A stretch of 64,000 bases of DNA from a virus. Shown here one piece after another: positions 1-64,000 of this stretch. The DNA lies in the IMG/VR virus record IMGVR_UViG_3300013104_000001, positions 1 through 64,000 of that record. The stretch is one strand, 5' to 3'. The notes under the pieces are model-generated. The model did no database searches, was not told the DNA's origin, and worked only from the letters and a program-made list of their open reading frames with translations. The position numbers and the translations under genes were made by a program. The stretch's first letter is position 1, and each line of letters starts with the position of its first letter.

Positions 1-4
1 CGGG

Positions 5-1120
5 ATGCAACGTTTTGATACATTGCAACAGATAGCAGAAACTGCATCACGAACGCATCCATCCGGTCTGCAGATTTTGATAAACGAGCCGCGCTTGACC
101 GACGAATACTCAACTGAACTCTATCGTGAGTTTGATGAGATCATCGGTGTGCTGGAAAAGATCAATGCTAACCCTAAATATGCTGACGATGGCAGCAAGG
201 GTTATCAACTGCATTACCGCTACTGGCATGGTACACGCGGCGGCGCCTACGATGAGATGGTCACTGAGCTACGTAAGCAGCTTGATGGACCTGACCGTCG
301 CACTGATGCTGATGACCTTGATGATGGATATAACTATCGCGATACCACGCCTGAAAAACGACTGGTGTCTGAGCTGACTTCAAAATGGACTATGCCATCT
401 GTATTGAAGGCAGTCATCTCGGCGTCAGTAACGCGTAACCCTGGTCTGATTGGTCGTAACTATATCCGTGGTCCAGGTATTGCGGTAATACGTTCAGGCT
501 ACTTCCTTGATCTGGATAAAAGCGCTGTCAACCGTCTCTTCAATGAAGGTCTTGATGAGAAAACACTCAAGACTGTGTTGGACGATGCACAGTACTATGT
601 GTCCGTTGTTCCTTCTGCCAAGATGAATAATGATGAACAGGGATTGACTGGCGGCCTACCAATTAACTCAGTGCGTCAGGCATATCTCTTCGACTCAGGC
701 AATCAGCTAAGTGAAGCCGCGGTATCCTGGATACCTATCAGTGCCTACATGGATCAGATTGTTGATTTCGATCAGGCAGCTAAAAATGAAGGTAATCTCA
801 AAGTGGAGCCAATCGATGGTTTCCGTGGTTACTATAAGTTGCTGAAAGACATTGTCTTTGTCGACCGTTACGGGCACCTCCCGTTCGAAGGCGCTGCCGA
901 GAGCGCATCCTATCCAGCCAAACCGGCTGGCTGGCGCCGTACACTAACCCGTATCAAAGGTGTCCCGCTGCGTAAAGTGTGGGAGCTCCCATTAATCGTT
1001 AATCCGTTCCGTACCGTTGAAGAGATCTTCGCTGATCTTGGATACGAAATTCATGAGGTTATTGAACCAAATGCAAAAGCAGAAGCTCCTGTACGAAAAC
1101 CTGGTAGCAAGCGTAAATGA
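5..1120 (+). CDS. Unknown protein, possibly truncated at its 5' end
   Basis: I do not recognise this 371-residue protein. The reading frame is open to the window edge, so the ATG at 5 may be internal and the true start may lie outside. The sequence is mixed alpha/beta with no signal peptide, membrane helix or clear enzyme motif. It ends in a short basic tail (RKPGSKRK). Its 3' end overlaps the next gene by about 50 bases, in keeping with the dense phage layout. Position shortly upstream of dTMP kinase and helicase genes does not settle its role; virion or replication accessory functions are both possible. Confidence 0.7.
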   Translation: MQRFDTLQQIAETASRTHPSGLQILINEPRLTDEYSTELYREFDEIIGVLEKINANPKYADDGSKGYQLHYRYWHGTRGGAYDEMVTELRKQLDGPDRRTDADDLDDGYNYRDTTPEKRLVSELTSKWTMPSVLKAVISASVTRNPGLIGRNYIRGPGIAVIRSGYFLDLDKSAVNRLFNEGLDEKTLKTVLDDAQYYVSVVPSAKMNNDEQGLTGGLPINSVRQAYLFDSGNQLSEAAVSWIPISAYMDQIVDFDQAAKNEGNLKVEPIDGFRGYYKLLKDIVFVDRYGHLPFEGAAESASYPAKPAGWRRTLTRIKGVPLRKVWELPLIVNPFRTVEEIFADLGYEIHEVIEPNAKAEAPVRKPGSKRK

Positions 1121-1472
1121 TTTTACGCAGCAACTGGGTCAGGTAGCTGAACTGACTGAAGGCTTTGATGGGGGCGCTAAACGCCCCTACTTCGCTTTTG
1201 CCCTGCACATGCTTCTGTCTTCAGAAGCCTCTGTGCGGCTGGGTGCCGGCTGGTACCTATTAGTCATTCAGTGTATCACTAACGAATTGAACAAAGACTT
1301 TGCGGACACTGATGAGTTTGAAGACTTCGTCGATGACTTCTTCGATTTGTTTGATCAACACAACATCATCCTGCCCGATGTTGTTACCAATAACCTTGAA
1401 GCAGCATTCGGTCTTTATGCTGACTCTTTAGATCTTCCCGATCTTTCGTCGTCCAATGACATTCACGACTAA
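1071..1472 (+). CDS. Small acidic unknown protein
   Basis: Unrecognised, 133 residues from the chosen ATG. The second half is very acidic (runs such as DEFEDFVDDFFDLFD), predicted helical. Three in-frame ATGs (1017, 1053, 1071) all lie inside the upstream gene. I chose 1071 because GAGG stands 12 bases before it, but 1053 is equally possible. It is followed by a 33-base gap and the exported peptide gene. A small acidic DNA-mimic-like protein is conceivable but nothing shows it. Confidence 0.6.
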   Translation: MQKQKLLYENLVASVNDFTQQLGQVAELTEGFDGGAKRPYFAFALHMLLSSEASVRLGAGWYLLVIQCITNELNKDFADTDEFEDFVDDFFDLFDQHNIILPDVVTNNLEAAFGLYADSLDLPDLSSSNDIHD

Positions 1473-1505
1473 AACCAGCAACCTAATTTAACCAACGAGT
1501 GAACC

Positions 1506-1718
1506 ATGAACAAATATCTTCTGCTGTGTGTTATTGCCGTCTCTACCATTTCTCCAGTGCGGGCGTCTATGGATTCCCCATTGGATCCGTACTCCATTCA
1601 GTGCCTGTCTGAGACAGAGTGCTTTTATGCTAATGGTCGCAAGGTGACTGAGAAAGAACTCGAGAAGCTTGCGGCCTTGATTAAACAAGAGGAAAGTAAT
1701 GAGCCCCAAGAACAATAA
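1506..1718 (+). CDS. Small exported protein with signal peptide
   Basis: 70 residues. The first 20 form a classic Sec signal peptide (MNKYLLLCVIAVSTISPVRA, cleavage after ...VRA). This leaves a 50-residue mature peptide with two cysteines (33 and 39) that could pair in the periplasm, followed by a charged helix (EKELEKLAALIKQEE). No lipobox cysteine at the cleavage site, so it is not a lipoprotein. Its end overlaps the start of the dTMP kinase gene by 20 bases, so the two are probably translated together. Function unknown. Confidence 0.65.
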   Translation: MNKYLLLCVIAVSTISPVRASMDSPLDPYSIQCLSETECFYANGRKVTEKELEKLAALIKQEESNEPQEQ

Positions 1719-2469
1719 GTTTACCATCCGTGATCCATTCCTGGGTGATCGTGCAATCTGGTCTACCGCTGAAGGTCCAGACGGTTCAGGTAAGTCTACC
1801 TTCGTTAAGAACTTAACGGCGTGGATGCAGGAACAAGCGGGTATCAACAATGTTGTCGCGACACATGAGATCGGTGGCTCTGCTGTTGGTCAAAATGTTC
1901 GTCAGTTGATCCTTCATCCGAAGGAAGGTCAGGAACTGCACAATAAGTCTAAGACACTGCTGTGCTGGGTTGACCGTGTTGAGCACCAACGCAAAGTGCG
2001 TGATTTATTAAAGAGCGGTGTCGCTGTGGTACAAGACCGTACCTATCTGTCGACCTACGCTTACCAAGGCATGCTCTACGGTGATTCGCCGTTAGTGGGT
2101 GCTGTGCATACTCAGTTGAACATCAAGAACCCAGACATCCTCTTTATTCTTGATGTTGATCCTGAGACGATCATCGAACGTGTGGGTAATCGCCATGCGT
2201 CGAATGCCGTTGATCCTGTCGGTAATGATGACATGGACAACATGAACGATCGTCAACTGAAAGACCTGTGCTACTACTACCGTGGTATCGAACATGTCTT
2301 ACCGGCGACAACCCGTCTGAAGGCTGATACCTATGTTGTGCATCTCGATGGTCGTAAACCTCAAGATGTATTGCTGGCTGAAGCCATTGAACATATCGAG
2401 AAGTTCCTGGCCAAACCAGAACTCTGGGTAAACACGCTTCTGCATCCTGATGATAAGGATAACAACTAA
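1699..2469 (+). CDS. tmk: Thymidylate kinase-like (dTMP kinase)
   Basis: 256 residues. It would phosphorylate dTMP to dTDP with ATP in the cytoplasm, feeding phage DNA synthesis. Visible motifs: Walker A GPDGSGKS (about 26-33), a substrate-binding segment HEIGGSAVGQNVRQLIL (about 56-72) equivalent to the REPGGTxxGExIRxLLL signature of Tmk, and the DRTYLSTYAYQG block (about 113-124) matching DRYxxSxxAYQG. It is about 40 residues longer than typical Tmk, mostly at the C-terminus. Start 1699 follows GAGGAAAG. Other deoxynucleoside monophosphate kinases share the fold, but the DR-Y-S-YQG signature favours dTMP kinase. Confidence 0.85.
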   Translation: MSPKNNKFTIRDPFLGDRAIWSTAEGPDGSGKSTFVKNLTAWMQEQAGINNVVATHEIGGSAVGQNVRQLILHPKEGQELHNKSKTLLCWVDRVEHQRKVRDLLKSGVAVVQDRTYLSTYAYQGMLYGDSPLVGAVHTQLNIKNPDILFILDVDPETIIERVGNRHASNAVDPVGNDDMDNMNDRQLKDLCYYYRGIEHVLPATTRLKADTYVVHLDGRKPQDVLLAEAIEHIEKFLAKPELWVNTLLHPDDKDNN

Positions 2470-2774
2470 TGACTACGGTTGTTATGTTCAGTAACATCAA
2501 CGAGCCTTTGCTCACGGTGTTAAAAGAAAAGTATCCTGCCATTGACCTTACCTGGTTGATGAAACAAGGTAGTTCGGTTAGCGAAGTGCAGAAGAACATT
2601 GTCCGTGCAGATTGTAATGATCAGTCGGGTGTGCATCTGATGACCTTCCCGCAGGGGTATTATGTCAATCCTGATCACAATGACCCACGTTGGTCGGCTT
2701 GGTCAAAAGAGACAGGTATTAAACCTCCTCGTGAAAGTTATGCACACGGCGGTGTTAGTTTGCACGTCTACTAA
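2469..2774 (+). CDS. Small unknown protein
   Basis: 101 residues, unrecognised. It is translationally coupled to the kinase gene through a one-base TAATG overlap. It has a predicted alpha/beta N-terminus, then a stretch rich in aromatic and proline residues (FPQGYYVNPDHNDPRW, about 59-74). A terminator-like hairpin follows immediately, making this the last gene of that transcription unit. Confidence 0.65.
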   Translation: MTTVVMFSNINEPLLTVLKEKYPAIDLTWLMKQGSSVSEVQKNIVRADCNDQSGVHLMTFPQGYYVNPDHNDPRWSAWSKETGIKPPRESYAHGGVSLHVY

Positions 2775-2782
2775 ATAAGAAA

Positions 2783-2804
2783 GGGAGAGAGGTGACTTTC
2801 TCCC
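2783..2804 (+). terminator. Hairpin terminator
   Basis: Inverted repeat GGGAGA...TCTCCC with a 10-base loop after the stop of the preceding gene, followed by the ACTTATGCC trailer shared with other terminators in this window. The U-tract is poor, so termination may be weak. Confidence 0.5.
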
Positions 2805-2841
2805 ACTTATGCCAATTAAATTTAACTCAGGAAAAGTAACC

Positions 2842-3252
2842 ATGAAGACCGGCTATTATTACGCTTTAGTCAAGAATCATTTCTCAGGGAAAAGAGAGAT
2901 CTTAAAGATTCAACGTGAAACCATCGCAGAACCGTTTGTAACGTGTTATACGCGCATGCACAAGGATATTGAGGAAAACCACAGCGGTAAGTACGAAACC
3001 TCGGCTCTGGCCTTTGGAGTGCTTAAAATCGAGTACTATACCAAAGACAAGATCGGCTCTGTCTGGATTGGGCACACAAAGGTGGGATTATTGACTACTG
3101 TACCGACATTGATCTCGGTAGGTGTTGATAGCCCCATTGAAACTTTCTTCTTATCGCCGCCTGCTAATATGCAGATGGGGGATCCTGAACTCATCGAGCT
3201 GCGTGATGCGGTATCCCTTCATATCGGCGATGCAACATGGGTAATGAAATGA
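2842..3252 (+). CDS. Small unknown protein
   Basis: 136 residues, not recognised. An ATG at 2809 lies in the terminator trailer (TTATGCC) and is rejected as start. ATG 2842 follows CAGGAAAAG at good spacing. The N-terminal MKTGYYYALVKN suggests a beta strand, and the middle is beta-rich (residues 70-105). Its stop overlaps the next gene as ATGA. It opens a three-gene run whose next two members are paralogs of each other. Confidence 0.65.
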   Translation: MKTGYYYALVKNHFSGKREILKIQRETIAEPFVTCYTRMHKDIEENHSGKYETSALAFGVLKIEYYTKDKIGSVWIGHTKVGLLTTVPTLISVGVDSPIETFFLSPPANMQMGDPELIELRDAVSLHIGDATWVMK

Positions 3253-3722
3253 GACGATTCTACGCACAGCCTGATGGCTTGTTTAATGTGTTTAAAGAAA
3301 GAGCGACCGTTACCATCAAAGATCGCTTAGATGACATCGATGAAGACATTCGTCGTGTTGTTATCGAACTTAATGAACTTAGTGGTGTGGCGCCGGTATG
3401 GAGTTGTGCTTCTCACCCAGAAACCAGAAAAGTATCTGATCGTAAGATGCATGTGATCTGTGCGGTAAATCAGGAAGGTGCCGAACAACTTGATCAGGTT
3501 TATCAGGAGTGGTCCACCCTGCTTGTTGATTACGGTATGTTCCATGTACCTAATCTAACTATCGCAAGACTGGTACACCCCGACTTTCCTTTCAATGAAT
3601 CGCTTACGACTAATGATCTGTATTACGCGGTTGAACTTAAGGTAAGTAACATTACTACCAAACGGTTCAAGCAAGCAATGTTGCTATCTTTAGAAGAAGC
3701 TATCCGTAACGTCTCATTTTAA
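3249..3722 (+). CDS. Unknown protein, first of a tandem paralog pair
   Basis: 157 residues from ATG 3249, which overlaps the upstream stop as ATGA; ATG 3237 is an in-frame alternative. It shares with the next gene the order N-terminal helix, IxELxELSGVAPVWSCASHPE (about 40-60), then a strand ending in CAVNQEGAEQLDQVY. The conserved W-S-C-x-S-H-P-E core with Cys and His could bind a metal or form an active site, but no characterised family came to mind. Confidence 0.65.
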   Translation: MRRFYAQPDGLFNVFKERATVTIKDRLDDIDEDIRRVVIELNELSGVAPVWSCASHPETRKVSDRKMHVICAVNQEGAEQLDQVYQEWSTLLVDYGMFHVPNLTIARLVHPDFPFNESLTTNDLYYAVELKVSNITTKRFKQAMLLSLEEAIRNVSF

Positions 3723-3730
3723 GGTGATGT

Positions 3731-4249
3731 ATGTTTGATGTCGCAATTGAATCAGAAGAGACCCTGGGTTTCTTTAAACAACGCGCCGAGAAGACTTTGG
3801 CTAATGATCGAGAGTCAATAGATCAGGCTATTCTTCCGATAGTCGACTTATTGCAAACGTTCCCTGGGATAGCACCTGCCTGGAGCTGCGAGTCACATCC
3901 AGAAAAAGAACATCCCACTGATATCTACGTCACATGTGTTATAAATGAAACTGGTGCTGATCATATCCAAGCAATTTATAAAGCATGGTTATCAATCCTT
4001 GATAAACAACATCGATCCTACCCACAGCCAATTAAGGGATCGCCTGGCGAATATAAGTCACAACCCAATCCGTACTACGTCAATCCCTGGCAAGTGTTTA
4101 TTCGTATCAACCGTTTAACATGGCCACGTGATTTTAGTCGTAAGTACATGGTCGTCAAGATTGGTTATCACTGGACTACCTTAGTAAAGAAAGAACACGC
4201 GTTGAAAACATTTACTGACGCAATCAAAATCGTTAAAGAAAGTATTTAA
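3731..4249 (+). CDS. Unknown protein, second of a tandem paralog pair
   Basis: 172 residues with a good ribosome site (AAGGTGATGT). The core GIAPAWSCESHPE (about 46-58) followed by TCVINETGADHIQAIY lines up with GVAPVWSCASHPE and CAVNQEGAEQLDQVY in the preceding gene, so the two arose by duplication. Compared with its neighbour it has a longer proline/asparagine-rich insert (residues 95-120). It is the last gene before a strong terminator. Function unknown. Confidence 0.65.
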   Translation: MFDVAIESEETLGFFKQRAEKTLANDRESIDQAILPIVDLLQTFPGIAPAWSCESHPEKEHPTDIYVTCVINETGADHIQAIYKAWLSILDKQHRSYPQPIKGSPGEYKSQPNPYYVNPWQVFIRINRLTWPRDFSRKYMVVKIGYHWTTLVKKEHALKTFTDAIKIVKESI

Positions 4250-4259
4250 TCGGCATAAC

Positions 4260-4317
4260 CCCCTGAGAGAGAAGCTTCGCGCTTCTCTCTCAGGGGTGCC
4301 GTGAATCTTTTTTTTTT
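4260..4317 (+). terminator. Strong intrinsic terminator
   Basis: Perfect 16-bp stem (CCCCTGAGAGAGAAGC / GCTTCTCTCTCAGGGG) with a five-base loop, preceded by GGCATAA and followed after a short spacer by a 10-T tract and then GGTTT. It ends the plus-strand unit running toward the minus-strand helicase gene. Confidence 0.9.
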
Positions 4318-4415
4318 GGTTTCATTTATCAAATTTAGAGTGAGTAACGAATAAAAGTTATATGGCCGGATGAGGGCTTGGGGATATAGTTTCAATTCTC
4401 AGGCTCGTGGCCTAC

Positions 4416-4455
4416 AAAAAAAAAAGGAGGAAGTAGCTTATCCAGTCACTTCCTC
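4416..4455 (-). terminator. Intrinsic terminator of the helicase gene
   Basis: On the minus strand an 8-bp stem (GAGGAAGT / ACTTCCTC) is followed by a C and about ten Ts, 50 bases beyond the helicase stop codon. Between this site and the plus-strand terminator about 100 AT-rich bases (4318-4415) hold no gene that I can see. Confidence 0.8.
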
Positions 4456-4503
4456 AAAACGTTATTACTCAGTTGCTCCATAATGGAACATACTATTACG
4501 ACA

Positions 4504-6033
4504 TTAACCAAACCATGGAGCTGCGCCACCGTCTGCAAGCGTATCACCGCCGACGTGTTTGCGTGACTTATCTTTACCTGTGATATCGTCAAGGATACCT
4601 GCTGCTTCAAACTTATAAACACAATACTTATCGCGCTCAGGTGTAACCGAGATGGTACGATGCTTACCACGTTGAATACAGAGGTAGGCTTCTTCACCGA
4701 CACGCACGATATGGATAATCATCTCAACATCGACTTCTTGGTCGATCTTGGTACAGTTATCCCAATAACCTTTGTTTGCTGTTTCGCGCGGCAAGTCTTC
4801 TTCGAGACCATTACGCACGAGCATCTTCGCAGCAGGGCTAAGCTGATGCGGAGTGATAACACAAATACCACGGGCTGAGGTAAAGTTACGGACACGACGG
4901 AAGAGATCACGGTACTCTTGACCCGCTACACCTTTCTCGCAACCTTCTTTACTGAACATCCCCAGGTAATCGATCGTAAGAAGATGGATCTCATAACCCA
5001 TGTTCTCAAAGTTTTTAATACGCTCAAACAGATTACGGTAGCCGAACTGAGATGGGTTAACACGACAGAAGTTAACTTCATACCCGTTCACCGACAATGC
5101 CTTCATAACCTCTTGTGCCGCCACCGTTTCATCGATTGTCTGATGATCATGGTTTAAGCCATCGATGTTTGCCTTGATCTTCTTCCACCACAGAACCATG
5201 TTATCGGTCATGTTGTTTTCAGAAGAGATATGCATGATCATCGGTTTCTTCTTCGGATCACGCATGTAAGGTTTGTTGAAGGTTGCGATCTGACGAGTCA
5301 GGTCCATTGTGAAGCCTGTCTTGTTGTTGTGCTGCAATGCACCAATCAAAACAAACTCACTACGCCTGAAACCACCCACCTCACCCAGCATACGGTTGAT
5401 GCCGGTTAACCCTGTACGCAGAACACCAACTGTTGAAGACTCTTCTTTTGCCTGCTTGAAGATCTTACCAACTTCATCAAGGTTACTAACTGTAACTTCG
5501 GAGATCACCGCCGGGTCAAACTGTTCGGTCACACCGATGTTAACCGTTTCGATCTCTTCCAGCAGTTTAGTTACCGCAGAGTCCATATCAACATCTTCAC
5601 CACCAAACATGATTGGCGCTGCAAAACGTTTTACAATGGCTTTTGCACGACGATGCTGATCCCATTTGCGTAACTCACGGCTAATGGCAACAGTTGACTG
5701 ACGTGCACGGTACGGATCATCCTCGGTACTATTGACACCCATATCTAGAGCTTGGTAAGTCGCCGTGTCCTGGCCACAGTCGGTTAACAAGCGTTGAAGA
5801 AGGTCAGTTTTATCCAGAGGTTGGTTTTTAGGACGGTTGATCAAGAAGCGAATGGTACGACGTAACGCTAACTGCACACTGCGAGATTGGTCGTCACCAA
5901 TGCCTTCTACCGGCGCCGGGATGTTCTCAAGCAGCTCATCAATAAACTCACTACTGTCATCACTATCGGCACCTACGATGGACTCTTGGTAAAATAACGT
6001 AATAATCTTTATGAGTAATAGATTGGTATCCAT
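4504..6033 (-). CDS. DnaB-like replicative DNA helicase
   Basis: 509 residues. A hexameric 5'-3' helicase that would unwind phage DNA at the fork. The C-terminal RecA-like domain shows a P-loop-equivalent EFVLIGALQHNNKTG (about 226-240), Walker B TIDYLGMF (about 353-360), and the downstream VITPHQLSP and DNCTKIDQEVDVEMIIHI segments, which correspond to the DnaB SQL.R and QDADxI motifs. The P-loop Gly before Lys-Thr is Asn, unusual but in the right place. The start chosen is 6033, with GAGGG seven bases upstream; a longer frame to 6114 lacks a good ribosome site. It faces the next gene head-to-head with only 27 bases between start codons. Confidence 0.85.
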   Translation of the reverse strand: MDTNLLLIKIITLFYQESIVGADSDDSSEFIDELLENIPAPVEGIGDDQSRSVQLALRRTIRFLINRPKNQPLDKTDLLQRLLTDCGQDTATYQALDMGVNSTEDDPYRARQSTVAISRELRKWDQHRRAKAIVKRFAAPIMFGGEDVDMDSAVTKLLEEIETVNIGVTEQFDPAVISEVTVSNLDEVGKIFKQAKEESSTVGVLRTGLTGINRMLGEVGGFRRSEFVLIGALQHNNKTGFTMDLTRQIATFNKPYMRDPKKKPMIMHISSENNMTDNMVLWWKKIKANIDGLNHDHQTIDETVAAQEVMKALSVNGYEVNFCRVNPSQFGYRNLFERIKNFENMGYEIHLLTIDYLGMFSKEGCEKGVAGQEYRDLFRRVRNFTSARGICVITPHQLSPAAKMLVRNGLEEDLPRETANKGYWDNCTKIDQEVDVEMIIHIVRVGEEAYLCIQRGKHRTISVTPERDKYCVYKFEAAGILDDITGKDKSRKHVGGDTLADGGAAPWFG

Positions 6034-6060
6034 TATGCCCTCGTTATAAGGTGATTGACC

Positions 6061-6690
6061 ATGTACAATGAAAAGTTGGTAGTTGTGCCAGCGACGATCC
6101 TTCGGGCTATTCACAACGCCAAAGAAAGTGAAGCAATTTTAACGTGTCCTGAGAGAATGCTTTCCATACTATCAAGACGCGATGTCATTTTCTACTATAC
6201 TGTGAATGTGCTGCTTTGTGACACATCATATAAAGCAGACCCGAACAACCCAGAGCCGCCGTTAGTTTCGGCCCTGCGTGATTTGCTTTCACACACCATC
6301 GGAGTAATGAATGCATTTACCTCTCCGGCGTGGGTGAAGTTCGTTGATGATAATTCCGCGGATATTCGTGCTGAGCAGTCTTTAAAAGCGCGTAGTATCT
6401 ATGAGTACCTCACAGGTGAAACTTATACCTGGAACGCTGAACCTGGTGAAGACGATCTGAGTTATATCTATGACACCGCCGCGAAAGTGGTAGGTGGCGA
6501 TACAGTTGCTGTGTTTATCACCACGACACAATCAACCGACTCTTTCAATATCATCAGTCAGCAGCGTCTTTTTGAACAAACGCTTCAGGCATTCGCTACA
6601 CTGACGGCTGATACAAAGAACTTCTCTTCTTTGTGGACTGGCTTTTGTGAATTGATTTACCAGAACTCGTTGATCCGACGTTTTGGGTAA
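6061..6690 (+). CDS. Unknown protein
   Basis: 209 residues, not recognised; start ATG 6061 after AAGGTGATTG (an in-frame TTG at 6055 is less likely). Mostly helical by composition, no signal peptide or membrane helix. It lies head-to-head with the helicase and just upstream of the capsid gene leader. No motif supports an assignment; proximity to the capsid gene makes a head-related role possible but unproven. Confidence 0.7.
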   Translation: MYNEKLVVVPATILRAIHNAKESEAILTCPERMLSILSRRDVIFYYTVNVLLCDTSYKADPNNPEPPLVSALRDLLSHTIGVMNAFTSPAWVKFVDDNSADIRAEQSLKARSIYEYLTGETYTWNAEPGEDDLSYIYDTAAKVVGGDTVAVFITTTQSTDSFNIISQQRLFEQTLQAFATLTADTKNFSSLWTGFCELIYQNSLIRRFG

Positions 6691-6766
6691 GAATCTATGT
6701 AATAGTATGTAAATTGTCAGAACTGGCAGCATATTGTTATGACCGTGTGTTAGCGCGACACAACCC

Positions 6767-6794
6767 CCTTTCTATTAATATGTTAATAGAAAGG
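6767..6794 (+). promoter_or_regulatory. Perfect 12-bp leader hairpin upstream of the capsid gene
   Basis: CCTTTCTATTAA / TTAATAGAAAGG with loop TATG, ending 43 bases before the capsid start codon. No U-tract follows, so it is not a standard terminator. A 5' mRNA-stabilising or processing hairpin is a reasonable inference for a highly expressed late gene; a barrier to read-through from the upstream gene is an alternative. Confidence 0.55.
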
Positions 6795-6837
6795 TTATAT
6801 CGAAAACTTATATAAGTTATTTGAAGGAAACGAGAAC

Positions 6838-9144
6838 ATGGCTTTGAAACTTCTGCATACTTCGCAAAATGCCGATATGCTGTCACGCATTCAGTCCCGC
6901 ATCAACGGTGGCCAGTTTGCCGGTAACACCGAAGTCGTTAAAGGCTTCGGTATGGAGTCAATTGACTCTGTACGCCAAGGCGCCATCGATACTGCCCTTA
7001 AGAGCGGTGTTGAACTGCTGGTAGACGTGCTGCGTGAAGGCACTGTTAACCAGGGTGCTCAGTACATCCAGGGTACTGGCGTTGAAGGTTACTCTGAAGC
7101 ACAGCTGAACGCTGCCGCTATCGCGATGACCATCGGTAACGACACCCAAGCGTACGCTTCTGCACTGAAAAGTGCTGCAGCACGCGCAGCATCAATGTCT
7201 GACCTGGCGCTGGTATCTGGTAGCCGTTACGGCTCTGCCAATATCAAACAGGGTTACGGTACCGAAGCGTTCGAACAGGCACAGTCTTTCGTGCCACAGC
7301 AGAACGCAACGATCGAATACAACCTGAAAGCGGCTAAGCAGGATGCCGTTGGTGAAGCCTTCTTCCCAACCACTACCCTGACCCCGAACGACATCGGCCT
7401 GAGCGTAACTGTTCCGGTTGACATCGTTGAACCGTTTATCAAGCACAAAGCAAATGGCGAAGTGACGGATTGGCAGCGTAAGAAGCTCATTAACGCAATG
7501 CGTGACCCGACCATCCTGCGTAACGATGCGATCAAACTGGTTCCTTACAAACCTGCTGACGGTTCTGCCAACAGCAACTTCTCTACCGTTGTCCCAGCGT
7601 TCACTGAACTGCAGGGCGGCGAGCTGGTGCCATCAGGCGCACTGAAACCAGGTCTGAAAATCGGCTTCATGGGTCTGTGCTCAACTCCTTCACTGGTTCA
7701 GGCTGGTGCACTGGAGTCTTCTGACCAGATCGATACCGGTACTCGCCTGCAGTACATCTGGATCGAAGTGGCTAACGCTTCTGGTACCAAAGAGCTGTTC
7801 CGTCTGCGCACTGACCACCTGGATCGTTCTACTTTCCAGAAATCTCAGGAAGGCGATAAGTTCGAGACGTCTCTGGACCTCTCTAACGTTACCATCGGCC
7901 TGAACGAGCTGACCAAAACTGTTGACAACACTGACTCTGCTCTGTTGGCTCCACTGGTCACTGGCGGTCAGCAAGCGATCCTGGCGCTGGATATCAAAGG
8001 TACTCTGAACCACGAGAAAGGTTCTGTTGTTGTTGGTGGTCTGACTCAGCCTACCATCACTCGTATCTACGATACCGTTGCTAAAGAAGAGATGAACGTC
8101 AAGTCTGGCGCACTGAAAGATGCGATCGACGGCCTGACCCTGACCTTCGTTGGCTACCAGCTGCGTGCTAACCTGCGTAACAGCAACTTCCGTACTCGCG
8201 AACAGCGTGTTGACCGTCAGACTTCCGTGTACAAGTACATGGTACAGCTGGGCGCGCCAATCACTGCTATCGCCCCGGCAACTGACGCGTGGGGCCCGAA
8301 AGAGTCTATCGCTGTTGAAACTCTGAGCAATGCGACCTACGCACGTAACTCCGCAATGGCTATCAGCCGTCTGCTGGACTACGTTGAAACCATCCGTGAT
8401 GCGGGTGTGACCAATAACGGCCTGTGGCAGCGTTACGATGAGAACAGCATCGAAGGCGTTGGTAAAGCAGTTGTTGATCCATGGTACGGTGAAGGTTCTT
8501 ACGACATCTCTAAAACTGTGAACGGCGTTAAGTCTTCTCAGACCCGTGATGACGTTTCTGAAAAGATCCTGAACATCCTGCGTACCTACGCGTACCGCAT
8601 GAACGCAGAGTCTGGCTACAACGTTGCGCTGCAGATGCTGTACAACGAAGTAACTCCAACTCTGGTTATCGCAACCGACAACATCATCGCTCAGTACCTG
8701 ATGGAAGTTGGTGACCTCCGCACTGCTGGTATCAGCTTCAAAGTGCACGTGGCCACTACCAACAACATCGAAATGCGCGGTAAGATTCTGATGACCCTCT
8801 CTCGCATGAAAGCGGGCGGTCTGGATCTGTTGACTTTCGGTATGCACCTGTGGGTTCCTGAGATCGTAGCAACTGTTAACGTAATGCGTAACGGTACCTA
8901 CATCGAAGAAACCATGGTACAGCCGCGTAACCTGCATGTTGTTGTTTGCCCGATCATCGCGAACATCACCATCACTGGTCTGGAAGAAGCTTACACTGGC
9001 AAGATCACTATCGCTGCAGATATCATCAGCGAGCCAGAAGCTGCAGGTACCCAAGACCTGGGCGGCCTGAACACCACTCCAGCTAACGGTACTACCGCGC
9101 CTACCGGCACTGGTACTACTGCTAACGGCGGTGCAGGTAGCTAA
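6838..9144 (+). CDS. Major capsid protein
   Basis: 768 residues. Forms the head shell. The call rests on several points: the length is close to jumbo-phage capsid proteins such as phiKZ gp120; the helical N-terminal region (about 1-165) is rich in Ala/Gly/Gln, as in cleavable delta-type segments; and the beta-rich body contains blocks typical of the HK97-fold (YQLRANLRNSNFRTREQR around 440, ITAIAPATDAWGPKES near 475, TYAYRMNAESGYNVALQML around 585-603). The C-terminal tail is Gly/Thr/Asn-rich. Codon use is strongly biased (CTG, CGT, AAC) compared with neighbours, as expected for the most abundant virion protein. Strong ribosome site (GAAGGAAACGAG); flanked by a leader hairpin and a terminator. 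N-terminal processing is inferred, not seen. Confidence 0.8.
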   Translation: MALKLLHTSQNADMLSRIQSRINGGQFAGNTEVVKGFGMESIDSVRQGAIDTALKSGVELLVDVLREGTVNQGAQYIQGTGVEGYSEAQLNAAAIAMTIGNDTQAYASALKSAAARAASMSDLALVSGSRYGSANIKQGYGTEAFEQAQSFVPQQNATIEYNLKAAKQDAVGEAFFPTTTLTPNDIGLSVTVPVDIVEPFIKHKANGEVTDWQRKKLINAMRDPTILRNDAIKLVPYKPADGSANSNFSTVVPAFTELQGGELVPSGALKPGLKIGFMGLCSTPSLVQAGALESSDQIDTGTRLQYIWIEVANASGTKELFRLRTDHLDRSTFQKSQEGDKFETSLDLSNVTIGLNELTKTVDNTDSALLAPLVTGGQQAILALDIKGTLNHEKGSVVVGGLTQPTITRIYDTVAKEEMNVKSGALKDAIDGLTLTFVGYQLRANLRNSNFRTREQRVDRQTSVYKYMVQLGAPITAIAPATDAWGPKESIAVETLSNATYARNSAMAISRLLDYVETIRDAGVTNNGLWQRYDENSIEGVGKAVVDPWYGEGSYDISKTVNGVKSSQTRDDVSEKILNILRTYAYRMNAESGYNVALQMLYNEVTPTLVIATDNIIAQYLMEVGDLRTAGISFKVHVATTNNIEMRGKILMTLSRMKAGGLDLLTFGMHLWVPEIVATVNVMRNGTYIEETMVQPRNLHVVVCPIIANITITGLEEAYTGKITIAADIISEPEAAGTQDLGGLNTTPANGTTAPTGTGTTANGGAGS

Positions 9145-9186
9145 TCCGCAAGGATAACTACCTAGTTAGTATTTACTAACATAAAT

Positions 9187-9210
9187 GAGGAGGGGCGAAA
9201 GCTCCTCCTC
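9187..9210 (+). terminator. Terminator after the capsid gene
   Basis: 10-bp stem GAGGAGGGGC / GCTCCTCCTC (one G-U) with a GAAA tetraloop, followed by TTATGCCGTC and a short T run. A second small hairpin (GTTAGT-ATTT-ACTAAC, 9165-9180) lies just before it. Confidence 0.8.
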
Positions 9211-9234
9211 TTATGCCGTCTAAATTTTTATAAA

Positions 9235-9244
9235 CCTACATTAC
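9235..9244 (+). promoter_or_regulatory. Candidate promoter word CCTACATTAC (copy 1)
   Basis: The 10-base word CCTACATTAC occurs identically here, at 41900 and at 50378. Each copy is in an intergenic space before a gene start (65, 27 and 39 bases upstream). Here it follows the capsid terminator, where a new transcript would be expected to begin. Function inferred only from position and recurrence. Confidence 0.35.
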
Positions 9245-9308
9245 TAAGGTGATGCAATAGTAACGCTAATGTTTAGTTGGAGCATTGTATCATGACGGGG
9301 TTAGGTTT

Positions 9309-10307
9309 ATGTCTCATGACCATCAATTCAACGAGGTGTCAAGCCAAGCGCACTTCAACTATGATTCAGATTGTAAGATAAGTTATTTCATTAAGTCAGA
9401 ATTGAGATCACCCTTGGTAGTCCGTCATCGAAGTGGCATGGATAACGTAATCCCTGGTAAGATGTTTGGCGGGGGTGTCTCTAATCGTGTAGAAATCATG
9501 CTCGAGTTTCAAGTTAAAGAGCAAGTATTTCTCGACATTAATAGTAAATCAATTGAGGAGCTGCCGCCTGAATACGCCGTGATAGCAAAATCTATCGGGG
9601 CTATCAGAGAACGTCGTGTGAGGGAAATGGGTAATTACTTCGTTGGTAGAGTGATGTACACATTCACGCAAGATTACTTTGATCGCTTTGATGGGACGTT
9701 CTATTTCTCTGTATTGGATATGGTGTTGTCAACCAATCAGATCGAAGAAACAGAACTGCATCCTTACTCTGTACATGCAAAGCAACAATCCATGGCAGAG
9801 AAAATAAAGGACGATTATGCTGGCTTAGTGACTTATGCAGTAAAGCTGGTAGATTCGCAGATGCAATTAGGCCCAAAATACATAAACATCGGAGGTGATG
9901 TTTTTGAGCTTATACCCACCGAAGGAACCGGGACCGAATCAGCTGACGGTCTCTACTTCATCGGTGACAGTCCAGTGACACGGCCTAACCGTAATAGACG
10001 GGATAGTCGTACTCGATTCATTCCCATGGATAAAATTGTAGCGAACCCTGATCAGTATGGATTGTATCCGACTATTGGTGAGGCGCGACATCGTGGGGAT
10101 AAACAATTGGATGCGGCTTATAATGCATTGGATGTTGCAAAAGGGAAGGAAAGGAAGGCGCAGGAGAAGATAGCTCAACTGGAAACTCAGATTGAGGGAT
10201 TCAAGGCAAAAGAGAAACAGGACAACAGTATGGTTCTCAACAAAGGGATAACGGAGCTCATCAAACTCGTAACCGCTACGATCGGTATTGTTAAACTCTT
10301 GAGGTAA
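9309..10307 (+). CDS. Unknown, probable structural protein
   Basis: 332 residues. Start ATG 9309 after GGGGTTAGGTTT; an upstream TTG at 9285 is unlikely. The N-terminal two thirds are beta-rich. Residues about 265-305 are a charged heptad-like helix (ALDVAKGKERKAQEKIAQLE), followed by an amphipathic C-terminal helix (ITELIKLVTATIGIVKLLR). Such a tail could mediate oligomerisation or membrane contact. It sits between capsid and other particle genes, which favours a virion or assembly role, but no family is recognised. Confidence 0.7.
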   Translation: MSHDHQFNEVSSQAHFNYDSDCKISYFIKSELRSPLVVRHRSGMDNVIPGKMFGGGVSNRVEIMLEFQVKEQVFLDINSKSIEELPPEYAVIAKSIGAIRERRVREMGNYFVGRVMYTFTQDYFDRFDGTFYFSVLDMVLSTNQIEETELHPYSVHAKQQSMAEKIKDDYAGLVTYAVKLVDSQMQLGPKYINIGGDVFELIPTEGTGTESADGLYFIGDSPVTRPNRNRRDSRTRFIPMDKIVANPDQYGLYPTIGEARHRGDKQLDAAYNALDVAKGKERKAQEKIAQLETQIEGFKAKEKQDNSMVLNKGITELIKLVTATIGIVKLLR

Positions 10308-10311
10308 CTCA

Positions 10312-12000
10312 ATGGACCCGTTGCTCGAAACCGCCATAAAGAACATTGTGCCATGGATGAATCCAGACATTAGTAATGGATTCGTAAAACGTGAGTTGGA
10401 TAAAGCGTTGGAATTTCTCAACAACGTCTTCCATAGCGCGTTTGGCAGTCTGGGGTCAAATATAAAGTACGTAGGGTACAGTCGTTGTCGGCCTGATGAA
10501 GAGTATCGCTTTAGCCTGAAAAGGAATGGCGGGACTACAGCTTCAAAGGCGCGTTATGAATTAGCCAGATCTGATGTGTTCCTGGTGAAGTTCAATTTCA
10601 CGATCGATAATAAACCAACCAAACCACTGCTGCTCTATATACCGTATTGTGATGATACGGGGCTGATGCATTTGCGCGGGACAGCGCACACCATCACGCC
10701 GGTGTTGGAAGACCCGGGAATCTCGGTGACTCGAGATGGTTGTTTCTTCCGCGTGACTTGTGACAAGATCGTTGTGAAGCGAACTGGTCACACCATCTGT
10801 CGTGATGTGGTTGATATCACACAGAAACGTACACGCATCCAGAAACATATCAACATCCCGTGGAGTAAGATCTATCGTCCTAAGCAACAGAAGGCAAACT
10901 CTGCAAAGACAGCGCCGGTGACATCCCTCCCTCACTATCTGTTTGCAAAGTACGGTGTGACGTATACCTTTAAGAAGTATGCGGGTGTGGACATCGTGTA
11001 TGGTTCTGAGCTGGATATCACAGCAGAGAACTATCCTGATAAAGAGTGGACACGTTTCTACTCGGCTAAACAAACTCACCCAAACAACAAGCGTCCTTCT
11101 CAGGAATGGGTACCAACGTCTGCTGCGTTAGCGGTCAGAACAAACAACCCCACTCCGATTATTGACATCCTTGTTGCAGGCTACTTCTATGTCGCCGACT
11201 GTTACACCCATGAATTCAATCCGATGCACTCTGATGAACCAGATCACTGGCGTCTGATGATGGGTAAGATGGTCTTCAACAAAACGGTTAAGTATGTACA
11301 GATGACGGAGTATCTCTCTCCACACTTTGCATCGCTTGATACGTATTTGGACGACATCGCAAAAGAGAACCTGGCTAACGAAGGCGTGTTATGTGAAGAC
11401 ATCTATGAACTGATGTCCTATCTCATTTCCAACCTGGATTATCTGATCAATACCGTTAACCTGGCAAGCATGTATAATAAAAAGTTAGTTGTACTGCCAT
11501 ACGTGCTGTCACCGATCATCCACGGTATCTTCTATACCAAGTTCAATCTGATGCAACAATGCAAGAAACGGGCTATTGACACGACCACCGGGGAAGAAGT
11601 AATGGTGTTCAGTGAGGATACGTTGTTTGACGTCCTAGGCCGTAACTTGAAGCCAGAAGCGATTAACAAAGTGAAAGGGCCAGACCATGGCATGATTAGC
11701 TCTGTAGCCGCACCTGGTGACAATAAGATGTTTAAGATAAATAATAAGATCACACTACAGCAGAACGCAACACAATCAGGTGGACGACGCAACGAGTCTC
11801 CAATGACCGATGAGTCGAAAGGATTGGATGTGAGTATCGCTGACTGCGGTTCTTATCTCCACGTAACCAAACCGGATCCAACTGGTCGATCGCTAATTAA
11901 CCCTTTTAAAATGCTGGTCAATGATAAGTTCCTGCCGTCGAAGGTTCACGAAGAACTCTTCAATAACGTGCAGAGCATTATTACACGCCGCAATATTTAA
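10312..12000 (+). CDS. Unknown large protein in the head gene block
   Basis: 562 residues, no recognised family. The N-terminus is helical and the region 100-190 is beta-rich with the striking segment LRGTAHTITPVLEDPGISV (about 123-141). Basic patches (KRTRIQKHIN, RPKQQKAN) suggest nucleic acid or protein binding. Four bases separate it from the upstream gene, so they share a transcript. Position inside the capsid/portal block points to a virion or morphogenesis role. A faint resemblance of the 120-160 segment to RNA polymerase beta subunits was considered and not accepted. Confidence 0.75.
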   Translation: MDPLLETAIKNIVPWMNPDISNGFVKRELDKALEFLNNVFHSAFGSLGSNIKYVGYSRCRPDEEYRFSLKRNGGTTASKARYELARSDVFLVKFNFTIDNKPTKPLLLYIPYCDDTGLMHLRGTAHTITPVLEDPGISVTRDGCFFRVTCDKIVVKRTGHTICRDVVDITQKRTRIQKHINIPWSKIYRPKQQKANSAKTAPVTSLPHYLFAKYGVTYTFKKYAGVDIVYGSELDITAENYPDKEWTRFYSAKQTHPNNKRPSQEWVPTSAALAVRTNNPTPIIDILVAGYFYVADCYTHEFNPMHSDEPDHWRLMMGKMVFNKTVKYVQMTEYLSPHFASLDTYLDDIAKENLANEGVLCEDIYELMSYLISNLDYLINTVNLASMYNKKLVVLPYVLSPIIHGIFYTKFNLMQQCKKRAIDTTTGEEVMVFSEDTLFDVLGRNLKPEAINKVKGPDHGMISSVAAPGDNKMFKINNKITLQQNATQSGGRRNESPMTDESKGLDVSIADCGSYLHVTKPDPTGRSLINPFKMLVNDKFLPSKVHEELFNNVQSIITRRNI

Positions 12001-12012
12001 TGAGCCTACATC

Positions 12013-12087
12013 ATGAAATTGTCAACAGACTTGTTTGTACCGATTCATGATCCAACGTCGACAAAGCCCGTGCAGCCGCGCTTGTAA
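12013..12087 (+). CDS. Possible 24-residue peptide
   Basis: A short ATG frame, MKLSTDLFVPIHDP and ten more residues, lies in the gap between two structural genes. The ribosome site is poor (TGAG) and there is no support beyond an intact frame, so it may be chance. The word CCTACATCAT just before it is one variant of the repeated CCTACATTAC. Confidence 0.2.
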   Translation: MKLSTDLFVPIHDPTSTKPVQPRL

Positions 12088-12116
12088 GTTAAGTCGAATA
12101 ATTACCACTTTGTAGA

Positions 12117-12135
12117 ACAGATCGTTTTGATCTGT
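12117..12135 (+). promoter_or_regulatory. Leader hairpin upstream of the glutamine-rich gene
   Basis: ACAGATC-GTTTT-GATCTGT, a perfect 7-bp stem ending 14 bases before the start codon and directly before the AAAGGAAA ribosome site. Similar in position to the capsid leader hairpin; a role in mRNA stability or translation is inferred. Confidence 0.4.
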
Positions 12136-12149
12136 AAAAGGAAACCGTT

Positions 12150-14675
12150 ATGAGCAACATGTATCCGCAGATGATGGGTCAAGGAGTGCAGATGTATCCT
12201 CAGCAGCAAATGTATCCTCAACAGATGATGCCGCCGCAGATGATGCAACAGCAGCAAACTCCTCAAATCGATAAGCAAGCGTTGGCACAAGCCTTTGCAA
12301 AGTTTATCAATCAGGCCACCCAGTCTCAACAAAACCAGCTTACCTCTTATATCTACAACCGCTACACCCAGAATAACTATCAAAACCCTGAGTTCCAGTC
12401 CGCTGTGAACACGGTGCTTGCGATGTATATGCTGGGTATGCAAACTGCACCGGGTCAACATCCGCAGCAGCTGCAAGCGGCAGCGGTAACGGATGCGTAT
12501 GAGATTACTGCAATTCAGGAATTAATGAAGCAGCCGCAGATGGCACAGATGTTGCCTCCGCAGACTGTCTCAGCCCTGGTGCAGAACATTCCGCGTTTAC
12601 AACAGGCAATGAACCAGAGTTTCTCTCAGTTACAATTGCCAATCGTTCAACTGCAAGTTCCAGGTTATCAGTTGCAGAACCAAATGATGCCGCAATTCGG
12701 AATGGCACCAGGCTATAATGCGCAGATGATGCCACAGCCTGGTTACGTTCCGCAGCAGCAGCCGATGAGCAACTATAACGTTCTGCAAGCACCACAGCAG
12801 TTCAATACCTACAATCAACATGCAAACGACAATTACGGTATGAGCGATGCTCGTGCTCAGTTGCCGCCAAAGCCTGCTGACGGTAAGTATTATGGTCCAG
12901 CTGCAATTGAAACTTCATCTGCAAGCAAACCGTCGGGTATTCAACCGGTAACTATCCCGCCTGTTGGAACCAGTGAAGCACGGCTCACCCTACCGCCGCT
13001 GGTAACTACTCAGCAGCAACAGCAGCCGCAGGTGCCATTGCATCAGCAAGGTGTGTTACAGGAGTTCTCCACACCTAATCTGTTAAACGACATGAATGCG
13101 CAAGCTGCCATGATCCCACCAAGCGATATCAACTTTGATCAGGTGATGTCAATGCAGGCTGAAGACGAAGAAGAAGCAATGTTCAACGTCCCAATGCCTG
13201 ATCAGGAAGAAATGCTGGCGATTAATGCGGGTAATGCTACTGATGATCATCAGAGCCCTTATCCAAGTTTCTCCAGCATCTTTGGTGCGGCAAGTCAAGG
13301 CGCTAATCTGAGCAGTGCTGCTGAACAAGCGATGGTTCCGCCTCCAATGGAAGCTATTCAGCAACAAGTACAGGTTCCGGCTGAGCAGTTACCAGAAGTC
13401 GTCGTACAGCAGGAAACCCAGTTGTCCAAAGATGGTTTACCGGACGGCTGGATGTATACCGAAGATCTGGAAGTCGGTGAGTTCCTGAAGCTGATGGTAG
13501 AAGCTAAACGTAATCGTAAGCATCCGGTTCCGATGCATTATGACCGTACTTACATGACCCGTCTGTATCGCTACGGCGAGAAAGGCGAAATTGAACAGAA
13601 AATCGTAGGAGTAACCATGGACAGACTTCGTCATGACATTAGCTCACTGGACGACAACAGTGCACTGGAAGGTGCGCGTGAGCAAGTGGCGCTGTTCACC
13701 CCATTAGTTGCAACGATGGTTGATGCGGCTAATAAAGTGGTGAAAGAAAACGATAAGGATCCGGTAAAAGTCACAGAAGCACTTAAAGAGAAGGATATCT
13801 TTATTGTGGCTAAAGCGGTAACTGTTTCTTGTCGTCAAGAAGCAGCTATTCTGATCGCGGGTCGTGCGGGTGAGCTGCAGAAGCTTAATGGCAACAAACA
13901 CGGTTATGAGTATTACTACCGTGAAGCGATGGTGCTGCAAACAGCGAAGAACGTCAACGATGTTGTATTGTCGGATGATGTTAAGCCGTTAACTCAGCGC
14001 AGTCGTATTAACAACCTGATGGAACTCTCTCAGGCGATTCGTGCTGCACGTGAAGGCGGTTCGCTGTCTCCACAGGCACTGGGTAAATTGACCACGCACA
14101 TCACTGAAGTACTCAATGACGTGTTAACGCACGAATATGCGTATTCCGGTCAGTTGTTGCTGACAGGTCTGGATGAAGACGGTCTTCCGATGAACCTCGA
14201 AGATGAGCTGGTGCAGTTTGTTCTGTACATGGATCAATCTGACGATAATCGTGAAGTTCTGGAATTGATCCATAAACGTTGGGTGCCGCTGCGTGAGCGT
14301 CTGTGCATTATCTTAACTGATGATTCACTGAAAGCCTCACAGAACATCCTGGCGCGTCGTTACGCTACCGGTGATGATCTGGAAGGCCTGCTCGAAGCAA
14401 CCAGTAACATGATGATCGCATTGTCTGTGGTGAGTGTTACCCAGCTCAATCGTTCTAGCCGTGATCTGAAGATTGATAACAAAGATCGTATCTTTGCAGT
14501 CAACCAGTCAGACTCGCCGTATCTGTACAGCGTACTGCAGGGTATCCATGAACGTACCGGTAAACATGATGTGCGTTACACTAAGCATCGTGTGGTAACT
14601 ACCGATGGTCGTTTCATGAACTTTACCCGTGGTGGCTTCGGTGATGGCTCTGTGTTCATTGTGAACTTCGAGTAA
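12150..14675 (+). CDS. Large structural-type protein with glutamine-rich disordered N-terminus
   Basis: 841 residues. Residues 1-50 and about 160-340 are extremely rich in Gln, Met, Pro and Tyr (for example MYPQQQMYPQQMMPPQMM) and look disordered or prion-like. Residues about 430-841 are ordinary globular alpha/beta sequence beginning near LPDGWMYTEDLEVGEFLKL and ending in a beta-rich segment. Strong ribosome site AAAGGAAACC. Location between head genes suggests a virion or assembly protein; a scaffold or internal head protein is possible. The disordered half is atypical for phage capsid components. No enzymatic motif seen. Confidence 0.75.
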   Translation: MSNMYPQMMGQGVQMYPQQQMYPQQMMPPQMMQQQQTPQIDKQALAQAFAKFINQATQSQQNQLTSYIYNRYTQNNYQNPEFQSAVNTVLAMYMLGMQTAPGQHPQQLQAAAVTDAYEITAIQELMKQPQMAQMLPPQTVSALVQNIPRLQQAMNQSFSQLQLPIVQLQVPGYQLQNQMMPQFGMAPGYNAQMMPQPGYVPQQQPMSNYNVLQAPQQFNTYNQHANDNYGMSDARAQLPPKPADGKYYGPAAIETSSASKPSGIQPVTIPPVGTSEARLTLPPLVTTQQQQQPQVPLHQQGVLQEFSTPNLLNDMNAQAAMIPPSDINFDQVMSMQAEDEEEAMFNVPMPDQEEMLAINAGNATDDHQSPYPSFSSIFGAASQGANLSSAAEQAMVPPPMEAIQQQVQVPAEQLPEVVVQQETQLSKDGLPDGWMYTEDLEVGEFLKLMVEAKRNRKHPVPMHYDRTYMTRLYRYGEKGEIEQKIVGVTMDRLRHDISSLDDNSALEGAREQVALFTPLVATMVDAANKVVKENDKDPVKVTEALKEKDIFIVAKAVTVSCRQEAAILIAGRAGELQKLNGNKHGYEYYYREAMVLQTAKNVNDVVLSDDVKPLTQRSRINNLMELSQAIRAAREGGSLSPQALGKLTTHITEVLNDVLTHEYAYSGQLLLTGLDEDGLPMNLEDELVQFVLYMDQSDDNREVLELIHKRWVPLRERLCIILTDDSLKASQNILARRYATGDDLEGLLEATSNMMIALSVVSVTQLNRSSRDLKIDNKDRIFAVNQSDSPYLYSVLQGIHERTGKHDVRYTKHRVVTTDGRFMNFTRGGFGDGSVFIVNFE

Positions 14676-14682
14676 CATAAGG

Positions 14683-14702
14683 AGGAGGGCTTCGGTCCTC
14701 CT
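14683..14702 (+). terminator. Terminator with UUCG loop
   Basis: AGGAGGGC-TTCG-GTCCTCCT (8 bp, one G-U), then TTTATGCCGCC. The stem contains AGGAGG, so the only purine-rich sequence before the next gene is locked in the hairpin. Confidence 0.7.
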
Positions 14703-14716
14703 TTATGCCGCCTATC

Positions 14717-15019
14717 ATGCAACTACTGCACAGTAACGTAAGAGAGCGCTTCAGCGCGTGTATAACCGCTTCTTCAGCAAAAGCATACAAAGACATCATT
14801 GCTGACGTTTGGCACGCGTTAGATGCCACACGTTTGCTCAAACCCTATCGTATGATCTTGATATTAAAAGGTGATATCATTCACGTGGTTTACGATACCA
14901 CTCTAGGGCATGAGTACACATTTGATATTCCACCCTTTGCCGATATTAAGGAAAGCTTCGAACGTAGCAACATAACAACGCAAACTTTCTTTAACGCAGC
15001 AACTAACTCTAAACAGTGA
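14717..15019 (+). CDS. Small unknown protein
   Basis: 100 residues from ATG 14717. An ATG at 14705 is part of the terminator trailer TTATGCC and is doubtful; neither has a proper ribosome site, so the start is uncertain. The sequence runs helix, then a strand pair (MILILKGDIIHVVYDTT, about 45-61), then a helical C-terminus. Not recognised. It is followed within six bases by another small gene. Confidence 0.55.
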   Translation: MQLLHSNVRERFSACITASSAKAYKDIIADVWHALDATRLLKPYRMILILKGDIIHVVYDTTLGHEYTFDIPPFADIKESFERSNITTQTFFNAATNSKQ

Positions 15020-15025
15020 GGTACT

Positions 15026-15199
15026 ATGACAAGAAGTATAGCAACCGGTCCTAAACGTGTTATGCGATCTGTAGGAAATGTAAGACCTGAAACTGTGCAC
15101 ATTCGTGCAAGTCTTAAGCTGGTTAGCGGATCATGGGTAGTTATCCCACCGACACCAAAGCTCATTGAACAAGACTATGGCATCCCACGCATACATTAA
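15026..15199 (+). CDS. 57-residue unknown basic peptide
   Basis: Begins MTRSIATGPKRVMRSVGNVR and ends with YGIPRIH. Good ribosome site (GTGAGG, five bases from ATG) and tight spacing after the preceding stop support a real gene. Basic N-terminal half, then a predicted strand (SGSWVVIPP). Unknown function; ends one base before the GGCATAA arm of a strong terminator. Confidence 0.55.
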   Translation: MTRSIATGPKRVMRSVGNVRPETVHIRASLKLVSGSWVVIPPTPKLIEQDYGIPRIH

Positions 15200-15207
15200 C
15201 CGGCATA

Positions 15208-15261
15208 AGAGGAGATCTCCCATGACGGGAGATCTCCTCTGCTATGCTTCTTTTTTTTTTT
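15208..15261. terminator. Strong terminator between convergent genes
   Basis: Perfect 14-bp stem AGAGGAGATCTCCC / GGGAGATCTCCTCT, loop ATGAC, then an 11-T tract and GGTTT on the plus strand. The outer GGCATAA and CTATGC arms are partly complementary. It serves plus transcription clearly; the portal-like gene ends four bases beyond and may use the same hairpin from the other side. Confidence 0.9.
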
Positions 15262-15264
15262 GGT

Positions 15265-18156
15265 TTAGAACGAGAACTTAGGACCACTATCGTCGTCGTT
15301 AAAATCGTCATCGGTTGGATCAGGTAGCTTAGGTGTACCATCCGCATTCAAATCAGAGTTTTCGTCATCCTCGTTATTGTTTTCGTTGCCGTTCTCATCA
15401 CCGTTTTCATCCTCAGGCTTTGGCTCGGTGAACGATGGTTCACTTGGTGCCGCCTCAGGAGTGATTGGGTTGCCCTCATCATCAAACTCCTGTTCTGGCT
15501 CTGCCATTGGATTAGCTGACTGATCGCCTAACTGATCGTTACCTTTCAGTTTGTCGTATTTCGCCTGCAGTTTATCCTCAACCTTCTTCTTATCTTTCAG
15601 ATAGATCAAGATCCCTTCCCACACGCCTTCGTTGTAGTTGATGATCTCAGCTAACAATGCAGCGGTCTGGTTAGTATCCTCACCCAAATCATTCAGAATA
15701 GCAAAGCGTTCGGCATTACCAGAATCATCCATCCATTTACGCATGTACATGGCGATGAGTTCTTGACGCCAGGTTTCCAGATCATCATCACTGCCTTCCA
15801 AGAACTTGGTCAGCGTGGTGTTCGGGAAGCGGTCATTGATAGCAGCTTCGGTGAACTCACGTTGTGTCTGGTAAGCACGAGTCAGATCTTCCATGTCTGT
15901 CGTTTCAGGTTCAGGCAGCGTACAGATGATCGAGTTGATGAAGTTTGTCAGAAGACGGTTAGCAATCGCTTCGTCATTCTTCGCCACGTCAGGATTCTGT
16001 TCTTTGAAATCTTCCATCATCTTCTTGCCTTTAGCAGAAGACGGTGCCCAGAGTTTCTTGTTCTCCATGATAATTTCATAAAGGTCGTTCATGAGGTTAC
16101 CCGATTTAAAGGTAAGCTTACGAACCAGATCAGAAGCATGACCACAAACCACACGCTGGTTCTCAACGATCTCCTGGCAGAACAATGCATCGTTGTTGAT
16201 GTGCTCAATCGCAAACTTGATATCGTTTTGTGACGAGATCAGTTCAGGACGTACACCCCACATCTGCGAGAGGAACTCCATCAAGCGATCGTTCCATTCT
16301 ACATCCGGTGGCGTGATATCACGTTTAGAGTGAGTCATGTCCACGTTAATAGAAGGATAGTGATCGTTACCACCGGTCTTAACGATTACGCTTGCCGCGT
16401 CCATGATGTTACACACGTCACGTGGGTTCTTCGCACCGATAATAGAAGAGAGACCGAGTGTTGAGTTCAGATGCGTCGAGATAACATCTTCGATCGTGCT
16501 CTCAGGCTCAGTGTCTTCTTCATCCAGCGGAATATCCAGCGTGGTGATGTTCACAGAGTTAGCGATGTTCGCCATGGTGGTTGCAATGATGTTCGACATT
16601 GCCATTGATGCATACAGACGTGATTTGTCCAGCAGAGAACGACCAATACCAAAGCGGTTGTAATCAAACGCAAAGTAAGTCATCGACTCTTCAGGAATGT
16701 ACAGCACTTTGGTCTGCAGGTTCTGCAACGTACGCGCAAACATGATACGCATGACTTCGTTAGTTAACCCAACCGTCATGGTCTGGCCGTATGTTCCGTT
16801 AGCCAGGCGTTGTACCAGATCTTTCTCAACTTCTTCAACATACTTCGCGTAGAACGCGCTAGTATCGACATTGCAGTTACCACCAGTTTTCATCTGGTTG
16901 GCCATCTCGATAATGCCTTTGGTGCTATCGATGCCGTTATTGGTATCCTGCTTGTTTTTGAAGAGATCTTGATAGTACGCGTCATTCTGTGCTGTACGCA
17001 GTGGGTTACCGCTCTCATCAAGCAAGACGAAGTAACCGACACGGTGTTTGAAGTCACCAGGCACGTGAACAGGAATCACACATTCAGATGGCAGATGCAT
17101 CAACAATGGCTGTCCCACGTTCTCACGGCTAAGCTCATCATCACGACTTACTGACACGATACCTGTCGCAACATAATCGCGTTGTTTAAACAGATCGTTA
17201 TAAATGTCAGCATACTGCTCATCAGTCAGTACGTTAGACTGATTGACTTTTGAGCCAGACTTGTCTTTCGACTTACCCTTACCTTTATCATCATACGCTT
17301 CGATACCGGCACGACGAATACCTGCAGGGATACGTTGACGCTTCGCCATGTTATTACGAGCCAGGGCTAACTTAAAGCGTGGCATGGCAAGTACAGCATC
17401 ATTGTCAGTCACTGTGATACCGAGCTTGTTGTCTTTGTCAATGCCGTTTGCCGTCTGGATATGGTCAACGGTCATAAATGGCGTATTGCCACTCATCAAG
17501 CTTTCCAATGAGGCGGTCATAAGCATGTTGCTGTTGCCAGGGTTACCGAGATAGCCTTTGGATTTAAAGCGACCAGCCTCAGCATCGTAATCGTCAGCAA
17601 TGGCTTCCATACCGGAACCGCGTGTATGACCATTGATCACGTTATCGAGTGAGGACTGTGACAGCACTGCCCACGCAGAAGAACCGGTGTTAAAAAGCAT
17701 GTCAGGAACGATCTCTGACAACTTCTTAGTAATTTTATAGTTCTTTTCTATGTAGTCGCGTACTTCGCCGATCAACATCAGGTTAAGCTCAGTATTCTTC
17801 CCTTCGTAAGACTCGGTGGTATACGCCAGTGAAACGGTGCGTAAGTTACGAGGAGAAAGAATAGACGCTGTAAGGATTTTACATGCCTTGATTGCGCCCG
17901 GTACACTTTCCATCAGTTCAGTGTTTGAATCGATGCTTGTGCTGGTGATCTTTGAGATCTGTTGCAACATCCCAGGGTTAGGGCCATTGCCGTTATTACG
18001 ACGACCACCGCCCGACGTCCGATTTTTATCTTTTGGTTTGTTGTCTTTAGGAACCAACAGCTCAATGATCGTCTTCGTCGCAGGATCTTTATTGAGTAAA
18101 TTTATTTTTGGTGTAGCAGCTCTTTTACTGCCCGCCAAGCGATTCGATTCGGCCAT
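15265..18156 (-). CDS. Portal-like structural protein
   Basis: 963 residues. Probably the dodecameric portal through which DNA enters the head. The middle shows the portal-type layout: long alpha/beta N-terminal region, then VLYIPEESMTYFAFDYNR followed by FGIGRSLLDKSRLYASMAMS (roughly 500-540), recalling the conserved hinge and long helix of T4-type portals, then helical regions. The C-terminal about 90 residues are low-complexity and very acidic (Asp/Glu/Asn/Pro). Its length is close to phiKZ-type portals (about 870) and much larger than T4 gp20. Start 18156 follows AAGGAG; it is head-to-head with the next gene across 32 bases. Other large head-interior proteins remain possible. Confidence 0.6.
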   Translation of the reverse strand: MAESNRLAGSKRAATPKINLLNKDPATKTIIELLVPKDNKPKDKNRTSGGGRRNNGNGPNPGMLQQISKITSTSIDSNTELMESVPGAIKACKILTASILSPRNLRTVSLAYTTESYEGKNTELNLMLIGEVRDYIEKNYKITKKLSEIVPDMLFNTGSSAWAVLSQSSLDNVINGHTRGSGMEAIADDYDAEAGRFKSKGYLGNPGNSNMLMTASLESLMSGNTPFMTVDHIQTANGIDKDNKLGITVTDNDAVLAMPRFKLALARNNMAKRQRIPAGIRRAGIEAYDDKGKGKSKDKSGSKVNQSNVLTDEQYADIYNDLFKQRDYVATGIVSVSRDDELSRENVGQPLLMHLPSECVIPVHVPGDFKHRVGYFVLLDESGNPLRTAQNDAYYQDLFKNKQDTNNGIDSTKGIIEMANQMKTGGNCNVDTSAFYAKYVEEVEKDLVQRLANGTYGQTMTVGLTNEVMRIMFARTLQNLQTKVLYIPEESMTYFAFDYNRFGIGRSLLDKSRLYASMAMSNIIATTMANIANSVNITTLDIPLDEEDTEPESTIEDVISTHLNSTLGLSSIIGAKNPRDVCNIMDAASVIVKTGGNDHYPSINVDMTHSKRDITPPDVEWNDRLMEFLSQMWGVRPELISSQNDIKFAIEHINNDALFCQEIVENQRVVCGHASDLVRKLTFKSGNLMNDLYEIIMENKKLWAPSSAKGKKMMEDFKEQNPDVAKNDEAIANRLLTNFINSIICTLPEPETTDMEDLTRAYQTQREFTEAAINDRFPNTTLTKFLEGSDDDLETWRQELIAMYMRKWMDDSGNAERFAILNDLGEDTNQTAALLAEIINYNEGVWEGILIYLKDKKKVEDKLQAKYDKLKGNDQLGDQSANPMAEPEQEFDDEGNPITPEAAPSEPSFTEPKPEDENGDENGNENNNEDDENSDLNADGTPKLPDPTDDDFNDDDSGPKFSF

Positions 18157-18188
18157 TTTAAAGAGGCTCCTTGCAGTGGGAGAATAGC

Positions 18189-20567
18189 ATGAATTTAAAT
18201 GTGGACTATACAATTTACGTAAATGATACCAAGAAGCTCGTACGCACAATGGTCATTAATTCATTGCAATCAGCTAATATAATTAATGGTCGTATGGACG
18301 GACTCGGGTATGGCCGTGACATATACGATAAGACGACATGGAAGTACTACATGAACATGGCAGGGGTCTACCATGCATCCAATGATGCAATGCAGGTCAA
18401 ATCCCTTGATAACGGACAGCTTATCGATTTCACGCGTGAGAACATGGAAATTCATGTTAGCACTAAACGCTCTTATCAATACGGCACTGACTACTATAAA
18501 GCATTAGTTGCTCAGTACCCTTATCAGATCGCATTGATTAAAGGTATCCTTAATCCCATTGATATTAATGTTGCGATCGAAGCTGATGACTGGCAGATTC
18601 TGTATTACGATCCTTCATTAGTTGAAGAAGGGGAAGATAACCTGATTCCGCGTATTCAGGAATGGATCAACACGTTCACCACTCAATGGCTGTTGCCAGA
18701 CTTCGTCTACTTGACCGAAGACCTGATGCACCAGTTCTATCTGTCATCTATTTATACGTTTGCCCCAGGGATCGCATTAGGCGTGCGTCTGGAGAACATC
18801 AAGACCAATAAAGCACACAGCTTCCATATCTGGTCACATATTCTCTCACACGCTGACCTGGAGCAGTACAAGCCTTATCTGAGTCGGTATCAGATTCTCT
18901 ATCTTTATCGGAACATTGTTTGGCATACCCGTAACCCAGGTGCACAGTATTCCTTCCAGAAGATGATTACTGCGTTCTTGACTGAGCGACGTATTCCATT
19001 GCAGTCTTACGATGCGCGACATAACACATCTAATATCTTAACCGATATCAAACCGCAAGTTGAGTTCAAGCGTGAACTCCTCAACATGCAAGATGCGATC
19101 GCCAACGTGAACTACGTGCGTACAACGCGGGACATCATTGAAGATGAGATTCCGTTAGCGAAGAACAACGTTGATGTCTACGAAGATAAGATTGCGGAAG
19201 TCACTCAAGACATCGCGACACACCGCGCCAGTCTGCTGCCAACCAAAGTCCTTGAATCCAATATGCGCGATCTGTCAGACTCTTTGACATTCCCGCATGC
19301 GCTTACCTTGGTCAATGAATGGGCACGTCTGGCATCCACTGGTATGTACAGTGCTGTCATCAGTACCGTTAACCCTAACACCGGGTTGACGATGACGATG
19401 TCGGTAAAAGATGCGTTTGCACTTTACCTGTACGGCGTATGGATGGGCCACGGCGTACAGTTGGAGACTATCCCGTACTTTGAAGCCAGTATGGTCATGA
19501 AGATCCCCCGTCCTCAGTTTGCTTATCTTAAAGCACAGTACGGTTCGGAGTTCGTTACCGATGATTTCATTAAGTACGCACTGCGCCTGTGCCCAGATAT
19601 CCCAAGCATCATCTCAACCGAAACCTTCTATGCGAAAACGCTAGAGATCAATGAAGCGACACAGTTGCATCGTGATCTGTGGTCTTATCGTAACCACCAC
19701 TACGGTCGGGCAGAAGTTGAAGCGTTAGGGTTTGCTTTCTATCAAGACGTGATGTGTGATTTCAATAGCGGGATGAAATACACAGACTTCTTCGAACAGA
19801 AAGGCTGGGACTTACGTGACTTGCCAAAAGAGGAGTGGGTAACCTTTGCCACGAAGATCTCCTCCATTGCTACCGGTCTTGATACAGCCAGTCAGTTGAA
19901 GCTTGCCGATATTCAAGAAGCCATGCTTGGTATCACCATGCAGTTGTCCAGCTACACCATCCAAGTGATCCGTAAGATCAACGAGGAAGCGGTGATTATG
20001 TTGGATTGGCCGACCCTACGTGGCGGTGACATGAACATGAAGGTGAGTCAGTACTGGCAGTTGCTTGATAACCCAGTGCGACCAATCGATGCCCACATGC
20101 GTGAAGCAAAACGCTATGACCTGGTTAATGAAGTTCCACAAGGTCATAACTCCGTTGAGCGCACTTGGACCTTTACGATTGATGATGGCAACTCATTGAG
20201 CGTCGGTGGTCTTACTCGCAACTACTATCTTGGCGGTGCGCGTATGCGCCTCTGGTCTGATGAAGATGCGGTAAGCGACAATGAGTTTGACATGTCACTT
20301 AAGCAACACGATCTGAACGGTCTTTGGGTTGACCCGATTGGAACCTATCGTCCACCTGTTGACTTTGATGTGATGGACTTGCATGGTTTGTGGACAGACC
20401 CCTTACCGGGTATTGCTCCAATCAAACAGGATCTCAATGGATTGTGGGTAGAGGATTCTTTAAAGAGTACTTTACTTGCTGACCAAGAGATCAGCAGTCT
20501 GTTGGCCGACAATAAAGAGAGTGATCCTAACGGCGTATTGAAAGGATTACGCAGTACCAATTCTTGA
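18189..20567 (+). CDS. Large virion structural protein with C-terminal GLW repeats
   Basis: 792 residues, start ATG 18189 after GTGGGAGAATA. Largely helical with aromatic-rich segments (for example SRYQILYLYRNIVWH) and a helix-forming charged region near 325-355. The C-terminus carries three short repeats of the form DL(N/H)GLW(V/T)(D/E) at about 708, 730 and 748, spaced by proline/glycine linkers; these look like docking peptides. No enzymatic motif. Location beside the portal-like gene and before three structural paralogs supports a head/neck or tail role. Specific function unknown. Confidence 0.7.
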   Translation: MNLNVDYTIYVNDTKKLVRTMVINSLQSANIINGRMDGLGYGRDIYDKTTWKYYMNMAGVYHASNDAMQVKSLDNGQLIDFTRENMEIHVSTKRSYQYGTDYYKALVAQYPYQIALIKGILNPIDINVAIEADDWQILYYDPSLVEEGEDNLIPRIQEWINTFTTQWLLPDFVYLTEDLMHQFYLSSIYTFAPGIALGVRLENIKTNKAHSFHIWSHILSHADLEQYKPYLSRYQILYLYRNIVWHTRNPGAQYSFQKMITAFLTERRIPLQSYDARHNTSNILTDIKPQVEFKRELLNMQDAIANVNYVRTTRDIIEDEIPLAKNNVDVYEDKIAEVTQDIATHRASLLPTKVLESNMRDLSDSLTFPHALTLVNEWARLASTGMYSAVISTVNPNTGLTMTMSVKDAFALYLYGVWMGHGVQLETIPYFEASMVMKIPRPQFAYLKAQYGSEFVTDDFIKYALRLCPDIPSIISTETFYAKTLEINEATQLHRDLWSYRNHHYGRAEVEALGFAFYQDVMCDFNSGMKYTDFFEQKGWDLRDLPKEEWVTFATKISSIATGLDTASQLKLADIQEAMLGITMQLSSYTIQVIRKINEEAVIMLDWPTLRGGDMNMKVSQYWQLLDNPVRPIDAHMREAKRYDLVNEVPQGHNSVERTWTFTIDDGNSLSVGGLTRNYYLGGARMRLWSDEDAVSDNEFDMSLKQHDLNGLWVDPIGTYRPPVDFDVMDLHGLWTDPLPGIAPIKQDLNGLWVEDSLKSTLLADQEISSLLADNKESDPNGVLKGLRSTNS

Positions 20568-20575
20568 TCGATCAT

Positions 20576-20597
20576 GAGGGGGCTTGCCTAGCCCCTC
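20576..20597 (+). terminator. Probable terminator
   Basis: GAGGGGGC...GCCCCTC with one bulged base and a seven-base loop, eight bases after the stop. No long U-tract, so efficiency is doubtful. Confidence 0.5.
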
Positions 20598-20644
20598 AAA
20601 AGTAATCCTATGTTTACACCGCCTCTACGCCTAAGGAGAAACAC

Positions 20645-21520
20645 GTGCCTGCACAACAGCCGATTCATGGTGAGGGTGACTATGTTGTAGACGTCTCATT
20701 GAGTTCCCAGCAGTTAGTCTATGGTCTTATCAACCATGATAACGAAACTGACTACACCTCATTGACGTTACGGTTAGGAACCCCGACTGTAAATAACAAT
20801 ATCCAGCATCCTCGTAATACTCGTATCTTTGCCGAGACACGCCCAGGTGCACCAAAGCAAGGTTCGACCTTTTTCTATTATGACCGCATTTCGCTGGCTT
20901 ACTACCTGCAGAACTACCCAGATCTGACTGTTGATTTAACCGACGACATGAAGACCATGCAGGATCTCGTTCCCTGGTTTAATGATAAGTTCGGTTTAGG
21001 GCTGGTCGCCTCTGACGTACGGCCTGATTTAATCAGTCGTGTCCCGAATGCACAGAACCGCTTTGCTATCTCAGCAGGTTCACTGGCTTGGCAAGATTCC
21101 GTTGCCTTCAGAATTGTGCTGGAGCCGGTTGATATCGCAACACTGACTGGTAGCAATGAACTGGATGTTATTAATGTGGTTCAAGAGCATCCGCGCACTT
21201 ATGGTCAGCTCTATGGTTATGCAACACCGACTGCCGATATGAACGCCGTGCTGAAGACATTGCCGTTAGGTGAACTGTCACAGACTAGCGGTTCTAATCT
21301 GGCGTCTGCGTTAAGCACAGCCACTGAAGACTACTGGGCGTTTAATACTGCAGCTTCGATTCGTAACCTGATGGAAGCCGCTGTACGTTTTAATGGTCGT
21401 CCGGCTGATCAGACAGATTACCCAGTGCGCGAAGGTTTCAACCGTATGGTCATCATTGATACGGCTGTGAGCAAATGCCTGGAATTCGAAGGTCCATTAG
21501 TTCTTTACTACGTCGCTTAA
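20645..21520 (+). CDS. Structural protein, first of three related tandem genes
   Basis: 291 residues from a GTG start with an excellent AAGGAG site six bases upstream. Its layout is repeated in the genes at 21536 and 23274: FYYDRISLAYYL (about 78-89), then LVPWFNDKFGLGLVASDV (about 108-125), then DYWAFNTAASIRNLMEAAVRFNG (about 238-260) and a hydrophobic C-terminal strand. This is a virion-type beta protein with no enzymatic motifs. The operon-like spacing (15 bases to the next gene) suggests the three are made together, perhaps as head-tail connector or decoration components. Confidence 0.75.
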   Translation: MPAQQPIHGEGDYVVDVSLSSQQLVYGLINHDNETDYTSLTLRLGTPTVNNNIQHPRNTRIFAETRPGAPKQGSTFFYYDRISLAYYLQNYPDLTVDLTDDMKTMQDLVPWFNDKFGLGLVASDVRPDLISRVPNAQNRFAISAGSLAWQDSVAFRIVLEPVDIATLTGSNELDVINVVQEHPRTYGQLYGYATPTADMNAVLKTLPLGELSQTSGSNLASALSTATEDYWAFNTAASIRNLMEAAVRFNGRPADQTDYPVREGFNRMVIIDTAVSKCLEFEGPLVLYYVA

Positions 21521-21535
21521 CCGAGGGAGCTCAAT

Positions 21536-22363
21536 ATGCAACTTCAGTATATTTTGCAGAAGACGGTTAACGAAGTTATTGTTAAGCCGTTCAATGCTGC
21601 ATTTGGTACGAATCTTACCGCTGATGATTTTGAGTTAGTTGATGTGGCGCCGGTTGGTTCATCCCTGGACACCGACACACAGGCAACGCTTAAAGTCGTC
21701 AACACTGATTCGGGCTATAAAGGTCAACGCCCTATTCTTTATGACCGCCTGGATGCCACTGAACTATTCTACGGTGTACCCAAGTTCTTCCCGGTTGGGA
21801 GTGCTGAACTTGATCCGTATACGGTAGTTGGTTTGATGGCACAGCGTTACGGGCTGAAGCTTGATATCAACCACATTGCCAAGGTTGAAGTAAAAACAGG
21901 CAAAGCCGTTGTTACGTTCTCTGACAACTCACCGATGATTAAAGGGTCTGTGCAGTTCGACTTCTATGACGAAGCCATTGACTTGGAAGAACTCATCGCT
22001 GATCCTGAGATCGGTGTGCTCGATATGCCTGAGCGTACTGAGAAACCAAACGTGACTTATTACAGCTTCCGTTACGACATGACGTATGTAAAATCGTTCG
22101 TGCCGCAAATGGCAGTTGGTTCACTGGCTACACAAGAACTCGCGGATGCAGTAGCAAACATCACAGGCGACCCTTGGGTGTTGGACACTGCGAGCTCCAC
22201 GGAATTCAACTTAGGCAATGCCGAGCTGGTCTTTAACGGAAGTACTACTGCGGCTAACGCGCAGGGCTACCCAGTTAATAACGACTACGCCATGGTTGCT
22301 TTGTTTAAATTAACAGATTTGTGTAATAACTTTAGTGGTCTGCTAATGGTTAACATGAATTGA
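21536..22363 (+). CDS. Structural protein, second of three related tandem genes
   Basis: 275 residues. Shares with the flanking relatives the segments ILYDRLDATELFYGVPKFFP, TVVGLMAQRYGLKLDINHI and DPWVLDTASSTEFNLGNAEL, in the same order. An N-terminal segment, LQYILQKTVNEVIVKPFNAA, forms an extra helix. Ribosome site CCGAGGGAGC. Unknown precise role; a virion role is inferred from context and family. Identity among the three is low but the motif order is clear by eye. Confidence 0.75.
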   Translation: MQLQYILQKTVNEVIVKPFNAAFGTNLTADDFELVDVAPVGSSLDTDTQATLKVVNTDSGYKGQRPILYDRLDATELFYGVPKFFPVGSAELDPYTVVGLMAQRYGLKLDINHIAKVEVKTGKAVVTFSDNSPMIKGSVQFDFYDEAIDLEELIADPEIGVLDMPERTEKPNVTYYSFRYDMTYVKSFVPQMAVGSLATQELADAVANITGDPWVLDTASSTEFNLGNAELVFNGSTTAANAQGYPVNNDYAMVALFKLTDLCNNFSGLLMVNMN

Positions 22364-22385
22364 TCTGTTTGTAAAGGAACGATGA

Positions 22386-23261
22386 ATGAAACGTAATGTC
22401 AGATCACACGCGGGCAACATGCTGCAGGTAGCCCAGATGTTGGGTATTCCACACGTCATCCAGGAACACACGACGCTGAATGAAAAGCTGAGTATCCTGC
22501 CTGATCAGATTCCGCAAACAGGTCGTCCTAACTTACAGTACTTCTGTATTGGTTACGGCGGTCACAAAGGCTTCATGGGTAAGAACAACACTTACCTTTC
22601 TACTTCTATCGATCATTATCCAGACCATGCTGCACTGTACAAGATGTTACCCTTTGTACTGCGTGAGCTCGGTAATGACTTGACTGTTGCACAACGTGAT
22701 AAATATCGCTTACGTGCAATTATCACGCTGGATGATGGTAGCAGATATATTGCTTACTATCTGAAGAAGATCGATCTCACTAATGTTACTGTGCGCTCAC
22801 AGAAGAACGTGCGTGACCCGAACGGTCTGATCACCACCACGGACTATGTACCCGATGCATCGGTACTGAACCCACAGCAACCTGATATCAATACCAACAA
22901 CATCGACCAGGTAGTGACGTCAACGACGTTCCTGTCAGCGAATGCCGAACTGGATATCTCGCTGAACGAACTGGATTGCGCTGAGCTGCTCGATGTCGCA
23001 CGTATCCTGTTCAAAGATGAAGCCTATGCGCTGGTCTCTGAATACGGTCTGGTATCGGGTATTGATGTGCCTGCACAAGGTTCAACCGGCCAAGGCGGCA
23101 CCATTCAGTATACTGAAGTGATTGCAGCTCAGATCGTGGACTTCATGACCAACCGTGGCTCAGGTGCAGACGATGACGATAAAGGCATCACCTGCCTGGT
23201 TAACTACGGCGCGACTGAACCGTTGCTGGCTGACAGCGGTGCGAATGCCACCACTGTTTAA
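22386..23261 (+). CDS. Structural protein in the paralog cluster
   Basis: 291 residues. It lies between the second and third paralogs but does not show their YDR...RYGL pattern clearly. Recognisable blocks include an N-terminal helix NMLQVAQMLGIPHV, and YFCIGYGGHKGFMG (about 52-65), which is reminiscent of phage virion proteins but not of a named family. It also has a Gln/Pro-rich linker and a C-terminal acidic DDDDKG loop. Start after AAAGGAACG. Tight spacing (22 and 12 bases) makes it part of the same unit. Confidence 0.7.
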   Translation: MKRNVRSHAGNMLQVAQMLGIPHVIQEHTTLNEKLSILPDQIPQTGRPNLQYFCIGYGGHKGFMGKNNTYLSTSIDHYPDHAALYKMLPFVLRELGNDLTVAQRDKYRLRAIITLDDGSRYIAYYLKKIDLTNVTVRSQKNVRDPNGLITTTDYVPDASVLNPQQPDINTNNIDQVVTSTTFLSANAELDISLNELDCAELLDVARILFKDEAYALVSEYGLVSGIDVPAQGSTGQGGTIQYTEVIAAQIVDFMTNRGSGADDDDKGITCLVNYGATEPLLADSGANATTV

Positions 23262-23273
23262 TAAGAGGGCGAC

Positions 23274-24140
23274 ATGAACATTCTTGGTAAAGACGCACAA
23301 ACCTTGATCAAGGAGTTAGCCGCAGGACACAACAACATCACGTTGGTTCCTGATGCCTCTAAGGTCACCAATTTCCAGAATATCGCCGGTGACGGGGACT
23401 TTGATGCGCAAGCAGATATTGTCCCAGCTAATCCTGATGTTTATTATCGTAAGAAGACCGTCAAGTTTGGTAAGATCGACTTATCTCAGCATTGGCTCAA
23501 TCAACACCTGACCATTCCTTTGCAGTCGAGCTCAACCAGTCACAGCATCCTGCCAGCGCTGATCTCACGCTACGGTTTGCAGTTGACGACTGATGATCTT
23601 TATCTGACAACGGTAGATACCACGGATCCGATCTGGAAATTACAGATCCGGGTTAAGCCAACTTCCTGGACGTATAAAAACACCCTGGATAACATCTACG
23701 TCTATGCAGAAGATCCAACCACTGATTTGGCGTACGTGATTAAACGTACTTCACTGACCGGGTTGAACTATCCGTCTGCAGATACCACGAAGATGCAAGG
23801 CCCGTTATTGAGTTACGGTACTAACTATTCCGTATTCAGTGGGAGCAATGAAGCGCTGCGTAATGAGAAGGTTGGCTACAAGATGGCAATCCCATCTCAA
23901 GACGACTGGTCCATTGCGGATCTGATTTCAGAGTACACTGATATCGAGTGGGGGTTCCGTCAGACAGGTGCTAGCCTTTATAATGCCGAAGTTGTATACA
24001 ACGGCGTGAAGACAAACGTACCGAGTGCGTACAGTCACATTAAAGGCGATGCAACAAACTATCTGATTCTCAAGTTAAGCGGCGTTGGTGATGTCGGTGG
24101 TTACCTGGCAATTGGCTACACGGTTGAAATTGATCCATAG
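23274..24140 (+). CDS. Structural protein, third of three related tandem genes
   Basis: 288 residues with the family pattern: VYYRKKTVKFGKIDLSQHW (about 56-74), ILPALISRYGLQLTTDDLYL (about 94-113) and WGFRQTGASLYNAEVVYNG (about 225-243), ending in a glycine-rich hydrophobic strand. The N-terminus MNILGKDAQTLIKELAAGHN is helical. Ribosome site GAGGGCGAC. It closes the paralog run; a hairpin follows. Inferred virion component. Confidence 0.75.
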   Translation: MNILGKDAQTLIKELAAGHNNITLVPDASKVTNFQNIAGDGDFDAQADIVPANPDVYYRKKTVKFGKIDLSQHWLNQHLTIPLQSSSTSHSILPALISRYGLQLTTDDLYLTTVDTTDPIWKLQIRVKPTSWTYKNTLDNIYVYAEDPTTDLAYVIKRTSLTGLNYPSADTTKMQGPLLSYGTNYSVFSGSNEALRNEKVGYKMAIPSQDDWSIADLISEYTDIEWGFRQTGASLYNAEVVYNGVKTNVPSAYSHIKGDATNYLILKLSGVGDVGGYLAIGYTVEIDP

Positions 24141-24150
24141 TAGTTAATGA

Positions 24151-24179
24151 GGGGGTCCGCAAGGGCTCCCTTTAGGGAG
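24151..24179 (+). promoter_or_regulatory. Two mutually exclusive hairpins over a ribosome site
   Basis: GGGGGTCC-GCAA-GGGCTCCC (24151-24170) overlaps CTCCC-TTTA-GGGAG (24166-24179). The second stem contains the AGGGAG ribosome site of the RuvC-like gene. Only one can form at a time; the first looks like a terminator stem without a U-tract. A translation switch is an inference. Confidence 0.35.
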
Positions 24180-24183
24180 TTGT

Positions 24184-24789
24184 ATGATGGTGTTTCAAGA
24201 TGGTCGTGACCCCAGTGATTTGTTGTTAGTATCGATCGACCCAGGTACGGACACCATGGGGGTAAGTTTGCTGGGACTGAATCCCCTTACCCTGGAGATG
24301 AACTGGAAAGAATCCTTTACGTTATATGGTTCGTTATTGAACTATCGTTCGGGATATCAGTACGAAGAAGACCGTCAACGTGAAGCACGCATTATGGGGC
24401 TCTCAGAAGCGCTCCTGCGCTACTTTGGAACAGTGCACCCACATGTCGTAGTTTACGAAGATAACTTCCTCAGACACTCTCCACAGGCCTTTAAAGCCCT
24501 CATCCAGGCAGTAGAGGCTATCAAGCGTGCAACGTGGATGTATAATCCTTACATGCCGTTTTATGAAATCTCTCCAATGCAAGCAAAGGGTGCGGTTAAT
24601 GCCATTGCTCCACGTGGACAGAAGCATGATAAGGAGTTAGTGCGTCAGGGACTTATGAAGTCTGAAAAACTAAAGGTTCCGCCGCAAAGTCTTGCCGAAA
24701 TGAGTGAGCATGCTGTCGACTCTGTAGCTATTGGCATTTATGCATTAGACCAGATCTCAGATGCCATTCGTGCAGGCACTTGGAGATAA
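24184..24789 (+). CDS. RuvC-like Holliday-junction resolvase
   Basis: 201 residues; a nuclease of the RNase H fold that would cut branched phage DNA before packaging. Visible catalytic pattern: SIDPGTDTMG with Asp19 on the first strand, VVVYEDNF with Glu92, and EHAVDSVAIG with His176 and Asp179 on the C-terminal helix, the order found in RuvC and its phage relatives. The length is a little over bacterial RuvC (about 173). ATG 24184 and 24187 are adjacent candidates after AGGGAG; the second has the better spacing. It overlaps the stop-start region of the next membrane-protein gene by none and is one base apart. Confidence 0.75.
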   Translation: MMVFQDGRDPSDLLLVSIDPGTDTMGVSLLGLNPLTLEMNWKESFTLYGSLLNYRSGYQYEEDRQREARIMGLSEALLRYFGTVHPHVVVYEDNFLRHSPQAFKALIQAVEAIKRATWMYNPYMPFYEISPMQAKGAVNAIAPRGQKHDKELVRQGLMKSEKLKVPPQSLAEMSEHAVDSVAIGIYALDQISDAIRAGTWR

Positions 24790-24790
24790 A

Positions 24791-25294
24791 ATGACTACAC
24801 AGAAAAATGATGACGCAATTACGCCAGACATCGATCCATCTGATGTGATCGCGCCAGTTATTCAAACGGTGCACCCGCCAGTTGTAAGGGCGATGATCTT
24901 CTCAGGTGTACTCGCTGTTATTACAACCTGTTTGTGTGCTGCTGCTTTCTTCGCTAACATGACCATTCATGTTTGGCGTAATGGGTCGTGGCCACCGAAC
25001 GTCGGTATTGGTGTTGTGATGATGGTGCTGATTGGTCCGGTGCTGACCGCCTGGCAGTTCATGGGTGTGCGCAAAATCCTAACCTCACTCCTTTCTAATG
25101 AGAATGGATTGGGTTTAGGCGGAATTGCAAAAGAGGTCATTGCTAAACGTTTAGGGTTTGATTATAACCCAACACCACAGCAGCAACCTGTTGCACCTAT
25201 GCCACCGGCACAGCAACCGATTAGCTACCCGGACCCACCGCCAGGCTTTGCTCAGAATGTTCCACCTGTTCCTCCTGGTGAAGACGCACGATGA
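24791..25294 (+). CDS. Two-helix membrane protein with proline-rich tail (holin candidate)
   Basis: 167 residues from ATG 24791 after TTGGAGAT. Two hydrophobic helices at about 34-56 (MIFSGVLAVITTCLCAAAFF) and 70-90 (VGIGVVMMVLIGPVLTAW), then a helix and a Pro/Gln-rich C-terminus (residues 128-167). The size and two-helix topology fit some holins, and the spanin genes lie just beyond on the opposite strand, but no sequence signature proves it. A virion membrane-interacting protein is an alternative. Confidence 0.65.
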   Translation: MTTQKNDDAITPDIDPSDVIAPVIQTVHPPVVRAMIFSGVLAVITTCLCAAAFFANMTIHVWRNGSWPPNVGIGVVMMVLIGPVLTAWQFMGVRKILTSLLSNENGLGLGGIAKEVIAKRLGFDYNPTPQQQPVAPMPPAQQPISYPDPPPGFAQNVPPVPPGEDAR

Positions 25295-25301
25295 TTTAAT
25301 C

Positions 25302-25353
25302 GGCATAAAGACAGAGAGCTTCCTTGCGGAGGCCCTCTGTCTTGTTTTATGCC
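25302..25353. terminator. Bidirectional terminator with GGCATAA/TTATGCC arms
   Basis: Inner stem AAGACAGAG / CTCTGTCTT, with a further GCTTCC/GGAGGC stem inside the loop, is embraced by GGCATAA and TTATGCC. It lies between the convergent membrane-protein and o-spanin genes and can fold on either strand. Confidence 0.8.
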
Positions 25354-25362
25354 GTCGGTTAG

Positions 25363-25881
25363 CTATTTCGGTACCCCTGGAGCTGGATTGACTTTCAGAT
25401 CATTTAACCGCTTAATTGCGGCAAGTAACCCATTGACGTAATCCTGCAGACTATTTAGACGACGAGCAGTGTCATCCGATTCTGCACCTAGGTTAAGAAG
25501 AAATCGACTATCTTCGGGTGGGAAATACAAGTAGTCATCATCTTGCGAGAGGATACTTGTTACGTTGGTATTGACTTCTGGTAAAGGTGCACTAACTGCA
25601 GTGGTTACTGAAGCTGCGCCAGCAGGAACACTGGTTGGTGCAACAGCAGGAATATCACCTGAACCAAATCGGTCAATGATACGCTTTTGAACTGTCGGAG
25701 CCGCTGGTCGCATCAGGGGAGCTGGCGGCTCCTGGACTTGCAGTACCGTTTGACCCAGCAACTGGACGGTAGGGGACGACACTGGCGCTTGGCTTTTTGA
25801 CTCGCAACCTGAAAGTACCGTCGCTAACAGCGCCAAGAGCATTGCTGGTATATGCATCCGCAGCTTGAGTGTCTTTGTCAT
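25363..25881 (-). CDS. Outer-membrane spanin lipoprotein (o-spanin, Rz1-like)
   Basis: 172 residues. The signal peptide ends in a lipobox LSGC with acylated Cys26, so the mature protein would be anchored in the outer membrane. A Pro/Ala/Val-rich linker follows (about 35-120), and then a C-terminal helix. It starts inside the upstream i-spanin gene in another frame and shares 209 bases with it, the classical Rz/Rz1 arrangement. With the i-spanin it would fuse inner and outer membranes in the last step of lysis. At about 147 mature residues it is long for Rz1. Ribosome site AGGAGATTC. Confidence 0.8.
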   Translation of the reverse strand: MTKTLKLRMHIPAMLLALLATVLSGCESKSQAPVSSPTVQLLGQTVLQVQEPPAPLMRPAAPTVQKRIIDRFGSGDIPAVAPTSVPAGAASVTTAVSAPLPEVNTNVTSILSQDDDYLYFPPEDSRFLLNLGAESDDTARRLNSLQDYVNGLLAAIKRLNDLKVNPAPGVPK

Positions 25882-26134
25882 ACGAATCTCCTATCCGCTT
25901 AGTTAGCGCCATCTGTTCTCGCTGGATGTCCCTCGTCTGCTCCCCGAGGACCTTTAGTTCATTCATTTGCGTACCGAGTTGCTTCACGTCTTGTGACAAT
26001 TTCTTTTGCTCTTCGCCCAATACCGCAACCGTAGTTGCTGTAGACCAAAGAAAGTAAATTGCAACGCCGAGCGCTAAGGCAACCACAATGGGCATGAAGT
26101 TTTTTATTAATAACTCTTTCAGCAGTGTAAACAT
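25673..26134 (-). CDS. Inner-membrane spanin (i-spanin, Rz-like)
   Basis: 153 residues. One N-terminal membrane helix (about 13-33, FMPIVVALALGVAIYFLW) is followed by a periplasmic coiled coil (about 38-80, with EEQKKLSQDVKQL and EQTRDIQREQMALTKRI) and a Ser/Pro/Ala-rich C-terminus. Topology and overlap with a lipoprotein gene identify the spanin pair. Start 26134 with AGGATC upstream; nine bases separate it from the upstream 409-residue gene, so the three form one minus-strand unit. Confidence 0.8.
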   Translation of the reverse strand: MFTLLKELLIKNFMPIVVALALGVAIYFLWSTATTVAVLGEEQKKLSQDVKQLGTQMNELKVLGEQTRDIQREQMALTKRIGDSYDKDTQAADAYTSNALGAVSDGTFRLRVKKPSASVVPYRPVAGSNGTASPGAASSPDATSGSDSSKAYH

Positions 26135-26143
26135 AACACGATC

Positions 26144-27373
26144 CTAGTAGGTAGATATTTTCAACCACCAAGCTTTGGCATACCGCCAAGGTTTAGGCAT
26201 CAGTGCATAGTCCGTTACAATAACCTCGTTCTTATATTGAACGGAGGTATTGAGTGCTGACCGCCTGCGATGGTGCAAAGTATATAACCGTGAGCGACTC
26301 TCGCCAGGACGTAGCAAAGGCTCCGCCATCACCCCGTTGTTCAACTGAATAGGGATGCGAGTGTTATCGGGCACTGTAAACATACCAGGCCATCTGTGTG
26401 CTTCTAAGGGGATCTGTTCCACTTCTAACAGCGGATTATCAAAGACCACCCAGAAACTGGTAGATAAAAGTAACCAGGCTTTATAGAAGTCATCCTTCTG
26501 GTAATCACCTTTGCTAATCACCCGAGGCGAGTCAGGGTTGATATTAGCCGGAATCGTGGATAGGTCTATGAATTCGCGGTCATAGAAATAGCGGTCGATC
26601 CAGTCAATATGTACCGTAGACAGGCTGACGAGTTTTTCACCGAGAACCGAGATGACATTATCCTGCAGATACAGAATACCCCCGATCACAATCCCTACTT
26701 GTTTGCCCTTGGTATTAAACGGCGGGGCAAGCATAATCGTTTCACGATAAGGGTTGAATTCATCGGATGGTTGTAACTGATCAGCAGTAATACCATAACA
26801 GTTTAGTGTGCTGACATTATGGAACGTCATTACACCGGTTTTCACATCATTACTGACCTTGGCGTTCTTACACGCATCAATCAAGTAAATACCGTCATCA
26901 GATAACGAACTGCGATGAAGATATCCATTGACTGTAAAGAGAGCGCAATTAAACAACTTCGGATAATCCACGCCGTCTTTCATCAAGATCACATCATCGG
27001 AGTCAGCATAAGAAAACTCACGCTTCAATGATGAATCGATGTTAGTTGGTTTCTGAGTAAACCAATACTCATTAACGTTATTGAACAATGCGAACTTCTT
27101 GGTGAGGTTCGGCAGTGTCTCGCTGGTCGTCAGGGCGCGGTTACCAATTGAGGCTAACCATTGCACAATCGTTCCATTGAATGCACTGACTTCATTGTAG
27201 TAATCCTGCAATACCAGGCAGACATTCTTCTTTAAGAAGGGTGATGATAATATGACCCGGTTTTGGCTATAGGTCTGCAATACCGTTTTCAGCAGCATCG
27301 ACGAGATATCGTCATCAACTAATTTCGGGCGCTTGCCCACGGTTTGAGAAATACAGGCAACGTAGTTGTACAT
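26144..27373 (-). CDS. Unknown protein upstream of the spanins
   Basis: 409 residues, not recognised. Mixed alpha/beta with many aromatic residues and no signal peptide or membrane helix; the C-terminal region is basic (RSRLYTLHHRRRSA near 365). Ribosome site GGGCGGAG. It heads the minus-strand spanin unit and is divergent from the tail-fibre genes, with an 84-base AT-rich space between the start codons in which promoters for both directions could lie. A virion or baseplate protein is plausible given the context, but no signature was found. Confidence 0.7.
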   Translation of the reverse strand: MYNYVACISQTVGKRPKLVDDDISSMLLKTVLQTYSQNRVILSSPFLKKNVCLVLQDYYNEVSAFNGTIVQWLASIGNRALTTSETLPNLTKKFALFNNVNEYWFTQKPTNIDSSLKREFSYADSDDVILMKDGVDYPKLFNCALFTVNGYLHRSSLSDDGIYLIDACKNAKVSNDVKTGVMTFHNVSTLNCYGITADQLQPSDEFNPYRETIMLAPPFNTKGKQVGIVIGGILYLQDNVISVLGEKLVSLSTVHIDWIDRYFYDREFIDLSTIPANINPDSPRVISKGDYQKDDFYKAWLLLSTSFWVVFDNPLLEVEQIPLEAHRWPGMFTVPDNTRIPIQLNNGVMAEPLLRPGESRSRLYTLHHRRRSALNTSVQYKNEVIVTDYALMPKPWRYAKAWWLKISTY

Positions 27374-27457
27374 GCGCTCCGCCCTTAGTTTGAAAAATCA
27401 ATCATATGTGTTCATTACTTAATTACACCTAAGCTATAAAATTACTTGGAGACCGAC

Positions 27458-28432
27458 ATGGCTCAACAGATTTCCGTGGCAGACGTTGTCTACCCGTACA
27501 ACCCCCTGAATAACGTTGCCGGGGCACAAGGCATTGTAGAGAACCATACGTTGACTCCTGCGAACGGTGTGAACTATGTAACGATCATTCCACGTGCTGC
27601 ACCTTTCTTCCGCCGCACGGTAAAGATTATCAACGTTGCAACCGGCCAGCCTTTGGTGATGGATCAGAACTTTACCTTGGGTTACTTCTTTGCACCGTTC
27701 ACTGCACTGACTTATAAAGGTCTGTACGGTGGTATTACTTTCAACGAACTCGACGCCCCGATCGAAGTACAGATCACGTACGACACACTGGGTGGTGACT
27801 TTGTTCTGAACTCAACGAAGTATGCTGAACTTGCAGCGAACATCGTTAACAACCCGCGTGAGCTCGACTGGTCACAGATCGCTGATACACCGGCGACGTA
27901 TCCACCTATTGATCATCAGCACTCGGCTGACCAAACACTGAACTACATGGATTATGTTGAGCAGCTGGATGGTTTGAAAAGTGTAATTACTGCTGCGATC
28001 AATGGTTACGTTGGCGCACTTAATACACATATTGATACCGAAGGCAATGCGCACCAGATGACCAAGTTGCAGTTCGGTATTGGTAACGTACCTAACTGGG
28101 CGCCAGCAACAGTAGATGACCTGCCTTCACAAGGGTCTGATCTTGTGATGTCACTTGACATGGTAAAACGTGCTTTCAACTACATGTACACCGGTGCAAC
28201 AGTTACTGCGCTGAAGTCAGCCGTTGTTTCTGATGTGGTCTCGTCAGCGAGCATTGTCCAGCAGTTGGCTATCTTAAATGATGCGGGTCTGCTTACAACT
28301 GATGAAGTTGCTAACTTCACGCAATGGAAGACCTATCGGGCGCAGATGTTGATTAAGGCATCAACAGGGGCAGCTAACACGCTTACTCCGCCTGCAACCA
28401 ACACAGCCTTTGCCCGCCTGTTAGGAGGTTGA
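27458..28432 (+). CDS. Tail-fibre family protein 1
   Basis: 324 residues, start ATG 27458 after TTGGAG. Shares with the next two genes an N-terminal beta domain ending in LDWSQIADTPATYPPIDHQH (about 139-158). It also has the fibre motif NAHQMTKLQFGIGNVPNW (about 198-215), related to the NPHxxTKxQVGLGNVxN motif of many phage tail fibres. It lacks the large receptor-binding part of the following genes and ends in an Ala/Thr-rich helix. Probably a proximal fibre or fibre-adapter subunit of the baseplate region. Confidence 0.7.
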   Translation: MAQQISVADVVYPYNPLNNVAGAQGIVENHTLTPANGVNYVTIIPRAAPFFRRTVKIINVATGQPLVMDQNFTLGYFFAPFTALTYKGLYGGITFNELDAPIEVQITYDTLGGDFVLNSTKYAELAANIVNNPRELDWSQIADTPATYPPIDHQHSADQTLNYMDYVEQLDGLKSVITAAINGYVGALNTHIDTEGNAHQMTKLQFGIGNVPNWAPATVDDLPSQGSDLVMSLDMVKRAFNYMYTGATVTALKSAVVSDVVSSASIVQQLAILNDAGLLTTDEVANFTQWKTYRAQMLIKASTGAANTLTPPATNTAFARLLGG

Positions 28433-28433
28433 T

Positions 28434-29696
28434 ATGACAGGGACTCTGTTTCCCGATGTGGTGCGACTTGAATTCGACATCACAGGTGTCAGCGCCGATA
28501 ACCGCATTATTGACGATGTCATTGAGATTCCTGATGAGTTGACTAACCGTGCGATTGTATTGAAACACGGTGCGTTCTATTCCAACTCATTAGTGTTAAC
28601 CGATGACAGCGGTAATATGCTGACCAAATGGGTCGACTATAAACCTGTCTACCCTTATAACCGTCCTGAGCTTAACCTGGATGAAATGACAGGTAAGTCT
28701 ACTGCTGCGTTTATCATGATCACCAACGATAATCTCAAAGGACGGGTAACCGCGACTTACCAAGCAGTTGGCTTACCATCGGGGATCTCTAACCGTGATC
28801 TTACGGATATCTTAAATGCGATTGCAAATGATAACCGTAAGTACTACTGGGATGATATCTTTAATAAGCCGGATAAGTTTCCCCCTTCACCACACACGTT
28901 GGATATAAAGGACACTTATAACTGGGCGCCGATGACAGAAGCCATGGCACGGTTCCATACCTGTTTACAGAACGTCAGTCATCTGCCTTCAATACAAGGG
29001 TATATCGATTCGCTGGACAGTTCCTTTGCGGCGACAGCTGTGCGCCTGCTTGCTATCTATAACACGTTCATTGCTCACCGCCGTAATTATAGTAACCCAC
29101 ATGTTGATACTAAGAGCACGTTGGTTGGTCTTAATAACGTCGATGACTTTGACATGGCGTCTTTAGCTGAAGCGATTGCCGGTACTGCGTCAAACAAGTT
29201 CTTATCGCCACAGACAGCGTCGGGTGCCGCGTATGACACCTTGCTTAAGAACGATAAGTCGATCGTCCACGTAGGTTGGGTTCCGATGCTGCAGTTCGGT
29301 GATCTGAGTTCAACACCTATTCCGTTTACGATCAACGGGTTTGTCCTGAACATTACGGCAGCGGTACCTGCAATCATGGCATCACGGGAATGGACACTAC
29401 CAGTTAGCAGCATTAAGTTAACTGATTTTGTACCATCGCCTGCCAATAAAACCCTCTTCCTTTATGTGCGTGTCCGTAATGGGAAAGCCTCGTACGAGGT
29501 CGCAGAAGCGGCATCACCTGAGACCACGACTTATGTGAACGTAGGTCGTATCGTCTGTGGAGCGAGTGCAATCACCTCAGCTGTACTGACAAAGGTTTCA
29601 GGGCTGGGTACTGCGCGTGTATCTGAAACGAAGATTGGTTCTGCCATTGCTGCAACTGCGGGACTGCCATCACAGTCTGCGAATTTGAACTGGTAA
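28434..29696 (+). CDS. Tail-fibre family protein 2
   Basis: 420 residues. The N-terminal domain is shared with the two flanking fibre genes (YYWDDIFNKPDKFPPSPHT, about 136-154), followed by the fibre motif NPHVDTKSTLVGLNNVDDF (about 221-239). The C-terminal domain (about 280-420) ends in KIGSAIAATAGLP and is repeated at the ends of the next two genes. Coupled to the preceding gene by one-base spacing. Likely a short fibre or a fibre base that trimerises through the shared C-terminal domain. Confidence 0.7.
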   Translation: MTGTLFPDVVRLEFDITGVSADNRIIDDVIEIPDELTNRAIVLKHGAFYSNSLVLTDDSGNMLTKWVDYKPVYPYNRPELNLDEMTGKSTAAFIMITNDNLKGRVTATYQAVGLPSGISNRDLTDILNAIANDNRKYYWDDIFNKPDKFPPSPHTLDIKDTYNWAPMTEAMARFHTCLQNVSHLPSIQGYIDSLDSSFAATAVRLLAIYNTFIAHRRNYSNPHVDTKSTLVGLNNVDDFDMASLAEAIAGTASNKFLSPQTASGAAYDTLLKNDKSIVHVGWVPMLQFGDLSSTPIPFTINGFVLNITAAVPAIMASREWTLPVSSIKLTDFVPSPANKTLFLYVRVRNGKASYEVAEAASPETTTYVNVGRIVCGASAITSAVLTKVSGLGTARVSETKIGSAIAATAGLPSQSANLNW

Positions 29697-29701
29697 GGGT
29701 G

Positions 29702-29724
29702 AGTGGGTGATCCCCTCACCCACT
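29702..29724 (+). terminator. Hairpin between fibre genes
   Basis: AGTGGGTGA-TCCCC-TCACCCACT, a perfect 9-bp stem five bases after the stop, followed by TTTCC. It probably attenuates transcription into the next fibre gene, whose ribosome site lies just beyond. Confidence 0.6.
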
Positions 29725-29748
29725 TTCCGATATCCCAGGAGATATCCA

Positions 29749-32700
29749 ATGAATACCCCGATTCTTACGAAATATAAATTTGATGTTACGGGTAAAGATC
29801 CACAGAATTTGATTGGGGGTGAGCGCCACACACTTAACCCTGGTCCGAAGAACAAGATCATCGCCTCACTGGAAGGTCCGTTCTTTTCTGATACAGTAAA
29901 AGTTCGTTTACCCAACGGGAGTTATCTCGAACCTTGGGTCGACTTCCAGCCCGTGCATCATTTCCCAGAAGCCTCTAAGAAGACTGGGCGTTCATGTACT
30001 TGCTTTGTTAAGATCCTTAATGAAACGGTTGTGGGTGATATCTTTGTTGAGTATCAAGTGGTCGGTGGTTTGTTTAACTACAATTCCGTTACGCTTGAGA
30101 ATCTGCTGTGGGCGATCATCAATGATGAACGTGACGTACTGTGGGATAACATCAACAACCGTCCAGCGACATACCCGCCTTCGTATCACACCCATGACAT
30201 CTTCATGGATACGTACGGTTGGGAAGATCGCATCGCATTCAGTAACTGGGTTGCTGACGGTCTTATCCTGCGCGGTGAAACTCTGAACTATGAAGGGTTT
30301 ACCAATAAGGTGGCCGTTGTTCTCAATCAGATCAAACAACTGCAGTCGGATATCAACGGTGAGATCTTAGCGCACTCTGCTGAGAACGGTAACCCGCATG
30401 CGGATACCAGCAAAACGTTTGGTATCACTAAACTGCAGAACCTGGCTACCGCTGACAGCGTTCAGGCTGTTGAAGGTTTACGTCCTGATTTGCGTCTGAC
30501 AGTAAAAGGTGCGCAGGATATTCTGTCGAATGCATTAGCCGGATATTCTGCAAACTTAGTACATCAGGGTAACTTACCGGTTACACGCTTTGGTAACCTT
30601 AACTTCTTACAGCCAGGTATCATTGGTTCGTTTGAAGGTGCTTCGATGGTTGATGCACACGACCACTTTGCACAGGTGGTTGAGAACGACGGTACGTACA
30701 TTCGTCTTCGTCCAGGTACCAATGGTGAATCGATTGCGTTGTATTACGACTATGTAACCAACATCCATCGTAACATCAATACGTTTACCGTCATCAACAC
30801 CAACAACAAATATACACCATCTGGTTTGGATCAGGCGTATATTCCGGCCCGTCTGTTTGACTGCCAAGGTGATGTCATCGCGGGTATCATGTACAACAAA
30901 GCTGCCTTGCCTGCAACCAGTGATTACAAATATTGGATTGCGCTGACGAACGGTACGCTGGATAGCACCAAGCATAACTGCGCGCAGATCAGCAATGCGT
31001 TCTTTACCATGGATGATGGTTCGACGCAAGAGTTCAGTCCGTCATGGACACAGCTTTGCATGATCGGTTCTCGTATCTACGTGATCCATCAAAACCCGAA
31101 TGTCGCAACCACTATGCTGGCAGGCGGTACAATCCTCGACAATGCTATTCCGCAGATCTATCTGGGGTATATCAACGTTGCAGACATCATCGCTGGCGGT
31201 CCAGTTACCTTTACCCAAATCACTGGCTGGACGACAACCTTCTTAGGTCAGGTGCGTGCACCTGCACGCAGTATGCAGATCTGTGACCAGGTAGTTGGTC
31301 GCTCTAATCAGCATGTGTTAGTACGTTACGATGGTGGTCAGTATGTCAGGGCCCAGTATCGTTCTTGGCCGGGTAGCTACGGTAAAATGGCAGCGAACAG
31401 TGATGGCACGTTAACGATGTTGATTGATTTTACTATTAACGTCGATGGTCGTAACAACTCTAATATCTCGGTGTATCCAATTCGTTTTATTATTGATGTT
31501 AACGCCAGAACTGCTCGGGCTGCTGATACCATGAATCCGTTTACTGCGGCTGATGATACAAGCAGTACATTGAAGTTATCTGTGTTCACCAATGGATCTA
31601 ACCTTAACTTCTTTAAACTGCGTGGGGTTAATGACGGTAGTGCTGCCCTGAGTGGGGATTACCACGGCAGTCGCCTGATCACCAAGAAAGGGTATTCAGT
31701 TTATACCGGTCGTGCACAAGCAGCGAACGTGGGAATGCGCATCGATATCCAACAGATTCCTAACTTTGTGGATGCGGATACTTACTGGCGAAACCCAGCG
31801 GCATATACCAACGTGTTGTTGCGTTCTGTCACCGATGGCACGTCCTATGGATCAGAGGCTAAAGGTAACTTACGTTGCCCAATTCTCTTTCCAAATAACC
31901 GACTGGGCTACTGGGCATTTGATGGCAGCAATACGTACTTTGCTTCTCAACCACTTGTGGGTAACGGCGACTTCCCATACAAGCTGATTGGACTGGGCAA
32001 TGTTCAAGGTTTCCAACCGTCTAACGATCGGGTCAGAGCCGCAACATACCCTAGCCGGGAAATCATCACCGAGATCAATGGCGGATCAGTGGTTACCCAT
32101 TGTCGCTCAATCTCCGATGATGCACCGAGTGGTGCCGCTAACATCGATACCGCATTGAATACTTCAGGTGCGATCAGTACCGATGTGAATTATCTGCGTG
32201 CTCAAGGTCAGCGAGTACTTAACCAGTTAGGAATCACTGCCACTAAGTATCGGTGTATACTGTTCGTCCCAACGGATGGCGGAATGTCTCTGATGCTTAA
32301 GGTTGTCGGTTTCACACCTGCGCAGGCTAACGGTATCACTGACACTATCACAGCGATCGCTACGGTGTCCTATGGCGGTGCACGTGACGGCGTATTAAAT
32401 GGTTGGACTGCCAACCTCGATGACATCATCAGTAAACCGCAATCAGTGGGTACTTCGGATATCTCTCGTATCCAAACCACCTTCGGTATGCTGACGTATA
32501 AAGTCGGCGGTGAGTACATTATTGCAATGGGCGGGTTCTATTGCCCATACACCGTTGGTCCTGCTAACAACTTACCGTTAGTGTACCTGAAGATGACCAA
32601 TGGTCGTATTTCCGGTAACCAGGCAAACCTGTACTTTGTTTCACCGTATGTCGATCTGTTGTCGAACACGCCTTTTGCACTTCCGGGTAAAGGTTTCTTT

Positions 32701-33237
32701 GTTACCTATTCTGACGGTAACTATCCGATACCGGTTACACCAAGCATGCAATCAGCCGTGGGTCCATGTGCAATTGTATTAGCCGCACAAGGTGAGAACT
32801 TTGACACGATTCGTCAATGGACCATTCCAGGTAATGGCACCTCGGTGTTACTGTCACAAACGGTAGAGCAAGGTTGGATTCTGTATTTTGCAGAACCTAT
32901 CCCAATCATCCTGGGTGGTCGTGAATACACCATTCCAATTACCAGTATTGACCTGCGCACGATAAAGGCCAATCCGGCAAGTACGACCTACTATGTTTAC
33001 ATTGAGGTTGTCAATGCAACGACGGCGAAGTACACCATCTCAGCCACAGAGTTAACTGCTGAAACCACCCGTATGTTTATCGGGACAGTTGCTACGAACA
33101 CTTCACAGATCAATGCGATCAATATTACGAAGCGTTCAGGGATTCATAAGTACCAGATCTCTGCAACTAAAATGGGTTCATCTATTCCTGTGTCGACTGG
33201 TCTGCCGCAACAAACGGGTAACTGGAGTCAGGCGTAA
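29749..33237 (+). CDS. Large tail-fibre protein, possible receptor-binding subunit
   Basis: 1162 residues, start ATG 29749 after CAGGAG. Order of parts: the shared N-terminal domain ending VLWDNINNRPATYPPSYHTH (about 124-143); the fibre motif NPHADTSKTFGITKLQN (about 212-228); and a long beta-rich central region (about 270-1030) homologous in parts to the next gene (FLQPGIIGSFEG, IALTNGTLDSTKHN). Last is a C-terminal domain (about 1040-1162) with IDLRTIKANPASTTYYVYIE and KMGSSIPVSTGLP. The central part is the likely receptor-binding region. No chaperone-dependent collar motif is evident. Confidence 0.75.
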   Translation: MNTPILTKYKFDVTGKDPQNLIGGERHTLNPGPKNKIIASLEGPFFSDTVKVRLPNGSYLEPWVDFQPVHHFPEASKKTGRSCTCFVKILNETVVGDIFVEYQVVGGLFNYNSVTLENLLWAIINDERDVLWDNINNRPATYPPSYHTHDIFMDTYGWEDRIAFSNWVADGLILRGETLNYEGFTNKVAVVLNQIKQLQSDINGEILAHSAENGNPHADTSKTFGITKLQNLATADSVQAVEGLRPDLRLTVKGAQDILSNALAGYSANLVHQGNLPVTRFGNLNFLQPGIIGSFEGASMVDAHDHFAQVVENDGTYIRLRPGTNGESIALYYDYVTNIHRNINTFTVINTNNKYTPSGLDQAYIPARLFDCQGDVIAGIMYNKAALPATSDYKYWIALTNGTLDSTKHNCAQISNAFFTMDDGSTQEFSPSWTQLCMIGSRIYVIHQNPNVATTMLAGGTILDNAIPQIYLGYINVADIIAGGPVTFTQITGWTTTFLGQVRAPARSMQICDQVVGRSNQHVLVRYDGGQYVRAQYRSWPGSYGKMAANSDGTLTMLIDFTINVDGRNNSNISVYPIRFIIDVNARTARAADTMNPFTAADDTSSTLKLSVFTNGSNLNFFKLRGVNDGSAALSGDYHGSRLITKKGYSVYTGRAQAANVGMRIDIQQIPNFVDADTYWRNPAAYTNVLLRSVTDGTSYGSEAKGNLRCPILFPNNRLGYWAFDGSNTYFASQPLVGNGDFPYKLIGLGNVQGFQPSNDRVRAATYPSREIITEINGGSVVTHCRSISDDAPSGAANIDTALNTSGAISTDVNYLRAQGQRVLNQLGITATKYRCILFVPTDGGMSLMLKVVGFTPAQANGITDTITAIATVSYGGARDGVLNGWTANLDDIISKPQSVGTSDISRIQTTFGMLTYKVGGEYIIAMGGFYCPYTVGPANNLPLVYLKMTNGRISGNQANLYFVSPYVDLLSNTPFALPGKGFFVTYSDGNYPIPVTPSMQSAVGPCAIVLAAQGENFDTIRQWTIPGNGTSVLLSQTVEQGWILYFAEPIPIILGGREYTIPITSIDLRTIKANPASTTYYVYIEVVNATTAKYTISATELTAETTRMFIGTVATNTSQINAINITKRSGIHKYQISATKMGSSIPVSTGLPQQTGNWSQA

Positions 33238-33242
33238 TGTCG

Positions 33243-33269
33243 GGAGGGGGAAACCCCTCCTTTTATTTT
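33243..33269 (+). terminator. Intrinsic terminator
   Basis: GGAGGGG-GAAA-CCCCTCC followed by TTTTATTTT. The next gene's AAAGGAG ribosome site starts at once behind it. Confidence 0.75.
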
Positions 33270-33282
33270 GAAAGGAGTTGTC

Positions 33283-36200
33283 ATGAGCGACAACCTGACG
33301 GTTGATCCGGGTAGTTGGGGTGTGTTCTATGCCTCGATTGAAGCATTGACCTGGAAATTACAAAACGCACGTTATTCACAATACGACCTGGCAACAGGTG
33401 TCATGACCAACTTCACCAATACGGTTGAGGCGTTGGTTGCGGAAGCACAATCCAATTTCAACGCTCATGCGAGCAACCGTACCAATATCCATAAAGTCAA
33501 CGCTATGCAGATTGGCTTTGGGTTGGTTGATAACTTCAAAACGGCAACCGTGGCACAGGCAGGCGAAGGCGGTTATGATAATCTCTTCATTACGCCACAG
33601 GGTTATAACGCATTAGCCGCGAAAGTGTTTGGTGACTTTGGTTCATCTTTGCATCACCAGGGAATCAACCCTATCTCTACTTTCGGATCACTCTCCTTCT
33701 TACCACCGGATATCTCAGGTTCGTTTGAAGGCTCGGGACAGTTGTCAGGTAACTCCTGTGGACCAATGATCATTGAAGACGATGGTACGTTGGTTGGTTT
33801 GCGTTACGGTGCAACAGGTACATCAGAAGGACTGTACTATTTCTACCTGCCTTCTGCTGAAGACCGTATTGACAATGTCAGCCCGATTCGCACGAACTAT
33901 AAGTACGTGCCGTCCAACCTGCCGAGTGGAACGTATTGTTCTGATATCTACAACAATGACTCTGAAGTATTACTGGGTGCGATTAAAGGGTCTAGTTCAG
34001 TTGATCGGTTTATCTCACTGACCAACGGCACCTTTGATGTGAGCAAGCATTACACCGCTTACTATAAAGTGGCAGGTATGGTTGATGCTAATTACCATAT
34101 CCGGTTTATGACCGCAGCCATCGTCGGCAACTATGTTTATATTTTTGGTGGCTACGAAGATGCTGTGAATTGTGTTGCGGATGCTAACGGTAACACAGAG
34201 CTGACGGGTGCGGTTAGACTTGTCACCTGGCGTGTAGCGATCTCAGCGATTCAGGCAGGCGGTACTGTAACACTGGAAACGGTTACGGCATGGGCATGTA
34301 AAGATGTCTATGGTCGTAATGTATCGAGCACTGACGTTCTCATTGCCCAGCAGTGGGTAAGCGGTAATGCTGATAACAAGCCGTATGTTTATGTTACTAA
34401 TAAACAGCTGTTTTCCGTCAGCGTGCAGAATGCCCAACGTCGCTTGCAATCCGTAGTGAACCCAGCTAATCCGAACCAGGTGCGTGTGAATTACCATCAC
34501 ACTGTCTATGCTCAGGCGAAAGCCAGCGGTAGCGGTCTGGCGCCTATTGCGCTGTCTATCTTAATTGACACAGCAGCCAAGACAGCGGTAGTGGAAGATA
34601 ACCCCGGTCCAATCACCATTTCCGGTAACCAGTACAATGCCCCGATAAGCACGCCTTTACAGACGGGCTCAACAACGGCGACCGGCATGGATGTACAGGG
34701 TGGCAATCGGCATCAAAATACGATTGTTACTAACCGTGGTTATTTGTTAACGCGCATGTCGGGTAATCAGCCGGATGAGAATCCTTTATACGGTAAAGCT
34801 CAAATCCTTAACTTCGTCTCTCGTTTTGATGCGATGCGTGAGCGTAGCCGTGTCACTCGGTTAATCACTCAGGTGAGTGATCCATTGGTAACAGGCACGG
34901 CGCTGACCAACGGTTTCATGAAACCTCAGCTGCTCCGAGGATTTGGTTTGCTGTTAACCAGCAGCAGGTATAAGGAATCTAACTACTACAATTACGGAAC
35001 CACAAAACGTGTTGTAGTTACCGGTAATGCTAACTTCCCGTATAAACTACTGGATGGTCGCACTATCACGGGTTTCGCGCCTAATGGTAATCGTTCTGAA
35101 ATCCCAGCTGATCGAACTTCGATTGACCGCTATCGGTTTGTCCATGTTATCACTCAAGTGGACAGCGCGGGTAACATCACTTCGTCACCTTCTGTAATCT
35201 GGGAAGATAACGATAAGTCAAGCAGTTGGGTTGGTTGTACAGACATCGACGCTAACCTGAACATGACCGGTTCATTTAGTTTCAGTAAAGCTGAGATGAA
35301 TGCGTTGGCTAAAGCTGCCATTACACAAGTACTGGGTAAAGCACCAACTCTCAGTATGGGATTGATTTATGTACCGCAAGATACTGCGGTGCCATTGATC
35401 ATGGTGTGTAACGGAGAAGTCCTGCGTGATGACGGTACGGCTTACCGAGCGGCATTTGCGTTAGTTGAGCTTAACTACACGGGATCGCGTTCAGGTAATG
35501 TAACTGGCTACACCATCAAACGCATTATCGACCGGCGTATTGAAGAACAGCAGCCATCTGGTGTTATCATGGACTTTGCTGGACAAGGTGGTCTGAATAT
35601 CTACAAGACTGCTGCGGGTGATTATCTCTTAGGGATTGGTTGTCCACCTAACCATCAGACATATGGCGGTATTTACAGCTATGTGTGGTATGCAGCAATT
35701 CGTGCAGGTACCGGGACCATTGAAGACAGCACCATTAAGTTGTTTGGACACGGCTATTACCCAACCGCCTCTAACCCAACGCCATTAGCTGTACCGGGTT
35801 CAGGTCTGTGTGTAATGGACTCTACATCACAAGTCAACAATGCCACGGCGGTATTGGTGATGGATTCGATGGCGACGACGTATCAGGAGTTCTTAACCTG
35901 GCAGTCACGTGGGAAGTTTATCCTGGCGGCACAACAGGTTGAACAGGGTTATCTCGTTTACTTCACAGCACCTACCCAGGTGTTCTTAGCAGGTAACGAA
36001 TACACTCTTCCAGCCGGCAGCATCGATCTGCGTAGCATCAAGGCGAATCCAGCCAGCACAACGTTTTATCTGTACGTGCAGTTGGTTGATGAAGCAGTGT
36101 CGTATCTGATTACCACAGCGGCACAAGCTCCATCGATATCACTGATGTATATCGGCACCATTGTTACTAACACTACCCAGATCCAATCGATCAGCGTCAG

Positions 36201-36312
36201 CAAGAAAGTGCGTGTAGAGACTTTTGAGTTGTCAGCTAACCGTATTGGTTCGGCTATCCCAATCTCCACTGGGGTGCCATCTGGCGCAGGTAACTTTGCG
36301 TGGCGTAACTAA
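33283..36312 (+). CDS. Large tail-fibre protein, paralog of the preceding gene
   Basis: 1009 residues, ATG 33283 with AAAGGAG five bases upstream. It lacks the shared N-terminal domain of the other fibres but keeps a motif like NIHKVNAMQIGFGLVDNF (about 72-89), the central FLPPDISGSFEGSG and ISLTNGTFDVSKH segments, kelch-like NYVYIFGGYED, and the full C-terminal domain (about 885-1009; IDLRSIKANPASTTFYLYVQ). Missing the attachment domain, it may sit distally on the fibre formed by its neighbour. Divergent duplication followed by receptor specialisation is inferred. Confidence 0.75.
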   Translation: MSDNLTVDPGSWGVFYASIEALTWKLQNARYSQYDLATGVMTNFTNTVEALVAEAQSNFNAHASNRTNIHKVNAMQIGFGLVDNFKTATVAQAGEGGYDNLFITPQGYNALAAKVFGDFGSSLHHQGINPISTFGSLSFLPPDISGSFEGSGQLSGNSCGPMIIEDDGTLVGLRYGATGTSEGLYYFYLPSAEDRIDNVSPIRTNYKYVPSNLPSGTYCSDIYNNDSEVLLGAIKGSSSVDRFISLTNGTFDVSKHYTAYYKVAGMVDANYHIRFMTAAIVGNYVYIFGGYEDAVNCVADANGNTELTGAVRLVTWRVAISAIQAGGTVTLETVTAWACKDVYGRNVSSTDVLIAQQWVSGNADNKPYVYVTNKQLFSVSVQNAQRRLQSVVNPANPNQVRVNYHHTVYAQAKASGSGLAPIALSILIDTAAKTAVVEDNPGPITISGNQYNAPISTPLQTGSTTATGMDVQGGNRHQNTIVTNRGYLLTRMSGNQPDENPLYGKAQILNFVSRFDAMRERSRVTRLITQVSDPLVTGTALTNGFMKPQLLRGFGLLLTSSRYKESNYYNYGTTKRVVVTGNANFPYKLLDGRTITGFAPNGNRSEIPADRTSIDRYRFVHVITQVDSAGNITSSPSVIWEDNDKSSSWVGCTDIDANLNMTGSFSFSKAEMNALAKAAITQVLGKAPTLSMGLIYVPQDTAVPLIMVCNGEVLRDDGTAYRAAFALVELNYTGSRSGNVTGYTIKRIIDRRIEEQQPSGVIMDFAGQGGLNIYKTAAGDYLLGIGCPPNHQTYGGIYSYVWYAAIRAGTGTIEDSTIKLFGHGYYPTASNPTPLAVPGSGLCVMDSTSQVNNATAVLVMDSMATTYQEFLTWQSRGKFILAAQQVEQGYLVYFTAPTQVFLAGNEYTLPAGSIDLRSIKANPASTTFYLYVQLVDEAVSYLITTAAQAPSISLMYIGTIVTNTTQIQSISVSKKVRVETFELSANRIGSAIPISTGVPSGAGNFAWRN

Positions 36313-36322
36313 GGTCAGCATA

Positions 36323-36346
36323 AGGAGAGGGCGATTGCCCTCTCCT
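36323..36346. terminator. Bidirectional terminator
   Basis: AGGAGAGGGC-GATT-GCCCTCTCCT, perfect 10 bp, flanked by GCATA and TATGCCGTC arms with TTTT behind. It separates the convergent fibre and spike genes, which end 46 bases apart. Confidence 0.85.
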
Positions 36347-36358
36347 CTATGCCGTCTT

Positions 36359-37297
36359 TTATATTGGACCTGATGTTTGTGAACCACCGCTCTGCACACC
36401 ACCGTGTTTGTGACTCTTCAGTGATATCCCGCCGGCATTAACGTCAGCCGGTGTGGTTAATCCGCCCGAAGTATCAATCTTACCAATGTGATGGATATCC
36501 CCGTTGATAGTAACACCACCTGGTGAATCGATGGAAGTGGTATTGGTCTTCAACTGGAACGTATCATTGGCTTGGATCTGCATGGTTTGACAAAGCATCT
36601 TGATCAGCTTCTGTGCAGTCAGGCTAAAGTTCTCCTGTGCAATGATCTCGATGTTCTTCTTACTCATGGTGATCAGACACTTATCGGTATTGGTGATCTG
36701 CCATAAGGCATTCAGTGAGTCCAGTACCAGGTTGTTATCCAAATCATCGGCAAGGGAGAATAGGCCTTCACCGTAGTCAGCTTTAATGACATACTGGACT
36801 TGTTCTCCGTTGGCTTTTGAGTTGGACATCATAAAGTGTTTCTTATGAGATGACCATTCAATGAAGTACCAATCACCTTCACCAATGTCTTTATCTTCAG
36901 TGGTAGCGGGCGAGCCACTGATAGCAATAACGACTGTCTCTAAACGGCGTAGGTTGTCATCAAGACCGGACTCGGTCCAGTAGTACTTATCTTCATCACC
37001 TACTTGCCAGATAACAACACGCTCGCCTTTAACAACATCGGGAGCGGTAACGCGGTTAGACCTGAACGGGAACCATATTGCTGACATTGATGAGTTAGTC
37101 ACAACCTTGTCTTCAATCGCATTCCCATTTGAATCCTTTCCTTTATACGTCATGACCTGTGGATTCACATCCGCAGTACCTGACATCATCGGTTGGGTTT
37201 CACGCGGAATAACCTGGATCTCTTTGCTGTTCGTGTCCTTGGGGGCGGCAACGACACCCATTGAATAAAACTTCAAGACAGAAATGTTACTGGCCAT
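36359..37297 (-). CDS. Baseplate spike / gpV-like tail-puncturing protein
   Basis: 312 residues. N-terminal OB-like beta region with FPFRSNRVTAPDVVKGERVVIWQV split over about 77-100, then a repetitive strand region, ending ISLKSHKHGGVQSGGSQTSG. The glycine-rich SHxHGGVQxGG ending is typical of gpV-type and gp5-type baseplate spikes that form a trimeric beta-helix and pierce the outer membrane. No lysozyme domain is present, so it is a pure spike. The presence of a spike argues for a contractile tail. Ribosome site ATTAGGG. Confidence 0.7.
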   Translation of the reverse strand: MASNISVLKFYSMGVVAAPKDTNSKEIQVIPRETQPMMSGTADVNPQVMTYKGKDSNGNAIEDKVVTNSSMSAIWFPFRSNRVTAPDVVKGERVVIWQVGDEDKYYWTESGLDDNLRRLETVVIAISGSPATTEDKDIGEGDWYFIEWSSHKKHFMMSNSKANGEQVQYVIKADYGEGLFSLADDLDNNLVLDSLNALWQITNTDKCLITMSKKNIEIIAQENFSLTAQKLIKMLCQTMQIQANDTFQLKTNTTSIDSPGGVTINGDIHHIGKIDTSGGLTTPADVNAGGISLKSHKHGGVQSGGSQTSGPI

Positions 37298-37372
37298 AGC
37301 AAACCCTAATGTTATTTTTTACGTAATTCGATCATGGTATAACGTAAGACCGAATCTAAACAGGAAACGATC

Positions 37373-37567
37373 ATGAAAGACGTATTCTTTATTAAAGGCG
37401 AACCACAACAGATCCCTGAGTGGTTGTCTCAAGCAATTCTGGAAGGTACGGTTATTGTCCGTGGTGACTCCGGTACCGACGTTCAACATTTCATTGTTAA
37501 TGGCGAAATAGCGTCAGTGGGTAATCAACTAATCTTTGACGGAACCAATATCACCATCAACTCATAA
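37373..37567 (+). CDS. Small unknown protein
   Basis: 64 residues with a good ribosome site (ACAGGAAACG). Short helix WLSQAILEGTVIVRG then beta strands; no motif. It is divergent from the spike gene across 75 bases and lies 14 bases before the SbcC-like gene. Function unknown. Confidence 0.65.
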   Translation: MKDVFFIKGEPQQIPEWLSQAILEGTVIVRGDSGTDVQHFIVNGEIASVGNQLIFDGTNITINS

Positions 37568-37581
37568 GCGGCCGAGCCATC

Positions 37582-40086
37582 ATGCTGATAAAATTTATCG
37601 AACTATACAATTACCAGCGGTTGAAGAACAAAGGGATCAACCGCGTCAGCATCCGGTTCACTGAAGTCGTGCAGGTAATTCTGGGTAAGAATGGTAGTGG
37701 TAAATCTTCTTTAGTACGGGAACTTTCACCTCTACCTCCTGCTAACGACGAATATGACAAGGGTGGTTATAAACACATTGTCATTGAGCATAAAGGCGCT
37801 GAGTACGAACTGTATTCAACACCAGGTTCTCCTTCTCGTCACAGTTTCAAAATTAAACGTGATGGAGTTGAAACCGAACTGAACGAATCCATGACCATGA
37901 ACGCACAGAGCATTCTGGTTAAGGAGCATTTCGGGTACACCAAAGAGATTCACGAGTTATTACTTGGCATGGTCAACGGTGTTGCCTTTACAAGTATGAC
38001 ACCGCAGAAGCGGCGTGAATGGTTTACCATGCTGCACCCGACAGACATGTCGTTTGTCACTGAGCTGCATCAGCTATTGAAGACAGTCCTGCGCGATACC
38101 AAAGGCGGGATTAAAACTGGTAACAGTCACCTGACTGATCTTTACGGTCAACGTAAAGACGGAATGGATATTGACGGTCAACAACGTCAGCTTGATCAAA
38201 TTCAATCGCGGCGTGATCGTATTGCTCAATTTGTTAGTAATGAGATTTCCGGTAATAACTATCAGCAGCATATCGATGATGATGTGGTGGTATTACGTCA
38301 GATGGGCGACCAGTATCAACGTTCACCGTTATCGCTTTCTCAACAGTACACTTCACGTGGCGAGATCCTCAGTAAGCTTGAGTATTGCCAGAGTGAACTC
38401 AGTAAGCTGCAGTATGCACAAAAGACCCATTCAAACGAACTCTCTGAGCTTGCAAAGAATGAAGCCTTTAGCAGCGGGAATGTTGAGAAAGATAAAGCGG
38501 AGTTAGAAGCATCGAAGTTACAGGTTGCTGAACTGATCGAACAGAGCCGACTTATTCATGAAGACGCACTCAATCGGTTAGGTGATGATCCGTTATGGCA
38601 GAAGATGTATCAAATGCCGTATGATTCGGTCCGTGTGCTGTTATCGCAATTAGAACATCTCATTGACTACCTGTTACGTATGGTGGTCTTAGATGACCGC
38701 ACAGTGACGATTACGCAATATGACAAAGTTCGTCGTTTGCAGTATGACCTCACATCGGCAATTGAAGTGTTAGAGCAGGATGATGCGAAATACACGCACA
38801 AGCTCAATCACTTTAACAATGCAGATAAAACAGAGTGTCCGGCATGTCATCATCGTTGGGTGCCTGGCGTAACTGAACATCAGGTTGAGGATATTCGTAC
38901 CAAACACACCACGCTTGTTGTTGAACTTGCAGCACGTCGTGATCGTTTGAAGAAATGTAACGAATATCTGGAAAGTAACGAGACCTGGTATCAGGCGGCA
39001 ATGCGTTATTTGCGCTACACCGAATCAATGCCTGAATGTCGTGAGATATTCGAATGGTTAATGGCAAACGATGTGCTGTATGAAGGTAACCGTCGTTATG
39101 CTACTATCCTGCCCGCGATTAAACATGGTATCCAAGCACGTGAGAACTACCTGTCCGATACGCAACGTTTAGTGCAGATTGAGAACAAACTCAAGCTGTT
39201 CACTGATGATGCGATTGAATGGTGGAAACGTCGTCATAACGAGCATGAAGAAGCCTTGTCCAGAACCATCACTGAGATGCGGGTTGTACAGGCTGAGATT
39301 GCACGGTTAGGGGCAGACTTACGTAAAGCAGATGATGCCGTGATTGCCTCAGAGGTCTTGCAGGCTACCATGGCACGGATTCGTGAGAACACCGGCTTGT
39401 TAGCCCGTCAAGCTATTAATGATGCAGCGAACAATGAATACCGTGAATTAGGTGAGCAACATAAGGCCATCAATGCAGGCCTCTATAACGCCCGCTCGCT
39501 TGAAGGAACCATCAGTAGCACTGAGTCTCACCTTACATCATTGAACGCCTCAGAGAAGGCCCTGCAGCTTCTGGTAAAGGCAACTTCGCCAACCGAAGGG
39601 ATTGTCGCAGAAGAACTCTCTGAATTTATTGGTACGTTCGTTGATGAGATGAATCAGATCATTGAAGAGATCTGGGGAGATACATTACGTATTCTTCCTT
39701 GTAACATGGAGAACGGGGATTTATCCTTTAAGTTTCCATTGATCTCTGGTGAGTTTGACGGTGGGGCAAAAGACATCTCTGATAGTTCGACAGGTGAGGC
39801 ACAGATCATCAACTATGTGTTCCGTTTGGTGGTTATGTCATACCTGGGCTTTGAGCAGTATCCGTTGCACATGGATGAGGCGGGTGCTAACTTTGATGTG
39901 GCACATCGTCCAGCGTTGATGAACTATATCAAACGTGCAGCTGATTCTGGTACCTATTCACAGATCTTCTTGATATCGCACTACATCACGAACCACGGCG
40001 TAATGACACATGCCGAAACCTGTGCTCTGACTGTCGACGGGGTAACCTTACCTGAACACTACAACGAGCATGTTGAGATAGAATAA
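37582..40086 (+). CDS. SbcC/Rad50-like recombination ATPase (T4 gp46-like)
   Basis: 834 residues. SMC-family ATPase that with a nuclease partner processes DNA ends for recombination-dependent replication. N-terminal Walker A ILGKNGSGKSS (35-42), long coiled coils, and a zinc hook CPAC (419-422) at the apex. The C-terminal ABC signature variant SDSSTGEAQ (about 733-741) and Walker B YPLHMDEAG (with Asp765-Glu766) follow, then the D-loop and FLISHY switch His. All parts are present, so the enzyme looks intact. The usual SbcD/gp47 nuclease gene is not next to it or elsewhere in this window. The ribosome site is weak (CGGCCGAG). Confidence 0.85.
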   Translation: MLIKFIELYNYQRLKNKGINRVSIRFTEVVQVILGKNGSGKSSLVRELSPLPPANDEYDKGGYKHIVIEHKGAEYELYSTPGSPSRHSFKIKRDGVETELNESMTMNAQSILVKEHFGYTKEIHELLLGMVNGVAFTSMTPQKRREWFTMLHPTDMSFVTELHQLLKTVLRDTKGGIKTGNSHLTDLYGQRKDGMDIDGQQRQLDQIQSRRDRIAQFVSNEISGNNYQQHIDDDVVVLRQMGDQYQRSPLSLSQQYTSRGEILSKLEYCQSELSKLQYAQKTHSNELSELAKNEAFSSGNVEKDKAELEASKLQVAELIEQSRLIHEDALNRLGDDPLWQKMYQMPYDSVRVLLSQLEHLIDYLLRMVVLDDRTVTITQYDKVRRLQYDLTSAIEVLEQDDAKYTHKLNHFNNADKTECPACHHRWVPGVTEHQVEDIRTKHTTLVVELAARRDRLKKCNEYLESNETWYQAAMRYLRYTESMPECREIFEWLMANDVLYEGNRRYATILPAIKHGIQARENYLSDTQRLVQIENKLKLFTDDAIEWWKRRHNEHEEALSRTITEMRVVQAEIARLGADLRKADDAVIASEVLQATMARIRENTGLLARQAINDAANNEYRELGEQHKAINAGLYNARSLEGTISSTESHLTSLNASEKALQLLVKATSPTEGIVAEELSEFIGTFVDEMNQIIEEIWGDTLRILPCNMENGDLSFKFPLISGEFDGGAKDISDSSTGEAQIINYVFRLVVMSYLGFEQYPLHMDEAGANFDVAHRPALMNYIKRAADSGTYSQIFLISHYITNHGVMTHAETCALTVDGVTLPEHYNEHVEIE

Positions 40087-40090
40087 TCAT

Positions 40091-40108
40091 GGGGAGGGCA
40101 ACCTCCCC
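40091..40108 (+). terminator. Hairpin terminator with GCAA loop
   Basis: GGGGAGG-GCAA-CCTCCCC then TTTATG, five bases after the SbcC stop. Confidence 0.7.
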
Positions 40109-40125
40109 TTTATGAGGGCTTTGCT

Positions 40126-40446
40126 ATGTTGACCCCTGATCAGCAGCGTTTTTTCTTTCAAGCCGTTGTAGGTAAGTTAGAACAGTGTTTTGAAGATTAC
40201 TTTGAACAATCCATGAGTTTGAGCATTGAGTCGATGGCGGTCATGGCGCAGGTTCGTTATAACGAATGTATCCGAGAGTTGATCGCCGCCTTCCCTATTA
40301 AAGAAGTGCGCCAATACGTAGACCAGCTCTATGTGAAGTGTGAAGTTGACAACGGCACGGTTAAAGTCATCTACTCAGAGCAGCTGAGCCTGATGGGTAC
40401 CGGTGAAGCAACACTTGGAGTGGCTCATGTCAAACATCCCCGCTAA
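40126..40446 (+). CDS. Small unknown protein
   Basis: 106 residues, helical in the first 70 (QQRFFFQAVVGKLEQCFEDY), then beta strands. Ribosome site GAGGG. Its last 20 bases overlap the next gene. Not recognised. Confidence 0.65.
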   Translation: MLTPDQQRFFFQAVVGKLEQCFEDYFEQSMSLSIESMAVMAQVRYNECIRELIAAFPIKEVRQYVDQLYVKCEVDNGTVKVIYSEQLSLMGTGEATLGVAHVKHPR

Positions 40447-41881
40447 TCTCTACTTTGGACCTGAGCTTCCACTCGATGCTATTCCAGGTGCTATCTTTAA
40501 TGACGGCGTGTGCTTGTATCGTGGTGGCGAATATGGCTGGATGTACATGTGCCATGTTTCAACGGTACAAAAAACAGAGAACTCACCTCTGGCGGATTAT
40601 GCCGTTGCGATCCCTGAAGGTACTCTCGCTACTTTAAATGAACCAATGGCGTATTATCGCAGCAATACCTGGCTGTCGCTTTCTAATAAGGTAGAGGGCC
40701 CGAAGGTACTCGGTATATTACATGAAAAGTATGTCCATAGCGAACTGGGTGTTAAACTCGAGCTTATCCCTGATGACTCTGTTTATGTTTATATTCAGCC
40801 AGCAGGAGAGCGTGAATGGGCGGCTGACTTTAATGCACTGAAGTTGTTTTACCGACACAACGGCGAAGATTATTTGCTCGACTCAGAACTGTACGTCCCT
40901 GTTAATATGGTTAGTGAGTGTGTTAATAGATGGTTGGCCGAGGAGAAACCATATATGCCATATTTAGATTTGGACATATCGGCACGTTTTGCGGTAAACA
41001 CCGATAAACCGCCATCACCAGGTGATAACTGGATTGACAGCGAGTTCAACGAGTTTGTATTTGATGCTGACCGGATGTGGATACCTATCGGTAAGATTGC
41101 ATTTAATTATCGAGGCAGCATGTTATCTGGTATTGATGTCCTGCGTTTGCGCGGACCTCATAAAACGGGTGATGCATATCTCGTCGATAACTTCATGTAT
41201 ATCTACAACGACATTGTTAATCGTTTTGTGGTAATCCAATGTGCGCCAGGCAGCGATGACGTACCTTTCAACTTCTATCCACCGGAGGCATTAGAACCTA
41301 TTCCGATGCAGGGGATCTATCGTCGTGATTTCGATACACTTCCTTGCGAGCCAAATGGTTGTGGATGGATCATTGTAGAACTGGACGGAAAACACTCTTT
41401 ATATAACCAGTATGGTCTTCTGGTTGAAGTTGACTTACCGAAATGTTCTATATTCCCGGAAGGTAAACGTGCCCCTATGGTTGTCATGGGTCCGTTGCAT
41501 TATCGTGATGCGTGCTACCAATGGGATGGTTTTGACCCGGAAGATGGTGATGTTTGGTTAAATGAAAAACAACTGTACACTTATCATGAAGGTACATGGC
41601 GTGTTCTGCCAGCAGGCGTTCCTTATACGCGCCGTCATAACTCACTGGCAATGAAGGTAGAAGAACTCAAAGAGCGAATTAAGCTTGGTCACGACATGAA
41701 CAACCCGTTGTTGTCGCAGCAGGCTAAAGATCAGCTCTTTGAAGAACAGCATCGTCAGTATGAAGTAGAAGCTGCGTTGAAACAAGAAAGGCTTACTGAG
41801 CAGGAAAGACAGAAGCAGTTTGAACGAGCCCATCCATTCAGAACCTGGATTCGTCGACTGCGCTCATCTAAACCACGGTAA
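40427..41881 (+). CDS. Unknown protein with repeated GD-W strand motifs
   Basis: 484 residues from ATG 40427 (TTGGAG upstream). Three times it shows a pattern of the type G-(D/A)-x-(W/F)-x-(D/N)...Y...W-x-x-(I/L)-(P/G): PGAIFNDGVCLY near 28, PGDNWIDSEFNEF near 190, and EDGDVWLNEKQLYTYHEGTW near 372-391. Such 'GDIWVD...lyvy' blocks occur in phage tail or adhesin beta domains. The last 90 residues are a charged helix (EELKERIKLG ... LKQERLTEQERQK) with a basic end. A virion-associated or surface role is possible; not identified. Confidence 0.65.
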   Translation: MSNIPANLYFGPELPLDAIPGAIFNDGVCLYRGGEYGWMYMCHVSTVQKTENSPLADYAVAIPEGTLATLNEPMAYYRSNTWLSLSNKVEGPKVLGILHEKYVHSELGVKLELIPDDSVYVYIQPAGEREWAADFNALKLFYRHNGEDYLLDSELYVPVNMVSECVNRWLAEEKPYMPYLDLDISARFAVNTDKPPSPGDNWIDSEFNEFVFDADRMWIPIGKIAFNYRGSMLSGIDVLRLRGPHKTGDAYLVDNFMYIYNDIVNRFVVIQCAPGSDDVPFNFYPPEALEPIPMQGIYRRDFDTLPCEPNGCGWIIVELDGKHSLYNQYGLLVEVDLPKCSIFPEGKRAPMVVMGPLHYRDACYQWDGFDPEDGDVWLNEKQLYTYHEGTWRVLPAGVPYTRRHNSLAMKVEELKERIKLGHDMNNPLLSQQAKDQLFEEQHRQYEVEAALKQERLTEQERQKQFERAHPFRTWIRRLRSSKPR

Positions 41882-41899
41882 GTTGCAAATCATTTTATT

Positions 41900-41909
41900 C
41901 CTACATTAC
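41900..41909 (+). promoter_or_regulatory. Candidate promoter word CCTACATTAC (copy 2)
   Basis: Exact copy of the word at 9235 and 50378, 27 bases before the next start codon and preceded by AT-rich CATTTTATT. Inferred promoter element. Confidence 0.35.
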
Positions 41910-41936
41910 AAATGTGGTGTAGTTAGCGAGGTTATC

Positions 41937-42281
41937 ATGCTGGTTACTTTATCTGTTGGTCATCTGACACACAGGGCGCATAACGCCTTGCAGAATACCG
42001 ACTATGCGTTCACACCTGCAGAAATCTTGAATGCAGCAGTGCACTGTATTAATGGTGACATTGATTGCGCGATGGATAATTTGTTTGGTGAGATCAATAA
42101 GTTAGATGATAGCTTCGCTGACCTACCTTACGACACAGCATCTGATCGAGTTCTAATGGACGTGATCAAGCGAACCAGTCGTGAGATTAACACTACACTG
42201 TATCGGCTATGTAATGGGGTTATGCTCCCGCGTTTTGTAAATGCGGGACAGCATCACCTCACCTTAACCCTTGAAGAGTAG
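41937..42281 (+). CDS. Small unknown protein
   Basis: 114 residues, ATG 41937 after GCGAGG. Predicted all-helical, with the pattern LPYDTASDRVLMDVIKRTSREI (written in two parts: LPYDTASDR, VLMDVIKRTS) that faintly resembles LPCNTDSDMTQAILASVMRV two genes on. First gene after a candidate promoter word. Function unknown. Confidence 0.6.
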   Translation: MLVTLSVGHLTHRAHNALQNTDYAFTPAEILNAAVHCINGDIDCAMDNLFGEINKLDDSFADLPYDTASDRVLMDVIKRTSREINTTLYRLCNGVMLPRFVNAGQHHLTLTLEE

Positions 42282-42293
42282 GAAATAAAAACT

Positions 42294-42797
42294 ATGAGTA
42301 ATGTACAGGAGCTCGGGAAGCGCGTAAGCGTCGGGATGGATTTCTCCACCGACATCGTAAAAGCAAAAGAGAGCAGCACAGAAATTGCACGGAGAATGGC
42401 CATGTCGTTGCAACATCAGCAGGAATTCCAAAAACTTTTCAAAGCGCGTGCCAAAGAGTGCACGGATGGTTTTGACAAGTGGCGGTTACAACAAACTGAG
42501 AACCCGTTCTTCCAGCAAACTGCACGTCAGAAGCTGGTAGGGATTGCCATCGATATCTATCAGAAACTTTCCAAAGAAGAAGTGGGTCCTGAGACGCGCT
42601 CTGAATTGATTAAGTGGGCGGAAGATAACGAAGTAATCATGATCAACCACGTAGTCGGATTGCAACTGTACAAGCGTATAGTCGGCGAACTTAGTGCAGA
42701 TACCCAATTGATGATCACGACCAGTCATCACCACGGTATCGACGATGTCGCTTTCTCCTTTAAGCTGCCAGGGGCAAAACGGTCTTATCTTATATAA
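42294..42797 (+). CDS. Unknown helical protein
   Basis: 167 residues, ATG 42294 with AGGAAATAAAAACT upstream. Mostly helical and charged; contains SSTEIARRMAMSLQHQQEFQKL (about 27-48, given as SSTEIARRMAMSLQHQQEF) and TTSHHHGIDDVAF near the end. The His cluster could bind metal but there is no family match I can name. Confidence 0.6.
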   Translation: MSNVQELGKRVSVGMDFSTDIVKAKESSTEIARRMAMSLQHQQEFQKLFKARAKECTDGFDKWRLQQTENPFFQQTARQKLVGIAIDIYQKLSKEEVGPETRSELIKWAEDNEVIMINHVVGLQLYKRIVGELSADTQLMITTSHHHGIDDVAFSFKLPGAKRSYLI

Positions 42798-42806
42798 GGT
42801 GTCGTG

Positions 42807-43136
42807 ATGAAGCTGCAATATCACGCAGTCATCCCAGTGCCCTCTATGCGCGTTGTTGCGCGAGACCTTGAAATCTCTACCGATCATTTGATGCGTGTAG
42901 CGATTGAATGGATAGAGGGTAATGACTACCAAGTGATGCGTCGAATCCAGGAACTCCCTTGCAATACCGACTCGGACATGACCCAGGCTATATTAGCTTC
43001 GGTCATGCGAGTGGCGGAGGAATTCCTCTCGTTTATGCCTGAAATTAGTTTAGGTCAACATATGCGAGATATCTATTTGATAACAGCTCACACTCAAACA
43101 GCTTATGTCGGATTCGCAATCTGCGATGATGAGTGA
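42807..43136 (+). CDS. Small unknown protein
   Basis: 109 residues from ATG 42807 (AAGGTG upstream; GTG 42804 in frame). Helical; the stretch LPCNTDSDMTQAIL parallels LPYDTASDRVLMDV in the gene at 41937, hinting at a distant duplication. C-terminal strand TAYVGFAICDDE. Unknown. Confidence 0.6.
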   Translation: MKLQYHAVIPVPSMRVVARDLEISTDHLMRVAIEWIEGNDYQVMRRIQELPCNTDSDMTQAILASVMRVAEEFLSFMPEISLGQHMRDIYLITAHTQTAYVGFAICDDE

Positions 43137-43142
43137 AACCCC

Positions 43143-43577
43143 ATGATCGAAACTAACAATTACCACAACATCATTTGCATCGTCCAATCGGATGAAGCAA
43201 GTAAAGCATGGGCGGAGTTCTCTCAGCTTGTGATGGAAAACCCTGAGCTTCAGATCAAGCGAGACGTGTTTGAATTCGTCTTGAACAAAATCCTGGCAAC
43301 CCGTACCTTCGAAGTCGATGCCATGGACGAAGCAGTTAATGCGATCCAAAAAGCAGCGAGCAGTCCACTAACTGAAGAAGCAGTCAGTTGGTTTATTGAC
43401 TCGGTGGATCAAATTGCTGTGGCCTTGAAACGTGCCATACCGACACTCGCCCCAGGTATAAAAGGCCATGTGGTGAAATGTGTCCTTATGGATCACAACA
43501 AACGTAACTTCACTCTGAACGTTACTATCCTCGAACCATCAACCAATAAGGAACCATTTACAGTTATTCACTTCTGA
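43143..43577 (+). CDS. Small unknown protein
   Basis: 144 residues, start ATG 43143 six bases after the previous stop, with only a weak GTGAAA site. Strand-helix start (NIICIVQSDEASKAWAEF), helical middle and a beta C-terminus. Not recognised. It is followed by a leader hairpin of the transglycosylase gene. Confidence 0.6.
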   Translation: MIETNNYHNIICIVQSDEASKAWAEFSQLVMENPELQIKRDVFEFVLNKILATRTFEVDAMDEAVNAIQKAASSPLTEEAVSWFIDSVDQIAVALKRAIPTLAPGIKGHVVKCVLMDHNKRNFTLNVTILEPSTNKEPFTVIHF

Positions 43578-43599
43578 CTTAAGCGAAGTGACCAAGGCC

Positions 43600-43619
43600 G
43601 TGGGGGTATAAGCCTCCAC
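43600..43619 (+). promoter_or_regulatory. Leader hairpin before the transglycosylase gene
   Basis: GTGGGGG-TATAAG-CCTCCAC, 7 bp with one G-U, in the 74-base gap; no U-tract. Could be a weak attenuator or an mRNA-stability element for the lysis gene. Confidence 0.35.
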
Positions 43620-43651
43620 TTAAAGAACCACGACTTCGGTAAAAACCAAAA

Positions 43652-44419
43652 ATGAAGAAAATCACCACTCTCTTTACTTCTCTGGCACTGATGATGTGCC
43701 TCTTCGTTACTTACACGCAACACGCTCATGCGAGCAGCTCTGCGAAACCTACCGTAGAGTTTAACCAAACCGGTTGGGACAACAACAAAGCAGCAATGGC
43801 TAAAGCCGCAGTTGCTTCAGGTGTGCCACTGGGCGAACTTGTTTCATTCTTCTCTATTGAGTCGGGTATGAAAGCCGGCGTTAAGAACACCGGTGGATAC
43901 TCAAGTGCAGCGGGACTTGGTGGGATGACAAAATCCACCTTTAAATCGTTAATGCGCGATCACCGCCAGAAGTACGGGTTAAGCAAAAACGTGTCTCGTT
44001 TTAATGCCTATGCTAATGCCGCTATGACGGCCGAGTACATTAAGCAGAACAGGAGCCTTCTACAGCAGGCACTAAAACGTGATATCACCACATCCGAAGT
44101 CTATATGGCACACTTCGTTGGACCGGGTACTGCAATCAAAGTACTCAAAGCCAGGGGTAACAGGCCGATCACCTCTGTAGTCAGTGTCTCCCGTGGGAAT
44201 GCACGATTGTTCTACAATAAAGGTCGACCATTAACTGTTGCCCAGTTCAGAGCCAGTATGGATCGTAAAGTGGCTAACCATAGTCGTGTGTATAAACCCA
44301 CGGCCGTAAAGTACGCCGCTCGCTACGAGCAAAATAAACGACTCGACGATCTTGTCGCCAAGCTCGATGATAAGCCAGCGAATATAGGGTTTAGTACGGC
44401 TTACGTAAGAAATATGTAA
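43652..44419 (+). CDS. Exported lytic transglycosylase (endolysin candidate)
   Basis: 255 residues. A cleavable signal peptide (about 1-27, ending HAHA) sends it to the periplasm, where it would cut peptidoglycan glycan strands. SLT/lysozyme-like fold: FFSIESGMKAG with catalytic Glu70, then SAAGLGGMTKSTFKSLM (equivalent to AxGLxQFxxxTW), and YMAHFVGPGTAIKVL (about 151-165), matching the YxAHFLGPGGA block of phage transglycosylases. A Sec signal means export would not need the holin. The ribosome site is weak. The spanins that would complete lysis are 17 kb away. It could instead be a virion-associated enzyme, but the signal peptide argues for a lysis enzyme. Confidence 0.8.
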   Translation: MKKITTLFTSLALMMCLFVTYTQHAHASSSAKPTVEFNQTGWDNNKAAMAKAAVASGVPLGELVSFFSIESGMKAGVKNTGGYSSAAGLGGMTKSTFKSLMRDHRQKYGLSKNVSRFNAYANAAMTAEYIKQNRSLLQQALKRDITTSEVYMAHFVGPGTAIKVLKARGNRPITSVVSVSRGNARLFYNKGRPLTVAQFRASMDRKVANHSRVYKPTAVKYAARYEQNKRLDDLVAKLDDKPANIGFSTAYVRNM

Positions 44420-44450
44420 TTTCGTACATAGATCACTGATAATATAGTTT

Positions 44451-44488
44451 AGGAGAAGCGCAGGCTTCTCCTGCTATGCCGTCTTTTT
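44451..44488 (+). terminator. Intrinsic terminator after the transglycosylase
   Basis: AGGAGAAGC-GCAG-GCTTCTCCT, perfect 9 bp, then GCTATGCCGTC and seven Ts. Confidence 0.85.
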
Positions 44489-44503
44489 TATAAAGGGATA
44501 AAT

Positions 44504-45403
44504 ATGGCGCGGTCGTTGATTGCTTTTACAGGTGGGTTGGACTCAACCTATGTGTTAGAAGAAGAACTAAAGAAGGGTCATGAAGTAGAAGTGATGTATG
44601 GCGCAGTGAGTCAGTGTGAGCAGGCAATCATTGCAGAGATAACCTGCCGGCGGCGTATATTGGAACACTTCTACAAGAAATACCCTAATCAGATTAAAGA
44701 TGAATGGGTGAATATCAACATCCCGGTTCATATCTCGCAGATACCAATCGAAGAGAAACGTCCGCAGATTGTTCAGCAGTCAAACACTATGATGGCGTTA
44801 CTTCAGGTCATACTGAGCTCAGAGGTGTCGTGGTATCGACCAATGGTGGGTTGGCACTATCAAGACGTGTTAGAGGGCGATCCTAATCAAGGTACGAGTG
44901 AGGAATCACTCTTTATGCTGAAGGATAGTTTGTTACCGTTGCTGCGTCTAATGGATCCAAGACGACGGGGGTCCATAAGTAAATTAATGACACCTGCCTG
45001 GAGCATTGAAAAGATCGATATGTGGAACTCGCTGGATGAGTGGACACAAAAGAATATCTGTCTTGACTACTGGTATAGTTATCATGATCGAGGAGATGGT
45101 AATCTTTTAATGTCAGCGGGTAATTTTCTCGGGGGCGGGTCACCAAAGTTCGCAGAGTATGCCAAGATGGGTATTAATGTCGTTAAAGGTGTTTCAGCAA
45201 GCTATGGGTTATTAACTGACTTAGATCGTTTCTTCATTGCTAAGAAATGTGCTAGCGATTGCCGCGATCTGTCGTTAGTTAAACAATGTGTTAAACGTAC
45301 CGCGCCTGTATTAGATGTATTTACATTGGGCTATGCAGTTAACCCAGTGCATCTTAATAACATGGTGAACTACAGACTTCAACTAAGTAAAGGAACAAGT
45401 TAA
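44504..45403 (+). CDS. PP-loop ATPase related to QueC
   Basis: 299 residues. N-terminal PP-loop FTGGLDSTYVL (TGGLDS at 9-14) as in QueC-type and other ATP pyrophosphatases that adenylate a substrate. The later segment LMTPAWSIEKIDMWNSLDEW (about 161-180) corresponds to the TPL...KxExW block of QueC. The CxnCGxCxxC zinc cysteines of QueC are not preserved: one Cys at the expected place and a displaced C...C...C group near 245-262. So a 7-deazaguanine role (preQ0 for DNA modification) is possible but unproven; no QueD, QueE or DpdA-like gene is in the window. The preceding strong terminator implies its own promoter. Confidence 0.65.
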   Translation: MARSLIAFTGGLDSTYVLEEELKKGHEVEVMYGAVSQCEQAIIAEITCRRRILEHFYKKYPNQIKDEWVNINIPVHISQIPIEEKRPQIVQQSNTMMALLQVILSSEVSWYRPMVGWHYQDVLEGDPNQGTSEESLFMLKDSLLPLLRLMDPRRRGSISKLMTPAWSIEKIDMWNSLDEWTQKNICLDYWYSYHDRGDGNLLMSAGNFLGGGSPKFAEYAKMGINVVKGVSASYGLLTDLDRFFIAKKCASDCRDLSLVKQCVKRTAPVLDVFTLGYAVNPVHLNNMVNYRLQLSKGTS

Positions 45404-45404
45404 C

Positions 45405-45839
45405 ATGGCTATGTTAATTGAATTGCACAAAGTTGCGGGATTAACCGTAACCGATGGCACGGAACCTAACCGGCGAGACATTCTGATTAATGAAACAGGG
45501 CAGTGGTTTCAAGTAACGCTGTCAGAAGGAATTGTCAACCTACTGAGGGATATGGTCCCGGATAGCACTCACTGGCTTTTATACGGTCAGGGTAAAGCTG
45601 CTATGGTGCGAGTAGAATGCCCAACGATTGATTTCATTCCAGCGACCCGTGAAGTCATTAAATTAATTAACAAACATGACAGCGATAATCCGATCGCGCT
45701 GATTCCGCTTTCAGTCATTGAAGTCAATCAAGACAAAACAGTGGCCAAGGTATTTGCGCCGTTCAAATCAGAGACATGGGAGCTCCAGTCATACCCCAAT
45801 GAAAACTGGCGTTTGAATCTCAACGTTCTGAAAGATTGA
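45405..45839 (+). CDS. Unknown protein
   Basis: 144 residues, coupled to the PP-loop gene by one-base spacing. Beta-rich, with WFQVTLSEGIVNLL and a compact C-terminal strand pair around FKSETWELQSYPNENWRL. No motif recognised. Co-transcription with the PP-loop gene is likely; functional link unknown. Confidence 0.6.
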   Translation: MAMLIELHKVAGLTVTDGTEPNRRDILINETGQWFQVTLSEGIVNLLRDMVPDSTHWLLYGQGKAAMVRVECPTIDFIPATREVIKLINKHDSDNPIALIPLSVIEVNQDKTVAKVFAPFKSETWELQSYPNENWRLNLNVLKD

Positions 45840-45897
45840 TTATTTGTATTCATTAACATTTCGTAAGTATTATCTGTAAATTACCCTGGAGTGAATT

Positions 45898-46356
45898 ATG
45901 TTTAACACATCGTTGAATCAGTCTGGTTCCGTTATTAACCCACCGGTGTTCCGTGACGTGGTCATTATGACGCCTGAACAACTGAGTGAGTATTCGATCA
46001 ACGTCTACGATATCATGGCAGCTAACAACACCATTTTCAAAGGTGAGTTTGGTAGTGCCTCTATTCCGCCAAAAGATGATTTCATGCGCGCTTATCTCCG
46101 TCCGTGGGATGCAACGGATGAAATCAATAAGTACCTGCAGGTAAATGAAAGCAACCTGGGCTGCATGGTTGACCAAGTTCAATTAGACAGCGAAGGTCGT
46201 CTGGTTGGTCGTCTGATTCCGTTTGGTATCCATGCCAACAAATTGATTAAAGCCTTTAACGCCAGTACCGAACGCAAGACCAAGTACAAAGTGTACCCGC
46301 GTCTTAAATGGGACAATGGCTGGAAGTTTACTACCTTTGATGTCGGGTATGCGTAA
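45898..46356 (+). CDS. Unknown beta-rich protein
   Basis: 152 residues with a CCTGGAG ribosome site. Contains VDQVQLDSEGRLVGRLIPFG (about 94-113) and ends YPRLKWDNGWKFTTFDVGYA, pointing to an antiparallel beta fold. Preceded by a 58-base AT-rich gap that may hold a promoter. Not identified. TAATG coupling links it to the next gene. Confidence 0.65.
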   Translation: MFNTSLNQSGSVINPPVFRDVVIMTPEQLSEYSINVYDIMAANNTIFKGEFGSASIPPKDDFMRAYLRPWDATDEINKYLQVNESNLGCMVDQVQLDSEGRLVGRLIPFGIHANKLIKAFNASTERKTKYKVYPRLKWDNGWKFTTFDVGYA

Positions 46357-46697
46357 TGGTTACCCATTATGTTCGCAAAGACTCCGATATACCACTGACT
46401 GGCAGAGCTGTTAGATTGGTTGTAGTGCGTGTTGCCGAACAGTATCAAGATGTTGAGCTCTCTATCAATGACCCCCGGCAGCGTGTGAGTATTATTCATC
46501 GCCAACCAAAGGATGTTGATCGACCTCCTTTTATTGCAACCAAGTGGTATGAACTTCGTCGTGTTGAGCAGACAAGCAATGGTTGGACTTATCCCATTGT
46601 TGGTCTTTTCATGTACCCAGGTGATTTAACTGCGTACGTCGACACCCTTATTGAACGTTATGGCTTAGATCAGGAAAAACCTCATGAGCGAGTTTAA
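46356..46697 (+). CDS. Small unknown protein
   Basis: 113 residues, start coupled by TAATG. Strand-rich with VRLVVVRVAEQYQDVEL and later KWYELRRVEQTSNGWTYPI; C-terminal helix. No family known to me. Its end overlaps the following gene by 14 bases. Confidence 0.6.
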   Translation: MVTHYVRKDSDIPLTGRAVRLVVVRVAEQYQDVELSINDPRQRVSIIHRQPKDVDRPPFIATKWYELRRVEQTSNGWTYPIVGLFMYPGDLTAYVDTLIERYGLDQEKPHERV

Positions 46698-47148
46698 AGA
46701 AACACACGAAATTATCGTCCGCGTAGCTGGCCCTAATAAAGCGGGTAAGACAGCGATCGCATCTGTGGTCGATAACGCCCTGCGTGCTAACGGGATTGTA
46801 TCAAAGGTTGAAAGTGATTCTTCTCTTTCTTACCTGAATGAATCCAAGAACCATGTGCCAGCCAACATCACCGTGCGTCTGATCGATGGTGACGGCGGCG
46901 TTGAGCGTGGCGCGGGTAACTTTGATGCACTGATCCCGATCAAAGGGCGCATCGAAGAAATCGTCATCAAAGCTGATGATCTCGGTCGCTTCCCACTGTA
47001 CCGCATTGAGTACATTGCCGGCGTTGATGTTACGACCTGGGTTGGTGATTTCATTGATATCGCTGATGCTGAAGAAGCTGCTATTGCGCTGGCCGTCAAA
47101 TACGGCGTTAACTGGATTGGTGTTAATTCTTTAACTGAGGAAGAGTAA
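46684..47148 (+). CDS. Small P-loop protein, type 1
   Basis: 154 residues. Near the N-terminus VAGPNKAGKTAIASVV carries a canonical Walker A (GPNKAGKT, about 16-23). A possible Walker B-like VRLIDGDGG follows (about 63-71). The segment matches VAGEHNSAKTTVIAVI in the gene at 58105: both continue VDNALRANGI/IEKALKEAGI, so they are relatives. Far shorter than a full NTPase, it may be a minimal nucleotide-binding or regulatory protein. Ribosome site AGGAAAAACC. Confidence 0.65.
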   Translation: MSEFKETHEIIVRVAGPNKAGKTAIASVVDNALRANGIVSKVESDSSLSYLNESKNHVPANITVRLIDGDGGVERGAGNFDALIPIKGRIEEIVIKADDLGRFPLYRIEYIAGVDVTTWVGDFIDIADAEEAAIALAVKYGVNWIGVNSLTEEE

Positions 47149-47150
47149 TC

Positions 47151-47426
47151 GTGGATAAGAAGCAACTTACGCCTGAACTGATCTCCGTGCTGGACACTCT
47201 GGATCGTGAACTCAAACACATCCGTCTGACCCAACCAGATCGCATCAACACCTTGTTGAAAAACAAGTGTTTCAGCTTAGCACGTAAAGTGAAGTCACCT
47301 CACGTGAAACGCATTCTGCAATCTATTAGCGGAGTGCCATTGTCGGTGGCTAAGTTTGAAGAGATCCAGGATCTTCGTCGCGAAGTGGAACGCGATGAAG
47401 TGGAACTCTCCGCGACCACGATATGA
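47151..47426 (+). CDS. Small helical basic protein
   Basis: 91 residues from a GTG start (GAGGAAGAG upstream). Highly helical, rich in Lys, Arg and Leu (RELKHIRLTQPDRINTLLKN), with an acidic C-terminus. Nucleic-acid or protein binding is possible; unrecognised. ATGA overlap with the acetyltransferase gene. Confidence 0.6.
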   Translation: MDKKQLTPELISVLDTLDRELKHIRLTQPDRINTLLKNKCFSLARKVKSPHVKRILQSISGVPLSVAKFEEIQDLRREVERDEVELSATTI

Positions 47427-47899
47427 AGGGAATTGATTGGCGTTGGCTCAGTAACTTAAACGAAGCTGATCACAACGCCATGACAGCCCTTGCTGTTAAA
47501 CAGTACTACGCTCAGGCAACCTACTGGGAAGAGCTGGGCGTAGACTGGAATTCTCCACAGCCAAAAACGATCCACTCGTACATGGCAAACTATGTGAAGA
47601 ACGCAGCGATCAAACTGATCATCCGTGACAAAACGAAAAAGATGATTGGTTTTGGCTTGCTGAGTGTTGAACGTACTGATAAAGGGATGATCTGTCATAT
47701 TGACGAGATCTTCATTGATGAGCCCTATCGTGGAAAGGGTATCGGTACAGCAACCTTGATTCGAATTAAACGTCATGCCGAGAAACAAAAGATAGTTGCG
47801 CTAACGTTAAATGTGAGCTCAGCGAATCCAGTGCGCAGGCTTTATGAGCGCATGGGCTTCCAGTCTGTGCAGGTTAAATACCAAATGAGGTTAATATAG
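47423..47899 (+). CDS. GNAT-family N-acetyltransferase
   Basis: 158 residues. Typical GNAT order: strand MIGFGLLSVER (75-84), strand HIDEIFIDEPYRGKGIGTATL (92-112) with acetyl-CoA-binding RGKGIGT at 103-109 after the beta4 strand, then TLNVSSANPVRRLYERMGF (motif B, about 133-151). It would transfer acetyl from acetyl-CoA to an amine; the substrate (host protein, metabolite or antibiotic-like compound) is not shown. ATGA-coupled to the preceding gene. Confidence 0.8.
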   Translation: MKGIDWRWLSNLNEADHNAMTALAVKQYYAQATYWEELGVDWNSPQPKTIHSYMANYVKNAAIKLIIRDKTKKMIGFGLLSVERTDKGMICHIDEIFIDEPYRGKGIGTATLIRIKRHAEKQKIVALTLNVSSANPVRRLYERMGFQSVQVKYQMRLI

Positions 47900-48603
47900 T
47901 GGAACTCATAAAGTCCTGGCATTACAGTCGCTTCAAACGACTGCAGTCTGTGCGTGTCGAATCCCATTTTGGGTGGAAAGCAAATACACTGGGCTTCAGT
48001 CTGTCATGCAGTCGTAGCACCGAAGATACTTTCCAATTTGTGTTAGGTATCCCTCTGCTGTTCCTGCTCTACCTGACTGTCGATTTCAGTCCGTGGAAGT
48101 GGTGGCGTCGTATGTTAGGCAAAGCACCGATGCGGGAGGTGATTCACATCCATCTGTGTAACCAGTATCTCAATCTGGCATTATGGCACGATATCTTTGA
48201 TCACACAAAAGGTGAACTCAATGGCTTTAGTTATATCAAGTCATGGAAAGATCTTCTGTGTGGTGATTTCGCGCTTGTTGATGAGGATGAGGTCTGGAAC
48301 ATCATGGATTATCCTGCGGTACCGCACCTGCACGAACCTAACGGGATCCAATATGCTAAGTGGCGTATTACGCGTACCCGTATTCGTGTGGTATGGGAGC
48401 GCTGGTATATGCGTCTGTGGTCGAGGGTCAAGCCAACCCGGTATACCACCTATCGTGTCGAACCTTTCTTTACTGCTGGATTTCCGGGTAAGAATGGCGC
48501 CGATGACCATCTGGTCTATCTGAACGTCACAACCGTTGACACACCGGAAGCTGCAATTGATCACTTCAACGAACGTCTGACTGAATTACAGACACGTTAT
48601 TGA
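47899..48603 (+). CDS. Unknown membrane-associated protein
   Basis: 234 residues from GTG 47899 with GAGG upstream. One hydrophobic segment (about 46-64, FVLGIPLLFLLYLTVDF) followed by a Trp-rich stretch (SPWKWWRRMLG). The rest is aromatic and basic and would lie in the cytoplasm (RIRVVWERWYMRLWSRVK). One-base overlap with the acetyltransferase gene. No family recognised; membrane attachment is predicted only. Confidence 0.6.
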   Translation: MELIKSWHYSRFKRLQSVRVESHFGWKANTLGFSLSCSRSTEDTFQFVLGIPLLFLLYLTVDFSPWKWWRRMLGKAPMREVIHIHLCNQYLNLALWHDIFDHTKGELNGFSYIKSWKDLLCGDFALVDEDEVWNIMDYPAVPHLHEPNGIQYAKWRITRTRIRVVWERWYMRLWSRVKPTRYTTYRVEPFFTAGFPGKNGADDHLVYLNVTTVDTPEAAIDHFNERLTELQTRY

Positions 48604-48636
48604 TTTACTTTACACCAGGGAATTGATACCCCGTAT

Positions 48637-48660
48637 GCGCTGGTTCTGCCAGCGCTTTTT
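48637..48660 (+). terminator. Intrinsic terminator
   Basis: GCGCTGG-TTCTG-CCAGCGC followed by five Ts and AATTAAATAATAAG. It lacks the TTATGCC trailer of the others. Confidence 0.85.
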
Positions 48661-48684
48661 AATTAAATAATAAGTGAGTCAAAT

Positions 48685-49200
48685 ATGGATATCGGACAGT
48701 ATCAGCCTTCCCCTAAGACATTAGTGCTTTCGAATATGTTTTGTAACTTCTTCGGAAAGCAACCGCTTTATTATAGTTTCGACCTGGGTAACCGGGTTAT
48801 CCCTGTTACAGGACCACTGCAGGTCCATTACCCAATTAGTGTTGCTGAGATTCCGTGTTATAAGCGTGTTGTTGAACACATGGTGACATCGCATAATGTG
48901 ACACAGTTAGTGGGGGTTGTAGAAGAAGCCTTGCGCTGCTTCCCTGATATACCTTATAACTCAGAAGAGTGCAGTGGTTTAATTGCTGGGTTATGTGGTG
49001 GTCGCGCTATGACCGTGATGATAAACCAAGTGGTGTATCGTGCGATCGTGTTGATTGCAGGTGTGGTCTGGCTGGATAAACTCCCTCAGGTCTGCCTTGA
49101 GCCCGATGGTCAGGTCTGGGATACATTGGCGAAGTGTATTGAAATTAAGCGCAGTCAAATCTTACGTGAACGTGCCTTGTTGAAAAACCTGTTTCGCTAA
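48685..49200 (+). CDS. Unknown protein
   Basis: 171 residues, ATG 48685 after AAGTGAGTC, directly behind a terminator. Cysteine-rich helical middle (RCFPDIPYNSEECSG, LIAGLCGG), then a hydrophobic stretch (YRAIVLIAGVVWL) and a basic C-terminal helix. No motif known. It is the first of three small genes ending with the SspB-like gene. Confidence 0.6.
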   Translation: MDIGQYQPSPKTLVLSNMFCNFFGKQPLYYSFDLGNRVIPVTGPLQVHYPISVAEIPCYKRVVEHMVTSHNVTQLVGVVEEALRCFPDIPYNSEECSGLIAGLCGGRAMTVMINQVVYRAIVLIAGVVWLDKLPQVCLEPDGQVWDTLAKCIEIKRSQILRERALLKNLFR

Positions 49201-49212
49201 AAGAGGATGGCT

Positions 49213-49791
49213 ATGAACTACATATATCGCTCTGACGGTCATACGTTTTTGGTTGCATTCAGAACAGAGGGGATCGATAAAGACCCCAATGAGATGACGC
49301 ACCTTGAACGGGTGGCGTCTTACTACTGTTTGCCCGTGGCCTTGGGTGATTTCGGTACGTGCATCGCATTCTTCCCTCCCCATCTTCAGGAATCAGAAGA
49401 GCTCTTCAATGAAGCTGGGGAGTTTCATGATCACATCTATCTGCTTTGTGGTAATCAGTTATGTATCACACAGAACGATGATGTACTGCTGCTCGAACAA
49501 CTGCCTGACGTATGGCACAATGTTCCTCGTGAGTCGTACAACAAGATCATGGAAATGTATATCGCTCCCTTTGAGTTCATCAACGAGCTTAATTCAAAAC
49601 TTATCCGTTCCAATAAGTCTGCTGACTTAATCGCCGATAAGTTCCTTAAGCTGATGGACAAATTCTCAGAAGCCATCTTTTGTTTTTACGTCAATGAACG
49701 TAATGGCAAAGTTGGTAATGTCGAAAAACAGATTTCCTTTATACCCCGTAAACGTGGGGCTGTAATCAACGACCCCATCGTAATCCATTAA
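49213..49791 (+). CDS. Unknown protein
   Basis: 192 residues from ATG 49213, six bases after AGAGG; ATG 49207 is too close to the site. Beta-rich N-terminal half (HTFLVAFRTEG, YLLCGNQLCITQND), helical middle and a basic C-terminus. Not recognised. Separated from the SspB-like gene by 11 bases, so the two are probably co-expressed. Confidence 0.6.
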   Translation: MNYIYRSDGHTFLVAFRTEGIDKDPNEMTHLERVASYYCLPVALGDFGTCIAFFPPHLQESEELFNEAGEFHDHIYLLCGNQLCITQNDDVLLLEQLPDVWHNVPRESYNKIMEMYIAPFEFINELNSKLIRSNKSADLIADKFLKLMDKFSEAIFCFYVNERNGKVGNVEKQISFIPRKRGAVINDPIVIH

Positions 49792-49802
49792 TGGAGTAAG
49801 TC

Positions 49803-50264
49803 ATGTCACAAGAACCAAAAATAACTATCCCGTATCTGCACTTTTCACTCACCGCCTTTCGTGACTTTATTATCGCGAACGATATGACACCGTATATCGT
49901 GGTAAAACCGATTCCTGGTGCCGATGAAGTTCTTGACCAATATGTCAAAGAAGGCACTGTAACGCTGAACCTGAGCCCTACAGCGTGTCGCTCGTATCAG
50001 ATCAGTGAAGAAGGCTACATGATCGTTGAACAGCGCTTCAACGGTAAGCCACATCGCGCTTACATCCCTGTGGGTTGGGTGCTGGCTATGTTTGCCCGTG
50101 AGAATCCACAGATCGGCATGGGGTTCGATGGTGATATCTTTGGCACCCCAATCAACGATGGTAAAACAACACCTTCTGTATTTGACACACCTGTTGTAGA
50201 AACTGCTGAAGAGACGAGCAACGTCACACCACTTCGGAAAAGTGGACTGAGCGTCGTCAAGTAA
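49803..50264 (+). CDS. sspB-like: SspB-like ClpXP adaptor
   Basis: 153 residues. Host SspB binds ssrA-tagged proteins and delivers them to the ClpXP protease. The N-terminal domain lines up with E. coli SspB along its length: IPYLHFSLTAFRDFIIAND / RRPYLLRAFYEWLLDNQ, MTPYIVV / LTPHLVV, GTVTLNLSPTA / GQIVLNIAPRA, RFNGKPHRAYIPVGWVLAMF / RFGGIPRQVSVPLAAVLAIY, and ARENPQIGMGF / ARENGAGTMF. A disordered linker (about 115-143) follows. The last residues, LSVVK, mimic the ClpX-docking tail LRVVK. Both substrate-binding and protease-docking parts are therefore present. Alignment is from memory of the host sequence. It could redirect, supply or compete with host ClpXP. Confidence 0.85.
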   Translation: MSQEPKITIPYLHFSLTAFRDFIIANDMTPYIVVKPIPGADEVLDQYVKEGTVTLNLSPTACRSYQISEEGYMIVEQRFNGKPHRAYIPVGWVLAMFARENPQIGMGFDGDIFGTPINDGKTTPSVFDTPVVETAEETSNVTPLRKSGLSVVK

Positions 50265-50317
50265 ATCCTATGGTTGCAGCTCATCCCTCTGTAGCCGTAG
50301 TGTAACTTCAGCAGTTC

Positions 50318-50335
50318 GGGGGACATTTGTCCCCC
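50318..50335 (+). terminator. Hairpin after the SspB-like gene
   Basis: GGGGGAC-ATTT-GTCCCCC, perfect 7 bp, then TTCTAC; a T-rich stretch follows 15 bases later (TTTATTTTTT). Confidence 0.6.
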
Positions 50336-50377
50336 TTCTACACGCAGCCCTTTATTTTTTGTCGAGAATTCTTCAAG

Positions 50378-50387
50378 CCTACATTAC
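50378..50387 (+). promoter_or_regulatory. Candidate promoter word CCTACATTAC (copy 3)
   Basis: Third exact copy, 39 bases before the next start codon and behind the SspB terminator. Confidence 0.35.
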
Positions 50388-50426
50388 AGATAGGTAATAA
50401 GAAAGCCTTAATAAGGTTGGGTAAAT

Positions 50427-50714
50427 ATGTATCACTATCTTGACCATCTGGTAGCCACATTGGTTGTCTTCGTTATGTTGGTATTACTGGAACGCGTCAT
50501 CCACCGGGAAGAACCGGAAAACACTACGGTCGAGTTGCTTCTTGTAGCTGCAGGTACCACGATCAGTATTCCTTTAACCGTAGCGGCCACTATCATCACA
50601 TACATGATATTGGTTTTACTCAAACAGCCCAATGCCCTCACTCGAGCAAGTTATTGGCCTGCCGAAGTAATACGTTTAATTACCAGGCACAAATCGTACA
50701 AACAACATTTATAA
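50427..50714 (+). CDS. Small two-helix membrane protein
   Basis: 95 residues with hydrophobic segments at about 8-23 (LVATLVVFVMLVLLER) and 36-64 (ELLLVAAGTTISIPLT and VAATIITYMILVLL), short polar loop between, and a basic C-terminus. The length and topology fit a class II holin, which makes it a second holin candidate; other phage membrane proteins look the same. A weak ribosome site (GGTTGGGT). Monocistronic: candidate promoter before, terminator after. Confidence 0.65.
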   Translation: MYHYLDHLVATLVVFVMLVLLERVIHREEPENTTVELLLVAAGTTISIPLTVAATIITYMILVLLKQPNALTRASYWPAEVIRLITRHKSYKQHL

Positions 50715-50715
50715 T

Positions 50716-50737
50716 AGAGAGTCCTTCGGGGCTCTCT
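50716..50737 (+). terminator. Terminator with UUCG loop
   Basis: AGAGAGTCC-TTCG-GGGCTCTCT (one G-U), then TATGCCGTCTTGTTTTTA. Confidence 0.8.
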
Positions 50738-50808
50738 TATGCCGTCTTGTTTTTACGAACTAAATCGCGTCATCTTTTAGCAGATTCATTTATCAAAGGA
50801 AATTAATC

Positions 50809-58551: not shown

Positions 58552-59499
58552 ATGTTTGAATTACTCATGTTAAAAAAGAATGTGGTGACTGGCGGCGCTA
58601 TTTCAGAAGACATTAAAACGGATGTGTCAGGACTCATTACTAAATACCAGGGAGCGGGATCAGTACAGGCGATAAATGTATCACTGGGTCAGTCTGGATG
58701 TATGGCTATTTATAACAACCAGTTGATCACGATTGTCAACACCGCCATTAAGTATTACGATATCAACAATTCTTTTGCATTGGCAAGATCGGTAACTGCG
58801 GCCGTCAATGCGAACATTGCGCTAAACAATGCGCAACACCAATCAGGAAGTCGATTCTGGGTGGGTCAGGATCGCAGCAACACAGTCATCTATTGTGTTG
58901 ATTTAATTGCAGGTAGTATTAAAGCTTATCCATCATCACCCGTTAAGAAAGGAATGTTCTTTGCTAGTAAAGGAAAACTGTGGCTAGTTGGTGGTTGGGG
59001 ACTGACTGATAACGTTTCCAATAAAACCACGGTTTACAGCATCGATATCAATAACCCAACGGCGTGGGTCGCGCAGTCGTCTAGAAACGCATTGCCTTTT
59101 CAAATCCATGGCGCGGTCAGTTATGTTACGGACAATGGACTTATTGCATTTACTGGCGGGGGTATGGCTAGTTCATCAACTGAGACAGATGGCGGAAGCT
59201 ACACAAGTTTAATATTTTTAGATCCTGATTCGCTAACTTATACCCAGCAATCATTACCCAGTGCAATCGCGGGACCGTACCATAATCCTAACTTTATTTA
59301 TGGTAAAACGGCGTATCAGTTCAAATATACAAATGCTGGTCATCGTTGGCCTATTGGGAGTGAGGGTAGCGAGGCTAACCTGTCACCTGCCCCGATCATT
59401 GCTAGTTTTCATAACCCCTACACACTCGCAGGTCGAGTTGCTTTTTATGGTAGCGGTTATAACACAGCCCCGATCTATCTCTACGTACTACCTATTTAA
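58552..59499 (+). CDS. Kelch-like beta-propeller protein
   Basis: 315 residues, ATG 58552 after GGGAG. After a short N-terminal segment (LLMLKKNVVTGGAISEDIKT) come kelch-like blades: GKLWLVGGWGLTDN ... TTVYSIDINNPTAW (about 142-172) and NGLIAFTGGGMASSS ... SLIFLDPDSLTYT (about 198-232), with the GG doublet and the spaced Tyr-Trp pattern. Other repeats are degenerate. Possible roles are a fibre tip or a host-interaction protein. It lies far from the tail-fibre cluster (whose paralog at 33283 has one YIFGGY block). Preceded by a 100-base gap after the terminator. Confidence 0.6.
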   Translation: MFELLMLKKNVVTGGAISEDIKTDVSGLITKYQGAGSVQAINVSLGQSGCMAIYNNQLITIVNTAIKYYDINNSFALARSVTAAVNANIALNNAQHQSGSRFWVGQDRSNTVIYCVDLIAGSIKAYPSSPVKKGMFFASKGKLWLVGGWGLTDNVSNKTTVYSIDINNPTAWVAQSSRNALPFQIHGAVSYVTDNGLIAFTGGGMASSSTETDGGSYTSLIFLDPDSLTYTQQSLPSAIAGPYHNPNFIYGKTAYQFKYTNAGHRWPIGSEGSEANLSPAPIIASFHNPYTLAGRVAFYGSGYNTAPIYLYVLPI

Positions 59500-59503
59500 C
59501 CTG

Positions 59504-59524
59504 GGCAGGGGAAACCCTGCCTTT
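59504..59524 (+). terminator. Terminator with GAAA loop
   Basis: GGCAGGG-GAAA-CCCTGCC then TTTATGCC, four bases after the kelch-like stop. Confidence 0.8.
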
Positions 59525-59548
59525 ATGCCATCCAAGAGGAAATTAACC

Positions 59549-59962
59549 ATGCGTTCACTCGTTGTTGTATTATCAGAACCTTCTGCACAGAAATCCATTG
59601 CTCTGGTCATCAAAGATCCTTACCACGAAGTTGATTTCGAGCGTGTCGAAACTTGGCTACATTCGGCTACTCATCGTGATGTATTTCGTGACAGTAATGA
59701 CACATTGTGTAACCGTCACAAAGTAGAAACTTTAATTGATGTTATCGATGACGGCGATACCCCTACGGTACACTTCATTTATAGCGATACTGAATGGGAA
59801 GATTTTATTCCAAAGCTCGCCAAGGCATTTGTTGACGACGAGCCCCATTTCCGTAACTCCTGCACTGTACGCGCAGCTGCAGCTTTACTTACCCGCGCAA
59901 ACCCAACCTTAAGCATCTATAACGGTTCAATGCGCGGCATCGCTTATGTAGAGGAAGAATAA
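59549..59962 (+). CDS. Small unknown protein
   Basis: 137 residues from ATG 59549 with AAGAGGAAAT upstream. (A longer frame into the kelch-like gene is rejected.) Strand-helix start (SLVVVLSEPSAQKSIALVIK), central helices, C-terminal ARANPTLSIYNGSMRGIAY. The next gene begins with a similar hydrophobic strand and helix, possibly a distant relative. Unknown. Confidence 0.6.
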   Translation: MRSLVVVLSEPSAQKSIALVIKDPYHEVDFERVETWLHSATHRDVFRDSNDTLCNRHKVETLIDVIDDGDTPTVHFIYSDTEWEDFIPKLAKAFVDDEPHFRNSCTVRAAAALLTRANPTLSIYNGSMRGIAYVEEE

Positions 59963-60382
59963 ATGAACAATGTAATTAAGCTGGCCATCATCAGCGATAC
60001 GTCGTACAACACGCGTTATGTGTTCCTGGAAGTGAGCAAAGAAATCACTAACTCAGATATCGATGCGCATATTCGCAAAGCCATTGATGTTGCAAAACCA
60101 AACTTCGGTGGCGGTGATCCAAAAGCGACTATCGCTAAGACTGGCATGGGCGTTATTCCGGGTTCTAACGTGGTCAGTATGGAATACGACATTGATGCTA
60201 ACTTCTCAGGCGGTGCAATGCGCGTCGTCGATGCGATCGTCGAGTCATCACTGTTCCTGCGTACACAGGTTGCTGACACCAACCAGATTGCGCTGGCCAT
60301 GCTGCGCGACGTAAACTGGAAAGAGCTGCAGGAAATCGATCTGATGGAACGCACACCTTTCCTGACCATTACTCCAGTCTAA
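59963..60382 (+). CDS. Small unknown protein
   Basis: 139 residues, ATG directly after the previous stop (TAAATG). Beta start (KLAIISDTSYNTRYVFLEVS), a glycine-rich FGGGDPKATIAKTG stretch (about 48-61) and a helical C-terminus. Not recognised. Likely co-translated with its neighbour. Confidence 0.6.
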   Translation: MNNVIKLAIISDTSYNTRYVFLEVSKEITNSDIDAHIRKAIDVAKPNFGGGDPKATIAKTGMGVIPGSNVVSMEYDIDANFSGGAMRVVDAIVESSLFLRTQVADTNQIALAMLRDVNWKELQEIDLMERTPFLTITPV

Positions 60383-60398
60383 GCGGGGCTGATCTTTC

Positions 60399-61400
60399 AT
60401 GGCACAAGTTGTCGAATTAAAAGATGGGATGAATCACCATCCCGCTCATCCAGGTATCTGGGTTCCGTACACTGGTTGGCGTCTCAAAGACCGTTATGAT
60501 ATCAAGCTGAAGACTGGTGAGGTCTGGCGGTATTACTATCCTAACGGGGGATCGTTTGCTAAATGGACATCTGATCATGAAGGTCCCGATCGGGTTGAAG
60601 ATGATGAGATTGCTGAAATCCGTCAGATGCTCGATGAAGAAATCACTGAAGAGTATTACTTCAAAGGCAAGGACCGTCTAGACCGTAATGTGAAAATGTT
60701 TGGTGATGTGCTACCAACAGTTAACATTGCTGAAGATGGTACGGTAACCTTCACACCGATCAAGCGTCGTATCTTTGATGACTGGGTATTGAGCACCTGG
60801 AGCGGCGAAGAAGCGATGTGGTTGCATGTGAATGAACTCTCTGTTGAGGAACTCAAAACACAACTGAGCGAACGTCACAACGACATCGAACCAAATACTG
60901 ATCTGGGTGATAGCCTGCGGTCTTACCTCAATGTACTGTGCAAGAAGGCTAACCACACCGATGCGCATGTGCAGGTTGCCTGGAAGACCAGTACGCTGCC
61001 ATTTAACCTGGAGTCGCCAACGGATTATCAGCCGGCGGTATGTCTGTGTGCAGTTAAGACACTGGAAGAGATGGCTGCAATCCAGATTGAGAAAGATCGT
61101 GTTGAGCAGGTTGAAGCCAATCGTATTGCTAGCTTAGGTTTCACACCTACTGGTAAGGCGATGCGCCGTCGTGTTGCAGTATCTGCACTTGCAGCACACA
61201 TGACCACCCCGCACCTGCATCGTGCGATTGATCGTAAGGTGTCAGGCGGTGGCAAGAACGAGAAGGATGGTCGTTTTGTCACCAAGTCCGAAATGCGTTC
61301 AGTGGACGGTAAGAAACTGACCGGTAAACAGCTGCGTAAGATGCAAAAGAAAATGCGTCAAGCAGAACGTGATAAGGTGGTGGTCGATGGAACTGAATAA
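60399..61400 (+). CDS. Unknown protein with basic C-terminus
   Basis: 333 residues. Trp/Tyr-rich N-terminus (GIWVPYTGWRLKDRYDIKL), a beta-rich region, helices with repeated acidic stretches, and a C-terminal 70 residues strongly basic (KKLTGKQLRKMQKKMRQAER). It resembles a protein that binds nucleic acid at its tail, but no domain is recognised. Overlaps the next gene by 14 bases. Confidence 0.65.
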   Translation: MAQVVELKDGMNHHPAHPGIWVPYTGWRLKDRYDIKLKTGEVWRYYYPNGGSFAKWTSDHEGPDRVEDDEIAEIRQMLDEEITEEYYFKGKDRLDRNVKMFGDVLPTVNIAEDGTVTFTPIKRRIFDDWVLSTWSGEEAMWLHVNELSVEELKTQLSERHNDIEPNTDLGDSLRSYLNVLCKKANHTDAHVQVAWKTSTLPFNLESPTDYQPAVCLCAVKTLEEMAAIQIEKDRVEQVEANRIASLGFTPTGKAMRRRVAVSALAAHMTTPHLHRAIDRKVSGGGKNEKDGRFVTKSEMRSVDGKKLTGKQLRKMQKKMRQAERDKVVVDGTE

Positions 61401-61812
61401 GCTCTACGCACTCTCCCCGGAAACGATGATGGCATTGGAAGATCCTCGTCATGAGTTAGTGGCTGGTATTACGGGTGAACTTATCTTTACTCTGTCACGG
61501 ACTGTAGGGCCTGGGTTACATCCTAAGTTCGGCTTACATGCCTATGTCATGCCAAGTGGCTATGGTGTGTTTGATGAGCAGTTCACTTGCCGTGCTGTAA
61601 TGAACCTTGATGATCTGCGCAGCATCGACACTAGAGACGAAGTCTCCATGGTGTTCCAGGGATGGAAGTCTGGCGATATGGTTAAAGTCACAGGTCCGAT
61701 CGGTTGGTCAGTGAAATCATTAGAAGCTGTTAAACTCGTCGAAACCTTCAGTATCGAACTCTTCCTACGGGATACGGTAGAAGGAATCGTGACCAAAGTA
61801 GATGTGCAGTAA
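61387..61812 (+). CDS. Small unknown protein
   Basis: 141 residues from ATG 61387 (AAGGTGG upstream). Beta-rich (ITGELIFTLSRTVG, KFGLHAYVMPSGYG), C-terminal strand ELFLRDTVEGIVTKV. No motif. Overlaps the preceding gene's end. Confidence 0.6.
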   Translation: MELNKLYALSPETMMALEDPRHELVAGITGELIFTLSRTVGPGLHPKFGLHAYVMPSGYGVFDEQFTCRAVMNLDDLRSIDTRDEVSMVFQGWKSGDMVKVTGPIGWSVKSLEAVKLVETFSIELFLRDTVEGIVTKVDVQ

Positions 61813-61814
61813 TT

Positions 61815-62048
61815 ATGGATACCAGTAACATCTATAAAGTCTACGAAAAAGATCCACTGCCACACGTGGATCGTATAGCAATTGTTATAGCCAAGTCAGC
61901 CCAGGAAGCCATTGATCTCTTTGTAAAGGATGTTAATGATAATCTGCCATTAAACCGTGGCGCTGAATTGACAGCAGTTTGCTATATCGGACATGAAGTT
62001 CCTTCTCGTGTTCTATCCTGGTATATTTGTGGTTATGGAGATCATTAA
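61815..62048 (+). CDS. Small unknown protein
   Basis: 77 residues. KVYEKDPLPHVDRIAIVIAK then a helix (SAQEAIDLFVKDVNDN). Ends overlapping the next gene (TAATG). Alpha/beta, no motif, weak ribosome site. Confidence 0.55.
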   Translation: MDTSNIYKVYEKDPLPHVDRIAIVIAKSAQEAIDLFVKDVNDNLPLNRGAELTAVCYIGHEVPSRVLSWYICGYGDH

Positions 62049-62371
62049 TGCCCAGCAATGTAATCGAACCTTTTCATGTAAATGAAGAACGTGCTGTCGC
62101 GTGGTATATCGCAAATGATGCCGATCATGCTCGCGAACAGTATTTGCACTTCGTTGAAGATTTCAGCCATCGTGGTGTTTCTGAAGGCGAAGACCAGTGG
62201 GATACCGTGCACGAAGAAGCAGAACTGGCTGATCAAGAATACCCGTTGATCATTGCGTTCTATCTTAACTTTGATCACGCTGATCGGCATGAAGCATTGG
62301 TCGCTCCGCTTGGTGCGGCTATCGGCATCACCCCTCCTGAGCTTGTCGCTCATTATCAATTAACCAAGTAA
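62048..62371 (+). CDS. Small acidic unknown protein
   Basis: 107 residues from ATG 62048 after TGGAGATC. A helix AVAWYIANDADHAREQYLHF then acidic residues (EGEDQWDTVHEEAEL) and a C-terminal helix. Both this and the preceding gene carry a short AxSAQEA/ANDADHA-type helix after the first strand, possibly related. Unknown. Confidence 0.6.
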   Translation: MPSNVIEPFHVNEERAVAWYIANDADHAREQYLHFVEDFSHRGVSEGEDQWDTVHEEAELADQEYPLIIAFYLNFDHADRHEALVAPLGAAIGITPPELVAHYQLTK

Positions 62372-62381
62372 GGATAATATC

Positions 62382-62672
62382 ATGGCCTTTGCCCTTGATG
62401 CAAAACTCGTTCCATTCCTGTTCAAAACAAAAGATGGTCGTCTGTACGCTAATGTGTCTGGCGGTAACAAAACCAAACTGGTCATCTCAATGGACCAGGG
62501 CCTGACTCAAGAGTTAGGTGCGCCTGCACAGGACGTTCCACTCGAAGCGCGTGTCAATGGCACGAAGCTGTACTTCAGTCCACAAGGCGAAGTGACAGGC
62601 TGGGATATCCCTGAGAAGAAAGTAGCTGACGCAGCTACTGCCGGTTCGATGAACATGCGTCGTCCAGGCTAA
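62382..62672 (+). CDS. Small unknown protein
   Basis: 96 residues with TAAGGATAA upstream. Beta-rich (KDGRLYANVSGGNKTKLVIS), alternating strands, and an Ala-rich end. Unrecognised. A terminator follows four bases after the stop. Confidence 0.6.
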   Translation: MAFALDAKLVPFLFKTKDGRLYANVSGGNKTKLVISMDQGLTQELGAPAQDVPLEARVNGTKLYFSPQGEVTGWDIPEKKVADAATAGSMNMRRPG

Positions 62673-62680
62673 TCCATGCG

Positions 62681-62700
62681 GGGAGGGGAAACCCTCCCTT
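62681..62700 (+). terminator. Terminator with GAAA loop
   Basis: GGGAGGG-GAAA-CCCTCCC then TTATGCCGTTTG. Confidence 0.75.
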
Positions 62701-62718
62701 ATGCCGTTTGGGGGTTAT

Positions 62719-63246
62719 ATGAGTTTAGTGATTTACAAAGACGGGTTATTAGTCGGGGACAGACATGGCTCACGTTATGTTGCCTCTTTTGACATGGTGC
62801 GTGATGTCGTGAAGCTCTATAAGTCTAAGTGTGGCAGGATAGCACTAGCGGTTACCGGGCAAGTGTTGACTGATGAAGATCTACAAAAAGCATTTGATTT
62901 CTTCATTAACTCGGTTACTGACTATCATTACCGTCATCTGGATTTGGACTACAGCAACAGATACGCCGAGGAAGATGCACTACGTATGGGGATGACGGGT
63001 CGTCACTTCATGATCATGACCCGCTCGCATATCTTCGCAGTTGAAGCAGGTATGTTGATCGATCTCAGTAATGAACCTTGGTACGCGACGGGTAGCGGGC
63101 AAGTAATGGCAGATATTTTCTTAACTGCGGGTTACTCGCCACAAAAGACCGTTGAGAATGTATCTAAAATTAACCAAGAAGTCAGCAAGCGTTTTACCCT
63201 TATCAATCAGGCTACGTTGAAGCCGCTTATTAAAGAGGTGGTATAA
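62719..63246 (+). CDS. Proteasome-fold (Ntn-hydrolase-like) protein
   Basis: 175 residues from ATG 62719 (GGGGGT upstream); the ATG at 62701 is in the terminator trailer. It opens SLVIYKDGLLVGDRHGSRYV (2-21), which matches the first strands of proteasome beta-type proteins (TTTVGIxYKDGVVLGADxR). It continues with IALAVTGQ, then ATGSGQVMADIFLTAGYSP (about 128-146), equivalent to GSGxxxAxxxL. The catalytic N-terminal Thr is missing, since the chain begins two residues late at Met-Ser. It may be inactive or depend on another residue. Possible roles are a decoy or modifier of host protease complexes; the phage SspB-like gene makes a proteolysis theme attractive but unproven. Confidence 0.6.
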   Translation: MSLVIYKDGLLVGDRHGSRYVASFDMVRDVVKLYKSKCGRIALAVTGQVLTDEDLQKAFDFFINSVTDYHYRHLDLDYSNRYAEEDALRMGMTGRHFMIMTRSHIFAVEAGMLIDLSNEPWYATGSGQVMADIFLTAGYSPQKTVENVSKINQEVSKRFTLINQATLKPLIKEVV

Positions 63247-63762
63247 ATGAGTAGTATCTTTGCCATCTCAGGCGATAACGTGGTTTACGCGCATCAACTG
63301 CTTAAGCTGAATGGCTTGCCGTTCACACCGGGTGAAGGTTCGTTATGGACACCGTGCGGTCGGTTCTTTCCTGTTTCACATCAGGGGCTGGCCTTGCTCG
63401 AGTATTTCCTTGAGCCGGGCAAACTGTCAGTTGATAGCTCCTACAACAACTACGTTTTAGGTATTCTGGCAACACCACATGGATTGTTGTACGAATACAC
63501 GTTGGTTGACAGTTGTGTTACTCGTCGTATTATCCCTCGTGGGAAAGGACTGCGCTACTGTCGTTCTAACGACCCTCAACTTGAGGAGTGCATGCAAGCC
63601 GCAATGGAAATCCATACCGAGCTTGTTGATGCCATGGACCTGGTTGCTAAATCTCGCAAGATCTTATTGAATGCGTACAAGTATACACTGTTGACTAATG
63701 TATATGCTGAAATGGCCGAGCGAAAGATCATCGGGAAACCGCCTTCGCTTATGCAAGCGTAA
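63247..63762 (+). CDS. Unknown protein, possibly related to the preceding Ntn-like gene
   Basis: 171 residues, start one base after the previous stop (TAAATGAG). Starts SIFAISGDNVVYAHQLLKLN, reminiscent of the first strands of the preceding protein, followed by GRFFPVSHQGLALLEYF and a helical C-terminus. Similarity is weak, so the relation is a suggestion only. Otherwise unrecognised. Confidence 0.6.
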   Translation: MSSIFAISGDNVVYAHQLLKLNGLPFTPGEGSLWTPCGRFFPVSHQGLALLEYFLEPGKLSVDSSYNNYVLGILATPHGLLYEYTLVDSCVTRRIIPRGKGLRYCRSNDPQLEECMQAAMEIHTELVDAMDLVAKSRKILLNAYKYTLLTNVYAEMAERKIIGKPPSLMQA

Positions 63763-63801
63763 AGAACCAATCTAACTTAACTTGTCCATAAAAGGAAATT
63801 T

Positions 63802-64000
63802 ATGAACACACGTATTGATGATGCACTAGATGTAATCGAGCTTGATGCTCAAAACGAACGTACTATGCTGTGCAGAAAGCAAGAAGCGACTCTGCCTGGT
63901 TATACAAGCAAAATGGCGGCTAAGCTTCAAAAGGTAATTGGGAAGGTTATTTGTAAGGCGAACAAATACAATGAAACTGTTGTTAGCAATACTCACTGTA
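63802..64000 (+). CDS. Unknown protein, truncated by the window end
   Basis: ATG 63802 with AAAGGAAATT; 66 codons are visible and the frame is still open at the window end. Begins MNTRIDDALDVIELDAQNER and contains a basic stretch. A second ATG at 63971 in another frame starts MKLLLAILTV, a likely signal peptide of a following overlapping gene that runs out of view. Confidence 0.45.
   Translation, partial: MNTRIDDALDVIELDAQNERTMLCRKQEATLPGYTSKMAAKLQKVIGKVICKANKYNETVVSNTHC

Follow-up and report, generated by a model that had tools for sequence, protein, structure and literature searches.

The window analysed here, a stretch of 64,000 nucleotides, belongs to a 287,406-base virus record and carries an open reading frame (start ATG, stop TAA) for a 153-residue protein ending in GLSVVK. 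The order of genes around it, an acetyltransferase gene, three genes, the sspB-like gene and a small gene, is common to the window, AH06 and RAY, and its features are listed in Table 1. The acetyltransferase gene is of GNAT type (window positions 47423-47899; best Pfam match 51.5 bits). Terminator-like hairpins numbered 3 in 2.4 kb, against 1.6 in shuffles. No tRNA or tmRNA genes were found in the window with ARAGORN, and no ssrA-like sequences were found in the 72 open reading frames called in it (greedy calls, 60 residues or more). One window frame was flagged for an Ala-type end (LYYVA), that of a DUF7941 protein (190 bits) at positions 20645-21520. All 19 phage records matching the 24 kb around the gene were Erwinia phages, 17 of them at 80-90% identity in blocks covering 12-17% of the query, and the taxonomy, where seen (AH06, RAY, Ea35-70, Rebecca, Deimos-Minion), was Agricanvirus. 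Chimallin, the shell protein of the phage nucleus, is encoded in the same virus record (79% identical to RAY gp222), and the phage is, therefore, nucleus-forming by gene content.

Table 1. The sspB-like gene, the parts of its product and neighbouring features (window coordinates).
Feature	Coordinates	Strand	Basis
Terminator-like hairpin before possible three-gene unit	48637..48655	+	Consensus match only
Upstream gene, PHROG 11616, first of possible three-gene unit	48685..49200	+	PHROG; same order in AH06, RAY
Upstream neighbour, PHROG 11060, stop 11 bases before sspB-like ATG	49207..49791	+	PHROG; order in AH06, RAY
sspB-like gene (stop codon included)	49803..50264	+	153 residues; Pfam, PHROG, synteny with AH06 gp38 and RAY gp39
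SspB-type substrate-binding domain, residues about 10-112	49830..50138	+	PDB alignment 11-112, AF2 pLDDT, Foldseek SspB matches
Gln77 codon, at the column of E. coli SspB Ala74	50031..50033	+	Alignment column
Linker, residues 113-139, predicted disordered	50139..50219	+	pLDDT <50; dN by part
NVTPL, short conserved motif, residues 140-144, before docking tail	50220..50234	+	NVT-P/A-L in 7/7 agricanvirus-type copies read
LSVVK, C-terminal ClpX-docking (XB) type motif	50247..50261	+	Aligned with E. coli LRVVK
Strong hairpin GGGGGACATTTGTCCCCC after sspB-like gene, without T tract; possible unit end	50318..50335	+	z -2.76 for 50300-50350

The protein is a member of the SspB superfamily, judging from its sequence matches and predicted fold. 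Pfam SspB (PF04386) matched residues 22-111 with 46.9 bits (E 3.9e-12, above the cut-off of 27), and PHROG 8945 ('SspB-like') matched residues 5-153, near full length, with 114.6 bits. The best PDB sequence match was to 1zsz_C, a chain of H. influenzae SspB (E 7e-15 over residues 11-112); E. coli SspB was also among the matches. Identity is 26% to E. coli SspB and 26-32% to the bacterial rows aligned. The full-length match and the conserved gene order place the protein in the agricanvirus-type SspB-like family (PHROG 8945), and its best score in NCBIfam is 75 bits against the 162 of the SspB equivalog (PRK11798), all nine models listed falling below their cut-offs. The protein search and a 12-sequence profile each gave one match in the virus record, and no second SspB paralogue was found at their sensitivity. 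The fold, the order of domain, linker and tail and the LxVVK end are common to this protein and the SspBs of E. coli and H. influenzae. Compared with E. coli SspB, the window protein has a three-residue insertion at the first helix and a one-residue insertion before the Phe72-Phe76 strand, and its linker has 34 residues with 5 Asp+Glu, versus 49 with 17 (as cut for this count).

The AF2 model of the protein was built from an alignment of 38 sequences that held bacterial SspBs, and the fold is, thus, not evidence independent of the sequence matches. The model is moderate (mean pLDDT 62, pTM 0.49), with block-mean pLDDT values of 68-82 over residues 11-100 and 52 over residues 101-110. Residues 107-153 fall below 50, as would be expected of a disordered linker and tail. 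All 13 PDB chains that Foldseek returned at E<=0.001 were SspB, with query TM-scores of 0.38-0.40 and target TM-scores of 0.48-0.54 in these first 13 rows. SspB rows also came out in VIA, at Z 4.5-6.0, with unrelated Sac7d rows barely below (up to Z 4.4); the best row, 1yfn_A (Z 6.0, rmsd 4.3, 85 aligned), was tied with other SspB rows. Eight rows of a viral structure library were matched at E<=0.001, including proteins of Erwinia phage Rebecca and Pseudomonas phage Noxifer that are both named stringent starvation protein B. An SspB fold (helix plus beta barrel) is, at the level of a moderate model, predicted for the window protein. Dimerisation is uncertain because columns of the first helix are changed (R15, Y18, W20).

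The LSVVK end aligns with the LRVVK of E. coli SspB. An end of the type L-x-[VIL]-[VI]-K was found in one of the 72 window frames, the sspB-like one alone, and the composition-based chance of such a tail is 1.4e-4 per protein; the tail is beyond chance. All seven agricanvirus-type sequences read have an end of the LxVVK type, among them LTVVK in an IMG/VR relative, LSIVK in AH06 and LTVVK in RAY, and similar ends were found outside this group: LRVVK in pf16, LRLVK in G002 and LTIVK in SNUABM_54. More distant copies end in LTVIKGGKK (phiKZ), LTLIKGGKK (phiPA3), LTLIQGGKK (Psa21), LRVIQGGKA (D6), FKVIEGGKD (EL) and MTVIDGGK (Phabio); the XB-like character of the 201phi2-1 end, LQVHEGGLK, is doubtful. 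The SspB-like domain of LucasX has no such tail (end RARRKPSS), and the end of the Noxifer protein, NVVSLFPKH, is not of the LxVVK form. It resembles, instead, the VVSLDAFRKK ends that one type of bacterial SspB has. An LxxV/I-K/D/E end was present, with four exceptions, in 147 of the 151 bacterial rows tallied, a tally that leaves out 28 bacterial loci (L134-L161) whose ends, as seen in 16 of the 28, are mostly of the VVSLDAFRKK kind. A tail of the SspB type is described as docking on the zinc-binding domain of ClpX, established for E. coli, in parts of two papers (PMC12373786, PMC8138137), and an XB peptide fused to eGFP is described as sufficient for ClpXP-dependent degradation in E. coli in a section of the former (PMC12373786). 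Motif, conservation and architecture make it likely that the phage tail docks on ClpX too. The NVTPL motif (NVTAL in RAY) adjoins the docking tail and could be a second short binding element.

Selection was measured by part of the protein (domain, 112 codons; linker, 27; tail, 14) as Nei-Gojobori distances, and only the contrast between parts was used, since the distant pairs have reached saturation at synonymous sites and the tail spans 14-15 codons. In the closest pair, the window copy and the IMG/VR copy, dN was 0.185 for the domain, 0.155 for the linker and 0.034 for the tail, and dS was 1.42, 0.51 and 0.62, respectively; the linker is, thus, faster than the domain in dN/dS only, and not in dN. 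In comparisons with the more distant AH06 and RAY copies, much more change has accumulated in the linker than in the domain and tail (dN of the window copy against AH06 / RAY: domain 0.40 / 0.45, linker 1.2 / 2.2, tail 0.45 / 0.32), and the AH06-RAY pair gave 0.23, 1.06 and 0.35 for the three parts. Tail dN was below linker dN in all four pairs, and below domain dN in two of them. The domain and the tail are under purifying selection, and a conserved head, a drifting linker and a conserved tail form the pattern that a tethered adaptor should show. The preliminary description, made from the sequence alone, had proposed an SspB-like product with a tethering linker of the SspB kind and an end close to LRVVK, and these points stand, as does the SspB fold, for which it had called for structure prediction; its statement that the product matches SspB over most of its length was too generous, since the match to bacterial SspB takes in about two thirds of the protein.

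The groove of the domain has changed. Residues were compared in an alignment of 166 sequences, 129 of which are distinct SspBs classed as E. coli-type (the types are labels of this analysis). We take the columns of E. coli Ala74 and Phe72 to line the peptide groove. For the Ala74 column of the 129 E. coli-type SspBs, the alignment gives 124 Ala, 4 Gly and 1 Ser, and a regex count gives 124 Ala, 3 Gly, 1 Ser and 1 Val. The column holds Gln in all seven agricanvirus-type sequences read (four aligned, plus Ea35-70, Rebecca and Deimos-Minion), a count that amounts to five distinct sequences, since one and the same protein occurs in RAY, Ea35-70 and Deimos-Minion and that of Rebecca is one residue off. 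The Phe72 column is Phe in 128 of the 129 E. coli-type SspBs, and Val, Val, Met and Leu in the four aligned agricanvirus-type sequences, so that the window protein lacks the canonical E. coli-type groove residues at both columns. Other near-invariant E. coli-type columns are kept: N54, R75, F76, G78, P86 and E97 in all four, and A59 in three of the four. At column 74, a second bacterial SspB type (20 rows) has Leu in 10 and Phe in 10, and the 28 loci L134-L161, which were left out of the alignment for their poor match to the phage profile and checked separately, have Leu in 27 and Val in 1; Gln was found in none of the 177 bacterial rows. The PDB chain 1zsz_C, a designed SspB, carries Gln at the Ala74 place. 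A change of Ala73/74 to Gln is reportedly used to stop binding of the ssrA tag. A literature search on the groove-column Gln and on ssrA-binding mutants found no paper stating the effect of Gln. Part of one review gives R73Q, an SspB change in optogenetics, as part of what improved affinity (PMC8993538); this wording was not used because its numbering does not fit the 1zsz_C sequence, and it is also contrary to expectation. The substitution suggests that the standard ssrA tag is not bound by the phage protein, and the binding of ssrA tags considered in the preliminary description is doubtful. A bulky residue at column 74 is nonetheless compatible with adaptor function and even with some form of ssrA binding, because Leu, Phe or Val stands there in two further types of bacterial SspB.

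A search with the window protein (tblastn) matched 23 phage records; Erwinia phages account for 17 of these, with identities of 44-47%. The E. coli SspB query matched 72 phage records, and among the 60 listed were phiKZ (PHIKZ232), many close relatives, Xanthomonas phage LucasX and Erwinia phage SNUABM_54. Bacterial-looking sspB genes (59-89% to E. coli) in Salmonella S.Kent (2.7 kb), AGRM01000002 and Acinetobacter MD-2021a were set aside, as were four loci of which the ends only were seen (L126, L127, L129, L130). Locus L010 was rejected as a phage copy: it looks bacterial, with a GST-like gene beside it. A plasmid collection gave 20 records, all below 60% identity and many of chromosome size. 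The copies of RAY (gp039), AH06 (gp38), Ea35-70 (gp039) and others resemble the window copy in their place in the gene order, architecture, Gln column and tail type; those of RAY, AH06 and Ea35-70 are 44-47% identical to it and differ in the sequence and length of the linker. The protein gp18 of Pseudomonas phage pf16 is also a phage SspB, with an LRVVK tail like that of the window protein, but it is closer to bacterial SspB (Pfam 120 bits), keeps Ala74 and exceeds one equivalog cut-off (165.5 bits versus 135). A third set, comprising PHIKZ232 of phiKZ and the copies of phiPA3, 201phi2-1 (gp347), Psa21, D6, Phabio and EL, has an SspB-type N-terminal domain and, except in 201phi2-1, an XB-like end followed by GGK. 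These phiKZ-type copies differ from the window copy in being mostly longer (235-373 residues; EL 155), in having Val, Cys or Ile at the Ala74 column and in lying elsewhere in the genome, near thymidylate synthase in phiKZ, 201phi2-1 and Phabio, as in Noxifer.

A survey of the family covered 20 phage or virus records. PF04386 matched 14 of the 20 at E<=10, with 8 above the cut-off, and the 12-sequence profile (11 phage sequences, 1 from E. coli) matched 16; five of these matches (phiPA3, 201phi2-1, EL, Noxifer, Phabio; E 5e-10 to 8e-16) are independent, because the other 11 of the 16 records supplied profile sequences. The chimallin of RAY matched 13 of the 20 records at E<=0.01, and 12 of these 13 have an SspB-like gene, with an XB-like end in nine of the 12 by our own reading. 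The sample is biased because several records came in by their SspB hit. Among nine records chosen otherwise, by name (PhiPA3, 201phi2-1, EL, SPN3US, PCH45, Noxifer, Phabio, OBP) or by DNA similarity (SNUABM_48), an SspB-like gene was found in five and chimallin in five, four of which have the SspB-like gene. SNUABM_48 (L022, MW879340.1) has a chimallin 57% identical to that of RAY, yet no SspB-like gene was found in it with either PF04386 or the 12-sequence profile.

Such genes have been noticed in part. The 201phi2-1 record gives 'SspB domain-containing, similar to phiKZ gp232', Bobae and Churi use the SspB name, and most of the other relatives are listed as 'hypothetical'. RAY gp039 is named 'SspB-like ClpXP adaptor', and its GFP fusion is described as diffuse in the cytoplasm in a part of the RAY paper in which the adaptor is not counted as a core gene (PMC10299810). 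The SspB analogue of pf16 was published in 2017 and, in the wording of an excerpt of that paper, was then unreported in any other phage (PMC5587285). Word searches found no mention of SspB or ClpX in the paper describing the Erwinia phages, and none of SspB, ClpX or ClpP in two reviews. The phage SspB-like adaptor is, thus, already known, from the syntenic gene of Agricanvirus-type Erwinia phages and from pf16, and the remark that such adaptors are seldom reported in phages is only partly right, in view of the named Erwinia genes, the localised RAY protein, the pf16 publication and the wider jumbo-phage set. Added here are the nuclear type of the phage by gene content, the breadth of the gene in chimallin-positive records, the drifting linker and the Gln at the Ala74 column.

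The origin of the gene was approached with a tree of 98 of the 166 rows, with Enterobacterales thinned (118 columns, unsettled bootstrap, 51 of 95 forks open), in which long phage branches attract each other. The four agricanvirus-type sequences group together (100/100), with a long stem of 3.36 changes per column, and fall outside a clade of 17 rows (99/90) in which E. coli SspB and the retained Enterobacterales rows are found. The pf16 and G002 copies join four bacterial SspBs (98/75), and most phiKZ-like copies stand apart on long branches. The long stem and the placement outside the E. coli clade make a recent theft of a host gene unlikely. On this tree, capture has probably occurred more than once, with pf16 gp18 probably a separate capture and the agricanvirus-type capture probably old.

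The best explanation, on which our judgement is evenly poised, is that the protein is a viral ClpX adaptor that docks on host ClpX and delivers something other than standard ssrA-tagged proteins; we infer both the ClpX binding and the client. In this reading, the free C-terminal LSVVK would bind host ClpX at its zinc-binding domain, the SspB domain would be kept near the ClpX pore by the flexible linker, and its groove would present a client for degradation by host ClpXP. The phage would, in this way, retarget ClpXP in the cytoplasm, outside its nucleus. With Gln for Ala in the groove column but the docking tail retained, the standard ssrA tag is probably not what is delivered; a different peptide, from the host or the phage, would be the client. 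Client binding, the change of specificity and a benefit to the phage are, similarly, things that we infer. It seems rather improbable that the protein is a conventional ssrA adaptor that tops up or replaces host SspB and speeds the clearing of stalled, tmRNA-tagged phage and host proteins. Such a role would agree with an overall fold and tail as in SspB, with the several near-invariant E. coli-type columns kept, and with the pf16 copy, the Ala74 and equivalog score of which indicate that phages can carry near-standard SspBs; the agricanvirus-type copies, however, have Gln for Ala74 and Val, Met or Leu for Phe72, the designed SspB 1zsz_C has the same Gln, which reportedly stops tag binding, and the long stem (3.36) outside the E. 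coli SspB clade is unlike that of a recent copy of a host gene.

The protein might instead fill the docking site of ClpX without delivering anything, shutting out host SspB and other tail-docked adaptors and sparing phage proteins. Of the three parts, the tail has the lowest dN in the closest pair (0.034) while the groove columns have diverged, and Erwinia genomes, although Erwinia may not be the host, have an SspB of their own as a possible target of such exclusion (five Erwinia-labelled loci, fetched by that match). We nevertheless consider blocking of this kind unlikely, because it needs the tail alone, and the domain is under purifying selection (dN 0.185, dS 1.42, closest pair) with many SspB columns kept. 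A role related to RseA, as proposed in part of the pf16 paper (PMC5587285), would draw on the known SspB-RseA complex (1yfn, by its title), but the first place of 1yfn_A in VIA carries no weight because it is tied with other SspB rows, and this role appears very unlikely. An equally slight chance is given to a reuse of the SspB fold in a task that does not involve ClpX, the tail then being without significance: the low identity to bacterial SspB, the tailless LucasX domain and the different end of Noxifer would fit, and against this reuse stand the tail of all seven agricanvirus-type copies, the XB-like end of most distant phage relatives read and the low composition-based chance of such a tail.

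The adaptor reading extends tentatively to phiKZ. The gene PHIKZ232 (phiKZ NC_004629.1 229299-230207; L011:3971-4879) is unnamed there and encodes a predicted SspB-fold N-terminal domain and an LTVIKGGKK end. The model of its residues 1-125, from an alignment that held SspBs, has a pLDDT of 79.5 and a pTM of 0.72, above those of the window protein, and matches the PDB with Z 14.1 (rmsd 2.3, 101 aligned), the next unrelated row having Z 4.9; the first 12 PDB entries were SspB structures except one untitled Agrobacterium protein. In a part of one study, PHIKZ232 is among six mass-spectrometry candidates enriched with a shell sample, and tagged constructs of these candidates gave a mostly diffuse signal outside the shell (PMC10449902). 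A table of P. aeruginosa proteins in another paper, in the section on gp335 of jumbo phage Churi, includes the host's stringent starvation protein B (Q9HVY8) (PMC11849849), and the part seen of a host-gene screen with a nucleus-forming phage associates clpP knock-down with impaired motility and phage resistance. It is conceivable, though we hold it with less than even confidence, that self-encoded ClpX adaptors, with an SspB fold and, in most, an XB-type end, are widespread among nucleus-forming jumbo phages and have grooves remade for the phages' own clients, host ClpXP becoming a programmable cytoplasmic weapon (e.g. against a regulatory or defence protein of the host); the copy of the agricanvirus type would then be a natural ssrA-blind, retargeted adaptor and PHIKZ232 the phiKZ version. 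If the tail docks on ClpX, this would be virus-run targeted protein degradation; PHIKZ232 would become an adaptor open to testing in a nucleus-forming phage that has been studied intensively, and natural SspB variants might, through their clients, hint at which host proteins these phages have to eliminate. Laboratory degraders have been built from the SspB tail, as described in a section of one paper, and the phage adaptor would be their natural counterpart (PMC12373786). As a separate observation on gene neighbourhoods, the second gene after the SspB-like gene of Psa21 and D6 (L016:1345-3204, L015:1474-3357) is annotated as a cell division protein, which in Psa21 bears the protease name FtsH.
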